A stretch of DNA of 54,309 nt from Fidelibacterota bacterium (GTDB lineage: Bacteria > Fidelibacterota > Marinisomatia > Marinisomatales > TCS55): positions 1 to 54,309 of the forward strand of contig JAPYRG010000009.1 of NCBI GenBank assembly GCA_029936965.1. The letters run 5' to 3'. Below the pieces are notes generated by a model that was not told where the DNA came from, did not search any database, and saw nothing but the letters and a program-made list of their open reading frames with translations. A program made the position numbers and the translations under genes. This document shows positions 1-54,309 of the stretch, piece after piece; within the stretch, counting starts at the first letter, position 1; each line of letters opens with the position of its first letter.

Positions 1-1708
1 CAGGCCACGGATGATTTTTTGATCCAATCTGAATAATACGACCATCATCTAACCATCGAAATTCGTGTAATTCAGTTCGTACATCTTGTAACGGTATAAT
101 CTGCGAACCTTCTGGTTCAAAGTTGTCATCCAATAGGTTCGTTTTACCTAAACCTATGGCATATTGGATATACTCATGAATGATGCCATAATGGAAGCCA
201 TATTTATATGGTCGAAAGGCTGAAAAGCCAAAACCAGCCATCTGATAAAATAATGGTGTTCCATATTTATCAAGAACATACATATAAGGAAGGTATGGGC
301 GTGAAGGTTCAGGAATTGGTGTGTCCGTCTGCTTCGAAGCCTGTTCAGGAACTGTAAATCGTGAATATAATGTATTAAAAAAAGCATCCCACATGCCCTC
401 GCTCCCCCATTCTTCATACGTATCACGAAAGATCATGGACCAGTCTCTAAATTTAGGAACAGTAAAATTTCCTGAAAAAATGAACCCATCACCTACCATA
501 TCTATATCATGAATCTTTACTTGTAAGGGAAGAAAACTGGTGGGAAGCACAACAACCACATATTCTGCAGCTTTATTTTCATCTCCACTCCGCAAAGAAA
601 TTTTATATTCCTTACCAGCTTTATTTCCTGGAATTTTAATAGGACCTGACTTTGGAATTGTGCGGTCATTCAATGAAACAGCGATTACTGCATCATCATA
701 TTTTGGGACAAGAGTTAATACATCATTTTCTGATTGAGGAACCCATGAATATCGGCGTATTCGATTATCAAATTCAGGACACAACGTAAATGGTCCCTTT
801 TTTCCAGGGATAAGACTTGCTAAAAGACTGGTATCTCCAGGGGCGGTAATCAAAACTTGTGGTAATTTTATATCAGGTGATACATAATTTGGAATATCCC
901 TCTTAGACATATTTACTGTCCAAGAAATAAGAAAGACAAAGGATGATAATAATACAACTACAATAGCTTGAAAGATCCTTTTGCGATGTTTTAATAATAA
1001 TGTAAAAGTATCAGTCTGTTCCTCAATGCCTTCATTGCTTAATCTATATTCTTCTAATTGTTGAAAACTGTTATAACCAATGATCAAAAAAGGAGCTATT
1101 AGAATAAAGGAAGCGATAACTGTAAGCCAAAGAAAAAATGAAATTGGTACGGAGCCCATTAAAAATGAATGCCCAATCATACATATAAATGAAAATAAAA
1201 AAGAAAAGATGCTGTAAAATGTTATTCCATTCCGTAAAGCAGCGCGAACCGATCCTTCTTTTTTATAATATGATGCATTAAAAACAGTATAAAAACCATC
1301 TTCTATTGATAGTACCATATATAATAATCCAAAAACTGTACCAACTACAATCAGCATCAACACCCATTCGAGCTTTCCATTGAGACTATTGGTAAACGGT
1401 AAAGAGTTACCTAAACAAAATAATAGAAGCTGGGTAAACCCTCCATAAATCAGACCGACAGTTGATTGAAAACCATCCTGGCTATAATTAGTGCGCCAGA
1501 CTGAAAGCCTCCAATGTTTATTGGACCAATATTCAAATGTATAACCAAACAGAACGGGCGGTATTAAAGTAAACAAAAAGAAATAAGGTGCATGGGATTG
1601 GATTACCCATTTATAAAGCCCTAATAATATACCAACTATAGGCAAAACCCATGTTAGCCATAATTCCACACCATCAAGGCGATATTGTACTCTGTTTTCA
1701 CCTTTCAT
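1..1708 (-). CDS. Membrane-anchored arylsulfotransferase-family protein, C-terminus cut by window edge
   Basis: The minus-strand frame is open from an ATG at 1708 to base 1 (569 codons, no stop), so the gene is 3'-partial; an in-frame stop lies a few codons upstream of the ATG, which fixes the start. The first ~265 residues carry about seven hydrophobic segments (near residues 15-34, 41-58, 84-103, 113-133, 163-183, 188-211, 245-264). A soluble domain follows. Near its visible end are YVLDKYGTPLFY and then ELHEFRWLDDGRIIQIG, which resemble the 'LD..G..vw' and 'D.HE...l.nGn.l' blades of arylsulfate sulfotransferases (ASST, PAPS-independent beta-propeller enzymes). The His in LHEF would correspond to the conserved His of that motif. 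The multi-helix anchor is unusual, because classical ASSTs are soluble periplasmic. ASST transfers sulfate between phenolic compounds, but the substrate here is unknown and other propeller functions remain possible. Divergent from the DUF1214 gene. Confidence 0.62.
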   Translation of the reverse strand, partial: MKGENRVQYRLDGVELWLTWVLPIVGILLGLYKWVIQSHAPYFFLFTLIPPVLFGYTFEYWSNKHWRLSVWRTNYSQDGFQSTVGLIYGGFTQLLLFCLGNSLPFTNSLNGKLEWVLMLIVVGTVFGLLYMVLSIEDGFYTVFNASYYKKEGSVRAALRNGITFYSIFSFLFSFICMIGHSFLMGSVPISFFLWLTVIASFILIAPFLIIGYNSFQQLEEYRLSNEGIEEQTDTFTLLLKHRKRIFQAIVVVLLSSFVFLISWTVNMSKRDIPNYVSPDIKLPQVLITAPGDTSLLASLIPGKKGPFTLCPEFDNRIRRYSWVPQSENDVLTLVPKYDDAVIAVSLNDRTIPKSGPIKIPGNKAGKEYKISLRSGDENKAAEYVVVVLPTSFLPLQVKIHDIDMVGDGFIFSGNFTVPKFRDWSMIFRDTYEEWGSEGMWDAFFNTLYSRFTVPEQASKQTDTPIPEPSRPYLPYMYVLDKYGTPLFYQMAGFGFSAFRPYKYGFHYGIIHEYIQYAIGLGKTNLLDDNFEPEGSQIIPLQDVRTELHEFRWLDDGRIIQIGSKNHPWP

Positions 1709-1784
1709 TGGATCAAATGTTCTGTTGCGTTATTTTCTTTATAATTAAGACGGAAAATTTTTTCGAACTTAAATTGAATAAATA

Positions 1785-2384
1785 ATGGACACAAGCAAAC
1801 AGGGAATATTAATTCAAACTGTTTTACCAATATTTTCAGGCCTCTTATTTAGTTTTCTAATTTTTTTTCAGTTTACCTATACCAACTCATTGTCCCAATT
1901 TTTTCTTGGAGATGTTAAACGTAATCAATGGATTGCTCACTTTGACCAATCAATGAAAGGTCAAAACCCATGGTTGAGAAATTATGTAGCATTTACTGGA
2001 CTATTAGGGAGTGTACGCCCTGAAATCATTTACTTGGAAGCTATGTATGATGATTCAAATACACCGCTAATAGGTACCAAAGATTATATATTAAAAGGTA
2101 CTGCTCCCGATTGTAGATATTGGAGTTTTGTTACATATGATTTTCAAAATGGAAGGATTGAACCCCACCAACAAACCGTTGCAAGCTCGCACAGGACAAC
2201 ACTTAATAATCTAGGTGAATATGAAATTATTATAACAGATGATCCAAAAAAGTATCCAAATAAACAAACCATTATTCATGCAGGGAAAGACTTTAACATT
2301 GTAATGCGCATATATGGTCCTAAACCTTCTTACTATGAAAATAAAAACTCTGTACCAATCGGGTCAATTTTACCATTACAATAA
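1785..2384 (+). CDS. DUF1214 domain protein
   Basis: A 199-aa protein with an N-terminal membrane segment or signal anchor (about residues 11-30) followed by a short DUF1214 domain. Family-like motifs are CRYWSFVTYDFQNG (compare the usual RxWSlTlYD block) and IVMRIYGPKPSY (compare RxYgP). DUF1214 proteins have no firmly established biochemical role; they often occur fused to or beside DUF1254 domains and are usually exported. Its stop is followed after one base by the ATG of the DUF1254 gene, so the two are almost certainly co-translated partners. No clear Shine-Dalgarno is visible upstream. Confidence 0.75.
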   Translation: MDTSKQGILIQTVLPIFSGLLFSFLIFFQFTYTNSLSQFFLGDVKRNQWIAHFDQSMKGQNPWLRNYVAFTGLLGSVRPEIIYLEAMYDDSNTPLIGTKDYILKGTAPDCRYWSFVTYDFQNGRIEPHQQTVASSHRTTLNNLGEYEIIITDDPKKYPNKQTIIHAGKDFNIVMRIYGPKPSYYENKNSVPIGSILPLQ

Positions 2385-2385
2385 A

Positions 2386-2928
2386 ATGAAAATTTTGATA
2401 ACAAAATTCCTTATCTCTTTCATTATTTCTCAATCATTTTTTCTTTGGATTGGTCCAAGACTTGTTATGTCTAAACTAGATAAGGATCTGGAAGAATCAC
2501 GTATAAATTTTCGGGAAGAATGCGGTCAACGTTGGGTGGATGGTGTAATCTATTCTGATCCAATTTGTATAGGCGATGCTGCTTCATCAAGGAAACCAAA
2601 TCCTGATTTTATTTATACAATCATACCATATGATCTAAGAAAAGGTGATTTATATGTAAGCATGCCAGTCCCATCTAATGATAGATATTGGTCTATTCAT
2701 GCTCATAATCGTAATACAGATGTATTTTATAAAATAACTAATACAGAAATAGATAATGATACATTCGAGTTTATTATTTCAAAGAATGAAGGATTAAAAG
2801 ACAATCTGCCTATTGCTTATGCATCTTCAAATAAAGGCATTATTTTAGTTCGATTAACAATGAAGCATTTTAAAGAATATGATGAATTAGATAAATTTAG
2901 AAGATCAACAACGAGGAGATATTTATAA
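2386..2928 (+). CDS. DUF1254 domain protein, partner of the DUF1214 gene
   Basis: A 180-aa protein starting at the ATG at 2386, one base after the stop of the DUF1214 gene. A longer frame opens at 2314 inside the upstream gene, but starting at 2386 gives a clean N-terminal hydrophobic signal anchor (residues ~2-24) and avoids a 71-base overlap. The stretch around DFIYTIIPYDLRKGDLYVSM and NDRYWSIHAHNRNTDVFY resembles the DUF1254 core, in which a small-residue/Asp 'N.D..Y' element is followed by 'P...dRYw'. It is a short, stand-alone version; many relatives are fused DUF1254-DUF1214 polypeptides of over 400 aa. Function unknown. The SDR gene follows after five bases. Confidence 0.7.
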   Translation: MKILITKFLISFIISQSFFLWIGPRLVMSKLDKDLEESRINFREECGQRWVDGVIYSDPICIGDAASSRKPNPDFIYTIIPYDLRKGDLYVSMPVPSNDRYWSIHAHNRNTDVFYKITNTEIDNDTFEFIISKNEGLKDNLPIAYASSNKGIILVRLTMKHFKEYDELDKFRRSTTRRYL

Positions 2929-2933
2929 ATATT

Positions 2934-3677
2934 ATGAATGAAAGAATTTTTATTACAGGTGCAAGCAGTGGAATTGGAGAAGCTCTTGCAATTGAGTATG
3001 CAAAACGAGGGGCTATTTTAGGATTATCTGCAAGAAGAACTGAAAAACTTAATCAGGTTTCCAAAAAATGTGAAGAGCTTGGTGCTAAAGAAGTATTAGT
3101 ATACTCTCTTGATGTTACTGATGAAAACAAATCAACTAAAATTATTAATGAATTTTTGGATCACACTCAGGGTATTGATATAGTTATAGCAAATGCAGGT
3201 GTTGCCTATTCAGATAAAATCAGTTCCGGTGATCCAACACAGATCAATAAGGTAATTTCTACAAATGTAATAGGTGTAACGAATTCAATCATACCTTTTG
3301 TCCCAAAAATGAAAGAGAAAAAGTCAGGTAAAATTGTAATTATTAGTTCTATAGCCAGCTTCAGGCCAATTGCTTTTCATGCAGGCTATTCTTCATCCAA
3401 GGCAGCCGTAAGAATGATAGCAGATAGTTGGCGTATGGCGCTAAAAAAATATAATATACAGTTAACTTCAATATGTCCAGGATTTATAGTAAGTGAAATG
3501 ACCGATACAAATAAATTTCCTATGCCTTTTCTTCTTCAGACAGATGATGCTGCAAAAAAAATGGTTAAAGCAATTGATAAGGGGAAAAAGACATATATTT
3601 TGCCATGGCAAATTAAAATGATCCTCTATTTAACTCGCTGGCTACCAACACCACTTTATTATAAAATCTTCTTTTAA
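2934..3677 (+). CDS. Short-chain dehydrogenase/reductase (SDR)
   Basis: A 247-aa classical SDR. The N-terminal Rossmann motif TGASSGIG (residues 8-15) binds NAD(P), followed by an Arg-rich SARRTEK after beta2, which suggests NADP preference. NAG in IANAGVAY, the catalytic Ser in VIISSIAS, and the YxxxK pair in AGYSSSKAA complete the active site. The C-terminal end is hydrophobic and aromatic (WLPTPLYYKIFF), suggesting membrane or lipid association as in 3-keto-lipid reductases such as DltE-like and KDSR-like enzymes. The substrate cannot be read from the sequence. It follows the DUF1254 gene by five bases and precedes the PLP decarboxylase by 50, probably as one operon. Confidence 0.88.
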   Translation: MNERIFITGASSGIGEALAIEYAKRGAILGLSARRTEKLNQVSKKCEELGAKEVLVYSLDVTDENKSTKIINEFLDHTQGIDIVIANAGVAYSDKISSGDPTQINKVISTNVIGVTNSIIPFVPKMKEKKSGKIVIISSIASFRPIAFHAGYSSSKAAVRMIADSWRMALKKYNIQLTSICPGFIVSEMTDTNKFPMPFLLQTDDAAKKMVKAIDKGKKTYILPWQIKMILYLTRWLPTPLYYKIFF

Positions 3678-3727
3678 TCTGATATTTAATTAATTTTAAT
3701 CAAATAGGGACCAAGCTTTAAACTGTT

Positions 3728-5137
3728 ATGGATGAAACACAATTGATTAAGGATATTCACGATCGTATAATTCATTATCTTGAAAATCAGAATAAAAATA
3801 TAGGGCTTACAAAGCCAGAAGTCTCTAAAGAATATCTTGAGAAAGAATTTGATTTTAACTTAGATACCTCAACCAATTTTGATGGTATTAAGGAAATAAT
3901 TGAAAAATATTTAACACTATCTGTTAAAACTGGCAGTACAAATTTTTACAATCAGCTATTCTCTGGGTTTTCTGTCACAGGATATTTGGGAGAAATCCTT
4001 ACAGCAGTGACAAATAGCTCTATGTATACTTTTGAGATGAGTCCGGTAGCAACGTTAATGGAAAAAGAATTAATAAAAAGAATGTGTTCATTAATTGGCT
4101 ATCATAATGGATTTGGAACCTTTGTAACTGGAGGCAGCAATGGAAATCTACTAGGTATGCTTGCAGCAATCTATCAATTTGACCCTACATTGAAAGAAAA
4201 TGGTGTTTTTGGAAGTAAAGTATTGACTGGTTTTATATCAGAAGAATCACATTATTCCTTTCTTAAAGCTGCCCATCAACTTGGTATTGGAACGAAACAA
4301 ATTATAAAAGTACCTTGTGATAATAATGGCCGTATGGAACCATCAGCTTTAGAAAATTCTATTCAAAAATCTATTAATAACGGAAACCAACCGTTTTTTG
4401 TTGGTGGTACGGCAGGGACTACAGTTCAGGGCAGCTTTGATCCATTTAGTACATTGGCTGATATTTGTGAAAAATATAATCTATGGTTCCATGTTGATGC
4501 ATCTTGGGGTGGATCAGCAATCATCTCATCAAAACATAATCATTTGATGAAAGGAATTGAGCGATCTAACTCTCTTACTTGGTGTGCTCACAAAATGATG
4601 GGAATGCCTTTAATGTGCACTACAACTTTATTTAAAGATTCTTCTATATTAAAAAAAATCAATACAGTTGAAGGGACAGATTATTTATTCCATGATGATA
4701 CCAATGATAATATAAACCTCGGAGAACATTCTTTACAATGTGGTAGAAGGACAGATGCGTTGAAGCTATGGCTTAGCTGGAAATATCTTGGGGATAAAGG
4801 TTTTGAAAAAAATATTGATCATATTTTTGATATGGCTTTATATGCAAAAGAAAAAATTGAATCATCAACATTATTAAAACTAATTAATACAGTAGAATCA
4901 TTAAATGTATGTTTTCAAATACAACCAAATTCTTTAGAAAGTTCAGATTGGAATCAATTTAATATTTTTGTAAGAGAAAAATTATTATCCGAAGGAAAAC
5001 TAATGGTTAATTATGCGAATATTAATAGTACTACATGCATTAGGCTTGTAACATCAAATTTTAAACTAAAACAGAAGGATTTAGATTACTTCTTCTTTGA
5101 ATTGGAAAAAACGGCAAATGATTTATTAACTAATTAA
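3728..5137 (+). CDS. Group II pyridoxal-5'-phosphate-dependent decarboxylase
   Basis: A 469-aa enzyme of the glutamate / aromatic amino acid / cysteine-sulfinate decarboxylase family. Visible elements are TGGSNGN (~135-140), a His stacking on PLP in EESHYSF (H175), HVDASWGG (H255, D257, the PLP N1 Asp), and the PLP-binding Lys in TWCAHKMMG (K289). Length and motif order match a full-length family member. The substrate is uncertain: the Cys/Ala before the His-Lys pair and the overall pattern look more like glutamate, aspartate or cysteine-sulfinate decarboxylases than aromatic ones. The product would be a small amine such as GABA, beta-alanine or hypotaurine. Last gene of the plus-strand run; converges on the yceI-like gene two bases away. 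Confidence 0.88.
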   Translation: MDETQLIKDIHDRIIHYLENQNKNIGLTKPEVSKEYLEKEFDFNLDTSTNFDGIKEIIEKYLTLSVKTGSTNFYNQLFSGFSVTGYLGEILTAVTNSSMYTFEMSPVATLMEKELIKRMCSLIGYHNGFGTFVTGGSNGNLLGMLAAIYQFDPTLKENGVFGSKVLTGFISEESHYSFLKAAHQLGIGTKQIIKVPCDNNGRMEPSALENSIQKSINNGNQPFFVGGTAGTTVQGSFDPFSTLADICEKYNLWFHVDASWGGSAIISSKHNHLMKGIERSNSLTWCAHKMMGMPLMCTTTLFKDSSILKKINTVEGTDYLFHDDTNDNINLGEHSLQCGRRTDALKLWLSWKYLGDKGFEKNIDHIFDMALYAKEKIESSTLLKLINTVESLNVCFQIQPNSLESSDWNQFNIFVREKLLSEGKLMVNYANINSTTCIRLVTSNFKLKQKDLDYFFFELEKTANDLLTN

Positions 5138-5139
5138 TT

Positions 5140-5667
5140 TTATTTATTGTTTCCAATAATCATATACTCGATTTGTATCTCATCATTAATTTTTTTAAAC
5201 AGTAAAGCAGGTCTTTCTATTCCAAAATCAGATAGCAAAATATTAAATGTACCAGATGCAATAAATCCATCAGCTAATGACAATTTTGCTATAGTATCAA
5301 TCTCTTTAATAACGCCATGAAGAGATAACTTTCCATTAATAAATGCATTTTCACCTTTAATAGATATATCGTTAGAAACAAATACAACATCCGGATAATT
5401 AAAAGCCTCAAGGTAGGTTAACATATTTGAATCTCGATTTGAATTCCCACTATCAAAGGTTGAAAGGTCCACTCTCAAAGAACAACTATTTACTTTATTA
5501 TCAGTAAAATTATAATTAATTACTCCATTAATATTATCAGAATGACCATCCCAATTTTTGGTATAATGATATCCATAGTATGTAATCTTACTTTTATTAT
5601 TTATATCATAAGTTTGACCATAAATAACGAACGGAATGATCAGAAGAAAAATATTTTTGTTTATCAT
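5140..5667 (-). CDS. YceI-family periplasmic lipid-binding-like protein
   Basis: A 175-aa protein with a signal peptide (MINKNIFLLIIPFVIYGQ) and the YceI beta-barrel pattern. N-terminal YDINNKSKITYYGYH is followed by a mid-domain Asp-rich turn and the characteristic FNYPDVVFVSNDI (compare 'f.yP...F.s..i'), then GKLSLHGVIKEI (compare 'G.LtihGvtk.v') and a DFGIERP strand. YceI proteins bind isoprenoid or polyprenyl lipids in a barrel cavity. The gene follows the b561-like gene by a single base and is almost certainly co-transcribed with it. That arrangement parallels the E. coli yceJ-yceI pair, where the partner is a cytochrome b561. Confidence 0.87.
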   Translation of the reverse strand: MINKNIFLLIIPFVIYGQTYDINNKSKITYYGYHYTKNWDGHSDNINGVINYNFTDNKVNSCSLRVDLSTFDSGNSNRDSNMLTYLEAFNYPDVVFVSNDISIKGENAFINGKLSLHGVIKEIDTIAKLSLADGFIASGTFNILLSDFGIERPALLFKKINDEIQIEYMIIGNNK

Positions 5668-5668
5668 G

Positions 5669-6304
5669 TTAAAATGGCAAGAATGTAATTAATGCTGAAA
5701 GGGTCATTGAGCTAATTGTTAAAATAGCTGTATTGCGATGAAGTTTAAGTGCATCATTGTATGTTATATTATACTTACCAGGGTTAGATACCCTTTTACC
5801 TAAAAAGGGCAATGCTATCATGCCGCTAAAATGAATAATTGATAACCAACGATGAATTCTAATTGAATCAATTTTTTTGTTATATCGAACTGCAGGTGGA
5901 GCAGTATAGCTTAACATTGCAGATGCAAAGTAGGACCCAATTGCAATGTTACCAAGCAAAGCATGATTATTACTCATTTTAGAATAATTTGAACCTGCAT
6001 TTTTTAACTTAGACCCTAAATAACCTTGGGCAAATAATAAACCTAAAGTACCTAGAGCTAATTTCTGATGTAACTGCAACATATTTTTTCTAAGGATTAA
6101 TTCTCGTGGACGATCAACATTAAACAATTTTGTTTTACGTAATAAGCCATTTTCAGACCATAACAGCTTCGTTTGCAAAGGCATATTCTCTGGGAGGTCA
6201 TATAAAGAACTTTTTTCATTAATATCAGGACTATCCTGACTACATAATGGAGACAACTGAAAGATAAACAAGAAAAATAAAAGTGTTTTATTATCTATTT
6301 TCAT
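5669..6304 (-). CDS. Cytochrome b561-like four-helix membrane protein, partner of YceI
   Basis: A 211-aa protein with an N-terminal signal-like hydrophobic segment (residues ~8-22), a ~50-residue extracytoplasmic linker, then four membrane helices. Each helix is preceded or opened by a His: H79 in LQLHQKLALG, H114 in NNHALLGN, H151/H158 in IHRWLSIIHFSG, H189 in LKLHRNTAIL. Paired His residues across a four-helix bundle are how b561-type cytochromes bind two b hemes. The family cannot be assigned by sequence identity alone, but the adjacent YceI gene strengthens the reading. Inferred role: transmembrane electron transfer coupled to the periplasmic YceI lipid carrier. It shares a 53-bp divergent intergenic region with the reductase on the other strand. 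Confidence 0.55.
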   Translation of the reverse strand: MKIDNKTLLFFLFIFQLSPLCSQDSPDINEKSSLYDLPENMPLQTKLLWSENGLLRKTKLFNVDRPRELILRKNMLQLHQKLALGTLGLLFAQGYLGSKLKNAGSNYSKMSNNHALLGNIAIGSYFASAMLSYTAPPAVRYNKKIDSIRIHRWLSIIHFSGMIALPFLGKRVSNPGKYNITYNDALKLHRNTAILTISSMTLSALITFLPF

Positions 6305-6357
6305 AACAACTCATATTAAATTGGATCAAACAATAATAAAAACACTTAAGGAATACA

Positions 6358-7428
6358 ATGAGCAAAAAATTAATGTTATATGGAGCAAATGGATATACAT
6401 CAAGGTTAATTATTAATGAACTAATTGGGCAAAATATTAAACCTATACTGGCAGGTAGAAATAAAGAAAAAATAAATAGTTTAGCAGATAAGCATGGATT
6501 TGATTCTTCTATTTTTTCATTAGATAATCCTGATAATATTGATAATATTTTGAAAAACATTGATGTTATAATAAATGCTGCTGGGCCATATTCATTAACA
6601 GCAAAATCTCTAATTGATAGTTGTATCCGAACAAAAACTCATTACATTGATATCACAGGAGAAATCGATGTGTTTGTTTATGCAGAGAGTAAAAATGAAG
6701 AAGCTACAGATGCTGGAATAATAATTTGTCCTGGCGTTGGCTTTGATGTAATTCCCACTGATTGTATATCTTTTATGTTAAAAGATAAACTTACCGATGC
6801 TAACGAATTAAATATTTGCTTCTTTAGTGAAAATGGAAAACCAAGTATTGGAACTGCAAAGACTTCTATTGAAGGATTAAGTAATGGAGGGAGGATAAGG
6901 AAAGATGGGAAAATTGAACAAGTCCCTCTTGCTCATTCAGTAAAAGAAATTGATTATGGCCAAGGGCCAAAAATGGCAATGAGTATTCCATGGGGAGATG
7001 TAGCTACGGCTTACTATTCTACTGGAATACCAAATATAACAGTATACACACCAAGATCAGAATCGGGGATAAATAAAATTAAAAAACTACGTAAATGGCT
7101 TTTTATTTTAAAATTGAAATTTGTGCAGAATTATATAAAAAACAAAATGGAGAAAAAGATTATTAATGGCGGTGATAGTGATGAGCAAAGAGCCAAATCT
7201 AAAATGTGGGTTTGGGCTGAGGTAAAAAATAAAAAAGGAAAAATAGAATCAGGATATTTTCAGGTAGCAAATGGATATGATGTTACTGGATATGGTGCAA
7301 TGTTTTTTGCCAAGAATATAATGAAAAATAAATTCGCTGGAGGATATTATACTCCTTCATTACTGCTGGGCTCAGATATTTTAGAATCATTACCGGGCTT
7401 TTCAGGAATAAAATTTTCAGATTCTTAG
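6358..7428 (+). CDS. Saccharopine-dehydrogenase-like NADP-binding oxidoreductase (trans-enoyl-reductase type)
   Basis: A 356-aa protein with an N-terminal Rossmann fold (YGANGYTSRLI, residues ~8-18), an AGRN motif after beta2, NAAGPYSLTAKSLIDSC and the downstream HYIDITGEIDVF. These are typical of the saccharopine dehydrogenase-like reductase group that includes trans-acting enoyl reductases of mycobacterial lipid synthesis. GVGFDVIPTDC is also characteristic of that group. An AAGGA ribosome-binding sequence lies about six bases before the ATG. It probably reduces a lipid or other acyl substrate, although the substrate is not visible. The propeller gene follows after 13 bases and may be co-expressed. 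Confidence 0.82.
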   Translation: MSKKLMLYGANGYTSRLIINELIGQNIKPILAGRNKEKINSLADKHGFDSSIFSLDNPDNIDNILKNIDVIINAAGPYSLTAKSLIDSCIRTKTHYIDITGEIDVFVYAESKNEEATDAGIIICPGVGFDVIPTDCISFMLKDKLTDANELNICFFSENGKPSIGTAKTSIEGLSNGGRIRKDGKIEQVPLAHSVKEIDYGQGPKMAMSIPWGDVATAYYSTGIPNITVYTPRSESGINKIKKLRKWLFILKLKFVQNYIKNKMEKKIINGGDSDEQRAKSKMWVWAEVKNKKGKIESGYFQVANGYDVTGYGAMFFAKNIMKNKFAGGYYTPSLLLGSDILESLPGFSGIKFSDS

Positions 7429-7441
7429 GATAATAATAATA

Positions 7442-8506
7442 ATGAAAATCGGCAAATATTTTTTAGTTATATTTTTAATTTTATTTCTTTATCTAGTTGC
7501 TTGGCCAATACCAATTGATCCTGTAGCATGGACACCCCCCTCTGCCCCAGATTTAAAAGGTGAATATGCAATAAATGATTATCTGGCTTCATCAAACATA
7601 ATTCATGTAAATGAATCTATTGGTCCAGAAGATGTTGATATTGATGAAAATGGGCTTTTATATGGTGGATTTTTAGATGGGAAAATTATACGATTCACTC
7701 CAGAAGGTAAAAATTTAGGAGTATTTGCTAATACAAAAGGGCGACCATTAGGTTTAGACTTTGATAATTCAGGTAATTTAATTATTGCAGATGCTTTGAA
7801 AGGACTCTTATCTATAGATATTAATGGTAATATCAAAACATTAGCTACTGAAATAGATGGTGTTCCTTTGAATTTTACTGATGATGTGGATGTGGGGCCT
7901 GATGGTATGATTTATTTTTCAGATGCTTCCGAAAAGTTTAATGTTCATAATTATAGGGGCGATCTTTGGGAACATCGTCCTCATGGTAAATTGATTAGTT
8001 ACGATCCTTCAACAGAAAAATTAACTCTTCTTTTGGATAATTTATACTTTGCTAATGGTGTTGCAGTTAGTGAAAATGGTGAATTTCTTTTGTTTAACGA
8101 AACATATGATTATTCTATTAGTAAATATTGGCTACAGGGGCCAAAAGCTGGCACTCGAGAAAGAATATTTACTAATACACCGGGATTCCCAGATGGTATA
8201 TCAACCGGGTCAAATGGAGTCTTTTGGATTGCAATGTTTACTCCTAGAAATGCAGAGGCAGATGCTCTCGCACCAAAACCATTTCTACGTAAAATTGTAT
8301 ATCGACTTCCTCTTTTCATACAACCGGCTCCAGTAAGACATGGTTTTATACTTGGAATTGACTCAAATGGAAATGTGATATATAATCTCCAAGATCCATC
8401 TCCAAATTCTTTCTCTCCTATCACAAGCGTTGAAGAAGAAAATGGAGTGTTATATTTGGGAAGTTTGAACTATCCAGGGTTTGCAAACATTAAGCGTCCG
8501 CAATAA
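7442..8506 (+). CDS. SMP-30/strictosidine-synthase-like six-bladed propeller, membrane-anchored
   Basis: A 354-aa protein with an N-terminal membrane anchor (residues ~4-23) and a propeller of the SMP-30/gluconolactonase/APMAP type. Visible blades are IGPEDVDIDENGLLYGG, RPLGLDFDNSGNLIIAD, FTDDVDVGPDGMIYFSD, FANGVAVSENGEFLLFN and FPDGISTGSNGVFWIAMF, with the usual Glu/Asn/Asp metal-site positions (E in GPEDV, N in FANGV, D in FPDGI). Close relatives (paraoxonase-like, APMAP, gluconolactonase) hydrolyse lactones or aryl esters at a calcium site. The 3' end overlaps the convergent kinase gene by 17 bases. A lactonase role is inferred; the exact substrate is unknown. Confidence 0.82.
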   Translation: MKIGKYFLVIFLILFLYLVAWPIPIDPVAWTPPSAPDLKGEYAINDYLASSNIIHVNESIGPEDVDIDENGLLYGGFLDGKIIRFTPEGKNLGVFANTKGRPLGLDFDNSGNLIIADALKGLLSIDINGNIKTLATEIDGVPLNFTDDVDVGPDGMIYFSDASEKFNVHNYRGDLWEHRPHGKLISYDPSTEKLTLLLDNLYFANGVAVSENGEFLLFNETYDYSISKYWLQGPKAGTRERIFTNTPGFPDGISTGSNGVFWIAMFTPRNAEADALAPKPFLRKIVYRLPLFIQPAPVRHGFILGIDSNGNVIYNLQDPSPNSFSPITSVEEENGVLYLGSLNYPGFANIKRPQ

Positions 8507-9542
8507 GATCTAATCCATATTTTGATACAAGATCTATCATATTGCCAAATATGGTAAACCGTTTATCCTTTGTTTGTCCTCTAAGAAAACGTATATAAAT
8601 CTGAGCTGCAATACCTATAAGCCGGTATAACCCTAATATATGATAAAAACGTATGTTAGAAATATCATAACCACTGATAGTTGCGTATTCTTCAACTAAT
8701 CTATTCCTAGAATAAAAACGTTCGTCTACAGGCATTGTTGATGCTTGTTGAAATAAAACAGGATCTGAAGGTGTGCACCAATAACTAAGTAAAGATCCTA
8801 AATCACAAAGTGGGTCTCCCAGAGTACACATATCCCAATCAAAAACTGCTATAATTTTTCCTGGATCACCATCATCAAACATCACATTGTCAAGTTTATA
8901 ATCATTATGTATAATACTAAACTGATTAGTATTAGGAATGTTTTTAATAAGCCAATTATATATTTCCTCTACTGAATCAAGATCTTGATGTTTTGCATTA
9001 TCCCATCTTTTTTTCCACCCAGCTACTTGTCTTTCTAAAAATCCACTTGGCTTACCTAAGTTATCTAGGTCAAGATCAGAATAATCTACCTGATGAAATT
9101 CTGCTAAGGTTTTTATTAATTGTTCACTTATTAATTCCGGGCCATTTTTTTTATTATAAAAATTTTCTGGTAATTCTTTTCGTATTACTGTTCCAACTTT
9201 TCGTTCCATTATAAAAAAAGGGGAACCTATTATGTCCACATCTTCACAAAAATGCAATGCCTGTGGGGCATATGGGAAACTTTTGTGTAAAACGGAAAGA
9301 ACTTTAAACTCTCTTGACATATCATGTGAAGTTGGAGCTAATGGGCCTAAAGGTGGCCTTCTCAGTACATACTGGTGTGATCCATAATCAAGAAGATATG
9401 TTAAATTAGCCTTACCTTCACCAAATTGACGTACTGAAAAATCATTTGAACTACCCTCAAGTTCACCAATTAAATATTCTCTTAGATTATTTTCATCAAA
9501 AGCCTCATCAGGTCTTACAGAAATGGTATCAGAATTAGTCAA
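8490..9542 (-). CDS. Aminoglycoside-phosphotransferase-fold kinase, ACAD10/11- and LvaA-like
   Basis: A 350-aa APH-family kinase. Visible are an ATP-lobe segment YLLDYGSHQYVLRRPP, the catalytic loop IIHNDYKLDNVMFD (Brenner-type HxDxxxxN) and the metal-binding VFDWDMCTLGDPLCDLG. The motif set RRPPLGPLAPTSHDMSREF is typical of the kinase paired with acyl-CoA dehydrogenases in ACAD10/11 and of bacterial LvaA-type kinases. Known family members phosphorylate the 4-hydroxyl of 4-hydroxyacyl-CoAs. The start is a TTG at 9542 that overlaps the stop of the upstream dehydrogenase (TTGACTAA); no Met lies nearby downstream, so translational coupling is likely. Overlaps the convergent propeller gene by 17 bases. 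Confidence 0.85.
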   Translation of the reverse strand: MTNSDTISVRPDEAFDENNLREYLIGELEGSSNDFSVRQFGEGKANLTYLLDYGSHQYVLRRPPLGPLAPTSHDMSREFKVLSVLHKSFPYAPQALHFCEDVDIIGSPFFIMERKVGTVIRKELPENFYNKKNGPELISEQLIKTLAEFHQVDYSDLDLDNLGKPSGFLERQVAGWKKRWDNAKHQDLDSVEEIYNWLIKNIPNTNQFSIIHNDYKLDNVMFDDGDPGKIIAVFDWDMCTLGDPLCDLGSLLSYWCTPSDPVLFQQASTMPVDERFYSRNRLVEEYATISGYDISNIRFYHILGLYRLIGIAAQIYIRFLRGQTKDKRFTIFGNMIDLVSKYGLDLIADA

Positions 9543-10707
9543 TATAATTTTTGAGTATTATTCTAGCTATTAAGTTTTTATGAATCTCATCTGCCCCATC
9601 ATATATTCTTGCACCACGTTCATGGCGATACCAATATGCAAGAGGAGTATAATCTGTTATTCCTAATGCTCCATGCGCCTGAATTGCTCTATCAAGGACA
9701 TTCATTAAAACATTAGCAACACAAAGTTTAATCATAGAGATTTCTTTTCTTGCTCCCTTAGTTTGAAATTCTTGTACTTTCTTTGCACAATCTATTACCA
9801 TTAGTCTTGCGCCATAGATTTCTGCTGCAGATTCTGAAATCCAATTTTGGATTGTTTGCTTTTCAGCTAGAAATTGATTTGGGTTAAGCTCTCTTGTAGA
9901 TACTCTTCTACACATTAGGTCTAATGCTCGCTCACAAATTCCAATCCAGCGCATACAATGATGAATTCTTCCCGGGCCCAATCTCTCTTGTGCTAGCATA
10001 AAACCTTGGCCAATATCTCCAATCATATATGTTGAAGGTATCCTGCAATCTGTAAATTTGGTTTCAGCATGGCTGTTATAATCTTCACCCTCATGACCCA
10101 TGACAGGAATATTCCTAACAATTTCAAATCCTGGGTTATCCATTGGAACTACAAACATACTTGCTTTAGAATATTTATTTTCTGCATCTGGGTCTGTTAC
10201 TGCCATAACAACACAAATGCTTGCTCCATCTGCTGAGCTTGTGAACCATTTATTTCCATTAATCACATAATCATTACCATCTTTAATAGCTAATGTGTCC
10301 ATCCAGATTGGGTTCGAACCAGGATTTTGAGGCTCAGTCATACCAAAGCAACTGCGTATTTCTCCAGATATCAATGGAGAAAGAAACTTATTTTTTAACT
10401 CACTACTAGCACGATCCTTTAATAATTCTATATTACCAATATCTGGAGCTTGAGAGTTAAAACAATAATGACCTAATAGTGATTTACCCAAAAGTTCGCT
10501 CACACTAGCGAATTCTAATAATGAAAGGCCCATCCCTCCATGCTTTTTAGATAAATAAGGAGTCCAAAGTCCAAGTTTCTTCACCTTCTCTCTACATTCA
10601 TTTAATTTAGGCAATACACTTAAGAAGCCACGCAATAAAAAGTCTTCTTCTAGTGGAATAATATCCTCTTCGACAACTTCATTAATTCTATCTAGATAAT
10701 TTTCCAT
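9535..10707 (-). CDS. Acyl-CoA dehydrogenase, ACAD10/11-like
   Basis: A 390-aa FAD-dependent acyl-CoA dehydrogenase with the normal order: N-terminal helical domain, FGMTEPQNPGSN and NGNKWFTSSADGA in the middle, beta-domain, then the C-terminal helical domain. At the C-terminal active-site loop, where classical members have the catalytic Glu in YEGTxEI, this protein has YDGADEIH. The Asp-Gly-x-Asp-Glu-x-His form is, as far as I recall, typical of ACAD10/11-type enzymes, which act on 4-phosphoacyl-CoAs rather than simple acyl-CoAs. The following kinase gene, overlapping by eight bases, fits that assignment: the kinase adds phosphate and this enzyme eliminates it to give an enoyl-CoA. Confidence 0.88.
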   Translation of the reverse strand: MENYLDRINEVVEEDIIPLEEDFLLRGFLSVLPKLNECREKVKKLGLWTPYLSKKHGGMGLSLLEFASVSELLGKSLLGHYCFNSQAPDIGNIELLKDRASSELKNKFLSPLISGEIRSCFGMTEPQNPGSNPIWMDTLAIKDGNDYVINGNKWFTSSADGASICVVMAVTDPDAENKYSKASMFVVPMDNPGFEIVRNIPVMGHEGEDYNSHAETKFTDCRIPSTYMIGDIGQGFMLAQERLGPGRIHHCMRWIGICERALDLMCRRVSTRELNPNQFLAEKQTIQNWISESAAEIYGARLMVIDCAKKVQEFQTKGARKEISMIKLCVANVLMNVLDRAIQAHGALGITDYTPLAYWYRHERGARIYDGADEIHKNLIARIILKNYID

Positions 10708-10783
10708 ATAAATCTCAATATTTTAATTTTGTTACTATTACTCCGCTATTAAATCTAATGGTGCAATTATGAGAAAAATAGAT

Positions 10784-12229
10784 TTATTTGATTGCAGATT
10801 CTTTTTCTTGGGTAAAAATACTAACAATGAGTAACACCAATGAAGAAACTAAAATCGCTGGTAATACTTCATCTAATGAAAAATAGAGTTCGCTTGGCAA
10901 CCAATTCCAAAGTATCGGGAATTCCTTCCACAAAAAGGTTATAATAATTCCTGATAGTATTGAAGTTACTGCACCTTCTTTTGTAGAACGCTTCCAGAAT
11001 AATGCTGCTAACAAAGCAGGAGTAATTGATGCGCCATATATTGTGTAAGCGTACAATGCTCGTTCAAAAAAACCAGCTGATTTAGAAAAACCAATAGAAA
11101 CGATATATGCTAAAATTCCAAGAATAAGTACCAATAAACGACTTAAACCCACGATTTTCTTTTCAGATGCGCTTTCATTTATATATTTTAAATAAACATC
11201 TTTTATAAGAGTATTTGCAGGGATTAATAAAAAAGAATCTGCTGTCGATATAATGATACCTACAATGGTTGCAAGCATCATTGCACCTAAAAATGAAGGT
11301 AACAAATCATAAGCAGTATAAATCAGAACATACTTACCCACTTCATCTTCTATTATCAGACTTGATGCAACCCATGATGAAGCAATAATCAGTAATTCAA
11401 TAATCAATACTGCAAATATCAATATAATTGTTGCTTTGGTTGCGCTTTCATGATCTTTACTTGCAGAAAATCTTTGATACATATTTGCATCTCCAAGAAT
11501 TAACAGAAATGGAGGTAAGCAAAAATTGATAATATCAAAAGTGGAAAAGATACCAAAAAATTGCATATGACTAGATTTATTCATTGATTCGAAAGCTATT
11601 TCCATTCCATTAAATCCTCCAGCTTTTATCCATAGAATAGGAAAAGCGATGACAAGACTTATAGTCATAAGTATTCCATTTGCTGCATCTGTAAATGCCA
11701 CACTTAATAGGCCAGCTAACATTGTATATAAAATGATAAAAATGGCTGCAATAATTGTTGCAGTTTCAATAGTAAAGAAAGGTGATTGTATTTGATTAGA
11801 AAAGACTGTATATATTACTGCTCCGCCAGCATTGTATTGATAACTTACGATCACCATATACGCAGAAACCAATGCAAATACACATAAATTTCTAGCAAAT
11901 GAGCCGTATCGATCACCTATTATTTCAGGAACTGTAAATTTTTTCACATTCCGTACTTTTCCGGCAACTTTAGTTAATAGTATTATACCCATAATGCTTC
12001 CAATAGGTAACATCAATGCTGCCATTCCTATTTCATACGTTTTACCGGCATTGCCTAATATAGAACCTGTTCCAATCCATGTGGCAAGCATCGTGCCCAC
12101 TAAAATCCATGGGGTTAGAGATCTACCTGCAAGTGCAAAATCTGATTGAGTATTTATTTTGCGTGATTTAACTATCCCTATACCAATCAGTATTAAGAGA
12201 TATAATAAGATTACACTTAAATAAATCAA
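10784..12229 (-). CDS. Sodium:solute symporter family (SSS) transporter
   Basis: A 481-aa integral membrane protein with about 12-13 hydrophobic helices. SSS signatures include SDFALAGRSLTPWILVGTML at the N-terminus, then WIGTGSILGNAGKTYEIGM, YTMLAGLLSVAFTDAANG and ISTADSFLLIPANTLIKD near the sodium-binding region. It couples sodium influx to uptake of a solute. The substrate is not readable, but the nearby acyl-CoA genes make an organic acid a reasonable guess. It is separated from the acyl-CoA dehydrogenase by 76 bases on the same strand, and divergent from the YyaL-like gene across 90 bases. Confidence 0.9.
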   Translation of the reverse strand: MIYLSVILLYLLILIGIGIVKSRKINTQSDFALAGRSLTPWILVGTMLATWIGTGSILGNAGKTYEIGMAALMLPIGSIMGIILLTKVAGKVRNVKKFTVPEIIGDRYGSFARNLCVFALVSAYMVIVSYQYNAGGAVIYTVFSNQIQSPFFTIETATIIAAIFIILYTMLAGLLSVAFTDAANGILMTISLVIAFPILWIKAGGFNGMEIAFESMNKSSHMQFFGIFSTFDIINFCLPPFLLILGDANMYQRFSASKDHESATKATIILIFAVLIIELLIIASSWVASSLIIEDEVGKYVLIYTAYDLLPSFLGAMMLATIVGIIISTADSFLLIPANTLIKDVYLKYINESASEKKIVGLSRLLVLILGILAYIVSIGFSKSAGFFERALYAYTIYGASITPALLAALFWKRSTKEGAVTSILSGIIITFLWKEFPILWNWLPSELYFSLDEVLPAILVSSLVLLIVSIFTQEKESAIK

Positions 12230-12319
12230 TTAATTCCTACTTTACGATTATAGTTTTTATGTATTATAAGCTGTTACATTTTGAAATTACGTGGTAGATG
12301 CCCAAATTCCAAGATGGCT

Positions 12320-14464
12320 ATGAATCCATACAAACAAATAGAGATATTATTACTTATATTATTTATCAGTTGTACTACTAAATCACAAACAGACAGTAAA
12401 ATTGAAAAAGTTAAAGATGTAAAAATGAATCGTCTTGCAGATGAACAAAGTCCATATCTATTGCAACATGCAGATAACCCTGTCGATTGGTATCCATGGG
12501 GAGAAGAAGCTTTTAATAAAGCGAAAAAATTAGACCGTCCCATTTTTTTATCTATAGGTTACTCAACATGTCACTGGTGTCATGTTATGGAACATGAATC
12601 ATTTGAAGATGACAGCGTGGCAAAACTATTAAATGAAAATTTTGTATCTATTAAAGTTGATCGAGAAGAATTACCTGAAATTGATCATTTATATATGTCT
12701 GTCTGTCAGGCAATGACAGGTAGAGGTGGATGGCCACTTAATATTGTAATGACACCACAGAAAGAACCATTTTTTGCAGGTACTTATTTCCCTAAAGATA
12801 GTAGAAGCGGTAGATCTGGAATGTTTCAGATATTGCCTATGATAACGGAAGCTTGGACAACAAAACGTGATGATATTATGACTTCGGTTAATCAAGTAAA
12901 AAATTATCTTGATAAAATAAACTCTAAACCTGCAGGAAATAATCTATCAGAAGAATTAATTACTTCAGCCTATGACCAATTTCGCAATGGTTTTGATGAA
13001 GAACATGGTGGCTTCTTTAGAGCACCAAAATTTCCATCTTCTCATAATTTGATATTTTTAATGAGGTATAATTATTCTTATGGCAATCAACTTGCATTGG
13101 ATATGGTTATAAAAACGTTGAAACAAATGCGACTTGGTGGTATTTATGACCAAATTGGGTTTGGGTTTCATCGCTATTCTACGGATAGGCATTGGCTCGT
13201 TCCCCATTTTGAAAAAATGCTTTATGACCAAGCAATGATTGCTATGGCCTATACAGAAGCCTTTCATATAACTGGTGATAAAATTTTTGAAAGTACTACT
13301 AAAGAAATATTTAAGTATGTTTTGCGTGATTTAACAGCCTCAAATGGAGGCTTCTATTCAGCCGAAGATGCAGATAGTGAAGGGGAAGAAGGAAAATTTT
13401 ATACATGGACTAAAAAAGAAGTTGAGGAAGTCTTAGGCGCCTCGTTAAGTAAAGATTTCAATAATACATTTTCAATAAAATATGAAGGCAACTTTAAAGA
13501 TGAGTCAAGCGGAAAAAAGAATGCGCAAAATATCCCTCACTTAAATAATTTTGATTTTTATAATCAACCTTCGATAGAGTCTGCAAGAAAGAAATTATTT
13601 GATAAAAGAGAATATAGAGTTCATCCATTAAAGGATGATAAAATACTTAGTGATTGGAATGGTTTGATGATTGCCGCTCTTGCAAGAGCGTCCATTATAT
13701 TTCAGGAACCCTCCTATCTTAAAGCAGCAAAGAAATCTTCTGAATTCGTACTAAATAAAATTTCTAAAGATGGAAAATTACTAAAAAGATTTCGAAATAA
13801 TAAAGCTGCTATTAATGCCCATCTTGATGATTATGCGTTTATATCATGGGGTTTATTAGAGATATATGAAGCATCCTTCGAAGCAGAATATCTATCTAAA
13901 TGTATTGATTTAATGAATATAATGGTAGATGATTATTGGGATGATAAGAATGGTGGTTTTTTTCTTGGGTCTGATCAATCTGAAAAACTTATAGTAAGGA
14001 CAAAAACAGCTTATGATGGTGCAATTCCATCGGGTAATTCTGTAGCTGTAATGAATATGCTTAAACTCTCACGAATAACTGGTGATGTTAAATGGGCAGA
14101 TCTTGCAGAAAAAACAATTCGAGCTTTCTCTGAAGATATACATCGTGCACCTACAGGTTATACTTTAATGCTTTCCGCATTCTTATTTGATACAAATAAA
14201 TCAAAGGAGATTGTTATTGTTGGTAATGGAAAAGATGATAAAACTATAGAATTTATAAATGCAATCCGTTCAGAGTATGCTCCTCATAAAGTCTTATTGT
14301 TAAAGGATACTTCATTAAATTATAATCAATTAGAACAATTTGCAAATTGGACTAGTACACAATATAGTATTGATGAGAAGCCAACTGCATATATATGCAA
14401 AAATTTTGCATGTAATCAACCAACTAATGATTTAAAAACTGCATTAACTTTACTAAATGAATAA
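12320..14464 (+). CDS. DUF255 / YyaL-type thioredoxin-domain lipoprotein
   Basis: About 714 aa from the ATG at 12320. The frame can be opened at 12281, but 12320 gives a compact lipoprotein signal ([18 protein letters not shown], cysteine as lipidation site), while the longer start puts charged residues ahead of it. The N-terminal domain has the DUF255 signature [19 protein letters not shown] and a thioredoxin-like [14 protein letters not shown] with a CxxC. An (alpha/alpha)6-barrel domain related to N-acylglucosamine 2-epimerases follows ([39 protein letters not shown]). Relatives include human SPATA20; the biochemical role is unknown. Most bacterial YyaL proteins are cytosolic, so the lipid anchor is notable. 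Confidence 0.85.
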
Positions 14465-14663
14465 ACCGTTTTCTACTAGAATAGGAGAGCTATTTGCTCA
14501 TATTCAAGATTTATTTGATACTATTATACATATTAGTCTAAAACGTGTACAGAGAAGCAAAAAAACAAATAATAAAATAGGTAGATTCTTTTCCTTTATT
14601 TCTACTTTAGGAGATGCATATTTCAAAAAATACAAGGACATCAAATCAAATGATTCTAAATAG
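14457..14663 (+). CDS. Small unknown protein, translationally coupled to the YyaL-like gene
   Basis: A 68-aa basic ORF whose ATG overlaps the end of the preceding gene by eight bases (ATGAATAA), an arrangement typical of translational coupling. Middle residues are rich in Lys/Arg ([17 protein letters not shown]) and the ends are amphipathic. There is no recognisable domain and no signal peptide. It could be a real small protein or a chance ORF in AT-rich DNA; the precise overlap and absence of any other gene in the 230-bp stretch support it. Conservation in related genomes would settle it. Confidence 0.45.
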
Positions 14664-14695
14664 TAAAAAGTTATATTTGTGGGGGAAATTTTAGT

Positions 14696-15997
14696 ATGTT
14701 TAAAATGCAGTTACACTGGCAGATAATTATAGGTTTATTACTAGGACTAATCTTCGGGATCGTTAGTGCCCTTATGGGATGGGGGCAGTTTACAACAGAT
14801 TGGATAGCTCCATTTGGCACAATATTCATCCGACTATTAAAATTTATTGCAGTTCCATTAGTATTAACATCTTTAATCACTGGGGTAGCTTCATTATCTG
14901 ATCTGAAAAAATTATCTAGAATTGGTGGTAAAACAATATCGATTTATATAATTACAACTGCAATATCTGTATCAATAGGTTTGGTTATTGTAAATATACT
15001 TCAACCTGGAAATAAAGTACCATATGATATGCAATCAAAATTACAAGAGACTTATCAAGCAGATGCTTCATACCGCGCTGACTCTGCACAAGAAGTAAAA
15101 GAACGTGGACCTCTGCAATTATTTATTGATATGGTACCTAGTAATTTTTTTGAAGCAGCATCAAATAATCGAAATATGTTGCAAATAGTATTTATTGCAC
15201 TTCTAATCGGTATAGGATTAATTCAAATTCCAAAAAAGAAATCTAAACCTGTGTTGAATGTTTTTGAAGGCCTGAATGATGTAATAATTAAATTGGTTGA
15301 TATCATCATGTTAATTGCCCCCTTAGGTGTTTTTTCTCTAATTGCACAAACAATTAACAAAGTTGCTGGGAATGATCCTAATCAAGTTATTGAATTGTTA
15401 AGCGCTCTGGGCTTCTATATGATCACCGTAATTATTGGGCTTATTGTACATATGGCAGTAACATATACTACATTGTTAAAAATCTATGTAAAAATGCCTT
15501 TAAAAACTTTCTTTACTGGTATTGGCCCTGCGCAATTACTGGCTTTTTCTACTAGCTCTAGTGGTGCAACGCTCCCTGTTACAATGGAACGATGTGAAGA
15601 TGAATTAGGAGTTAGTGAAGAAGTGTCTTCATTTGTGCTTCCTATAGGAGCAACTATAAATATGGATGGTACAGCTTTATACCAAGCAGTAGCAGCAGTT
15701 TTTATTTCACAAGCTATAGGTCTTGAACTAAATCTATTAGATCAGTTAACTATAGTTGTAACAGCAGTTCTTGCATCCATTGGCACAGCTGCGGTGCCAG
15801 GAGCAGGTATTATTATGCTAGTAATTATTCTTGAAGCAATAGGTGTACCAAGTACTGGGATTGCATTAATCTTAGGCGTAGATCGCATTTTAGATATGTT
15901 GCGTACTGTTGTTAACGTTACGGGCGATGCCACTATAGCAGTTACTATTGCTGCATCTGAAGGACAATTAAGACCACCTAAAAAAATAGCAGATTAA
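14696..15997 (+). CDS. Dicarboxylate/amino acid:cation symporter (DAACS, GltP/DctA family)
   Basis: A 433-aa membrane transporter. N-terminal helices (LHWQIIIGLLLGLIFGIV) are followed by the family hallmarks: the serine-rich hairpin FSTSSSGATLPVTMERCED and LPIGATINMDGTALYQAVAA (the NMDGT sodium/substrate motif). The second hairpin region TAAVPGAGIIMLVIILEA and the final DRILDMLRTVVNVTGDA are also visible. It takes up glutamate, aspartate or C4-dicarboxylates with sodium or protons. An Arg in the last transmembrane helix favours acidic amino acids or dicarboxylates, but I cannot separate these. A GGGGGA stretch sits about 12 bases before the ATG. Its 3' end overlaps the convergent kinase gene by four bases. 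Confidence 0.92.
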   Translation: MFKMQLHWQIIIGLLLGLIFGIVSALMGWGQFTTDWIAPFGTIFIRLLKFIAVPLVLTSLITGVASLSDLKKLSRIGGKTISIYIITTAISVSIGLVIVNILQPGNKVPYDMQSKLQETYQADASYRADSAQEVKERGPLQLFIDMVPSNFFEAASNNRNMLQIVFIALLIGIGLIQIPKKKSKPVLNVFEGLNDVIIKLVDIIMLIAPLGVFSLIAQTINKVAGNDPNQVIELLSALGFYMITVIIGLIVHMAVTYTTLLKIYVKMPLKTFFTGIGPAQLLAFSTSSSGATLPVTMERCEDELGVSEEVSSFVLPIGATINMDGTALYQAVAAVFISQAIGLELNLLDQLTIVVTAVLASIGTAAVPGAGIIMLVIILEAIGVPSTGIALILGVDRILDMLRTVVNVTGDATIAVTIAASEGQLRPPKKIAD

Positions 15998-17070
15998 GAA
16001 ACATCCCATGATACATCTTTTGATCCTCTTAACCAGAGCTGTTTACGATGAAATTCAATTTTTGCTGGAGTTTGTAAGCATGGTTCTCCATCAACATTTA
16101 TTGGCAAAGCAGGATCATGTGCAATATCAACCGGTTCATTATTTTGATTAACAGATTTTATTTCAAGTGTTCTACATTTATCTAGAGTTATTCCCCATTT
16201 ACCAACATGCTTTCCCTTTTTCAAAGGCCCCATTAATAATAACATTTGCAATCTAGTAAGATTCCACGCCTTACATAAATAAGCATGGTCTTTTATTGGT
16301 GAAGCCCCTGGTGCTACCCAGTAACCACCTCCAAAAAATTCAGATAATGTAAAAACAAAAAGTGAGAAATTAATAATGACAGGGTTATCATTGTCAATTT
16401 TAATCCAAGCATTCCGTTTTCTCCATTTAAGAATTTCGGTAATTCCTAAGTAAGTATATTTTAGATTACCTTTTATCCATTTTCCTCTTTTAAGTTTCGC
16501 TCTAGATACTAAAGAAGTTATTCCTGAATCTGTTTCATGAAAAATCCAACGGACAATTCTATTATTTTCTTTCGCTGTGCCATTCCACTTTGAATCAGCA
16601 GTAGGGGAAGGATAATTTTCTTCTTTAGGCATTGGTTCAGCTTCTATACGTAAAGCTCCAATATTTCTATCTACTCCATTAATAATAATATCAATGATAT
16701 TATCTAAATCATCCGAGATATATCCATGTACTCTAGCAACATCATTTCCAGTTCCTGCAGGAATAATTGCTAACGGTATTTTACTGCCTCTTAATCCTGA
16801 AGATACTTCATGTACGGTCCCATCACCACCACAAGCTACTATAACTTGTATATCTGAGCGGTTTCTTAATGAATAAGCTATTTCTGAAGCATGCCCAACT
16901 CTTTCCGTTATATATAACTCAGTTGCTAATCCTTCTTTCTCAATTTTATCCTTTACCGTTTCCCATATCTTTATTGATTGACCATCCCTAGCAGCAGGAT
17001 TAATTATACATGATATTATTTTCTGTGAATGATAAATTGAAGGATTGGTAGAAGAATTATCAGTATCCAT
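15994..17070 (-). CDS. Diacylglycerol-kinase-family lipid kinase
   Basis: A 358-aa protein with the DAGK catalytic fold: IINPAARDG near the N-terminus, the nucleotide loop CGGDGTVHEV (G81-T85) and IIPAGTGNDVARV (106-110). The C-terminal beta-sandwich domain includes FFGGGYWVAPGASPIKDHAY and LPINVDGEP. The family includes bacterial DgkB, YegS, and sphingosine and ceramide kinases, all of which phosphorylate a lipid hydroxyl with ATP. It follows the alpha-oxoamine synthase, acetoacetate-decarboxylase-like and SDR genes on the same strand, so phosphorylation of a sphingoid or ceramide-like lipid is a reasonable inference rather than a proven role. The substrate cannot be decided from the sequence alone. 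Confidence 0.85.
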   Translation of the reverse strand: MDTDNSSTNPSIYHSQKIISCIINPAARDGQSIKIWETVKDKIEKEGLATELYITERVGHASEIAYSLRNRSDIQVIVACGGDGTVHEVSSGLRGSKIPLAIIPAGTGNDVARVHGYISDDLDNIIDIIINGVDRNIGALRIEAEPMPKEENYPSPTADSKWNGTAKENNRIVRWIFHETDSGITSLVSRAKLKRGKWIKGNLKYTYLGITEILKWRKRNAWIKIDNDNPVIINFSLFVFTLSEFFGGGYWVAPGASPIKDHAYLCKAWNLTRLQMLLLMGPLKKGKHVGKWGITLDKCRTLEIKSVNQNNEPVDIAHDPALPINVDGEPCLQTPAKIEFHRKQLWLRGSKDVSWDVS

Positions 17071-17113
17071 TTAATGAAAACTATTTATTATAAATAAAAT
17101 ATCAAATTTTATT

Positions 17114-17815
17114 TTAACGGTATTTCTCAGATTTATAATAAAATTGTTTTCCTTTTGTACCTGGTTGAAGGATCATTTGCAGATACGGAACCCGCTCCTC
17201 ATCAAATAATTCAAGACCCTTCAAAAAAGGATGATTATTTATTACCCCCACTTCACCCTGCTCTTGATGTTCAAAAAGGGCTGCCTGTAAATACAAATCT
17301 GCTATATAGATTTCATCATCTTTAGAAACAAAAGCTTGAAAGTAACGCTCGTGTCCAAGATAATCTCCAATATTGTTACAACAATTTTTCATCGTTAGAA
17401 TAGAGCCATCTCTATCTGCAAATTCCAACTCATTTTTATCGCGATTAATTTCCCCATATTCTAGCTTATTATAAGAAGGTAATTTGTAATAATCAGCACT
17501 ATGGTCTAGGTGTTCTTGTGATGTGCTGCCAAGTGAAAATACGTACATTGCAAATTTTGGAACACCTCTAGATAAATCAGGCGCTACCACAATAGCTGCT
17601 ATTAATTCCTGAAAATCTGGAAGATGCCCAAGACCTCCTTCAGGAAAATTGAATGCAGTAATATTTAATAATGAAACTCCAGGTACAATTTCCATTGGAC
17701 TTAATTCTTTGGGTAATAATGAAGATATTTGATCCGTATCTACTTCATAGAATGTTGTCATTGCATAATCAAATTCCCAAATAATCAAATTGTCTCCTGG
17801 AATATGTTCTTTCAT
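17114..17815 (-). CDS. Acetoacetate-decarboxylase-fold protein (tentative)
   Basis: A 233-aa soluble protein. The N-terminal pattern (an extended strand, then TDQISSLLPKELSPMEIVPG followed by FNFPEGGLGHLPDFQELI) and the later VPKFAMYVFSLGS and YYKLPSYN resemble acetoacetate-decarboxylase-like beta-barrel proteins, a family that uses a Lys to form a Schiff base with beta-keto acids. I cannot identify the usual Lys-Lys pair with confidence, so decarboxylase activity is unproven. It sits 15 bases downstream of the alpha-oxoamine synthase gene, which would make or use beta-keto compounds. This family call is my weakest in the cluster. Confidence 0.45.
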   Translation of the reverse strand: MKEHIPGDNLIIWEFDYAMTTFYEVDTDQISSLLPKELSPMEIVPGVSLLNITAFNFPEGGLGHLPDFQELIAAIVVAPDLSRGVPKFAMYVFSLGSTSQEHLDHSADYYKLPSYNKLEYGEINRDKNELEFADRDGSILTMKNCCNNIGDYLGHERYFQAFVSKDDEIYIADLYLQAALFEHQEQGEVGVINNHPFLKGLELFDEERVPYLQMILQPGTKGKQFYYKSEKYR

Positions 17816-17830
17816 AATATTAATCCTAAT

Positions 17831-19120
17831 TTATATACCAAAATTAAATTCTTTTGAAGCCTCAATTAAGGCTTCTGCACATCCTTCTAATTGTTTTTTA
17901 GTATGTTCTGAAGTAACAAAAGCACGTATAATTGATTTATTTTTTTTCACTGCAGGAAACATCATAATTGAAAAATCATATCCCCTTTTCATCAAATAAT
18001 CTCCAAGAGGAAGCGATTTTCTCTCATCACCAAAAATAATAGGGATCACCCATGAATGAGAAGTTCCAATATCTACTTTATCCTTTAATAAAGATCTTAG
18101 ATAATCCGCATTCTCAATTATCCTTTTACGTTTTTCATCCCCATCAGTACCAGAGGCTAATTCTAGAGCTTTTATTATTCCTCCAGTAACTGCAGGATCT
18201 AAGGCACAAGAAAACATTCTTGATCTGGCATAATAATTCATATAATTAATTAAATCATTTTTTGCATAGACACATCCACCTATACCTCCAAATGATTTAC
18301 TGAATGTTCCAATAAGAAGATCTACATCACCTAAAACATCAAATTCTTCAACAACTCCCTTACCTGTTGCACCTGCAATTAATAATGAATGTGCTTCATC
18401 AACAAGTATTGATGCACCGTAATTTTTAGTAACTGTAACAATATCTTTTAAATTTCCATAATCACCATCAGTGCTATAAACTCCCTCGACACACACCAAT
18501 ATCCTTCTGTTTTCTTTAGAAATCCTTTTCAATATTCTTTCAAGAAATTCTGCATCATTGTGCCTAAATAATTTTATAGTACCTTGTGACATAACTGCGC
18601 CATCTATTAAAGAAGCATGGGATGAGTGATCTAATACAACATAATCTCCTTTGTGAATATAACTGGAGACAACACCGATATTCGCACCATAACCAGAAGA
18701 AAATAATGAAATTCCATAGCCTTGCTGATCAAAAAAACTAGTTAGAGATTGTTCTAATTTTTTATGTATATCAAATGTTCCGTTTAGCAATGGGCTACCC
18801 GTAGCTCCTAATCCAAACTTGTCCAGAGCATCTTTAGCTGCTTGTATAACTTCAGGATGATTTGCATAACCCAAATAATTATAACTGGAGAAATTAACCA
18901 AATCATGTTCATCACCATGTATTCTACGAACACTTATTTCTGGGGTTTGAGGGGTTAAATGAGGCGTCTCAAATGTATATTTATCTGCTTCAATTATATC
19001 ATCACGCCATTGATTAAATTGTTTTATTTCAGAGTGATTTTTCCCTGAACTACGTGAAAACATATCCAAAGTGAATTCAGTATACGAAGGTCGGCTTTCT
19101 TTTACTTTTTTATCTGACAT
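17831..19120 (-). CDS. Alpha-oxoamine synthase (serine-palmitoyltransferase/BioF/Kbl-like PLP enzyme)
   Basis: A 429-aa fold-type I PLP enzyme. Visible residues are the NFSSYNYLGY block (77-85), GLGATGSPLLNGTF (103-116), PLP-stacking His in DHSSHASLIDG (H168), EGVYSTDGD, the PLP N1 Asp in LVDEAHS (D241) and the catalytic Lys in GTFSKSFGG (K275). This family condenses an amino acid with an acyl thioester and loses CO2 to make an amino ketone. Members include serine palmitoyltransferase, BioF, Kbl, HemA and the autoinducer synthase CqsA. An extended N-terminus (~70 residues before the core) is longer than in BioF or Kbl. No bio or heme genes flank it, and neighbours look lipid-related. The amino acid and acyl chain are unknown. 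Confidence 0.85.
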   Translation of the reverse strand: MSDKKVKESRPSYTEFTLDMFSRSSGKNHSEIKQFNQWRDDIIEADKYTFETPHLTPQTPEISVRRIHGDEHDLVNFSSYNYLGYANHPEVIQAAKDALDKFGLGATGSPLLNGTFDIHKKLEQSLTSFFDQQGYGISLFSSGYGANIGVVSSYIHKGDYVVLDHSSHASLIDGAVMSQGTIKLFRHNDAEFLERILKRISKENRRILVCVEGVYSTDGDYGNLKDIVTVTKNYGASILVDEAHSLLIAGATGKGVVEEFDVLGDVDLLIGTFSKSFGGIGGCVYAKNDLINYMNYYARSRMFSCALDPAVTGGIIKALELASGTDGDEKRKRIIENADYLRSLLKDKVDIGTSHSWVIPIIFGDERKSLPLGDYLMKRGYDFSIMMFPAVKKNKSIIRAFVTSEHTKKQLEGCAEALIEASKEFNFGI

Positions 19121-19125
19121 ATTTA

Positions 19126-19155
19126 ATTATAAAGATTTTCTCAAATTGATAGCAA
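19126..19155 (-). promoter_or_regulatory. Possible promoter for the alpha-oxoamine synthase gene
   Basis: On the minus strand a TTGCTA sequence (19150-19155) and a TATAAT (19126-19131) are separated by 18 bases. A start about seven bases past the -10 would fall at or next to the ATG, giving a nearly leaderless transcript. Such motifs arise often in AT-rich DNA, so this is only a candidate. If it is used, the oxoamine synthase and downstream genes could be read separately from the hydrolase and SDR. Confidence 0.22.
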
Positions 19156-19213
19156 CGGGAAGATTATGAAATATAAGATCAAATACCAATCAAATTAAAT
19201 CATTAAAGTATAC

Positions 19214-20281
19214 TTATATACTAAATGCTTTTTTATAATACTTTGAAAGAAAATTTACTATTTTAAATATTTCTTTCAATTTCAAAAAAAGGGGAATTTT
19301 TTTTGAAATTTCTCTATGTTCAAATAATTCAGATATAAGCAAATTACTATTCTGTAATCCGTTATGTAACTTTATTGATTCAGTAAAGGGTGATAGTGAA
19401 TCATTTTTTCCATGAATAATAAAAACATTATTGTTAATCTTATTACACCATTCTTTTGCCGAAAAAAAATCAATTTCATTTGAACAATTATTAAAAATTA
19501 TATCCATAATTCTATTTAACTCATTTGATGCATTTAATTCTATAGTGTCATTTATCAAATTTTTCTCAAAATCATCTAAATTATTAATTGCTTTATCAAA
19601 TTTTTCATATTTTTCATGAATAAAATAAATTAATGCTTTTTCAATTCTTTTAGTATTATAGCCAATATCAATTTTATTTAAATAATTATGGAGCATAACT
19701 ATAACACTCCAAGGATCAGGCTTTATTTTAATCACTCTACCATTATAAATAATTTTTCCATTAAACATAAATTCTATTGTAGTTCTTGCATCATAAGATG
19801 TGCCAAAAACTAGAACGGACTTTGGTTTATTTTTAGCTAAAAATGGATCTAAACAAGACTTTAATACTATAACTCCACCAAAACTTACACCTGCTATATT
19901 GATTTTATTATTATCCTCACTAAAATTATTAAATATCCATTTATAAAAATGTACAGTCCAAAGTAAAATATCTTTTGATAGTTTTAAATTAATTAAAGGT
20001 GGTATTCTAGGTAAAAAAACTTTTACACCATTTATTGCCAAAGAACGTGCTAAAGTTATCATTTTGGGATGGGATTCTCCTTTTATTGTTGCACCTGGGT
20101 ATAAAATTAATATCGAACCATTTGGATGATTTGGGTCAAATACTTTTAAAGGAGTTTGTTGATTATCTAAACCAGGATAAAAGACATCGCTCTCTAAAAC
20201 TGACAAAGGTGACGAATCTTCATAATGACTCAATCCTTTAATCGTTTTAATGACTGATAGAATACGATATATTGTATTCAT
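19214..20281 (-). CDS. Alpha/beta-hydrolase-fold protein
   Basis: A 355-aa protein. ILILYPGATIKGESHPKM matches the oxyanion-hole region after strand beta3. The nucleophile elbow is GVSFGGV (Ser133). A likely acid Asp lies in IIHGKNDSLSP and a His in ELFEHREIS, giving a plausible Ser-Asp-His triad. The central insertion (~residues 170-270) is rich in Asn, Lys and Ile and unlike well-known families. It may act on lipids or esters given its neighbours, but the substrate is unknown. It is 16 bases downstream of the SDR gene and 93 upstream of the oxoamine synthase, all on the same strand. Confidence 0.75.
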   Translation of the reverse strand: MNTIYRILSVIKTIKGLSHYEDSSPLSVLESDVFYPGLDNQQTPLKVFDPNHPNGSILILYPGATIKGESHPKMITLARSLAINGVKVFLPRIPPLINLKLSKDILLWTVHFYKWIFNNFSEDNNKINIAGVSFGGVIVLKSCLDPFLAKNKPKSVLVFGTSYDARTTIEFMFNGKIIYNGRVIKIKPDPWSVIVMLHNYLNKIDIGYNTKRIEKALIYFIHEKYEKFDKAINNLDDFEKNLINDTIELNASNELNRIMDIIFNNCSNEIDFFSAKEWCNKINNNVFIIHGKNDSLSPFTESIKLHNGLQNSNLLISELFEHREISKKIPLFLKLKEIFKIVNFLSKYYKKAFSI

Positions 20282-20297
20282 TAAAATATAATTAGAT

Positions 20298-21107
20298 TTA
20301 TTCCCCTAATTCAGCACGGTTTCTACAAAAAGCAGTAATCCCTGTTATTCTTGCAAACCAATTACCAAAATTTGGAAACAATGCATTAATAGCTAATAAA
20401 GGTCTTAATGGTCCTGAGTTAACTATAACATCAGGCTTATTATTTTTTATTGCTTTTATTAGAGACTTAGCAACTTTTTTTGAAGAGATTGTGCCTAAAA
20501 CTAGGGGAGCTTTAACTTGACTATCCGAATACATTCCAACATCGCTAACTAATCCAGGAAACAACGCAGACACACCAACTCCCGATCCATGCAACTCTTG
20601 TCTTAAGGCATCTGTAAACAAAGCTAGACCGCCTTTTGTTGCTGAATAGGTTGCGTTAAAACTTTCACCTTTTTTTGCTGCTAGCGAACAAATATTTACA
20701 ATATGCCCACTATTTTGAAGTAATTCAGGTAGAAATTGTCTTGTGATTTCCATTGGAGCAATGAGGTTAACAGAAGTTATCTTTTGAACATATTCCAAAG
20801 TATAATTGTGAAAATAATTGTACTCTTCAATACCCGCATTATTAATTAATATATCTATTTTTCCAACGAGATTTTCAACTTTTGTTTTTAATTGTGATAA
20901 ATTTGATACATCTGATACATCAAATGAAATACTATGAAATTTTCCACCATTCGCTTCAATATCCATTTGCGTCTTTTTTAATCCTACCTCAGAACGAGCA
21001 ATTCCAATAATTTCAACACCTTCATTTGATAATGATTTTGCAATTACAGCCCCAATGCCAGACGATGCTCCGGTAAGAAGTGCAACCCTATTTTCTAATT
21101 TCTTCAT
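20298..21107 (-). CDS. Short-chain dehydrogenase/reductase, possibly a 3-keto-lipid reductase
   Basis: A 269-aa SDR with TGASSGIG (~residues 14-21), IGIARSEVGL after beta2, INNAGIEEYN, the catalytic Ser in VNICSLAAKKG and YSATKGG (Y-x3-K). The C-terminus is extended and hydrophobic (RPLLAINALFPNFGNWFARI), as in membrane-associated reductases of long-chain keto lipids. It is the first gene of the minus-strand group with an alpha-oxoamine synthase. A reductase of the resulting amino ketone, comparable to 3-ketosphinganine reductase, would fit, but this is inferred from position. Confidence 0.85.
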   Translation of the reverse strand: MKKLENRVALLTGASSGIGAVIAKSLSNEGVEIIGIARSEVGLKKTQMDIEANGGKFHSISFDVSDVSNLSQLKTKVENLVGKIDILINNAGIEEYNYFHNYTLEYVQKITSVNLIAPMEITRQFLPELLQNSGHIVNICSLAAKKGESFNATYSATKGGLALFTDALRQELHGSGVGVSALFPGLVSDVGMYSDSQVKAPLVLGTISSKKVAKSLIKAIKNNKPDVIVNSGPLRPLLAINALFPNFGNWFARITGITAFCRNRAELGE

Positions 21108-21171
21108 TAAACTAAATTTAATTTTTAATCATATGTCTCATAATCTAATCACTTTTGAAATTAAATCCATC

Positions 21172-21378
21172 TTATTGCCTACTTGATATTAGTTGGATAA
21201 ATTCCTTTAAGTTTTTTGATATACCTGCTTTTGAATGGTTTTTTTCAGGATCTACAATAATTATCCTTGGAGGCTGAACTCCATACTTAAAAAACAGGCC
21301 TTTTCTTTATAAAGAATCAAGGAAGTTTGCTATTTGTGGGAGGCCACCACCGTTCATAGAGCGATCCTGAAAAAACAT
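21172..21378 (-). pseudogene. Possible gene relic in the 324-bp gap upstream of the lipid cluster
   Basis: The 21108-21431 gap holds no intact gene over 150 bases, but the minus strand has a frame from an ATG at 21378 to a stop at 21172 that is interrupted once, by TAA at 21307-21309. Its two halves read MFFQDRSMNGGGLPQIANFL and then a segment containing KYGVQPPRIIIVDPEKN. The hydrophobic-Pro-Ile-Val-Asp pattern looks like coding sequence, loosely reminiscent of a thioredoxin-fold C-terminus. It could be the worn-out end of a lost gene or chance. The remainder of the gap shows nothing except the hairpin at 21399-21429. Confidence 0.3.
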
Positions 21379-21398
21379 TCACTGCAGGTAGCTATAAT

Positions 21399-21429
21399 AG
21401 AAGGCCTCATTAATTTTATGAGGCCTTCT
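21399..21429 (-). terminator. Strong hairpin terminator downstream of hflX
   Basis: A perfect 12-bp inverted repeat, AGAAGGCCTCAT and ATGAGGCCTTCT, with a 7-base loop lies three bases after the hflX stop. A GC-rich core in such an AT-rich region marks it as a transcript end for the minus-strand operon. The flank on the outgoing side (TATTATAG) is only moderately T-rich. The structure is symmetric and could also block plus-strand reads, although no plus-strand gene ends here. Confidence 0.75.
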
Positions 21430-21431
21430 TA

Positions 21432-22694
21432 TTAAGATTTATTTAAAATCTTTTGTATTCTCTCTTTCGACCCTTTTATTTTGAGATTAATTCTATCATC
21501 TTGATAATTACGATCTAATACTTCAACGTTTCTTTGCGCCATCGATATTTGTCTAGCTTCCGAATAAGGAAAACTAATCTCGATTATCTCATATTCTTCA
21601 TTCATAATATTAATTATCCTGTTAATTAATTTATTAATACGTAGATAATCTATTGCGGAAACCATAACAGCATCAGGATAGTTATTCTTTAAATATTTAA
21701 TTCTATTTCTTGTTGTTACTAAATCTATTTTATTTAATACTATAATAGTTTTTATATCATCTGCACCCAATTCATTTAAAACATTATTTATTGTATGCAT
21801 ATGTTCTTTAATTTGATTTGATGAAGCATCTAAAACTATCAGGAATAAATCTGATTCAACTACTTCAAATAATGTACTCCTGAAACTGGCAACTAAATCA
21901 TGAGGTAATTTTCTAATGAACCCAACAGTATCACTTAATAAAATAGAGTGATGCTTATCAAGATGAACTTTTCTTACAGTTGTATCAAGGGTTGCAAACA
22001 ACTGATTTTGTATATATACATCTTCACCTGATAAACATTTCATTAGACTAGATTTTCCTGCATTTGTATATCCAACTAAAGATACTCTATATTTATTAAT
22101 TCTCAATTTACTCTGAATTCGTCGTTCCTTTTCAATTTGAAGAAGCTCCTTTTTTAATTTAGAAATCCGTTGACGAATTAAGCGTCTATCAATCTCAATT
22201 TGTGATTCCCCCATACCGGCGCGAGTTCCAATTCCACCCATCTGTCTTTCTAAATGTGACCATTGTTTAGATAAACGCGGTAACACATACTCTAAATGAG
22301 CTAATTCAACTTGCGTTTTTGATTCTCGAGTTTTTGCATGTTTACTAAAAATATCTAATATCAATCCATTGCGGTCAATTATTTTTATTTCTTTTGTAAG
22401 CTTTAAGAAATTTTTAATCTGACTAGGGGTTAGTTCATCATCAAAAATGATCAATTTTACTTTAAGCTCTTTAGCTTGTTCTATAATTTGTAAAGCCTTG
22501 CCTTTACCAACAAAATATTGAGAATTAATTTTTTTTATTGATTGATAGATTTGGCCGACTACTATTACTCCTGAAGTTTCAGCTAAAAGCTTAAGTTCAT
22601 CAAGATGTTCGGTTAAAGTTTCTGAATCTTGCTCATTACTTAGGACTCCAATAAGCAGTGCTCTTTCAAGATTAAGAAAATTATTATTTTTCAA
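21432..22694 (-). CDS. hflX: Ribosome-associated GTPase HflX
   Basis: A 420-aa protein with all HflX parts. The N-terminal domain (LIGVLSNEQDSETLTEHLDE) includes the conserved QYFVGKGKALQI and FDDELTPSQIKN. A central block follows (RQMGGIGTRAGMGESQIE, a glycine-rich signature). The GTPase domain contains P-loop GYTNAGKSS (208-216), DTVGFIRKLPHDLVASF (switch II/G3) and NKID (G4). HflX splits and rescues stalled ribosomes under stress. It is the last gene of the run, three bases after the BatA-like gene, and its stop is followed directly by the hairpin terminator. Start and length agree with the family. Confidence 0.97.
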   Translation of the reverse strand: MKNNNFLNLERALLIGVLSNEQDSETLTEHLDELKLLAETSGVIVVGQIYQSIKKINSQYFVGKGKALQIIEQAKELKVKLIIFDDELTPSQIKNFLKLTKEIKIIDRNGLILDIFSKHAKTRESKTQVELAHLEYVLPRLSKQWSHLERQMGGIGTRAGMGESQIEIDRRLIRQRISKLKKELLQIEKERRIQSKLRINKYRVSLVGYTNAGKSSLMKCLSGEDVYIQNQLFATLDTTVRKVHLDKHHSILLSDTVGFIRKLPHDLVASFRSTLFEVVESDLFLIVLDASSNQIKEHMHTINNVLNELGADDIKTIIVLNKIDLVTTRNRIKYLKNNYPDAVMVSAIDYLRINKLINRIINIMNEEYEIIEISFPYSEARQISMAQRNVEVLDRNYQDDRINLKIKGSKERIQKILNKS

Positions 22695-22697
22695 AAA

Positions 22698-24767
22698 TCA
22701 CTCTATATTAGTTTTTAATCTATCTTTACTCGGAATCCCTAGTATCGATTCTAATACTAGACAAGTTAAAGCAATAATTAATAAAAGTCTCCAAATTGAC
22801 TTTCCATATCTAATATCTTTCAAAATATTACTAAAATTCTTATCTGATTCAATAATTCTAATTTTATCCATAGATAAACTTTTTAAAATAGATATGCTCT
22901 CATTAATTGTGGAAGGCAATTCATTAGGAGATAGTATTGTTGAAAATGAAGAAAAATACTCTCCATTCGTATATACATTATATGATCCTAATTCTTTAGT
23001 ATGAATAATCTGTATTTTTTCATTAGTGTAATCAGGTATTAATTTAATTTCTTTATTACTTGGTGAAATTACTATCCAGTCATCATTTATATCTTGTCCT
23101 CTTATATCTATAGTTTTTATATCACCAACTAAAATAGCCTTTGTATTGAATTCCTTAGTTGCAAGAAAAATAAGCATACGGTGTAAAACAGGCACAAGCA
23201 ATCCTTTGATAGTAAAATCATTCCATCTAAGATTTAACTTTGATGTAAAAGTGAACCCTGCGCTACCAAATGAACTTGATTCAATTAATAATGGGTGACC
23301 ATTACTTAATTTTATAAGAGGTAAATGATTAGATTGTAAACGTACTTTATTATAAGAAAATACTTGCGGTAATTCATCTCCTAATTTTACTATATCCAAA
23401 TCAGTAAAAAGAAAATTATTCTTTTCAACAATCGTGGTTGAAAAGAAGGATTCGCCCTCCAAGCTTACCTTTTGAAGCAATTCTGGAAGTTTCAACAAAG
23501 AAGGCCATAAAAGAGGTTCAGATTGCTCTAACTCATTTCCAGCAAACCAGATTAATCCTCCTCCCCGCACAAGGAACCTTTGAATATCTTCTATTGATGC
23601 AGAAGTTAGTTTTGGACAATCATGAATCAATAAAATATCAAAATTGTTTAAAAATATTCTATCCATATTTGACGATAATTTTTTATCAATATGAAGTAAT
23701 CCGGTATTACCAGTTATTGCATTTAAAGCTAGATCAAGAAGGAATAAATCATCTTTAGACTTACTAATAATTTTTACAGCTATTTGATTTGGAATAACTA
23801 AATCAAAGTTTCGATAATTATCTAATAAATAATCATCATCAGGAATAACTATTTTTCCATTTATAATTCCAGTTTTTCCTGGAAAAACTTGAAACATAAA
23901 ATCCTTATATTTATTTGGTTCAAACTGACTAACAACTTGTCCAACACGCTCATTATTTAAAAATAATTCAATAGGAATATTTTTTACTTCATTTATACCA
24001 TTATTACCAAGATTGGTATTTAATTTTATTAGATGATTAGGTAACTTAATTTCACTTAATATATCTACACTTTTGATAGAAATATTATTATTTACATTTG
24101 GCTGGTCAATACAATAAAAGGTCCATTTATCGTAATTTAAAAGACTATCTGCTTCAATTTTAGGGGTTGTTTGAAAGTCGCTAAAAATATAACATTCTAA
24201 ATTTGGTTCTGAAGCTTTAATATGGTTAATTAATGAATCAGTAAATTCCCAAATATTATCAGATAAGTATGTTTGGGATATATCTTCCACTCTTGAAATA
24301 ACTTGCGACTCATTTAAATAAGAACCTTCATAAAGCTTTTGTGGAGGATTAGTCTGATAAATCTCTAATATAGTCTGACCTTCTAAAACTTTTAGTAATT
24401 CTGGTATAGATGATTTGACTCTATCAAGTAAGCTAATATCATTTATTTTAACAGCCATACTTGCAGAATTATCAATTAATATAATTGCTCTAGATTCGAT
24501 ATCACCTGCAAAATTATTAATAGAATCGCCTTTAATTAATGGTCTTGAAAAAATTAGAATTAAACACAAAATAGCAAGGGTCCTAAGTAACACAAGTAAC
24601 CACTGATTTATTTTCAAATATCTTATAGTTTTATGCTCTAGCAATTTTATAAATCTTAATGAACTAAATTCTTCATACCTTGTTTGCCTTAAACTAATCA
24701 AATGTATAATCAAAGGTATAGACACAGCAAACAACGCCCATAGAATAGATGGCGATAAAAACGTCAT
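22698..24767 (-). CDS. BatA-like membrane protein with von Willebrand factor A region
   Basis: A 689-aa protein. It starts with the BatA N-terminal two-helix module (FLSPSILWALFAVSIPLIIH, then LRQTRYEEFSSLRFIKLLE and a second helix LLRTLAILCLILIF). A vWA-type region follows with the metal-site motif IILIDNSASM (DxSxS). A long extracytoplasmic part with beta-rich repeats and a glutamine-amidotransferase-like stretch (RFLVRGGGLIWFAGNE) comes next. The C-terminal helix is LLLIIALTCLVLESILG. This architecture is common in Bacteroidetes and relatives; the job may be envelope sensing or assembly, and is not established. Its ATG overlaps the previous gene's stop by four bases. Confidence 0.82.
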   Translation of the reverse strand: MTFLSPSILWALFAVSIPLIIHLISLRQTRYEEFSSLRFIKLLEHKTIRYLKINQWLLVLLRTLAILCLILIFSRPLIKGDSINNFAGDIESRAIILIDNSASMAVKINDISLLDRVKSSIPELLKVLEGQTILEIYQTNPPQKLYEGSYLNESQVISRVEDISQTYLSDNIWEFTDSLINHIKASEPNLECYIFSDFQTTPKIEADSLLNYDKWTFYCIDQPNVNNNISIKSVDILSEIKLPNHLIKLNTNLGNNGINEVKNIPIELFLNNERVGQVVSQFEPNKYKDFMFQVFPGKTGIINGKIVIPDDDYLLDNYRNFDLVIPNQIAVKIISKSKDDLFLLDLALNAITGNTGLLHIDKKLSSNMDRIFLNNFDILLIHDCPKLTSASIEDIQRFLVRGGGLIWFAGNELEQSEPLLWPSLLKLPELLQKVSLEGESFFSTTIVEKNNFLFTDLDIVKLGDELPQVFSYNKVRLQSNHLPLIKLSNGHPLLIESSSFGSAGFTFTSKLNLRWNDFTIKGLLVPVLHRMLIFLATKEFNTKAILVGDIKTIDIRGQDINDDWIVISPSNKEIKLIPDYTNEKIQIIHTKELGSYNVYTNGEYFSSFSTILSPNELPSTINESISILKSLSMDKIRIIESDKNFSNILKDIRYGKSIWRLLLIIALTCLVLESILGIPSKDRLKTNIE

Positions 24768-25357
24768 ATTAAAACGATACTCATAGCATACATAATAGTT
24801 CCAGAAAACAAGGGGATCCTGAGGTTATCATCAAGTGAAACTGGTATTAACTCGATTATCATTGCCGAGAACGCTCCAATAATTATTATTACATTAGGTA
24901 GATTTAAATCCATCATTAATACTATAATTAAACTGAAAATCAATCCTGCTAAAGCTCCTTCAAGAGTTTTATTATAAAATTTTATTCTACCAAATTTTCT
25001 TCCAATTAGGCCAGCAGCTGTATCTCCAATTGACATAAAAACTAAACTAATTATAGCAATTTCTTTTGGAAAAACTGCGATTGATAATGTTGAAGCTATA
25101 AATACCCATGTAGCTCCTGTATATTTTCCACTAATCTCATGATTGCGAAGCATTAAAAATAAATAATTATCAAAAATATTTTTTACTATAGATGAATTAA
25201 TCCTTAGGTACTCAATTAATAATGAAAATAAAGTTATTGGTACTAAAACAATAAGAACCTCTTTTCTAGTATTGAAATAAAATAAATAGGTAAATGGAAT
25301 AATTAAGTTAGAAAGATGAATTAATTTTCTAAGTAATTCGCTATTCTTATGGATCAA
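24764..25357 (-). CDS. Dolichol/phytol-kinase-like integral membrane protein (VTE5/SEC59 family)
   Basis: A 197-aa polytopic protein with about six helices. The signature SIGDTAAGLIGRKFGR, followed by NKTLEGALAG, matches the CTP-dependent dolichol kinase / phytol kinase / CDP-archaeol-like family, where the Asp-containing loop binds the nucleotide-metal complex. N-terminal RKLIHLSNLIIPF is also typical (RKxxHl). It probably phosphorylates a polyprenol or phytol-like lipid, or recycles an isoprenoid carrier. The start is a TTG immediately after the stop of the PASTA gene (TAATTG); its 3' end overlaps the BatA-like ATG by four bases. Confidence 0.78.
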   Translation of the reverse strand: MIHKNSELLRKLIHLSNLIIPFTYLFYFNTRKEVLIVLVPITLFSLLIEYLRINSSIVKNIFDNYLFLMLRNHEISGKYTGATWVFIASTLSIAVFPKEIAIISLVFMSIGDTAAGLIGRKFGRIKFYNKTLEGALAGLIFSLIIVLMMDLNLPNVIIIIGAFSAMIIELIPVSLDDNLRIPLFSGTIMYAMSIVLI

Positions 25358-26113
25358 TTATGGCTCATTATTAAAACTATTAAAAATATCCTGTATATCA
25401 AGTACGCTTACAACTAAATTTATTGTCGAAGTAACATCTAGTACTGTTCCATTCTTTATAGATTGATCAAGCACTGTATATGGGACTAAATCTTGATCTT
25501 GATGGTAAGAGATTTTACCTACTTTTAATCTAGATTTAAAGATAAGATCTTTAGCTTGATTTATTGAAAGTCCAATAAGATTTGGAACTTGAAAAAAGTT
25601 CGGCGGCATACCTTTACTTACAGTAATCTGTATTCCCATACCCTTCTTTCTGCGATCTCCAGCCTTTGGATATTGCCAAGCTATCGTTCCATTTGGATAT
25701 TCAGGATTGTACTCGGTATATACTGTATCAATGAGTAAGCCCATTTGATTTAACTCAAGTTCTGCACTACGTCTAGATTGGCCGATAAGATTTGGTATAG
25801 CAACAGATTTTTCAGGTTGAGCAATTTTTAATCTTACTGTTCTACCCGATTTAACTCGAGTATTAGGTTTTGGATATTGATCAACGATTGTTCCCAATTG
25901 AAATTTATTCGTATAAAGTGTATCTGACACTTCATATTTATAATTTTCAGATTTTAATATTTTTAGTGCATCATCTAGATTTCTATTTTTTATATCTATC
26001 ATGATTCTATTTTGGTTTTGCCTAGTATAGGATGGCATAACTAAGTACTCAGCAATAATAGAAAAAATAACTATCATTCCAATAATCGATAATATTATTC
26101 TAATTAAATTCAT
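25358..26113 (-). CDS. PASTA-domain membrane protein without a kinase
   Basis: A 251-aa protein with one N-terminal membrane helix (residues ~5-27) and then three PASTA-like repeats. They run at about residues 35-95 (ending VRSGRTV-type VKSGRTVRLKIAQP), 98-167 (IPNLIGQSRRSAELELNQMG ... WQYPKAGDRRKKG) and 170-240 (VPNLIGLSINQAKDLIF ... LDQSIKNGTV). PASTA domains bind peptidoglycan or beta-lactam-like stem peptides; usually they decorate Ser/Thr kinases or PBP2x, but here they stand alone. A periplasmic cell-wall-sensing or scaffolding role is inferred. The gene overlaps rsmB by four bases. Confidence 0.9.
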   Translation of the reverse strand: MNLIRIILSIIGMIVIFSIIAEYLVMPSYTRQNQNRIMIDIKNRNLDDALKILKSENYKYEVSDTLYTNKFQLGTIVDQYPKPNTRVKSGRTVRLKIAQPEKSVAIPNLIGQSRRSAELELNQMGLLIDTVYTEYNPEYPNGTIAWQYPKAGDRRKKGMGIQITVSKGMPPNFFQVPNLIGLSINQAKDLIFKSRLKVGKISYHQDQDLVPYTVLDQSIKNGTVLDVTSTINLVVSVLDIQDIFNSFNNEP

Positions 26114-27429
26114 TTTCCTTTCTTTATAAGACGGATAGCAAACATTCCAATTAATTTATCACGAGGTGGAAATATTTCCATAATATTTTGTTTCTTGAAC
26201 CATGATCTTGGTAGAGAATTTTCTGAATTATCTATTTTATATTCTTTATTTAATTTAAGGAAAGCATCAATTACATCCCAATTTTCTTCCCTCTGCAATG
26301 AACAAGTAGAATAGCAAATAACACCCTGAGGTTTAATATATTTAGAAATATTTAGCAAAATAGCTAGTTGTTTTCTCTTTAATTGTTTTATCTGATCTCT
26401 ATTACATTTCCATCTAATTTCAGGGTTTTTACCTATTGTACCAGTACCTGAACAAGGCGCATCAATAATAGCTCGGTCCAATAAAGGAAATTCTTCCTCC
26501 TCAGCATTTTTAATACACCAATTAATCCAATTAATTTTATGCCTAACACTATCTTTATAACACATGTTAATACGATTTTTACTAATATCAGATGCAATTA
26601 ATTCTCCATTATATTTCATTTTTTCAGCAATGTAGAATGCTTTAGTCCCAGGAGCAGAACAGGCATCTAATATCACTTCACCTGGCTTTGGATCTAACAA
26701 TTCTACAACTGCACCTGCCGCACGATCTTGAATCGATATAAAACCATTATTAAATAATCTATTATTTAATAACGCTCCAGCCCCTTTTCTCAAATAGTAA
26801 AAATTTTCAGAATTATTATATCGTTCAATATGTATTTTATCTATTTTGAGTTTATGGATTAAGGTTTTGTGATCAATCTTTAATTCATTCCTACGGATCA
26901 TCAACGGATTAGCCTTATTAAAATATTCGCATAATTGAATTGTCTTCTTTTCACCATATTGATTTATCCATTTCTTTACAATCCAATCTGGATAAGATAA
27001 ACCTACTGCTATATCAACTGGTGATTCTCCTTTAAAAATATATTTATCCGCGACTGAAATTTTTCTAAGTATAGCATTAACAAATCCAGTTATATAATTA
27101 CCTATAATTTTTCTACTTAGTTTTACATAACTATGAACTATTGCATAATCTGGAGAATGCTCATCAATTATCAATTCATAGATAGCTAATCGCAATACAT
27201 TTCTTATAGGAAACTTCAGGCTTGCTTTATTCTTTATTAAGTTTTCATCAATAATACTATCTAAAAATCTTTGCCATTTCATTACTTCATTAGTTAAAAC
27301 AATAGATCGCTCTGCAATTATTTTTGTTGGTTTTAATCTTATAAAGTGGTCGTTTCTAATGCTTTTTAACCAACGATTTGCACCTTCATATTCTAATAAA
27401 ACTTTGAATGATAATAATCGTGCATCCAA
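26110..27429 (-). CDS. rsmB: 16S rRNA (cytosine-967-C5)-methyltransferase RsmB
   Basis: A 439-aa two-domain protein. The N-terminal NusB-like helical domain (RNDHFIRLKPTKIIAERSI, NVLRLAIYELI, VNAILRKI) is followed by the SAM-dependent RNA m5C methyltransferase domain. The SAM loop is LDACSAPGTKAFYIAE. Catalytic motif IV is IDAPCSGTGTIGKNPEIRW and motif VI YSTCSLQREENWDVI; both Cys residues of the dual-Cys mechanism are present. It methylates C967 of 16S rRNA. It lies two bases after fmt and overlaps the PASTA gene, in the fmt-rsmB order common to many bacteria. Confidence 0.97.
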   Translation of the reverse strand: MDARLLSFKVLLEYEGANRWLKSIRNDHFIRLKPTKIIAERSIVLTNEVMKWQRFLDSIIDENLIKNKASLKFPIRNVLRLAIYELIIDEHSPDYAIVHSYVKLSRKIIGNYITGFVNAILRKISVADKYIFKGESPVDIAVGLSYPDWIVKKWINQYGEKKTIQLCEYFNKANPLMIRRNELKIDHKTLIHKLKIDKIHIERYNNSENFYYLRKGAGALLNNRLFNNGFISIQDRAAGAVVELLDPKPGEVILDACSAPGTKAFYIAEKMKYNGELIASDISKNRINMCYKDSVRHKINWINWCIKNAEEEEFPLLDRAIIDAPCSGTGTIGKNPEIRWKCNRDQIKQLKRKQLAILLNISKYIKPQGVICYSTCSLQREENWDVIDAFLKLNKEYKIDNSENSLPRSWFKKQNIMEIFPPRDKLIGMFAIRLIKKGK

Positions 27430-27431
27430 AA

Positions 27432-28370
27432 TTACGTACCGAAATAATCACCAATTTTTAAAGAATAACCATTAAGAAATGATTTTATATCTAAAGATTT
27501 TTTCCCTTCTAATTGAAGGCGGGTAATAGATAATATTCCATTTCCTGTTTGAACAAATAATTCATTCTTTGAAAAATCAACAACTTGACCTGGATTAAAA
27601 ACCAATTTATGCATATTATTATCAATTATAATTGTTTCTTGAATTTTAATTTTTTTACCATTAATCCTTGATTGCGCCCCCGGTCTTGGTGTAAGACCTC
27701 TTACAAAATTATGAATACCAATTGAGCTAGAATTCCAATCTATAAAAGTCATTTTCTTTGTAATCTTGGGAGCAGTTGTAATAAAATTATCATCCTGCTT
27801 AATAGGTGAAATTTTTCCGTCTGAAATTAAATTAATTGTATCTAATAATAACTTAGATCCCTTTATAGCCATTCTTTCTCTGAGAGAACCATAATTTTCA
27901 TTTTCTACAATATTTATTTTTTTCTGATTAATTATTGCGCCTGTATCTACTTGAGGTTCAACAAAAAATGTGCTTAGTCCTGTTTGTTTATCGCCATTGA
28001 TTAAAGACCATTGGATTGGTGCAGCTCCTCTGTATGCTGGAAGTAATGAACCATGCAAATTTATACTCCCTAATTTTGGAATACTTAATAAAGATTTTGG
28101 AAGAATACGATAAGCAACAACTACAAACAGATCAGATTGATATTTTGTTAATCTTTTTTCAAAACTAATATCATTCAGATCTTTTTGTTCAATTGTATTA
28201 ATTCCTAATTCTTCACACTTTAAAGTTATAGTATTACTGATATATTGTTTTTTACGTCCTATCTCTACAGGCGGATTTGTAACTAAACTTAAAATATTAT
28301 GATCAGATTTCACCAATATCTCTAAACTAGGAAATGAAAATTCTGAGTTAGTCATAAAAACAATATTCAT
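27432..28370 (-). CDS. fmt: Methionyl-tRNA formyltransferase
   Basis: A 312-aa protein of normal length. FMTNSEFSFPSLEILV at the N-terminus, the formyl-donor loop GSINLHGSLLPAYRGAAPIQWS with the catalytic Asn/His/Asp set (Asp in VDTGAII), and NFVRGLTPRPGAQSR are all family signatures. It formylates initiator Met-tRNA, upstream of deformylase in function. The preceding gene on this strand is def, 84 bases away, the classic def-fmt-rsmB neighbourhood. Confidence 0.97.
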   Translation of the reverse strand: MNIVFMTNSEFSFPSLEILVKSDHNILSLVTNPPVEIGRKKQYISNTITLKCEELGINTIEQKDLNDISFEKRLTKYQSDLFVVVAYRILPKSLLSIPKLGSINLHGSLLPAYRGAAPIQWSLINGDKQTGLSTFFVEPQVDTGAIINQKKINIVENENYGSLRERMAIKGSKLLLDTINLISDGKISPIKQDDNFITTAPKITKKMTFIDWNSSSIGIHNFVRGLTPRPGAQSRINGKKIKIQETIIIDNNMHKLVFNPGQVVDFSKNELFVQTGNGILSITRLQLEGKKSLDIKSFLNGYSLKIGDYFGT

Positions 28371-28454
28371 AATTGAAGAAACTTATTTGTTATTAATATA
28401 TGGTATGGTGATTCCAAAATATTAGAATCGAATAAAAGACGGATTGAAATATAA

Positions 28455-29003
28455 TTAAAGAACTAAGTCTCTTTTCTTATGTTTAGATGTTTTAAGGATA
28501 ATTGAGCTATCTTCAATTTCTTTCAACTTCTTTTTATACTTTATAGCCAATAATGGATTAATTCGGTCTATAATAAAAACTCCTTTAAGGTGATCCATCT
28601 CATGTTGAATAGCTCGTCCAAACAAACCCCTAAACTCATCAATATGCTCTGATCCATCTGGTAATTGATATTTAAATCTAATTTTTTCAGGCCTCTTAAT
28701 TGGCAATCTAACTTCCGGTATGGATAAGCAGCCTTCTTCCATTTCTGATAAACCAAAACTATCAATTATTTTACCATTAACAAAAATATTAGCATCTTCA
28801 GCTTCATCCGTATGTGAAACATCAATTATCATTAGATTCAGATCTATTCCAACTTGATTTGCAGCAAGACCTATGCCTTCTTCTTCATACATAGTATCAA
28901 ACATATTTTCTATAATTTCTGGAAGGATTTTATAATCAGTTACAGGTTTACATTCTTTCCGTAAAATAGGGTCTCCATAATGAACAACATCTAGTATGGC
29001 CAT
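28455..29003 (-). CDS. def: Peptide deformylase
   Basis: A 182-aa enzyme with all three motifs: GIGLAANQVGIDL, EEGCLSIPEVRLP (metal Cys) and QHEMDHLKGVF (HEMDH, metal His pair and catalytic Glu). It removes the N-formyl group from new proteins. The ATG at 29003 overlaps the yajC stop by one base (TAATG), and an AGGAGA Shine-Dalgarno lies 9 bases upstream inside yajC. Confidence 0.97.
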   Translation of the reverse strand: MAILDVVHYGDPILRKECKPVTDYKILPEIIENMFDTMYEEEGIGLAANQVGIDLNLMIIDVSHTDEAEDANIFVNGKIIDSFGLSEMEEGCLSIPEVRLPIKRPEKIRFKYQLPDGSEHIDEFRGLFGRAIQHEMDHLKGVFIIDRINPLLAIKYKKKLKEIEDSSIILKTSKHKKRDLVL

Positions 29004-29353
29004 TAATTATCATCTCCTAAGTTTGAATCTTCTTGAATAGAACCATCTGCCAAACCTGAAATAGCAGATCTATTTATATTAATATTCAAATTCTTATCTA
29101 CTTTTAGTACGATTAATTTACCTTGATTTTTCATTCCAGTAACCGTGCCATGTATCCCACCAATAGTTATTACTTTATCACCTTTTTTTAAAGCAAGTAA
29201 CATATTCTGTTTATTTTTTTGACGTTTAGATTGAGGTCGAATCATTAAAAAATAGATTATTATCATTATGAGAAAAAAAGGTAAAAAAGTTGCAATGCCT
29301 CCTCCACCCTGAGGTGCATCGGGATTAGTAGCGAAACCGTAAAGAATATCCAC
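29003..29353 (-). CDS. yajC: Preprotein translocase accessory subunit YajC
   Basis: A 116-aa protein with one N-terminal membrane helix (LPFFLIMIIIYFLMIRP), then the YajC fingerprint RPQSKRQKNKQNMLLALKKGDKVITIGGIHGTV. YajC binds SecDF. The start is GTG at 29353 with a good AAGGAG Shine-Dalgarno six bases upstream (29360-29365). The glycine-rich N-terminus before the helix (ATNPDAPQGGGG) is typical of the FCB group. SecD and SecF are not in this window. Confidence 0.95.
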   Translation of the reverse strand: MDILYGFATNPDAPQGGGGIATFLPFFLIMIIIYFLMIRPQSKRQKNKQNMLLALKKGDKVITIGGIHGTVTGMKNQGKLIVLKVDKNLNININRSAISGLADGSIQEDSNLGDDN

Positions 29354-29359
29354 AAAAAA

Positions 29360-29365
29360 CTCCTT
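29360..29365 (-). promoter_or_regulatory. Shine-Dalgarno of yajC
   Basis: AAGGAG on the minus strand, six bases upstream of the GTG at 29353. It supports GTG as the start, since no ATG is available in a similar position. Confidence 0.75.
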
Positions 29366-29417
29366 ATATTTTAAAAGAAAAAATTACCGACTATTAAAAG
29401 TAATGACAAGATTTGCT

Positions 29418-30593
29418 TTAATTCGCATTATTTAATTTTGGGAGTAATATTTCTATTATGGAACCTTGATCTTGTTGTGATTTAGAGACATAAATAGTTC
29501 CACCATGTATCTCTTTAATAATCCTCGATGTTAGAGAAAGACCTAACCCCCAACCTTGTTCCTTAGTACTAAATCCTGGTCTAAAGATATTTTTCCAATC
29601 TTTTCTTAATATTCCCTTTCCAGAATCTTCAACTTGAATAATTATATATTTTTTATCTATCTTTGATTTTAAAGTTATACTGCCTTCGTTATCTAAAGCA
29701 TCGATTGCGTTTTTAACAACATTTTCAATTGCCCATGAAATTAATATTCCATTTGCTCTTATTTTAATATTAGAATCTAATTGATTATCTATAACAATAC
29801 TCTTACCCATTGAGGGGATTCGACGATTAAAATATAATACAACATTATCAATAATGCTTGATAAGTGGATTTCTTTTAGCTTTGTTTCCGATCCCATTTT
29901 ACTAAACCTATCACTAACTTGTTGAAGTCTATCTAAGTCTATTGAAATATCATTAATTATCTTGTCTTGATCATCTGGCTTTTTTTTTAGCCATTCTAGC
30001 CACCCCATTATAGATGAAATCGGTGTTCCTAATTGGTGAGCAGTTTCTCTTGCCATTCCAACCCAAATATTTCTTTTTTCATTATTCCTAATAATTGAGA
30101 AACTTATAAAACCTAAGAATATAAATAGTGTTATGGCTCCAATTTCGATAAAGGGTAGCCACTTTAGCTTCTCTATTTGACTTGAATCACCATAATGTAG
30201 ATATCCAATTAAAATTATCTCGTTTGTCAAAGGATTAGTATATCGTAAAGGAATTGCTTCATTTTGTTCATCCATTGTTAATTGGACTTTATTAAGCTTT
30301 GACTTATCAGTATTAATATTTTTTGAATAGATTGGCTCTCTTTGAGTATTAGAGTATATAATTGGAAACTGAGCTTTTTGAATAATTTCATCAAAAACAA
30401 AATCAAGATTCGTATCATTTTCATCAGAAATTGTTTCAGCAATTATTTCAGCATATAGTTTTACAATTTCACCATTATCATTCCTTAATTCATTTACTAT
30501 ACCTTGCGTATAACTAAATAAAAAGATTATTAAAACAAATCCAAGTAAAAACAAGCCGGCTTTTATATTGCTAGTATATTTCAGAAAATCCAT
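29418..30593 (-). CDS. Orphan sensor histidine kinase
   Basis: About 391 aa from ATG 30593. A TTG at 30599 would add two residues and overlap the YfhO gene, but ATG two bases past that stop is simpler. Two helices (near residues 11-28 and 148-168) enclose a ~115-residue periplasmic sensor. The dimerisation motif is AHQLGTPISSIMGWLEWL (phospho-acceptor His ~188 in the longer numbering). The ATPase domain has N-box VVKNAIDAL, G1 VEDSGKGI and G2 GWGLGLSLTS. The H-box lacks the usual E following His and has a Gln, giving a variant kinase/phosphatase switch. There is no HAMP domain and no response regulator nearby. Confidence 0.88.
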   Translation of the reverse strand: MDFLKYTSNIKAGLFLLGFVLIIFLFSYTQGIVNELRNDNGEIVKLYAEIIAETISDENDTNLDFVFDEIIQKAQFPIIYSNTQREPIYSKNINTDKSKLNKVQLTMDEQNEAIPLRYTNPLTNEIILIGYLHYGDSSQIEKLKWLPFIEIGAITLFIFLGFISFSIIRNNEKRNIWVGMARETAHQLGTPISSIMGWLEWLKKKPDDQDKIINDISIDLDRLQQVSDRFSKMGSETKLKEIHLSSIIDNVVLYFNRRIPSMGKSIVIDNQLDSNIKIRANGILISWAIENVVKNAIDALDNEGSITLKSKIDKKYIIIQVEDSGKGILRKDWKNIFRPGFSTKEQGWGLGLSLTSRIIKEIHGGTIYVSKSQQDQGSIIEILLPKLNNAN

Positions 30594-30595
30594 GA

Positions 30596-32956
30596 TCAAT
30601 ATCTTGATTTATGATAACCAAAAATTATCAATCCAATAGTAATAAAGAATGAGCTTAAAGATATAAGGACACCTTTATTGAATGATGATCTATCATAATT
30701 AAATACGATTTTATGTAGACCTTTAGGAATTATTAAACCTCTGATTACTCCATTGGTTTTAAAATATTCTATCTGTTCCCCATCAATTGTTGCCTTCCAA
30801 CGTAAAGGATAAAAGACTTCACTTACGATCAAGAAGCTTGTTGAATCTGATTCTGTTTCAATCTCTAAAATATGCAATGAATTTTTAATACTATTTATTT
30901 TCCCCATTGAAAATGTTGTATTAATTGATATATCATTTTGACTTATAAATGCCACTTTTTCTGGATTATATGATTGACTTTTAATCTTTTCCCAGGGAAA
31001 GTCAACCTCAGGATAAACTTCTATATTTCTAGTAAACCAAGCACGTTTCTGATAATGTTCTAAACGATACAAACTAACAGGTATATTCCCTCTACCTGAT
31101 TTCATCCTATCCTGCTTAATCTCGATCAAGCCAGGATAATCGATAGGTTGAGAACTTAAAAAATATTTTACATTTAACATGCTCATCAAAGCCAGCGTAC
31201 TAGCATTGTTAGTATTTTTCAAAAAATCATTATAAACATTAAGTTTTGCTGGGTGATAACCACCAATAGATTCAATGCCAAAAGCACGAAGTCTAGTCTC
31301 ACCAAATAGTTGACCTGCAGGATAAACACGGAACAGTTCATTTTTATCACTACTTAATATTTTTGAAATTTGATCATGTTGAAAATACCTATCAACAATT
31401 GAGTTATTTAATAATTGTGATGATCGACCAGATTCTTTTTTAGGTTGAATAATTTTATTATCTACAATCATTACATCTAATACTAATAACAACAAAATTG
31501 CCATTGAGAAAGTTCTAATAGATACTTTATTAAAAATATAACACCATATCAATGCCATAGTTGTTGATAAATAGAAAAGCACTGCCCAAGCATCTTTATA
31601 CCACATATCCCAACGTAAAGAATTAATAGCATGAACTAATCTGGGGTCTTGTGTCCGAGGTTGGGTAAAACCTGAAGAAACTAAATCTTTCAATGTAGAC
31701 TCACCAAAGCTAAGTATTAATAACAAAAAAATTAATACACCAGTTGATGGCCAAAACCAATTCGGCAGCTTATTTTTATTGATAGATATTAAATGATCCA
31801 TACCTATAGCTGCCATTATACACGTATTAAATTGCACTAATATTAAGATCATTGCTGGAACGCGAAACTTGTTAAAGAATGGAAAAAAACTATAAAATAA
31901 ATCATAAATAATTGCCAGATTTTTCCCAAATGAGATAAATATTGCTAATAGTGAAGTGGAAAATAAAAACCACATAAATCTATCTCTTTTATATACAAAA
32001 CCAACAATGGCCAATAACAAAGTTATAATACCCATATAATTAGGGTAATCAGTAAATGGCATATCACCCCAATAGGTCTGACCTCCAAACCCTAAAGCAG
32101 AAGGAATAAAAAATGTTAATAATTCTTTTAGTGAAAATGACCAACTAGTAGCATAATTATAATCAGCACCGCCTCCGCTACTTCCTCGTACAGAGAAAGG
32201 TGTATATTCTAAGGATGGCAAATAAATAATTAACGATATTGCTATTGCTAATATTGCTGAAATAGTAAAAGCTCCTAAGCTTACTAACGGTTTATTATTA
32301 CTCTTGTTATCTTTAAAATCTAAAATAAAATTAATTAGAACATATGCGCCTATTAGCATCCAGGTATAATATGCTATTTGCACATGTGCTCTTTGAAGTT
32401 GAAACCCCATTAATATTGCTAAAATTCCAATATTTATTAAATTTGGATTTCGAAATAGTTTCATAGTAAACATCATAATCCATGGAATATATGCTGCTGT
32501 CATGATCTGGCTTCCATGACCAAATACAATCATTGTTATCATAAATGGAGTTATCATAAAAGCTGATCCTCCCAGAAATGCAGATAAACAAGATAAACCA
32601 ATAAAACGTAATAATAAATATGACCCTATACCTGCAAATAGAAGATGAAGTAATTGAGTCAGATTACTTGATAGAAAAAATAAATTAAGTATGTAATTAG
32701 GAAAATATAATGAACTAATAAAGGTAAAAGCATCTGCAGTTGGCATTCCACTAAAAATCCAAGGTTGCCATAATGGAAATTCATTATCTAGTTTATTCAT
32801 TTCTTGAAGAATTATACTAGCTCCACGAGGATTTAATGAATCAGGTGAACCAAATGTTTTACCACCAAATATAATGGGATAAAATAGAATTAGGATAAAA
32901 ACAATCATTCCCAAAAGAATAATTAAATTTTTTCTATTGATTGTTTTTTCAAACAT
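30596..32956 (-). CDS. YfhO-family membrane glycan-transfer protein
   Basis: A 786-aa protein with roughly 12 or more membrane helices in the first ~520 residues and an extracytoplasmic C-terminal domain ending in another helix. Features of the family are the early GGKTFGSPDSLNPRG luminal loop (compare the acidic Asp loop of GT-C enzymes), then IGGYHPAKLNVYNDFL and RYWSL-like RAWFTRNIEVYPEV in the C-terminal half. YfhO proteins are GT-C-fold membrane proteins linked to glycosylation of surface polymers from polyprenyl-phosphate sugars. The flippase gene follows in the upstream direction, so a surface glycan role is reasonable. Confidence 0.85.
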   Translation of the reverse strand: MFEKTINRKNLIILLGMIVFILILFYPIIFGGKTFGSPDSLNPRGASIILQEMNKLDNEFPLWQPWIFSGMPTADAFTFISSLYFPNYILNLFFLSSNLTQLLHLLFAGIGSYLLLRFIGLSCLSAFLGGSAFMITPFMITMIVFGHGSQIMTAAYIPWIMMFTMKLFRNPNLINIGILAILMGFQLQRAHVQIAYYTWMLIGAYVLINFILDFKDNKSNNKPLVSLGAFTISAILAIAISLIIYLPSLEYTPFSVRGSSGGGADYNYATSWSFSLKELLTFFIPSALGFGGQTYWGDMPFTDYPNYMGIITLLLAIVGFVYKRDRFMWFLFSTSLLAIFISFGKNLAIIYDLFYSFFPFFNKFRVPAMILILVQFNTCIMAAIGMDHLISINKNKLPNWFWPSTGVLIFLLLILSFGESTLKDLVSSGFTQPRTQDPRLVHAINSLRWDMWYKDAWAVLFYLSTTMALIWCYIFNKVSIRTFSMAILLLLVLDVMIVDNKIIQPKKESGRSSQLLNNSIVDRYFQHDQISKILSSDKNELFRVYPAGQLFGETRLRAFGIESIGGYHPAKLNVYNDFLKNTNNASTLALMSMLNVKYFLSSQPIDYPGLIEIKQDRMKSGRGNIPVSLYRLEHYQKRAWFTRNIEVYPEVDFPWEKIKSQSYNPEKVAFISQNDISINTTFSMGKINSIKNSLHILEIETESDSTSFLIVSEVFYPLRWKATIDGEQIEYFKTNGVIRGLIIPKGLHKIVFNYDRSSFNKGVLISLSSFFITIGLIIFGYHKSRY

Positions 32957-32965
32957 TGTAATTTT

Positions 32966-34483
32966 TTATTTATTTTTAAAAAACATCGCTTTTAATGCAG
33001 AAATTACCTGTTTATCATCTTCATCAAATCCGATTAACCAAAGTAGAAGAATAAAAGAAATTCCTATGATTATGCTAGCTATTATAAGACTAATAATAGT
33101 GTGGAAAGGCATAATAAATGGTTTTATAAAAATCATTACCATTAATACAACAAATATTGCAAAAAATGGTTTAATTAATTTATAGCTCAAGGGCTGCAAT
33201 CTTAAAATATACCAAATCTCTATTGATCGAATTAGTCCTAGTAAAGACATAGAAATTAAAGTAGCAATAGCAGCACCCAATCCTGTATATATAGGAATAA
33301 GATAGATATTTAAAGCAAGGTTAATTAATAATACAATTATAGAATTAATAAAATTTATTTTCGGATAACCCGTCATTGTTAGAGTTGGCCCACCAATTCC
33401 TATAAATGTCTGAATTAATACTGAAGTAGTCAATATTGATAATATCATATAGCTTTCTTGGTATTGTGTGCCAAATAAGAACATTACTTTTTTTGGAAAT
33501 AAAATAATTAATAAAAATAAAGGTAATGCAATAGTCATTATCCAGCGAACAACCAAATGATATAAACTAACCATACCTTTGCGATCATTATTTGAATATA
33601 GTTCTGATAATATAGGAGAAAATATTCCCATAAATGCAATTAAAATCATCCTCATTAGACCAGCAGTTCTGGCTGGAGGATGATACATGCCAACAGTAGT
33701 GTTATCAAAGAAAAATCCTAGCATATAAATATCCATCCAATGCATAGCAGTTCCAATTATAGTCACAAACATTAATGGATATGAAAATCTTAGTAGATCT
33801 ACACTAAATTTAGACCTTGTTATATCAATTAAATTTATTTTATCAAGATGTGACATTTTTATTTTAACTAGCTTCATTAAAAAGAAAGCAATTAATCCAC
33901 ATCCAAAAATCGAAGAAAATAATATAGGTATTGAAATAGCAACTTCATTTGATATCTGAAGTCCCATTAATATTGTCAATAAAGATATTATCGGAACAAA
34001 AATATTAATTACAAAAGATTTGTACTTTAGAAGCTTAAATGACTGCGTAGCGCTTGCAATAATTATCATAGTAACTGAAAACGGTAATGCACAAGCATTA
34101 AAGATTAATACACGTTTTAATAATTGACCTCCAGCAAAAAAATCATGAGCTAACCAGTCAGATATAATAATTAGTATTATTGATGAGCACACAGATAAAA
34201 TGAGACCCATCTTTATTGCTGAAAAAATTATTTCTTTTCCATCATTTAATAAACCCTTCCCAAAATTTTCGGAAACATATTTTATTACACCATTATCTAA
34301 TCCTGCCTTTCCAATAACTTCAGCAAATCTCATTATTGCATTTCCTAAGGAATAAATTCCTAGATATGTTGGACCAACCCATCTTGCAAGGATAAGGACA
34401 AAAAGATATCTAAATCCCGATCCCAAGCCCATACTTAAGAATGAGATTATAGCTTCTTTAGCAATTTTTTGTGGATGTTTCAT
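32966..34483 (-). CDS. Polysaccharide/lipid-linked oligosaccharide flippase (Wzx, MATE-like superfamily)
   Basis: A 505-aa protein with about 12-14 hydrophobic helices, typical of the oligosaccharide flippase family. Hallmarks include ISFLSMGLGSGFRYLFVLILARWVGPTYLG at the N-terminus and GTQYQESYMILSILTTSVLIQ in the second half, with IGIGGPTLTMTGYPKINFIN. It moves lipid-linked glycan units across the inner membrane. First gene of the run and divergent (93-bp gap) from the glycosyltransferase at 34577, which suggests shared regulation of glycan assembly. Confidence 0.9.
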   Translation of the reverse strand: MKHPQKIAKEAIISFLSMGLGSGFRYLFVLILARWVGPTYLGIYSLGNAIMRFAEVIGKAGLDNGVIKYVSENFGKGLLNDGKEIIFSAIKMGLILSVCSSIILIIISDWLAHDFFAGGQLLKRVLIFNACALPFSVTMIIIASATQSFKLLKYKSFVINIFVPIISLLTILMGLQISNEVAISIPILFSSIFGCGLIAFFLMKLVKIKMSHLDKINLIDITRSKFSVDLLRFSYPLMFVTIIGTAMHWMDIYMLGFFFDNTTVGMYHPPARTAGLMRMILIAFMGIFSPILSELYSNNDRKGMVSLYHLVVRWIMTIALPLFLLIILFPKKVMFLFGTQYQESYMILSILTTSVLIQTFIGIGGPTLTMTGYPKINFINSIIVLLINLALNIYLIPIYTGLGAAIATLISMSLLGLIRSIEIWYILRLQPLSYKLIKPFFAIFVVLMVMIFIKPFIMPFHTIISLIIASIIIGISFILLLWLIGFDEDDKQVISALKAMFFKNK

Positions 34484-34576
34484 AAACGGATCGTTAATTG
34501 CATTCTGGTAAATTAAGTATAGAGATGTAAATTAAACTATGTATTAGGCCCTAAAGCTAAAAAAACATTATTAACA

Positions 34577-35707
34577 ATGAATATTATTTGGTTATCAGAA
34601 ATTAAATGGAATTATCTTAAAACGAGAAAACAACAAATTATTTCACGTTTTCCTGATGATAGTTCTGTTTTATTTATTGAGCCTATTTCAAAGAAATTAT
34701 CTAATAATTATTATCCAATAGAATATAGTCATGTTAAAGCAGTCACAATTCCTCAACTAAGAAGTGTTAGCAATAAATTTTCTAATAAAATATTAAGTTT
34801 TCCATTCATTCGTAAAAATATTAACGCGCTTGCTACTTTATGGTTCAGATTTTTCTTCCATAAAATTATTAATAGTGCAAATTGTATAATTACTTCTAAT
34901 GTATACTGGTCTCCATTAATAAAAACATATAGAATTAAATATCCGGACTTACCTATTATATATGATTGTAATGATAACCCTTTAGCTTTTCCCGGAACAC
35001 CTAATTATAAAAAAGAATATTTCATAGAAACTTTGTCATTAGTAAATAAAATAATAATACCACATGTGAGTTATAGAAACTTTATCCCAAATGAATTTCA
35101 TTCAAAAATTGAAATCATTACAAATGGAGTAGACTTTGAATTATTTCAAAAAATAAATAAACCAATAGAAAAAATAAAAAGAATTAAGAAACCAATTATT
35201 ATATATATAGGTGCCATATCTGAATGGTTTGATTTTGATTTGACCGAATATTTGCTGAATAATAGTTCTTATAACTTTGTTTTAATCGGCCCTGTTAGTA
35301 AAAACGCTATAAATAGACTAGATGAATTAAGTAAACATAATAGATTACATTATTTTAATGCTATTAATCATGAGGAAATACCTCATTATTTATTTGAAGC
35401 TAATGTTTGTATTATTCCTTTTATTAAAAATGAACTTACTGAGTCTGTATTACCAAATAAACTATTTGAATACTCAGCTGCTGGAAAGCCAACTGTCATG
35501 ACAAATTTCAACGCTTATCTCAGTGAGTTTTCTGATTTTGTTTCTATAACATCCGAAAAAGATAAATTTCTAAATAAAATAAAAAAACAAATTGATAACC
35601 CTCAATCTGAAGAAATATTGAAAGAATTTGCGATGAGCTTTGATTGGGGTATGATAAGTATTGAATACTATGATTATATCAAAAAAATAACTGAAGAAAG
35701 CGAATGA
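34577..35707 (+). CDS. Glycosyltransferase, GT4-like
   Basis: A 376-aa two-domain GT-B protein. The N-terminal region has IIWLSEIKWNYLKTRKQQII, typical of transferases acting on a nucleotide-sugar. The C-terminal domain shows IGAISEWFDFDLTEYLL, then CIIPFIKNELTESVLPNK and LFEYSAAGKPTVMTNF, the sugar-nucleotide-binding end of GT4. Donor and acceptor are unknown. It is the only glycosyltransferase on the plus strand here, next to a methyltransferase in the opposite direction. Confidence 0.87.
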   Translation: MNIIWLSEIKWNYLKTRKQQIISRFPDDSSVLFIEPISKKLSNNYYPIEYSHVKAVTIPQLRSVSNKFSNKILSFPFIRKNINALATLWFRFFFHKIINSANCIITSNVYWSPLIKTYRIKYPDLPIIYDCNDNPLAFPGTPNYKKEYFIETLSLVNKIIIPHVSYRNFIPNEFHSKIEIITNGVDFELFQKINKPIEKIKRIKKPIIIYIGAISEWFDFDLTEYLLNNSSYNFVLIGPVSKNAINRLDELSKHNRLHYFNAINHEEIPHYLFEANVCIIPFIKNELTESVLPNKLFEYSAAGKPTVMTNFNAYLSEFSDFVSITSEKDKFLNKIKKQIDNPQSEEILKEFAMSFDWGMISIEYYDYIKKITEESE

Positions 35708-35724
35708 TAGTATATAGACTAATA

Positions 35725-36288
35725 TTATTTAGAAAATTCATTAGAATGTTCTAATTCATAAATTTGAATTTTATCAAAAAAGAGCCTTAATAATGGACGT
35801 ATACCTTTAATGTAGAAAATTAGAGGGTGAACTCGAAAATATTCTTTTCTAACTATTTTAAATCCAGCAACATGAAACAAAGCTTCTATAGATTTAATGG
35901 ACATTTCATGAAAATGCTCTTTTGACCATAAGAATCGAGGTTTTGATAAGGGTGTTGAAAGAATCAATTTGCCGTTTTCAGATAGAACCTCTTTAATTTG
36001 AGATAAATGAAATAGAGGATTAAAAAGATGTTCAAGTACTTCAAAAGAAGTTACTAAGTCAAAGTTTCCTTTAAGAGTAATATAATCTAGATCTCCTTTC
36101 GTATTATCAAATTTAATTTGATATTTAGATTCCATCATTTGAGTTAATTCAGAACGATCACCAATATCTAATGCACTTTTAAAAGAGTAATAATCTCCAA
36201 TAAAATCAAGAGATTTGTTCCATCTTATTCTTGTAGCTGGTTTACTTGAATAATCGTTATCAATCTTATTTCTAAAACTATTTTCCAT
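35725..36288 (-). CDS. SAM-dependent methyltransferase
   Basis: A 187-aa class I methyltransferase: SAM-binding motif I is ALDIGDRSELTQMMESK, with the acidic residue at the end of beta1 seen as Asp. The active stretch has DLVTSFEVLEHLFNPLFHL and LSENGKLILSTPLSKPRFLW (motifs II/III). The fold matches the Methyltransf_11/UbiE-like group, here shorter than usual. It lies between a glycosyltransferase and sulfotransferases, so methylating a glycan or lipid carrier is a plausible but unproven role. Confidence 0.8.
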   Translation of the reverse strand: MENSFRNKIDNDYSSKPATRIRWNKSLDFIGDYYSFKSALDIGDRSELTQMMESKYQIKFDNTKGDLDYITLKGNFDLVTSFEVLEHLFNPLFHLSQIKEVLSENGKLILSTPLSKPRFLWSKEHFHEMSIKSIEALFHVAGFKIVRKEYFRVHPLIFYIKGIRPLLRLFFDKIQIYELEHSNEFSK

Positions 36289-36383
36289 TTATTAAGAATA
36301 AACTATATTATTTACTTACTGTAATTTAAAGTTAATCTAAATTCTAATTGTATTACTTAACACATAGTTAAATTTAATTATTT

Positions 36384-37196
36384 ATGAATGAACTAATTAT
36401 CCATTTACATATACCTAAAACTGGCGGGACTACATTAAGAGATATAGTAAATCGTCAGTATTCATCTGAAAATATTCTCACAATTCAAACTATTGATAAA
36501 TCAAAAAAAATTGTTAAAGCATTATCATCAAATAAAATAAATCAATTAGAAATAATCCAAGGCCATTTAAAATATGGAATTCATAATCATTTTGATAGAA
36601 CTGCTAAATATTTTGCAATAATGAGAGAGCCTGTTGATAGGGTTTTATCATCATATTATTATGTAATTAGTCAAAAAGATAATCCCCAAAACTTAAGCAA
36701 TACTAAAAAAACAATGTCAATCTATGAATATATAAATAGCGGAATTAATCCATTTTTAATTAATGGACAAACTCAATTAATTGCTGGAAATATTTGTTCA
36801 ATAGATGATCCTTTAATTGAATCAAATGAATTACTTGACATAGCCAAAGAGAACATTAACAAGAATTTTATATTAACTGGAACTACAGAGAAGTTTTATG
36901 AATCAATATTATTATTAAAAAGAATTCTCAATTGGAAATCTCCATATTACTCTAGAGCAAACCGAACAAAGAATAAACCTGACTATAGTAAAATTGAAAC
37001 TGAAATAAGAAATTTTATTAAAGAACATAACCAATTAGATATCAATCTATATAATTATGTGAAGAAATCAATTAATAGTAAAATAAGAGAAGCTGGAAAA
37101 GATTTTGCAAGAGATTTAAATCATTTTAAAAAAATTAATTCAATTATTAATCCAATTTTTGGGTTAAGCAGAGCAAAAAGATTTTTCTTTAAATAA
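36384..37196 (+). CDS. Sulfotransferase, Sulfotransfer_2 / carbohydrate type
   Basis: A 270-aa enzyme. The PAPS 5'-phosphosulfate loop is IHLHIPKTGGTTLRDIV (residues 6-20) and the 3'-phosphate loop IMREPVDRVLSSYYYV. Both match carbohydrate sulfotransferases such as heparan-type 2-O and 6-O enzymes and the bacterial Sulfotransfer_2 group. HLKYG (compare HxxYG) after the 5' loop is typical and can hold a catalytic His. Adjacent to a second sulfotransferase 17 bases downstream, so the pair probably sulfate two positions of one glycan or lipid. Confidence 0.87.
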   Translation: MNELIIHLHIPKTGGTTLRDIVNRQYSSENILTIQTIDKSKKIVKALSSNKINQLEIIQGHLKYGIHNHFDRTAKYFAIMREPVDRVLSSYYYVISQKDNPQNLSNTKKTMSIYEYINSGINPFLINGQTQLIAGNICSIDDPLIESNELLDIAKENINKNFILTGTTEKFYESILLLKRILNWKSPYYSRANRTKNKPDYSKIETEIRNFIKEHNQLDINLYNYVKKSINSKIREAGKDFARDLNHFKKINSIINPIFGLSRAKRFFFK

Positions 37197-37213
37197 TTTA
37201 ACTATTATATACC

Positions 37214-38197
37214 ATGAATAAGCCAATACTAATTACAGGGTCTCACCGTTCAGGTTCGACTTGGGTGGGTAACATTATCAGAAAATTACCTATGATATAT
37301 TATATACATGAACCCTTAACGCCGAATAGTATAACTCGCGGATTATTTGATACTGAAATTTGGTATAAGTATTATGATCCTAATAAAAAATATGAAAAGA
37401 TTGAATCTATTTTAAATAACCTATTCATTGGTAGATATCCTCTTAGTGCATTACTGCATTTTAAAAATAGTCTTCCCATTACGGATTATCGAAATCCAAA
37501 TGGCATCAATGATAATAAGATAGATTTTAAATATCTGAAATGGAGAATAGGTGCCTATTTAGATTCAAAAAGATTAAAATTTAATAAAGTTAATCATAAT
37601 GAAATTATTCCATTGATTAAAGATCCAATTGCTTTAACTGCTGCAGAATGGATCCATAAACAATGGGAATCTAAAAATGTAGTCTTAATTAGACACCCAG
37701 CCGCATTTGTGAGCAGTCTATTAAGATTAAATTGGCGATTTAATTTTGAAAACTTTATTAAACAACCTGATTTAATGAATAGATTTTTAAAGCCTTATGA
37801 ATCGGATATAAATAACCCTTCAAAAGATTTTATATCTGAAGCTTCTCTTATCTGGTTATGTACAACAAAAATTATTATAGAATATCAAAAGATGTATCCA
37901 AATTGGATATATATACGACATGAAGATTTATCATATAATCCAATTAAAGAATTCGAACTATTATTTAAAAAGTTAGAACTTCCATATACAAGCAAAGTAA
38001 AAAGATTTATTCAAGCAACATCTGATCATTCAAATCCAACTGAAGTATCAAATACAGCAAAAGTTCATCAATTACAAAGAAATAGTAGGGAAAATATTAA
38101 AAACTGGAAAAAAAGGCTTACTAATAAAGAAATAGACAAAATTCGCGATATAACTGAACATATATCTAATAAATTTTATTCTGATAAAGATTGGTAA
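37214..38197 (+). CDS. Sulfotransferase (second, Sulfotransfer_1/3-type)
   Basis: A 327-aa PAPS-dependent sulfotransferase. ITGSHRSGSTWVGNII is the 5'-phosphosulfate loop (residues 7-22) and VLIRHPAAFVSSLLRLNWRF the 3'-phosphate loop. IYIRHEDLSYNPIKEFELLF is the conserved 'RYEDL...P' stretch. The sequence differs widely from its neighbour, so they are not a recent duplication. It could act on glycans or lipids. Convergent with, and directly abutting, the GT2 gene at 38198. Confidence 0.88.
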   Translation: MNKPILITGSHRSGSTWVGNIIRKLPMIYYIHEPLTPNSITRGLFDTEIWYKYYDPNKKYEKIESILNNLFIGRYPLSALLHFKNSLPITDYRNPNGINDNKIDFKYLKWRIGAYLDSKRLKFNKVNHNEIIPLIKDPIALTAAEWIHKQWESKNVVLIRHPAAFVSSLLRLNWRFNFENFIKQPDLMNRFLKPYESDINNPSKDFISEASLIWLCTTKIIIEYQKMYPNWIYIRHEDLSYNPIKEFELLFKKLELPYTSKVKRFIQATSDHSNPTEVSNTAKVHQLQRNSRENIKNWKKRLTNKEIDKIRDITEHISNKFYSDKDW

Positions 38198-39034
38198 TTA
38201 TTTTTTAATCGTGAACGCTAGTTTTATAATTTGATACAATAATTGAAAGGGCATAAAAAATATTATACTAATATATTGAAATAGATTAGCATGTTTTCTA
38301 AAAAGCAAAAATAATCCTATTAATTTTCTTTTGTTTTTAGAAAAAGAAAATGAACCACCAATAGAAGCTGATACTTTATGCCATATTGTTGAATTAGGTG
38401 TGTACCATACTTGAAAACCCTTCTTTCTTATAGATAAGGATAAATCAACATCTTCAGAATACATTGGAAAGCTCTCATCAAACCCTTCAATATTTTTAAA
38501 ATCATCATAGCGCATACAAAAACAGCAACCTGTAGCATATTTTGTTATACCTTCTAAATTAAATTTTTCATTATCATATTGACGTATTCCCCGATGAGAT
38601 ACTGAGCCTGTCCACAAATTTACATTCCCCCCTGCATACCAGACTAATTTGGGATTATTTTGATAATATATTTTTGGAACAGTTTGATAAATATTTTTAT
38701 TAGTTAATAAAGGGTTAATTAAAGGGTTAATAAAATCTTTATCTACAACGGTATCATTATTTAGAAAAATAACAAAGTCTGGTTTATCATTATTCAAAGA
38801 GTTAAAACCTCTATTATTTCCTCCAGCAAACCCATAATTATTATCTAATTTTAAAACTGAGATATCAGGATATATTTTATTAATAGAATCTACTGAACCA
38901 TCAGAAGATTTATTATCAACAACAAGGATATTATAATTTGAATAATCTACCTTGTTTAAAGAATCTAAGCATTCAAGAGTTAAATCTTTTCCATTCCAAT
39001 TAAGTACAATTACAGTTACAGATGGATTATTCAT
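38198..39034 (-). CDS. Glycosyltransferase family 2, rhamnosyl/galactosyl-transferase-like
   Basis: A 278-aa GT-A protein. VTVIVLNWNGKDLTLECLDSL opens it; VVDNKSSDGSVDSI (the DxS/DNxSxDGS motif), FLNNDTVVDKDFI (DxD-like) and MYSEDVDLSLSIRKKGFQVW complete the family pattern, and WHKVSASIGGSFS near the end is typical of rhamnosyltransferase-like GT2. The C-terminus has a hydrophobic helix. It overlaps the GT4 gene on the same strand by four bases and ends at the window position where the plus-strand sulfotransferase stops. Confidence 0.9.
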   Translation of the reverse strand: MNNPSVTVIVLNWNGKDLTLECLDSLNKVDYSNYNILVVDNKSSDGSVDSINKIYPDISVLKLDNNYGFAGGNNRGFNSLNNDKPDFVIFLNNDTVVDKDFINPLINPLLTNKNIYQTVPKIYYQNNPKLVWYAGGNVNLWTGSVSHRGIRQYDNEKFNLEGITKYATGCCFCMRYDDFKNIEGFDESFPMYSEDVDLSLSIRKKGFQVWYTPNSTIWHKVSASIGGSFSFSKNKRKLIGLFLLFRKHANLFQYISIIFFMPFQLLYQIIKLAFTIKK

Positions 39035-40149
39035 TTAATAATGATACTTTGTATTGCTTCAACAAATTTATCCCAAGAAAAATTTTTGTTATATACTTTA
39101 ATATTCTCTTTAAAGTTTATTTTATCTGAGTTAGTATAATATTTAATTATACTATTCGCAATTTCAACTGAATCTGGATTTACTAAATAACCAGTTTTAC
39201 CTTCTTGAACAATCTCACCTAAACCTCCAACATTTGTAACTATAACAGGTTTATTAAAATGATAAGCAATAGGCACAATCCCACTTTGAGTAGCAGATTT
39301 ATATGGTAGGACAATGATATCAGCAGCAGAAAAGTATAAACTAACTTTATTATGTGGAACAAATTCAAACCTTAAATCAAAAATATCATTGATTTTATAT
39401 TCATCTATCATATTTGAATATGGCTCAGGATTCTCATAACAATCACCTATGGCCAGTACTTTAAAGTCAGTTAATTTCTGTTTAAGAACATTTGCTGCTT
39501 GTATTAAGAGATCTAAACCTTTGTAGGCCCTTATTAGTCCAAAAAATAGGATTAGTTTACTTTCATTTATTTTTAAATGACTTCTTGATTCTTCTTTATT
39601 AATACTTTTTCCAAATATATCATATAATGGGTGGGGTGTATAAATGTATTTAGCATCTGGAAATAGAGACAATAGATCATTTTCAACTGATCTAGACATA
39701 ACTATAAAATAATCTATATATTTGAAAAAATATTTAGTTATTCTATTATCAAAAAAACGACTTTCATGAGGAATGATATTATCACATATCACTAAAGATT
39801 TAATATTGATTTTTTTCTTAATAAGTCTGATTATTGATCCAAAAGAAGGAGCAAAAAAAGGCATCCAGTATTTAAAAATTACAATATCAGGTTTTAATTC
39901 AATTATTCTTTTTGCTGCTTTATGCCAAGAAATAGGGTTTATACTATTTATAATTCTTTCAATATTCAAATCAGATTTCTGATTATTATCAAATTGTGAT
40001 TTCCCAGGGAATAATATACTAGGATATTGTAAAGAGAAATTTATTGCTGTTACATCATGACCATATGATAATTTTTCATACAAAGTCTGATAAAAGTTAG
40101 ATATTCCTCCTCTAAAGGGAGGGAAAATCCCCACTATAACTATTTTCAC
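39031..40149 (-). CDS. Glycosyltransferase family 4 (GT-B)
   Basis: A 372-aa protein. VIVGIFPPFRGGISNFYQTL is the acceptor-side N-terminus; LFFGLIRAYKGLDLLIQA marks the linker between domains. ATQSGIVPIAYHFNKPVIV and NVGGLGEIVQEGKTGYLV, typical of GT4 transferases, hold the nucleotide-sugar. Sugar and acceptor are unknown. The next gene on this strand overlaps by four bases, so it is probably co-expressed with GT2 at 38198. Confidence 0.92.
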   Translation of the reverse strand: MKIVIVGIFPPFRGGISNFYQTLYEKLSYGHDVTAINFSLQYPSILFPGKSQFDNNQKSDLNIERIINSINPISWHKAAKRIIELKPDIVIFKYWMPFFAPSFGSIIRLIKKKINIKSLVICDNIIPHESRFFDNRITKYFFKYIDYFIVMSRSVENDLLSLFPDAKYIYTPHPLYDIFGKSINKEESRSHLKINESKLILFFGLIRAYKGLDLLIQAANVLKQKLTDFKVLAIGDCYENPEPYSNMIDEYKINDIFDLRFEFVPHNKVSLYFSAADIIVLPYKSATQSGIVPIAYHFNKPVIVTNVGGLGEIVQEGKTGYLVNPDSVEIANSIIKYYTNSDKINFKENIKVYNKNFSWDKFVEAIQSIIIK

Positions 40150-40164
40150 AATAAATCTAAGTTA

Positions 40165-41094
40165 TCATTTAATTATATGATGTATTCTATTTTCATTTTT
40201 CTGATTACCTCTAGTATGCATCTCACCTAAAAGGCCTAAAGAAAAGAACTGAATACCTATGACAATAATCATTACACCAAATACAAGAAGTGCTATATGT
40301 TTTTGAAAGGGCTCACCTAAAATATATTTAAGATAAAGGACATATAATTCAACAATCATACCTATAAAAAAACTTGATAAACCAAAAAATCCAAACAAAT
40401 GTAAAGGCCTCTGATCAAATCGATCAATAAATAAAATTGATATAAGATCAAAGAAGCCGTGAAATAATCTAGATCCCCCATATTTAGTTTCACCAAATTT
40501 TCTTGATCTATGGTTTACTTCAACTTCACCTACTTTGAATTTCTTGTGACCTGCTAATGCAGGTATATATCTATGGCGACCGCCATATATTTCAACAGCT
40601 TTCACAACAGAGCGTTTATAAATCTTTAGTCCACAATTAAAATCGTGTATTTTTACTCCTGTCATGATCCGTGTTACATAATTAAATAATTTAGATGGAA
40701 GACGTTTATTAAATGGGTCATGTCTTACTTTTTTCCATCCAGAAACAAGATCATATCCTTCATTTAATTTTTCATATAAATTATTAATTTCTAATGGATC
40801 ATCTTGTAAGTCAGCATCCATCGTTACAACATAATCACCTGTAGAATGATTAAATCCCTCTGCTAAGGCAGCTGCTTTACCATAATTTCTATAAAACTGT
40901 ATAAGAATGACATCCGCATATTCTTCCGCCATCGTTATTAGAATTTCCGTTGATCCATCCGTACTGCCATCATCAATAAATAAGATTTCCCTTTTTGAAA
41001 ATGAACCTGTAGCATTACGAATTTCTCCGTATAATTCTTCAATAGAATCCTTTTCATTATATACTGGAACAATTATTGAAATTGAATTATTCAT
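40165..41094 (-). CDS. Polyprenyl-phosphate-sugar synthase, GT2 (GtrB/ArnC/DPM1-like)
   Basis: A 309-aa protein. ISIIVPVYNEKDSIEELY, FIDDGSTDGSTEIL, GKAAALAEGFNHSTGDY and TMDADLQDDPLEI (DxD-like) are the dolichyl-phosphate-mannose-synthase family set. Two C-terminal helices (about 235-255 and 268-292) anchor it, as in GtrB. It charges undecaprenyl phosphate with a sugar for use by GT-C enzymes such as the YfhO protein. It sits 15 bases from the GT4 gene, a few bases from the LolB-like gene. Confidence 0.92.
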   Translation of the reverse strand: MNNSISIIVPVYNEKDSIEELYGEIRNATGSFSKREILFIDDGSTDGSTEILITMAEEYADVILIQFYRNYGKAAALAEGFNHSTGDYVVTMDADLQDDPLEINNLYEKLNEGYDLVSGWKKVRHDPFNKRLPSKLFNYVTRIMTGVKIHDFNCGLKIYKRSVVKAVEIYGGRHRYIPALAGHKKFKVGEVEVNHRSRKFGETKYGGSRLFHGFFDLISILFIDRFDQRPLHLFGFFGLSSFFIGMIVELYVLYLKYILGEPFQKHIALLVFGVMIIVIGIQFFSLGLLGEMHTRGNQKNENRIHHIIK

Positions 41095-41101
41095 ATTTTT
41101 G

Positions 41102-41779
41102 TTACGGATTTGTTATAGGAATAGATCGAGGAATTCCTTTTTCCAGATCTGGATAATTTGAACCAAACTCTCGATTTGTTATTAATATTTCATATTTATC
41201 CATATTAGATTCATCGATATAAGAGATCTTTTGAATTAAAGAACCAATTCGTTGTCGATTAGTTTCAAATGTCATTTGAACATTTTTATTCTCAAACTCA
41301 AACTTATTATTAATTTTACTATTCAGATCAGGAACGAATCCCCATAGCAATTTTGTCAAGTTTCCTGGTGATAAGTATTCAATAAATGGAAACAAAATAA
41401 CTAATGAAGTTTGAGTGTATTTTTGATTTTGAATCATATCCCATGCACTTATAGATAAACCATTAATCTCTAATAATAAAATCTTGCGGCCCAAAATATC
41501 TCTAAATAGTAAAAAAGAATCATATCCATTCGATGTAAATGAAAAATTAAACTTACCAGACTGTTGTCCATATATTTCAGTAGATCCTTTACCGCGTAAT
41601 TGACCATAAACCGAAACTAATTTTTTCATAGTCAATGTTGGTTTTGCTGAGAAGGCTAATGAATCAGTAAAGTTATTTTTTACTTTAGTACATCCAAAAA
41701 AAATAATAAATAATAAAATCCAGTTTTTAATTTGCAACAATACCTGCTTTCTGCTGTAGAATTTCATTATCTTTATCAA
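41102..41779 (-). CDS. LolB-like outer-membrane lipoprotein (tentative)
   Basis: Up to 225 aa. The longest frame begins at ATG 41779, but a TTG at 41737 gives a much better lipoprotein signal (MQIKNWILLFIIFFGC, Cys lipidation site) and reduces the overlap with the TPR gene from 53 bases to about 11. The body (LVSVYGQLRGKGSTEIYG, SFTSNGYDSFLLFRDILGRKI, LEINGLSIS, LSPGNLTKLLWGFVPDL) has the order of a LolB-type beta-sheet domain: 'GRL...f.w......y.l.l..plG...l.l..'. LolB receives lipoproteins from LolA; sequence similarity here is at pattern level only. A different LolB-fold (DUF4292-like) lipoprotein is the main alternative. Confidence 0.5.
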   Translation of the reverse strand: MIKIMKFYSRKQVLLQIKNWILLFIIFFGCTKVKNNFTDSLAFSAKPTLTMKKLVSVYGQLRGKGSTEIYGQQSGKFNFSFTSNGYDSFLLFRDILGRKILLLEINGLSISAWDMIQNQKYTQTSLVILFPFIEYLSPGNLTKLLWGFVPDLNSKINNKFEFENKNVQMTFETNRQRIGSLIQKISYIDESNMDKYEILITNREFGSNYPDLEKGIPRSIPITNP

Positions 41780-43352
41780 TATCTAGAGCCTTAAGATAAT
41801 ATATGAGAGCTTCTTCAATCCGATTATTAGCAATCAAAACATCTCCTAAATGTTCTAAGACTACAGCATTATCATTCTCTAATTCAACAGATTTATGAAT
41901 AAAAGTTAAAGCCTTTTCAATATTATACATTTTATAATATATCCATCCAATTGTATCAAGGTATGCTGCATTTTCAGGTTCTAATTCAGTTGCTTTTTTC
42001 GCCATAGCAAGAGCTTTATTCAATTGTATATTTCTTTCAACTAAACTATATGAATAATTATTAAGCGCTTGAACATCATTCGCATCTGTTGCGATTAGGC
42101 CTTCATATAATGAATCAGATTCTGTCCAATAATTTAAGGCATCGCTTGCAATTGCAAGAGTATGTCTTGCTCCTCTTGATTCTGGATAAATTTTTAAAGA
42201 CTGTCTTAATACTACTGTTGCTTTGTCATATTTTTCTAGCTGCTGATAACTGCTTCCTAAAAGATATTGTATTGAAAACTCATCATTAAATTTTTTATTG
42301 ACAGGTTCCAAAATTTGAATTGCTCCAAGTGGATTCTCATTATTTAACTCTGCTAATGAAGCATCTAAATAACCTCTAGGATCTGAAGGATAAAGATCAA
42401 TAATTTGATTTGCAATTATTCCAGCAGAGTCTAAAATACTTTGTTCTATATATATATTGGATAGAAAGTGCATTATTGTTGCATCAAAATGATTCATATT
42501 AACAAGCTTTATAAATAATGGCTTTGCTCTAACTAAATCTTCCATTTTATAATACAAAATACCAAGCTGTGATAATCTTTCAGTCGTCTCTCCTTCTATT
42601 AGTATTAATGACTCTAGAGCATTAATACCATTCTCATAATCACCTGACATCACAATTAAATCAATATATGTTGATAAGTAATATGAATTATTTTTATCAA
42701 TATCTATTAGTTTCTTATATAAATCACGTGCTTTATCTAAGTGTCGAGATCGTAATGATAAATTTGCTGCTTCTTCTAATATATCAATTCGACTTTTATC
42801 CTTCTCAAAGGCCTTAATAAATAAAGATATGGATTCATTAATATTATTTTGTGATAACACTAATTTAGCTAGTGCAATTAAATATTTAGGATCGCCTTCT
42901 ACAGAATTTTCTGCAAGTACTCGATATTGTTCTATAGCTTTATCATGTTTATTTTGAAAAATATATTGATTTGCTAGCATTTCTCTAGCTTCATAATCAT
43001 TAGGATCAAGATTGAGAGCATTAAATAATAATTCTTCAGATTTTTTCGCCTTCCCTAATTTCCAATAACACTCCGCCATAGAAACAATAATTGTCGCAGC
43101 CCCCGGATCCAATTCCAGCGCATCTTGGAACTCAAGAATTGCCATTGAATAATTTCCTTGAGACATAAATAACTGACCATCCATAAAATGTGCTATAGCT
43201 TTAATATTTTCATTTGGTTGAGTTTTTATTTTATCATTTGATTCAGACTGCACTTCTTCTATTCCAATAGGATCTTCCACGATAACTGCTGGTATTTGAA
43301 CGCAATTACTGAATACTAATAAAGAAAAAATAAAATTGATTTTTTTAGACAT
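41727..43352 (-). CDS. TPR-repeat lipoprotein or secreted protein
   Basis: A 541-aa protein with an N-terminal hydrophobic signal and a Cys (FSLLVFSNC); the Asn before the Cys is unusual for a lipobox. From residue ~45 to the end are about 13-14 tetratricopeptide repeats (for example AILEFQDALELDPGAATI, SEELLFNALNLDPNDYEA, ALTFIHKSVELENDNAVV, ALIYYLKALDIDKDNEI). Large TPR lipoproteins often organise outer-membrane complexes. It is co-transcribed with the LolB-like gene and may partner it. No catalytic domain is visible. Confidence 0.85.
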   Translation of the reverse strand: MSKKINFIFSLLVFSNCVQIPAVIVEDPIGIEEVQSESNDKIKTQPNENIKAIAHFMDGQLFMSQGNYSMAILEFQDALELDPGAATIIVSMAECYWKLGKAKKSEELLFNALNLDPNDYEAREMLANQYIFQNKHDKAIEQYRVLAENSVEGDPKYLIALAKLVLSQNNINESISLFIKAFEKDKSRIDILEEAANLSLRSRHLDKARDLYKKLIDIDKNNSYYLSTYIDLIVMSGDYENGINALESLILIEGETTERLSQLGILYYKMEDLVRAKPLFIKLVNMNHFDATIMHFLSNIYIEQSILDSAGIIANQIIDLYPSDPRGYLDASLAELNNENPLGAIQILEPVNKKFNDEFSIQYLLGSSYQQLEKYDKATVVLRQSLKIYPESRGARHTLAIASDALNYWTESDSLYEGLIATDANDVQALNNYSYSLVERNIQLNKALAMAKKATELEPENAAYLDTIGWIYYKMYNIEKALTFIHKSVELENDNAVVLEHLGDVLIANNRIEEALIYYLKALDIDKDNEILQQKAGIVAN

Positions 43353-43404
43353 ATTTATATAAAAGAATTAGATAATTATAAATTTAATATATAAAAGAAA
43401 AATT

Positions 43405-45099
43405 TTAATAATCTCCATGCGCAATTACTGCATTCCCACCATTCTTCTTAACTTCATACATTGCTAAATCTGCATGAGCAATAAGTTCCTTCATTTCTAT
43501 AGAATGCTTTGGATATTCAGACATTCCTGCGCTTATTGCTATCCTTTCTTCAACGCCATCCTTATTAAAGTGAAATTCTGATATTTTTTCTATTATTCTT
43601 TCTGCCGCTGGTTGAGCATTTTCTACATCAGTATTTACTAAAACAATAGCAAATTCCTCTCCACCATAACGTGCGCAGATATCTATATTACGTACACTAT
43701 CTTTTAGTATTTTGGATACTTCACTTAATACATAATCCCCGTATAAATGCCCATATGTATCATTAATTCGTTTAAATTTATCTAAATCCAAAATTAATAA
43801 AACTAAACTCTGTTTGAATCGTTTTGCGCGACTCAATTCTTCAGCTAATCTCTCCTTATATGCTTTATGATTTAATAAATCTGTTAAACCGTCATGTATA
43901 GCGCTTTTATACATTTTTGAATATTCATTCTTCCAAGTAAGAATTGAACCCATAGTATCAGCTAATAATTCTAGAAATTGAATATCTTTATTAGAAAAAA
44001 CAAATTCTTCTAATCTTTCAATTGAAATAGCTCCTAAAATATTATTATTATAATTTCTTATAGGAATAGACAATATGGAATTAAAATTATACTGTTGAAT
44101 ATCTCCTTGAATAAAACGTCCTTTAACTGAATATTTTTCTGTCCAATTAGAAGAATTAATTATTTTACCTAACTTATAAGGTAGACCATGTAGAGTATTA
44201 TCTATCTCAATGATATCTCCTAGCTTAGAATCCTCGCTAAACCCATCTATCATTTTAACCTTTGCAGTGGAAGAATTACGTTTTGGAAAAGTAATTGTTA
44301 ATTTGTCATATCGTAAGAACGCTCTACATAAAGTTTTTACTTCATCTAAAAGCTTATCTTCTTTTGAAGTAATATTTAGCTGATTAAATAGTTTCGAAAT
44401 TCGTATTCGAAAATCTTTATCCCCTAATAATTTTTCTATACGTTGCAGTTTGCTAATACCCATTGATAAATATTTTCCTAAATAGGATAATATATTTTTA
44501 TCTCTATCATTAACCGTCTTAAAATGATCTACCATTAATAATAAACAACCTCCAACATGATTATTATATTTTAAGCGAATACCCATCATACATTCGCTTC
44601 CTCTCCATGATTTATCTCCAAATAAATCAATCCATGCATTTTTTTCTTCATTTTGTTGTATCAATGAGGAATTATCTATATTAATAATTTTAAGAATTAA
44701 TGGATTGTCTTTAACTATCTGCTCGGGAAAATCATTTGATGTGGATTTCTGCAATACCAAAGCATCAGCATTAGGGCTTAACATATATGTAGCACATTTA
44801 TAGTCAGGGTTCATGGAAATAATCATGTTAAAGACTAGTTCCAACAAAGAGTCATAGTTTTCCTTTAAATCTTTGTTAACATTATTTATCTTAGGAGTAT
44901 TCCCAACACCATCCAGCAGTCTATCTATCTTTGTACTACTATCACTAGGATCGATACTGTATTGATATAACAGCGCTAATACGCTTATAAATACAAGAAT
45001 CTTTATGAATATACTATCAGTAAGAGCTGGTAAAATAAATAATATAAATGACAATACTAGAATTGTAGTTATTGCCACTACTTGTCTTAGATTAATCAC
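43405..45099 (-). CDS. GAF-GGDEF diguanylate cyclase with intact inhibitory site
   Basis: A 564-aa protein. Two short N-terminal helices (residues ~8-25 and 28-46) anchor it. A GAF-like region follows (~residues 240-390), then the GGDEF domain: YKERLAEELSRAKRFKQSL, DLDKFKRINDTYGHLYGDYVL, and active site RYGGEEFAIVL. RNID, five residues ahead of GGEEF, is the RxxD product-inhibition I-site. It therefore probably makes cyclic di-GMP and is feedback-limited. The start is a GTG at 45099. c-di-GMP binding genes (PilZ, EAL) are not in the window. Its placement after an ECF sigma/anti-sigma pair may tie it to envelope stress. Confidence 0.93.
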   Translation of the reverse strand: MINLRQVVAITTILVLSFILFILPALTDSIFIKILVFISVLALLYQYSIDPSDSSTKIDRLLDGVGNTPKINNVNKDLKENYDSLLELVFNMIISMNPDYKCATYMLSPNADALVLQKSTSNDFPEQIVKDNPLILKIINIDNSSLIQQNEEKNAWIDLFGDKSWRGSECMMGIRLKYNNHVGGCLLLMVDHFKTVNDRDKNILSYLGKYLSMGISKLQRIEKLLGDKDFRIRISKLFNQLNITSKEDKLLDEVKTLCRAFLRYDKLTITFPKRNSSTAKVKMIDGFSEDSKLGDIIEIDNTLHGLPYKLGKIINSSNWTEKYSVKGRFIQGDIQQYNFNSILSIPIRNYNNNILGAISIERLEEFVFSNKDIQFLELLADTMGSILTWKNEYSKMYKSAIHDGLTDLLNHKAYKERLAEELSRAKRFKQSLVLLILDLDKFKRINDTYGHLYGDYVLSEVSKILKDSVRNIDICARYGGEEFAIVLVNTDVENAQPAAERIIEKISEFHFNKDGVEERIAISAGMSEYPKHSIEMKELIAHADLAMYEVKKNGGNAVIAHGDY

Positions 45100-45178
45100 A
45101 ATAGATAGATCCTATAAGTAAAACTTACGGAAACTAGCCGTATTTTCGAAGATTGTTTGGTGATTTATTAATTAAATA

Positions 45179-45730
45179 CTATTTATTACCTACAAGTTTA
45201 ATATTCTTATCATACTTGCCATTTTTAATTCTATTTTGATTATCTATATTTGTAGTATCATCATCTTCAGCAAACATTAAATCCTTATCTGGATTAATTA
45301 TATTTGATGGTTTTGGTATTTCAGCTTCTTGTTCAGCAATACTGCTTGGGATTGTGATTGAGTTCAAATTGTTCGTTGGCATTAATTGTAATGCGACAAG
45401 AACAAGTGCAACAATTAAACAACTCATTACTGTTGCATAAACAGGTGTAAATCCAAAATATGTTTTTGATCTACCAGAAACAGCATGTTTTTTGTTTGAA
45501 GGTCTATTTTTTTCAAACTCTACTCTTTTCATTAAATTTTCCATAAAACCATCAGAAATTTTTACCTCTGATAAATCCCTCATAGAATTCATTAATAAAC
45601 GAATAGATTCCATTTGCTCTTTTGCTTCTGGGTTATCTTCCATAAATGCTTCAACTTCTTTACGTTTGGCAAGTGGAAGTTTATTTTCAATATAATCGGA
45701 TATTAAATCCTCAAACTTATAACGTTCCAT
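45179..45730 (-). CDS. Anti-sigma factor lacking the zinc-binding motif
   Basis: A 183-aa protein. The N-terminal helical part YKFEDLISDYIENKLPLAKR, EVEAFMEDNPEAKEQ, is the anti-sigma domain (ASD) pattern ('l..yl.g.L......ve.hl..c..c'). Here the usual HxxxCxxC zinc ligands are absent, and the His/Cys are not replaced. One transmembrane helix (~residues 95-115), then an extracytoplasmic tail rich in acidic residues. An excellent Shine-Dalgarno AGGAGAA (45741-45747) overlaps the sigma gene's stop codon. It should sequester the sigma factor encoded immediately upstream until the tail is cleaved or bound. Confidence 0.8.
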   Translation of the reverse strand: MERYKFEDLISDYIENKLPLAKRKEVEAFMEDNPEAKEQMESIRLLMNSMRDLSEVKISDGFMENLMKRVEFEKNRPSNKKHAVSGRSKTYFGFTPVYATVMSCLIVALVLVALQLMPTNNLNSITIPSSIAEQEAEIPKPSNIINPDKDLMFAEDDDTTNIDNQNRIKNGKYDKNIKLVGNK

Positions 45731-45740
45731 CTATATAACT

Positions 45741-45747
45741 TTCTCCT
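45741..45747 (-). promoter_or_regulatory. Shine-Dalgarno of the anti-sigma gene
   Basis: AGGAGAA on the minus strand, ten bases upstream of the ATG at 45730 and partly overlapping the sigma gene's TAG stop. It couples anti-sigma synthesis to translation of the sigma gene and is one of the clearest ribosome-binding sites in the window, where many genes lack one. Confidence 0.7.
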
Positions 45748-46315
45748 ATCTTAATTCTTTCAACATTTCTTGTAATTGTAAACGCGCACGATTTATTCGT
45801 GATTTTACTGTTCCTAAAGGAACCTCTACTATACTACTAACTTCCTCATAAGAAAGTTCCTGAATATCTCGTAAAATTATTACTTCACGAAAATGATCGG
45901 GTAAAGATTGTATTGCTTTATGAATTTGTTCTCCAACAAATTGTCCATGTACTTTCTCAGCAGTATCTTCATCGCCAGGTATATCATACTCCCAATCATC
46001 AGTTCCCATTTGACTAAGATTTGTAACTTTTCTTCGTTTTTTCTTACGTAACTCTGTCTTTGCCAAATTTCCTGCAATTGTATAAAGCCATGTAGAAAAT
46101 TTTGCAATTTTTCGATAATAATCTTTATGAGTGTATAATTTTACTAATGTATCCTGAACAATATCTTCAGCTACAACTTCATCATTAACGAAACGATATA
46201 CAAACGACATCAATCGATCTCGGAATCTGTTAACTAATTCTATATATGCCTGTTCATCTCCATTTTGAAACCTGCCTATAAGCTCTTCATCTGAATATAT
46301 AAACTTCTTATCCAT
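45746..46315 (-). CDS. ECF-type RNA polymerase sigma factor (sigma-70 family)
   Basis: About 189 aa from ATG 46315, which overlaps the holA stop by eight bases (ATGGATAA). A longer frame opens at 46360, entirely within holA, but the residues it adds (HYSQISYSQYYKQ) are not family-like. Region 2 is AYIELVNRFRDRLMSFVYRF and DIVQDTLVKLY (DIxQDT is the core-binding helix). Region 4 is LPDHFREVIILRDIQELSY, then EVSSIVEVPLGTVKSRINRA, with the helix-turn-helix. The usual linker without region 3 confirms the ECF group. It directs RNA polymerase to stress or envelope genes; the adjacent membrane anti-sigma holds it in check. Confidence 0.93.
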   Translation of the reverse strand: MDKKFIYSDEELIGRFQNGDEQAYIELVNRFRDRLMSFVYRFVNDEVVAEDIVQDTLVKLYTHKDYYRKIAKFSTWLYTIAGNLAKTELRKKKRRKVTNLSQMGTDDWEYDIPGDEDTAEKVHGQFVGEQIHKAIQSLPDHFREVIILRDIQELSYEEVSSIVEVPLGTVKSRINRARLQLQEMLKELR

Positions 46316-47294
46316 TTGCTTGTAATACTGAGAATAAGAAATTTGTGAATAATGCTTCATCTGATAGACTAGTAGTTTTCAAACGCTGATCTATTTTCCC
46401 TAAAATAGTTAATGCGTACTCTATTTCCTCCTTATTAAATCTATTTGCAATCTGCGGAAACTGTTTAATCACAGATGGCGGTAGAGGTATATAACTATTT
46501 TTGATTGGTAAAGTTCCAGAACTTTTCTTTTGAAATAATAATTCCTGAAAAAATGCAGTTAGGGGATACATTAAGCTTATCATAGAATTCCCTTGATTAA
46601 GTAATGATAATCCTAATATCAAAGACCAATCTAAATCTCTTTTACCTAATGCTTGAAAAAACTGCCAACGTTTATATTGCATCCTCCAACCTGATGATTG
46701 ATTTATAAAATCTAATGTTATTTCTTCTTCATTATTGATGTTTAAAGATATTTTCTCTATCTCATTTTCAATGTGAAACAAGGAATCACCCGCAACTTCC
46801 ACTATTATATCTATTATATTTTCTTGAAAGGTTAGCTGTTTTTCCGATATCATAAATCTCGTCCATTTTTTCATCTCACTGGGAAAAGGTGTCTGTACTG
46901 AAACAGTATTATTGATTTTCTTTAATTCTTTTGTAATAGACTTTCTATCACTGAAGTCATCTTCAATAATTATTAAGAAAATATTTGCCATTGGATTTTT
47001 ACAGTACGATAAAAAGTCTGATCTAGCTTTATTTCTCAAGGCTCCAGGATTTCTAAGGACTAATAGTTTTTTTGTTGAGAATAAATCACTTTGAGTGATT
47101 CTATCTATTATCTCTTCACTTTTCATATCATCAGGCAATAAGAATGTCTTATCCTCTTTTATTTCTTTAAAAATAACTTTACTTATTTCACTAATTATCA
47201 GATTCTGGAGATAATAATCAGCGCCTAAGAGGAAATAAACTGAATCAATATTTCCATTTTTTACTTCTCGCAAAGCTTCTCCAGATGAGCGCAT
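46308..47294 (-). CDS. holA: DNA polymerase III subunit delta (HolA)
   Basis: A 328-aa clamp-loader subunit. VYFLLGADYYLQNLIISEI is the N-terminal delta motif. LVLRNPGALRNKARSDFLSY and FLIIIEDDFSDRKSITKELK follow in domain I. The region MRYQKRWQFFQALGKRDLDWSL-like (SGWRMQYKRWQFFQAL) and ALTILGKIDQRLKTTSLS complete the C-terminal collar domain. It opens the beta clamp. Its ATG overlaps the symporter's stop by one base (TAATG). Length and order match the family; no frameshift. Confidence 0.93.
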   Translation of the reverse strand: MRSSGEALREVKNGNIDSVYFLLGADYYLQNLIISEISKVIFKEIKEDKTFLLPDDMKSEEIIDRITQSDLFSTKKLLVLRNPGALRNKARSDFLSYCKNPMANIFLIIIEDDFSDRKSITKELKKINNTVSVQTPFPSEMKKWTRFMISEKQLTFQENIIDIIVEVAGDSLFHIENEIEKISLNINNEEEITLDFINQSSGWRMQYKRWQFFQALGKRDLDWSLILGLSLLNQGNSMISLMYPLTAFFQELLFQKKSSGTLPIKNSYIPLPPSVIKQFPQIANRFNKEEIEYALTILGKIDQRLKTTSLSDEALFTNFLFSVLQANG

Positions 47295-48730
47295 TAAGAT
47301 TTTTCCTTATCTAAATAACTAACTAATACTACAACAATGAAAGCAAAAACGAAGCTTACAAGTCTTTCAGATATTATAAGTCTCAGATCAGTATTTGCCC
47401 AAATAATTGTTGAGAAGAAACCAACAAGTAATCCAGCAATTACACCCTTTCGAGTGGTTTTTGTCCACCATAGACTAAGTACGAGCACTGGCCCAAATGA
47501 AGATCCCAACCCACTCCAAGCATAACTTACAACACCAAAAATATTCTTACCTGTAAACTCAGAGAAAATAGCTATACAGAAAGCTATGATTCCCAAAATT
47601 ATTATTGTAATGCGATTAATCAATAAAAAAGTCTTATCAGAAAGATTTAGTCCCAAAAACTGATGAATAAAATCTTCAGTAATTGCTGAGGTAGAGACTA
47701 GAAGTTGTGAATCAGCTGTAGACATCATGGCTGCAACTCCTCCTGAGATTAATATTCCTGCAAAAATTGGTGGTAAAAGTTCAGTTGCCAATAATGGCAT
47801 AGCCTGTTCAACATCATTAATAATAAAAAAGTCCGGACCAAAATAATTCAGAGCGACCAGACCTATGAGAAATGCTCCAGAGATTCCTGGTAATGCCCAT
47901 AATATTGCTATTAATTTTGCTTTATTTATATCCTTAGGGTTTTTAATCGCCATATATCGTATAACCAAATGTGGTTGTCCCAAATATCCCAAACCCCAAC
48001 TCAATCCTCCTAAAACTACGCTTACTGCTGCAAGGCCACTTTTTCCCATTGTATAAGAGGATTTAGATTCACCAACTTGATTAAGTACTTCATAAATTGT
48101 TCGTTCCTGGTTTTGTAACTCAATAATTCCAGCAATAGGCAGAATTACTAATGTTCCAATCATTAGTATACCTTGTAAAAGATCCGTCCAAGCAATAGCA
48201 TAGAAACCACCCATTAAAGTATAAAAAATGATAACTATTGCGCCAATGATAATACCATTTATTGAAGAAAGCCCAAAAAGAGTATTAATCACTTTACCAG
48301 AAGCATGAAACTGAGCTGAAACATAGAATAAAAAGAAGAATGCAATAATAACTGATGAAAACAATCTAATGATATTTGAATTATCATTGTATTTTTTATG
48401 CAAATATCCAGGAATAGTTAAAGCAGTATACTTTTCTGTTTCTATACGTAACTTTTCTGCAATGAGAGACCATGATGCAATTATTCCTAAAGTTATACCT
48501 ACAACAGTCCACACCTCTCCGAGACCAACAGATATTGCTGCTCCCGGTAATGCGAGTAAAAGCCATGCAGATTCACCTGAAGCTCTTTCAGAAAAAGCAG
48601 TAACCCATGGCCCAAGCCTTCTGCCAGCTAATAAATAATCCTCTTGGGACTTATTATATTTGATAGACATCAAACCTACAGTTATAAGAAAAAATAAATA
48701 AAAAATGAAAATTATACCTACAGTGCTCAT
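47294..48730 (-). CDS. Sodium:solute symporter, PutP (proline) -like
   Basis: A 478-aa SSS transporter of about 13 helices. Hallmarks are SQEDYLLAGRRLGPWVTAFS, then ERASGESAWLLLALPGAA (compare the PutP 'SgWLlmGLPGA' stretch), YTLMGGFYAIAWTDLLQG and MSTADSQLLVSTSAITED (sodium site). The first two motifs make PutP-type proline or a related amino acid the best guess. It differs in signature from the symporter at 10784, so they belong to different subfamilies. Its ATG overlaps the uppP stop by four bases. Confidence 0.9.
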   Translation of the reverse strand: MSTVGIIFIFYLFFLITVGLMSIKYNKSQEDYLLAGRRLGPWVTAFSERASGESAWLLLALPGAAISVGLGEVWTVVGITLGIIASWSLIAEKLRIETEKYTALTIPGYLHKKYNDNSNIIRLFSSVIIAFFFLFYVSAQFHASGKVINTLFGLSSINGIIIGAIVIIFYTLMGGFYAIAWTDLLQGILMIGTLVILPIAGIIELQNQERTIYEVLNQVGESKSSYTMGKSGLAAVSVVLGGLSWGLGYLGQPHLVIRYMAIKNPKDINKAKLIAILWALPGISGAFLIGLVALNYFGPDFFIINDVEQAMPLLATELLPPIFAGILISGGVAAMMSTADSQLLVSTSAITEDFIHQFLGLNLSDKTFLLINRITIIILGIIAFCIAIFSEFTGKNIFGVVSYAWSGLGSSFGPVLVLSLWWTKTTRKGVIAGLLVGFFSTIIWANTDLRLIISERLVSFVFAFIVVVLVSYLDKEKS

Positions 48731-49488
48731 ATCAAATCATAAAAACAAAAAAATCCAATTATTAAACAATAAATACCAAACCAATATAATTTACCAGAGT
48801 TCAATATAGTAAGTAGCCACTTTAATGACATCCAACCAACTAAATAAGAAAAGAAAATTCCCAATAATGCTATATCAAAACCAAATGGTATAGTTTTGAT
48901 ATTTATGGCAGTTAATAACCCTGCACCAATTATAACAGGAATAGATAATAGAAAAGAGAATCTTGCTGCTTCAGGAGCAGATAAACCCATTAAAATGCCC
49001 ATACAGATTGTTGCTCCAGATCGCGATATGCCTGGTATAATAGCTGCTGCCTGTGCCAATCCTATAAGCAATCCTATAAATAAAGTTAATTTTATATTCC
49101 TTTTAACAATAAATTTTGATGTCATTAGCATAATCCCAGTACAAATCAATGATAATGAAACAAATCTAATATCATCAAATATTAATGATATAGAATCTCT
49201 TAAAAGTAGGCCAACTAAAAGGGCAGGAATAGTACCAAATACCAATGCAGAAATGTAATATTGATTTGAAGAATCACTTAAATTAAAAATTATTGCCTTT
49301 ATTTCTCCCTTGAAAACTGTTATTATACTCATTAGAGTTCCAAGATGCAGCACTACTTCAAAAGCATTACCAGGTAGATTAATATTTAATAACTTTTGCC
49401 CGATAACTAAATGTCCAGAACTACTAATAGGAAGGAACTCCGTTAAACCCTGAAGGATAGCTAAAATAATCGTATCAATATATTGCAT
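48727..49488 (-). CDS. uppP: Undecaprenyl-diphosphatase UppP (BacA)
   Basis: A 253-aa polytopic enzyme with both signature loops: ILQGLTEFLPISSSGHLVIG (ExLPIsSSgH) and GISRSGATICMGILMGL (PGiSRSGxT). It recycles undecaprenyl pyrophosphate to the monophosphate used in peptidoglycan and surface glycan assembly, consistent with the DPM1-like transferase and flippase in the window. Slightly short but complete. Twenty-six bases separate it from pgeF. Confidence 0.96.
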   Translation of the reverse strand: MQYIDTIILAILQGLTEFLPISSSGHLVIGQKLLNINLPGNAFEVVLHLGTLMSIITVFKGEIKAIIFNLSDSSNQYYISALVFGTIPALLVGLLLRDSISLIFDDIRFVSLSLICTGIMLMTSKFIVKRNIKLTLFIGLLIGLAQAAAIIPGISRSGATICMGILMGLSAPEAARFSFLLSIPVIIGAGLLTAINIKTIPFGFDIALLGIFFSYLVGWMSLKWLLTILNSGKLYWFGIYCLIIGFFCFYDLI

Positions 49489-49514
49489 TTAAATAAGAAA
49501 CCAGGAAATAAACA

Positions 49515-50198
49515 TTAGGTTAATCCTATAACTCCGATCATTCGACCGCTCTTTGATCCAGTTTTTCTGTAAGAAAAATATTTATCACTATTACATTTAG
49601 TACATTGATTTGAAGTAACAATATTATTAATTGAAATAGAATTTCTCATAAGAAGGTCTTTTGTTAATTCCTGTAAATCCATAAAAAATTTATTGGCATC
49701 ACCATTAATTTGAAAATTACTTGGAAATTTTTTTGCCACTTCAGATCCTATTTCAAAACAACATTTCTGTATAGAAGGGCCAATATATGCAATAATTTTT
49801 TTATTATCAGCGCCTAGATTTATCATTTTATTAATACTGTTATCTACAATCCCTTTTTCAATACCTCTCCATCCTGCATGTACAATACCAATTGCATTAT
49901 TTTCCGGATCTGCTAAATATAATGGAATACAGTCTGCTACTTGAATAGATAATACAAGTGATTTTGAAGAACTGATTATTCCATCCGTTGATAGAATTTT
50001 TCCTGGCTCATCTACTATTTTGACCTCTGATGAATGAACCTGTTGAGGGTTGACAATCCTATTAGAATCCAAATTAATAAGTGAGGAAAGTAATTTTCTT
50101 TCGTTTCCTTTATGTTTGAATGTCTTTAAAGATAAAGCTGCATGAATTCTATCAGATCTAAATAAATCTGACAAATCCATATATGATTTTGGAATCAT
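49515..50198 (-). CDS. pgeF: Peptidoglycan editing factor PgeF (YfiH, laccase-domain)
   Basis: A 227-aa protein. QQVHSSEVKIV is the metal-His segment, IVHAGWRGIEKGIV the central signature, IGPSIQKCCFEIGSEVAKKF carries the Cys, and SNQCTKCNSDKYFSYRKTG is near the C-terminus. YfiH/PgeF removes mis-incorporated amino acids from UDP-MurNAc precursors; earlier annotation called it a polyphenol oxidase. Thirteen bases downstream of the LpoA-like gene and 26 upstream of uppP: three cell-wall genes in a row. Confidence 0.93.
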   Translation of the reverse strand: MIPKSYMDLSDLFRSDRIHAALSLKTFKHKGNERKLLSSLINLDSNRIVNPQQVHSSEVKIVDEPGKILSTDGIISSSKSLVLSIQVADCIPLYLADPENNAIGIVHAGWRGIEKGIVDNSINKMINLGADNKKIIAYIGPSIQKCCFEIGSEVAKKFPSNFQINGDANKFFMDLQELTKDLLMRNSISINNIVTSNQCTKCNSDKYFSYRKTGSKSGRMIGVIGLT

Positions 50199-50211
50199 AT
50201 TAAATTAAGGA

Positions 50212-52062
50212 CTAGGGAGCAATGCTCTCTAGAGATAAAAGAGAATCACCCACGAAATAACCAGATCTAGTAATTTGATTGTTCTCATATCTTAAAACTT
50301 GTAATGAAGTATTTAAATTCGAATCAACAAACCGAACATTATGTGATTTTCCACTAAAATCAGACAAATTTGAGAGTTTTTTTGCTAAAGCCAGCCTTCC
50401 ATTATCTTGATCATTAAATATCGAATAGATTAATTGTGTGCAATCAAATGCTTGATTATATATTTGATCTTTTATATCTATAGAATAGTTATTTGAAATA
50501 ATAATTAGGCCTTCCATATGAGGTCCAATATTACTTTGATTTAAAATATCTAAATTTTTCCAACTATCATTACCAACTATTTGTGTTTCAAAATAATACA
50601 TTGGGAATTGTGTGCCAATATATGCTAAATGGTCTGGATGTACTGGAGAATATATGGCTTGAATCGTATTTAGTTTTAATTTAGAAGAATCTAATGCTGT
50701 TAATTTCTCATCTTCATCATCAGGAATATCAAATAAACCATCATCTGATAATTCAAAAAGAAAATCTAAACTATCTAATTCCATTCCTAAATACTCATCA
50801 TAATTATTATCTTTTTCTTCAAGCTCAAAAGCAATTTTACGTAAATTCTTAAATTGACGTTTCAAATCTGTTGGAATACCTGAATACCACTCAACTCCAA
50901 CTATTTTCTTCCCTAATTGATCAACTTCTTTTACAAAAGCATCCGTTAATGCATGCCCAAAATTATCAGATGGAGCCAAAACTGCTATACTATCTAATTC
51001 TAAAATTTTAGTTATATATCTTGCAGCAATCTTTCCGCGAACGGATAAGTTAGAATTCAATTGATAAATATTTTTTCCAAGGGATGTGATGCCATCCAAG
51101 GTAGCACTTGGAATAAGTAATGGAATATTTTTCCCTTGAAGACTATTTGCTGCAATGATCGCATTTGATTCGGAAATAGGTCCAATAATAGCCTTCACAG
51201 CCGGGTTCTTTTCAAGTTCATTTACCGCGCGTATAGTTTGAATTTCATCCCCTTGATTATCTTTGATCATAAATGCTATTTTTTTATTTGAATCAATTGA
51301 TGAGGATAGTGCTTTATGCATTCCTCTTAAAAAAGAATTTCCTTGAATCATCTTATCGCCAGTTAAAGGAATAATAACACCAACAGTTATTGACTTTACT
51401 GCTGGCTGATAAGATGCTCTAAGCAATTTTTCATATAAATCAAAATAGTATATAGGAATCTCCTCAGGATTTACTTGATAAAGAGATAAAGCACATTCGT
51501 CAGGATTCCCTGATGAAATATCATTAAATGACTTTGCTAAAATACAGATAATTCTTTCCGAAGAATTCGTAGATATCATTGATAATTCAGAAATTGTTGT
51601 CGAGGCAATATTTAATTGAATTGTATTTAATAATCTATGATCAACTAAATATATATATTCTTCATTAGCACTTAAAGTACGTGCTTTAATATACATGCGG
51701 AAAGCTGAATTAAAATTCTGCTCATCAACAAATGTATCACCAAATTTTAAATATACATCTTTAGTAAATTCGCTTTTAGGAAATGATTCCAAAAAATCGC
51801 GCCCTATAGTTTTAACCTCTTCTTTTTTATTAAGTGCATATGCTGTTTTCATTAACATGATTCTTGATTTTGGTTCATATACACCAAGCGGTTTTTCCAT
51901 AAGTTTTTTAATAATAGTTTCAGCAATAGCAAAACGATCTTTATTAAAATGTTCAATAGCCATATCTATTTGCTTCTCAATCAAACGCGATTGAAACCAG
52001 TTTTGGCTAAAAACAGGAAACGATAGAGTTAATAATAATATAATTTTTCTTGTTAAATCCAT
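50212..52062 (-). CDS. LpoA-like / leucine-binding-type periplasmic protein with TPR region
   Basis: A 616-aa secreted protein. Signal peptide MDLTRKIILLLTLSFPVFSQ is cleaved near residue 20. Residues ~25-215 are helical, TPR-like (MAIEHFNKDRFAIAETIIKK; LKFGDTFVDEQNFNSAFRMY). From ~224 a type-I periplasmic-binding fold begins (ITVGVIIPLTGDKMIQGNSF; AIIGPISESNAIIAANSLQ; IPLLIPSATLD). This TPR + PBP arrangement matches E. coli LpoA, which activates PBP1A, although ABC-transporter amino-acid binding proteins share the second domain. A highly acidic insertion (~411-463, many Asp/Glu) interrupts the fold and is unusual. Next to pgeF and uppP, which favours a cell-wall role. Confidence 0.8.
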   Translation of the reverse strand: MDLTRKIILLLTLSFPVFSQNWFQSRLIEKQIDMAIEHFNKDRFAIAETIIKKLMEKPLGVYEPKSRIMLMKTAYALNKKEEVKTIGRDFLESFPKSEFTKDVYLKFGDTFVDEQNFNSAFRMYIKARTLSANEEYIYLVDHRLLNTIQLNIASTTISELSMISTNSSERIICILAKSFNDISSGNPDECALSLYQVNPEEIPIYYFDLYEKLLRASYQPAVKSITVGVIIPLTGDKMIQGNSFLRGMHKALSSSIDSNKKIAFMIKDNQGDEIQTIRAVNELEKNPAVKAIIGPISESNAIIAANSLQGKNIPLLIPSATLDGITSLGKNIYQLNSNLSVRGKIAARYITKILELDSIAVLAPSDNFGHALTDAFVKEVDQLGKKIVGVEWYSGIPTDLKRQFKNLRKIAFELEEKDNNYDEYLGMELDSLDFLFELSDDGLFDIPDDEDEKLTALDSSKLKLNTIQAIYSPVHPDHLAYIGTQFPMYYFETQIVGNDSWKNLDILNQSNIGPHMEGLIIISNNYSIDIKDQIYNQAFDCTQLIYSIFNDQDNGRLALAKKLSNLSDFSGKSHNVRFVDSNLNTSLQVLRYENNQITRSGYFVGDSLLSLESIAP

Positions 52063-52189
52063 TTTGTTCTTCTAGAAAATACATTAATGAGACAATGTAA
52101 GACCATTAAAATGGATTACATCACAATGTACTTATATATTTATACTTATAAGGACTTGAAATGTTTCAGAAAGTAGAGAAAGCTAATTA

Positions 52190-52528
52190 TTAATTAGGAT
52201 AATTATGATCTGTATAGAAGACATAACACATATTATGTAGATCAAGATTATTATACACGTTATGAGTTAAATAAAGCCTGCTTAACTTAGATATTGGTAA
52301 AGTACTATTTTTAAAAAAGAAAAAATCATTATCTGATAAACCCTTTCGATAGTTTAAAACCGTATAAATATCAATCAATATAAATCTTTGTTGTACGATT
52401 GGAATACTATCAATATCAACTGAATATTGATTGCTAATCATTCTATCGCGCTTATATAGGTTACCTAAATCATGATATAGATCACGGATCTTTATATTAA
52501 ACTTTTCGTTAATATCAGATACAATCAT
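52190..52528 (-). CDS. Small unknown protein
   Basis: A 112-aa ORF with no signal peptide, membrane helix or recognisable domain. It is rich in Tyr, Asn and Asp (IRDLYHDLGNLYKRDRMISN; RFILIDIYTVLNYRKGLSDN) and ends HNYPN. It could be a small cytosolic partner of the MORN protein or a chance ORF; the frame is intact and lies alone between two solid genes on the same strand, 84 bases from the MORN gene and 127 from the LpoA-like gene. No other gene fits in that interval. Confidence 0.5.
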   Translation of the reverse strand: MIVSDINEKFNIKIRDLYHDLGNLYKRDRMISNQYSVDIDSIPIVQQRFILIDIYTVLNYRKGLSDNDFFFFKNSTLPISKLSRLYLTHNVYNNLDLHNMCYVFYTDHNYPN

Positions 52529-52612
52529 TACAATATAAGATTGCCTGAATTAATCGATAATTCAAATGATCTAAATCACATAATTAAAAATAATGGTTAA
52601 AAAATGAGATTT

Positions 52613-54309
52613 CTATTGTAACCAATTATTATCAAGATTAGTAATCTTAATGGAACCATCTTCATCATAATAGGTCCAATCTTCATCAAAGCTTCCCCAA
52701 AATGTTGGATTACCATCTGAAAGAATCTGGCCTACAAATGTACCATTTCTAAATTCACCTATATATTTAAATCCATTTGCATGAGCATATATTCCTTGAT
52801 CATGATATATACCTTCTCTTAATCCGCCAACATATTTTGAACCATCAGCAAAATTGACTGTGCCTTCACCGGTTAATTTTTTACCATCTCTCCATTCTCC
52901 TGTCCATTTATCTCCTTCAGAATACGTTAATGTACCAATCCCATGTCTTTCCCCATCTTTAAACTCACCTTTATATTGTTGTCCATTAGGATACAAATAC
53001 TTGCCATAACCGTTTCGCTCGCCATCTTTAAAATCGCCAATGTATTGTTTGCCATCAGCATAAATAAAAGTTCCACGTCCATTCCTCTCGCCATATTTAA
53101 AATCACCAATGTATTGTTTGCCGTCAGGATATGTATACGTTCCACGTCCATGTCTTTCCCCATCCTTAAATTCACCTACATATTGTTTACCATCAGGGTA
53201 AGTATATGTTCCAAGACCATTATACTCTCTATATGAATATTCACCTAAATAAGTTGAACCATCTGGATTCTTGATGGTGCCGTGGCCAGCTACCTTCTTT
53301 CCTTCTTTCCATTCTCCTATCCATTTATTTCTATCTGAATAAGTATATGTCCCTTTTCCTTCATATTCACCATTGATTAATGATCCTTCATACATTGATC
53401 CATCTGTATATTTAATTGCCCCTTTTCCATTTACCCTTTTATCATCTTTCCATTCTCCTTCCCAATGTATTCCATCAGAATATGTGTGGGCACCAACTCC
53501 ATTATATGATCCATCTGTATATTCACCCACATATTTGGATCCATCTTCGTAATTTATTGTTCCTTTACCAGTTAGTTTATCTCCGTCTTTCCATTCTCCT
53601 TCCCAATTTTCATCATTCTCATATTTGAGCGTGCCTTCACCATTATATTTTTTTCCGTCTTTCCATTCTCCTTCCCAATTTTCCCCATCAAAATAAGTAA
53701 ATATTCCATAACCATTTCGTTCTCCGTCTTTGTGGTCACCCACATATTTCGAACCATCTGGATACTTTAATATACCATTTCCATCCATTTTACCTTTTTT
53801 ATAACCACCTGTCCATTCTTTTCCATCATTATACTTAATTGTACCTTGACCATTAAACTTCTGTCCTTTTATCCATTCTCCTTCCCACTGTTTTCCATCA
53901 ATGTAAGAAAATATTCCTTCACCATCATATAAGCCGGCACTAAAAAAACCTACATACTTGGAACTATCAGGATAAATTAACTTTCCCTGTCCACTATATT
54001 CATTATTTACAAATTCTCCGATATATTTCTTCCCATCCGCAAGGTACAATGTCCCAGAACCAATTCTTTTACTATCCTCCAATGGGCCTGTATATTTGGA
54101 ACCATCACTGTAGTTTACAGTCCCCGCTCCAGTTAACTTATCTCCATCTATCCATTCGCCACTCCACTGATCACCATTTGCATATGTATAGGTCCCTTTT
54201 CCATTATACTTACTGTCTCTGAACTCGCCTACATACTTGGAACTATCAGGATAAATTAACTTTCCCTGTCCACTATATTCATTATTTACAAATTCTCCGA
54301 TATATTTCT
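52613..54309 (-). CDS. MORN-repeat protein, N-terminus beyond window edge
   Basis: The minus-strand frame is open to the last base (565 codons plus two bases); a TTG at 54082 is only an internal Leu codon, not the start. About 23 MORN repeats of 23 or 24 residues (KYVGEFKDGERHGRGTYTYP-type) fill it up to a short non-repeat tail (WGSFDEDWTYYDEDG). Repeats alternate between Tyr-type (xYxGEF) and Trp-type (xWxGEWKDGK). MORN repeats bind lipids or act as rigid beta-spacers; bacterial examples are poorly understood. No catalytic domain is visible in the part present. Signal peptide status is unknown since the start is missing. Confidence 0.92.
   Translation of the reverse strand, partial: KYIGEFVNNEYSGQGKLIYPDSSKYVGEFRDSKYNGKGTYTYANGDQWSGEWIDGDKLTGAGTVNYSDGSKYTGPLEDSKRIGSGTLYLADGKKYIGEFVNNEYSGQGKLIYPDSSKYVGFFSAGLYDGEGIFSYIDGKQWEGEWIKGQKFNGQGTIKYNDGKEWTGGYKKGKMDGNGILKYPDGSKYVGDHKDGERNGYGIFTYFDGENWEGEWKDGKKYNGEGTLKYENDENWEGEWKDGDKLTGKGTINYEDGSKYVGEYTDGSYNGVGAHTYSDGIHWEGEWKDDKRVNGKGAIKYTDGSMYEGSLINGEYEGKGTYTYSDRNKWIGEWKEGKKVAGHGTIKNPDGSTYLGEYSYREYNGLGTYTYPDGKQYVGEFKDGERHGRGTYTYPDGKQYIGDFKYGERNGRGTFIYADGKQYIGDFKDGERNGYGKYLYPNGQQYKGEFKDGERHGIGTLTYSEGDKWTGEWRDGKKLTGEGTVNFADGSKYVGGLREGIYHDQGIYAHANGFKYIGEFRNGTFVGQILSDGNPTFWGSFDEDWTYYDEDGSIKITNLDNNWLQ
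53949..54030. repeat. 82-bp perfect direct repeat, copy 1 (in MORN gene)
   Basis: An 82-base segment identical to 54228-54309, offset by 279 bases = 93 codons. That equals four MORN units (23+23+24+23), so the repeat preserves frame. Perfect identity at silent positions shows a recent duplication or gene conversion within the gene. Confidence 0.95.
54228..54309. repeat. 82-bp perfect direct repeat, copy 2, at window end
   Basis: Second copy of the repeat, running to the final base. The real identical stretch may extend beyond the window. Sequence ends inside it, a common place for short-read assemblies to stop, so the true number of copies is uncertain. Confidence 0.95.

Follow-up and report, generated by a model that had tools for sequence, protein, structure and literature searches.

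An ACAD10/11-type kinase and dehydrogenase gene pair beside a strictosidine synthase-like propeller in a Marinimicrobia genome

Mammalian ACAD11 and ACAD10 combine a kinase with an enzyme of the acyl-CoA dehydrogenase (ACAD) fold, and in the lva operon of Pseudomonas putida, as described in the literature, the kinase LvaA and the dehydrogenase LvaC are the products of separate, adjacent genes. According to PMC12440821, a catalytic Asp, together with an upstream Arg and an HCMR motif beside the FAD site, is specific to ACAD10/11 and LvaC, while PMC11342911 gives an identity of 56–62% between ACAD10/11 and LvaC. A further arrangement, which joins SDR, ACAD and kinase genes, occurs in Bacteroidota, Chloroflexota and Acidobacteriota. 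Here, we describe a Marinimicrobia locus by its gene arrangement, family and clade membership, active-site residues and co-occurrence, from which we infer the activities of all its enzymes and their substrate. We consider it likely that its kinase and dehydrogenase constitute a two-gene, divergent split member of the ACAD10/11 (LvaA/LvaC-like) system acting on 4-hydroxyacyl-CoA, and that the beta-propeller facing them is an independent neighbour by descent.

Gene order of the locus

The window, that is, the whole stretch of 54,309 nucleotides analysed, is a contig from the genome of a member of the Marinimicrobia and contains the following features:

6358..7428, plus strand: NAD(P)-binding protein resembling saccharopine dehydrogenase, separated by a 13-base gap from the propeller gene downstream
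7442..8506, plus strand: strictosidine synthase-like beta-propeller with six blades and an N-terminal helix (Pfam, PDB sequence matches, AF2 model, fold matches)
8490..8506, no strand: convergent overlap of the 3' ends of propeller and kinase, 17 bases
8490..9542, minus strand: APH-fold kinase (LvaA-like), 350 amino acids, TTG start (Pfam PF01636, PDB matches)
9535..9542, minus strand: overlap between the end of the dehydrogenase and the start of the kinase, 8 bases
9535..10707, minus strand: ACAD10/11-type (LvaC-like) acyl-CoA dehydrogenase, 390 amino acids (Pfam, PDB matches, tree)
10784..12229, minus strand: sodium:solute symporter family protein, 76 bases upstream of the dehydrogenase

The propeller, kinase and dehydrogenase ORFs were recovered with the boundaries that an earlier, sequence-only reading had given them, and the eight-base overlap, the YDGADEIH loop of the dehydrogenase and the convergence of the propeller on the pair, all described in that reading, are present as well. 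On the minus strand the dehydrogenase gene comes first, followed by the kinase gene. Pfam domains are APH in the kinase, three acyl-CoA dehydrogenase domains in the dehydrogenase, and Str_synth, SGL and SSL_N in the propeller, and no NCBIfam equivalog scored above cut-off for the pair, the propeller or the symporter. Between positions 6000 and 12500, the promoter and terminator scans stayed at chance level (32 versus 34.3 ± 6.4 and 5 versus 3.1 ± 1.8, respectively). The dehydrogenase/kinase pair is presumably transcribed as an operon.

The kinase and dehydrogenase pair

Three stretches of codons carry the residues that link the pair to ACAD11:

9949..9984, minus strand: codons R242–R253 of the dehydrogenase (RLGPGRIHHCMR), with R242 corresponding to ACAD11 R626 and H250–R253 forming the HCMR motif (ACAD11 H634, R637) (alignment)
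9598..9600, minus strand: Asp370 codon of the dehydrogenase, within YDGADEIH, aligned with the catalytic D753 of ACAD11 (alignment)
8886..8903, minus strand: Asp214–Asn219 codons of the kinase (DYKLDN), corresponding to ACAD11 D220 (catalytic) and N225 (alignment)

Judged by sequence, the dehydrogenase is of the ACAD10/11 type and belongs with ACAD11 rather than with ordinary dehydrogenases. Its best PDB matches, ACAD11 (2wbi/8v3u) and 4hr3, reach about 1e-72, compared with 1.5e-40 for the highest-scoring ordinary ACAD, and its R242, HCMR and Asp370 occupy the aligned positions of R626, HCMR and D753 in ACAD11. Asp370 occupies the position of the C-terminal YxG loop where ordinary ACADs carry Glu, in an alignment column with D in 8v3u, the mutant residue N in 8v3v and E in the ordinary ACAD 5ol2. 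The pattern R.GPGR.HHCMR recurs in 86 of 88 homologous dehydrogenase ORFs, some genomes being counted twice. In a tree built without LvaC, LvaA or ACAD10 and with long branches flagged, the dehydrogenase falls with ACAD11 and 4hr3 in a clade of 36 rows (support 100/100), a separate clade of 34 rows lies beside ACAD11 and 4hr3, and both 5ol2 and three paralogues from the same genome fall outside the ACAD11 clade. The residue pattern also agrees with the published description of LvaC. Thus, the assignment to the ACAD10/11 type made in the sequence-only reading is borne out, and the grouping with ordinary acyl-CoA dehydrogenases that would have spoken against it does not occur.

The kinase retains the HxD...N catalytic residues of the APH fold in D214 and N219, and the column of Asp214 holds D in 8v3v and A in the 8v3u mutant. 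Its best PDB match is 9o56 (43% identity), with whose residue 1 the first residue of the TTG-initiated ORF aligns and which is the closest solved relative; the kinase domain of ACAD11 comes next (33%; 3.2e-55 against 8v3v). In 78 of 80 named loci, the next gene within about 1 kb after the dehydrogenase, on its own strand, includes a kinase ORF; the exceptions are L035 and L057, the latter of which stops at its contig end. Since the kinase adjoins the dehydrogenase in nearly all of these loci, the linkage goes beyond chance; moreover, the two genes are present in the identical 11 of 61 relatives. It is very improbable, then, that the dehydrogenase is an ordinary FAD-/ETF-dependent enzyme lying next to an unrelated small-molecule kinase: the acyl-CoA dehydrogenase fold and domains would fit such a reading, but the Asp in place of the catalytic Glu, the Arg and HCMR, the clade with ACAD11, the match of the kinase to the ACAD11 kinase domain and the recurrent adjacency all argue against it.

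On these grounds the kinase is predicted to act on 4-hydroxyacyl-CoA in an LvaA-like manner, phosphorylating the 4-hydroxyl group, and the dehydrogenase-fold enzyme is predicted to remove the phosphate from the 4-phosphoacyl-CoA, an elimination that would involve FAD, Asp370, Arg242 and HCMR and, without net redox change, yield a 2-enoyl-CoA that could enter beta-oxidation. Enzymes encoded elsewhere in the genome would carry out CoA ligation and the later steps. None of the neighbouring ORFs that were read is a CoA-ligase gene, and the source genome has five AMP-binding matches, located on other contigs, and four enoyl-CoA hydratase family matches.

The pair shares with mammalian ACAD11/ACAD10 the combination of a kinase and an ACAD-fold enzyme, the catalytic Asp, the Arg626 equivalent and HCMR, and the Asp and Asn of the kinase, but it consists of two proteins, the dehydrogenase gene coming first, and lacks the third domain. 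With LvaA and LvaC it has in common the separate adjacent genes, although a levulinic acid operon is not apparent here, no CoA-ligase gene standing among the neighbours read. In the SDR-ACAD-kinase loci the dehydrogenase is about 57–63% identical to the one described here and the kinase is adjacent, whereas an SDR gene is often found upstream in place of the symporter, the propeller is not nearby, and the kinase is mostly of another type (33–42% identical in Bacteroidota). Two kinase types occur with one dehydrogenase clade in the tree.

The identities to ACAD11, 38% for the dehydrogenase (34% to 5ol2, measured in the same way) and 33% for the kinase, are far below the 56–62% that PMC11342911 gives for ACAD10/11 versus LvaC, and therefore the substrate of the pair may differ. 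A pair that applies the same phosphorylate-and-eliminate logic to another hydroxyacyl-CoA, e.g., a 5-hydroxy, branched or ring-derived one, would be consistent with these low values, with the 34-row clade set apart beside ACAD11 and 4hr3, and with the two kinase types, which suggest substrate drift. However, the residues tied to phosphate and catalysis are all retained, and we regard this alternative as unlikely.

The propeller and its neighbours

The presumed metal site of the propeller lies in one further feature:

7628..8194, plus strand: span of four presumed metal-ligand positions, E63, D147, N205 and D251 (alignments)

The six-bladed propeller matches Str_synth/SSL models, and its AF2 model (pLDDT 80.9) gives fold matches with Z of 30–35 to strictosidine synthases, 8kg3, 8djf and DFPase; the lactonase RPA3624 is also among its fold matches. 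All four positions are invariant in 23 aligned homologues and correspond, in a sequence alignment, to the E, N, N and D of rice 8kg3, three being identical and the N of the second position replaced by D. The ligand positions of DFPase are here taken to be metal ligands. Strictosidine synthases, rice TGW6 (8kg3), RPA3624 and DFPase resemble the propeller in fold and in presumed metal-ligand pattern, but their identity to it is 14–32% and the propeller differs by its Asp at the second ligand and its N-terminal helix. The designation SMP-30/paraoxonase-like holds at the level of the superfamily, which includes esterases, lactonases and paraoxonase; within it, the propeller comes closest to the strictosidine synthase-like group. 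PMC4215206 argues that this subgroup is mostly hydrolytic when the metal ligands are retained. The propeller is probably a membrane-anchored, metal-dependent hydrolase.

The sequence-only reading had tentatively placed the propeller in the same route as the pair. In such a route, a periplasmic gamma-lactonase would release 4-hydroxy acids, which would be imported by the symporter, ligated to CoA and converted to enoyl-CoA by the pair. The lactonases and paraoxonase of the superfamily, the matches to RPA3624 and DFPase, and the retention of E63, N205 and D251 with the remaining N changed to D, seen against the largely hydrolytic subgroup described in PMC4215206, favour this proposal. Moreover, the propeller-pair junction is conserved in 13 genomes from two families, and all 11 pair-bearing relatives among the 61 carry the propeller, so that the two do co-occur. 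A propeller devoid of calcium-site residues and never accompanying the pair, which would have spoken against the proposal, is not what is seen. Among 245 Marinimicrobia genomes, 30 have both (13 adjacent, 16 apart), and the phylum-wide association is strong (propeller in 30/36 genomes with the pair versus 26/209 without, p = 2e-17, uncorrected for kinship); together with the 11 relatives, this is more than a purely accidental neighbour would demand.

However, the propeller occurs without the pair in 26 of 56 propeller-bearing genomes and the pair without the propeller in 6 of 36 pair-bearing ones, and the association loses significance when only genus g6 is considered (p = 0.20). Seven loci of families f1 and f8 have the order saccharopine dehydrogenase-like gene, intact propeller and CN-hydrolase with no pair at the same site. 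In other phyla, the propeller is near the pair in 0 of 73 loci and anywhere in only 2 of 42 pair-bearing genomes, and a shared mRNA is impossible for convergent overlapping genes. The symporter has orthologues in 48 of 61 relatives and adjoins the pair only in genus g1, and since it is an order-wide gene, little can be concluded about import of the acid from where it lies; its role as a dedicated importer was rejected as evidence. Its closest solved relatives, choline and glucose transporters, name no substrate. Literature searches, subscription papers aside, for a link from lactonase to 4-hydroxy acid and for hydroxy compounds and acyl-CoA dehydrogenases in Marinimicrobia gave nothing on point among the matches listed. 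As a unit the lactone route is conceivable but finds no support, and as a whole it is improbable. The version in which, in the two families, a periplasm-facing propeller lactonase of wider use supplies a pair that comes and goes, forming a facultative lactone-scavenging locus, is an equally long shot.

A different partner may be the saccharopine dehydrogenase-like protein upstream, with which the propeller would act in membrane-lipid or ester metabolism. The two genes lie on the same strand; of the 29 relatives with a propeller, 13 have it next to the saccharopine dehydrogenase-like gene and 9 have it next to the pair. The saccharopine dehydrogenase-like gene, a neighbour of the propeller both with and without the pair, is kept in all seven loci that lack the pair. 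Nevertheless, ten relatives have its orthologue without a propeller, and in genus g3 and family f15 the propeller adjoins SDR or prolyl-tRNA synthetase genes instead; this partnership is a serious prospect, albeit one we lean slightly against. 

In the reading we hold likely, the propeller sits beside the pair by descent: the junction dates back far in both families, and it is the pair that has come or gone while the propeller stayed in place. In favour of this are the overlap of propeller and kinase, again 17 bases long in 11 of the 13 f1 and f8 genomes with the junction, and the seven loci of both families that have no pair.

Significance for Marinimicrobia

As the evidence stands, the result amounts for the most part to careful annotation, the type of pair being already known. 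That the site holds the pair in some genomes and lacks it in others offers a clean natural contrast, which argues against a propeller dedicated to lactone opening. A true lactone link would connect a strictosidine synthase-like propeller hydrolase with 4-hydroxy acid breakdown for the first time at the physiological level, and would explain lactone use by such bacteria. The dehydrogenase is part of a deep bacterial clade whose members are accompanied by kinases of two different types. A kinase/dehydrogenase team of this kind lets 4-hydroxy fatty acids enter normal fat breakdown, and the pair would place this ACAD10/11-type step, all key residues included, in uncultured ocean bacteria.

Layout of the locus

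The genome containing the contig (C32) comprises 2.14 Mb, and its closest named relatives are Candidatus Neomarinimicrobiota assemblies. Two genes, those of the propeller and the kinase, converge with a 17-base overlap between their 3' ends (8490-8506), within the following arrangement:

6358-7428, + strand: saccharopine dehydrogenase-like (SacDH-like) gene, ending 13 bases before the propeller
7442-8506, + strand: strictosidine synthase-like propeller, 13 bases 3' of the SacDH-like gene
9542-8490, - strand: kinase, overlapping the dehydrogenase by 8 bases
10707-9535, - strand: dehydrogenase, between symporter and kinase
12229-10784, - strand: sodium:solute symporter, 76 bases upstream of the dehydrogenase

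Elsewhere in the window, 1785-2928 holds a small overlapping gene couple matching DUF1214 and DUF1254 (Pfam), domains that often form one single protein. Positions 5669-6304, adjoining a YceI-like gene, encode a probable membrane protein of 211 aa without Pfam match that is conserved within the genus, and 52613-54082 encode a 489-aa protein with many MORN-like repeats, as judged by reading the translation.

The dehydrogenase-kinase pair

Against the PDB, the dehydrogenase matches ACAD11 (2wbi, 8v3u, 8v3v) and mycobacterial 4hr3 at about 1e-72, the next best chain being an ordinary acyl-CoA dehydrogenase (1.5e-40); identities are 38% to ACAD11, 38% to 4hr3 and 34% to 5ol2. PMC12440821 names three markers specific to ACAD10/11 and LvaC: a catalytic Asp (D753 in the mouse ACAD11 numbering), an Arg (R626) and an HCMR motif. 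Their aligned positions in the window protein are Asp370, R242 and H250-R253. The motif R.GPGR.HHCMR is conserved in 86 of 88 homologous ORFs from the loci examined (some genomes counted twice), and the two deviating ORFs are one identical protein carrying RLSPGRIHHCMR. In a 40-row tree including ACAD11, 4hr3, 5ol2 and three paralogues from the window genome, with long branches flagged by the program, the dehydrogenase falls inside a 36-row clade with ACAD11 and 4hr3 (100/100), apart from the ordinary dehydrogenase 5ol2 and the paralogues. Nested in this clade, 34 bacterial rows form a group of their own (96/87) beside ACAD11 + 4hr3. A same-genus genome carries a second dehydrogenase (G002:C44:72-563), cut off at the contig end and with its own symporter copy, which may be an assembly duplicate.

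The kinase retains D214 and N219, aligned with the ACAD11 reference residues D220 and N225 given in PMC12440821. Its sequence identity is 43% with 9o56, 33% with the kinase of ACAD11 and 32% with 3dxp. A second APH match in the genome sits on a different contig. The ACAD10/11-type assignment made by the sequence-only reading holds for both genes. They are co-present in the identical 11 of 61 relatives, and in 78 of 80 named loci the dehydrogenase is followed downstream by the kinase at a distance of no more than about 1 kb. Although identities to characterised members are modest, motif and clade make the family placement firm, whereas the substrate is inferred.

A 38-row kinase tree separates two kinase types: the window kinase and those of other Marinimicrobia of families f1 and f8 cluster with 9o56 and some Chloroflexota, whereas those of the small-genome family f15 cluster with the other type, so that the f15 pairs form a separate lineage. 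A single dehydrogenase clade is thus partnered with two kinase types, a difference that suggests kinase exchange or transfer.

The propeller and its neighbourhood

The propeller matches Str_synth, SGL and SSL_N (Pfam), and its AlphaFold2 model (mean pLDDT 80.9, pTM 0.80; residues 22-31 below 50) consists of a helix at 2-19 followed by the propeller. In Foldseek and a second structure comparison the top ranks go to strictosidine synthases and to TGW6 of rice (Z 32-35); RPA3624, a lactonase, and DFPase come next, with Z about 30. E63, D147, N205 and D251, invariant across 23 homologues, align with E, N, N and D of 8kg3, so that three of the four presumed metal-ligand positions carry the classical residue and one Asn is changed to Asp. 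According to PMC4215206, most strictosidine synthase-like proteins keep the metal ligands and are likely hydrolases, hydrolysis being reported for one with three ligands kept. The propeller is likely a hydrolase, for which gamma-lactonase activity is one of many possibilities.

The propeller occurs in all 11 pair-bearing relatives and, across 245 genomes of the phylum, in 30/36 with the pair versus 26/209 without it (Fisher p = 2e-17, kinship uncorrected). This phylum-wide association is compatible with a loose functional connection. However, within genus g6 the propeller is found in 5/5 genomes with the pair and 5/8 without (p = 0.20), and the two lie near each other in none of the 16 f15 genomes carrying both. 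Six genomes, all f15 (completeness 56-93%), have the pair without the propeller. No propeller was detected in the fetched flanks of 73 pair loci outside the phylum (BLAST 1e-8; HMM to E = 10), which extend at least 1.5 kb beyond the kinase in 63 of the 71 loci having one, and it occurs elsewhere in 2 of 42 such pair-bearing genomes searched whole. These two, the Acidobacteriota genomes of loci L046 and L082, carry orthologues of 46-47% identity (G266:C48, G279:C158), on contigs other than expected of a linked gene.

The convergent junction is present in 13 genomes (8/9 bearers of both in f1, 5/5 in f8), 11 of them with the 17-base overlap (exceptions L019 and L136). Although the two overlapping genes are unrelated to each other, and although their proteins are roughly 52-60% identical between loci, the overlap has exactly this length in the window (8490-8506), L014, L015, L083, L089, L139, L140, L147, L148 and L149; being common to two families, it supports a single old junction inherited by descent. 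The pair sits between CN-hydrolase and propeller in seven loci (L136-L140, L147, L149), and seven others show the order SacDH-like gene, propeller, CN-hydrolase without it (L123, L124, L125, L126, L134, L153, L154). The L154 propeller, located by phylum-wide search, has an ORF interrupted by undetermined bases, and the L134 genome carries the pair on a separate contig (L133). One old junction would thus have been inherited in two families, with the propeller retained and the pair later lost or repeatedly gained. Neighbours by descent fits better than partners, and the proposal that the propeller belongs to the pair's route is left unsupported by these pair-free sites, the flanks outside the phylum, the six pair-only genomes and the 26 propeller-only ones.

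The symporter and the remaining route

The neighbouring symporter, proposed as importer of the acid, has an orthologue in 48 of 61 relatives and adjoins the pair only in the window genus g1 (4 genomes); it is therefore no specific sign of acid import. The remaining steps of the route are plausibly available in the window genome, since it has five AMP-binding and four enoyl-CoA hydratase family matches. Split bacterial relatives of ACAD10/11 are already published: Burkholderia orthologues were used in PMC11342911. The window pair is, by its predicted proteins, a new divergent ACAD10/11-type member from an uncultured phylum.
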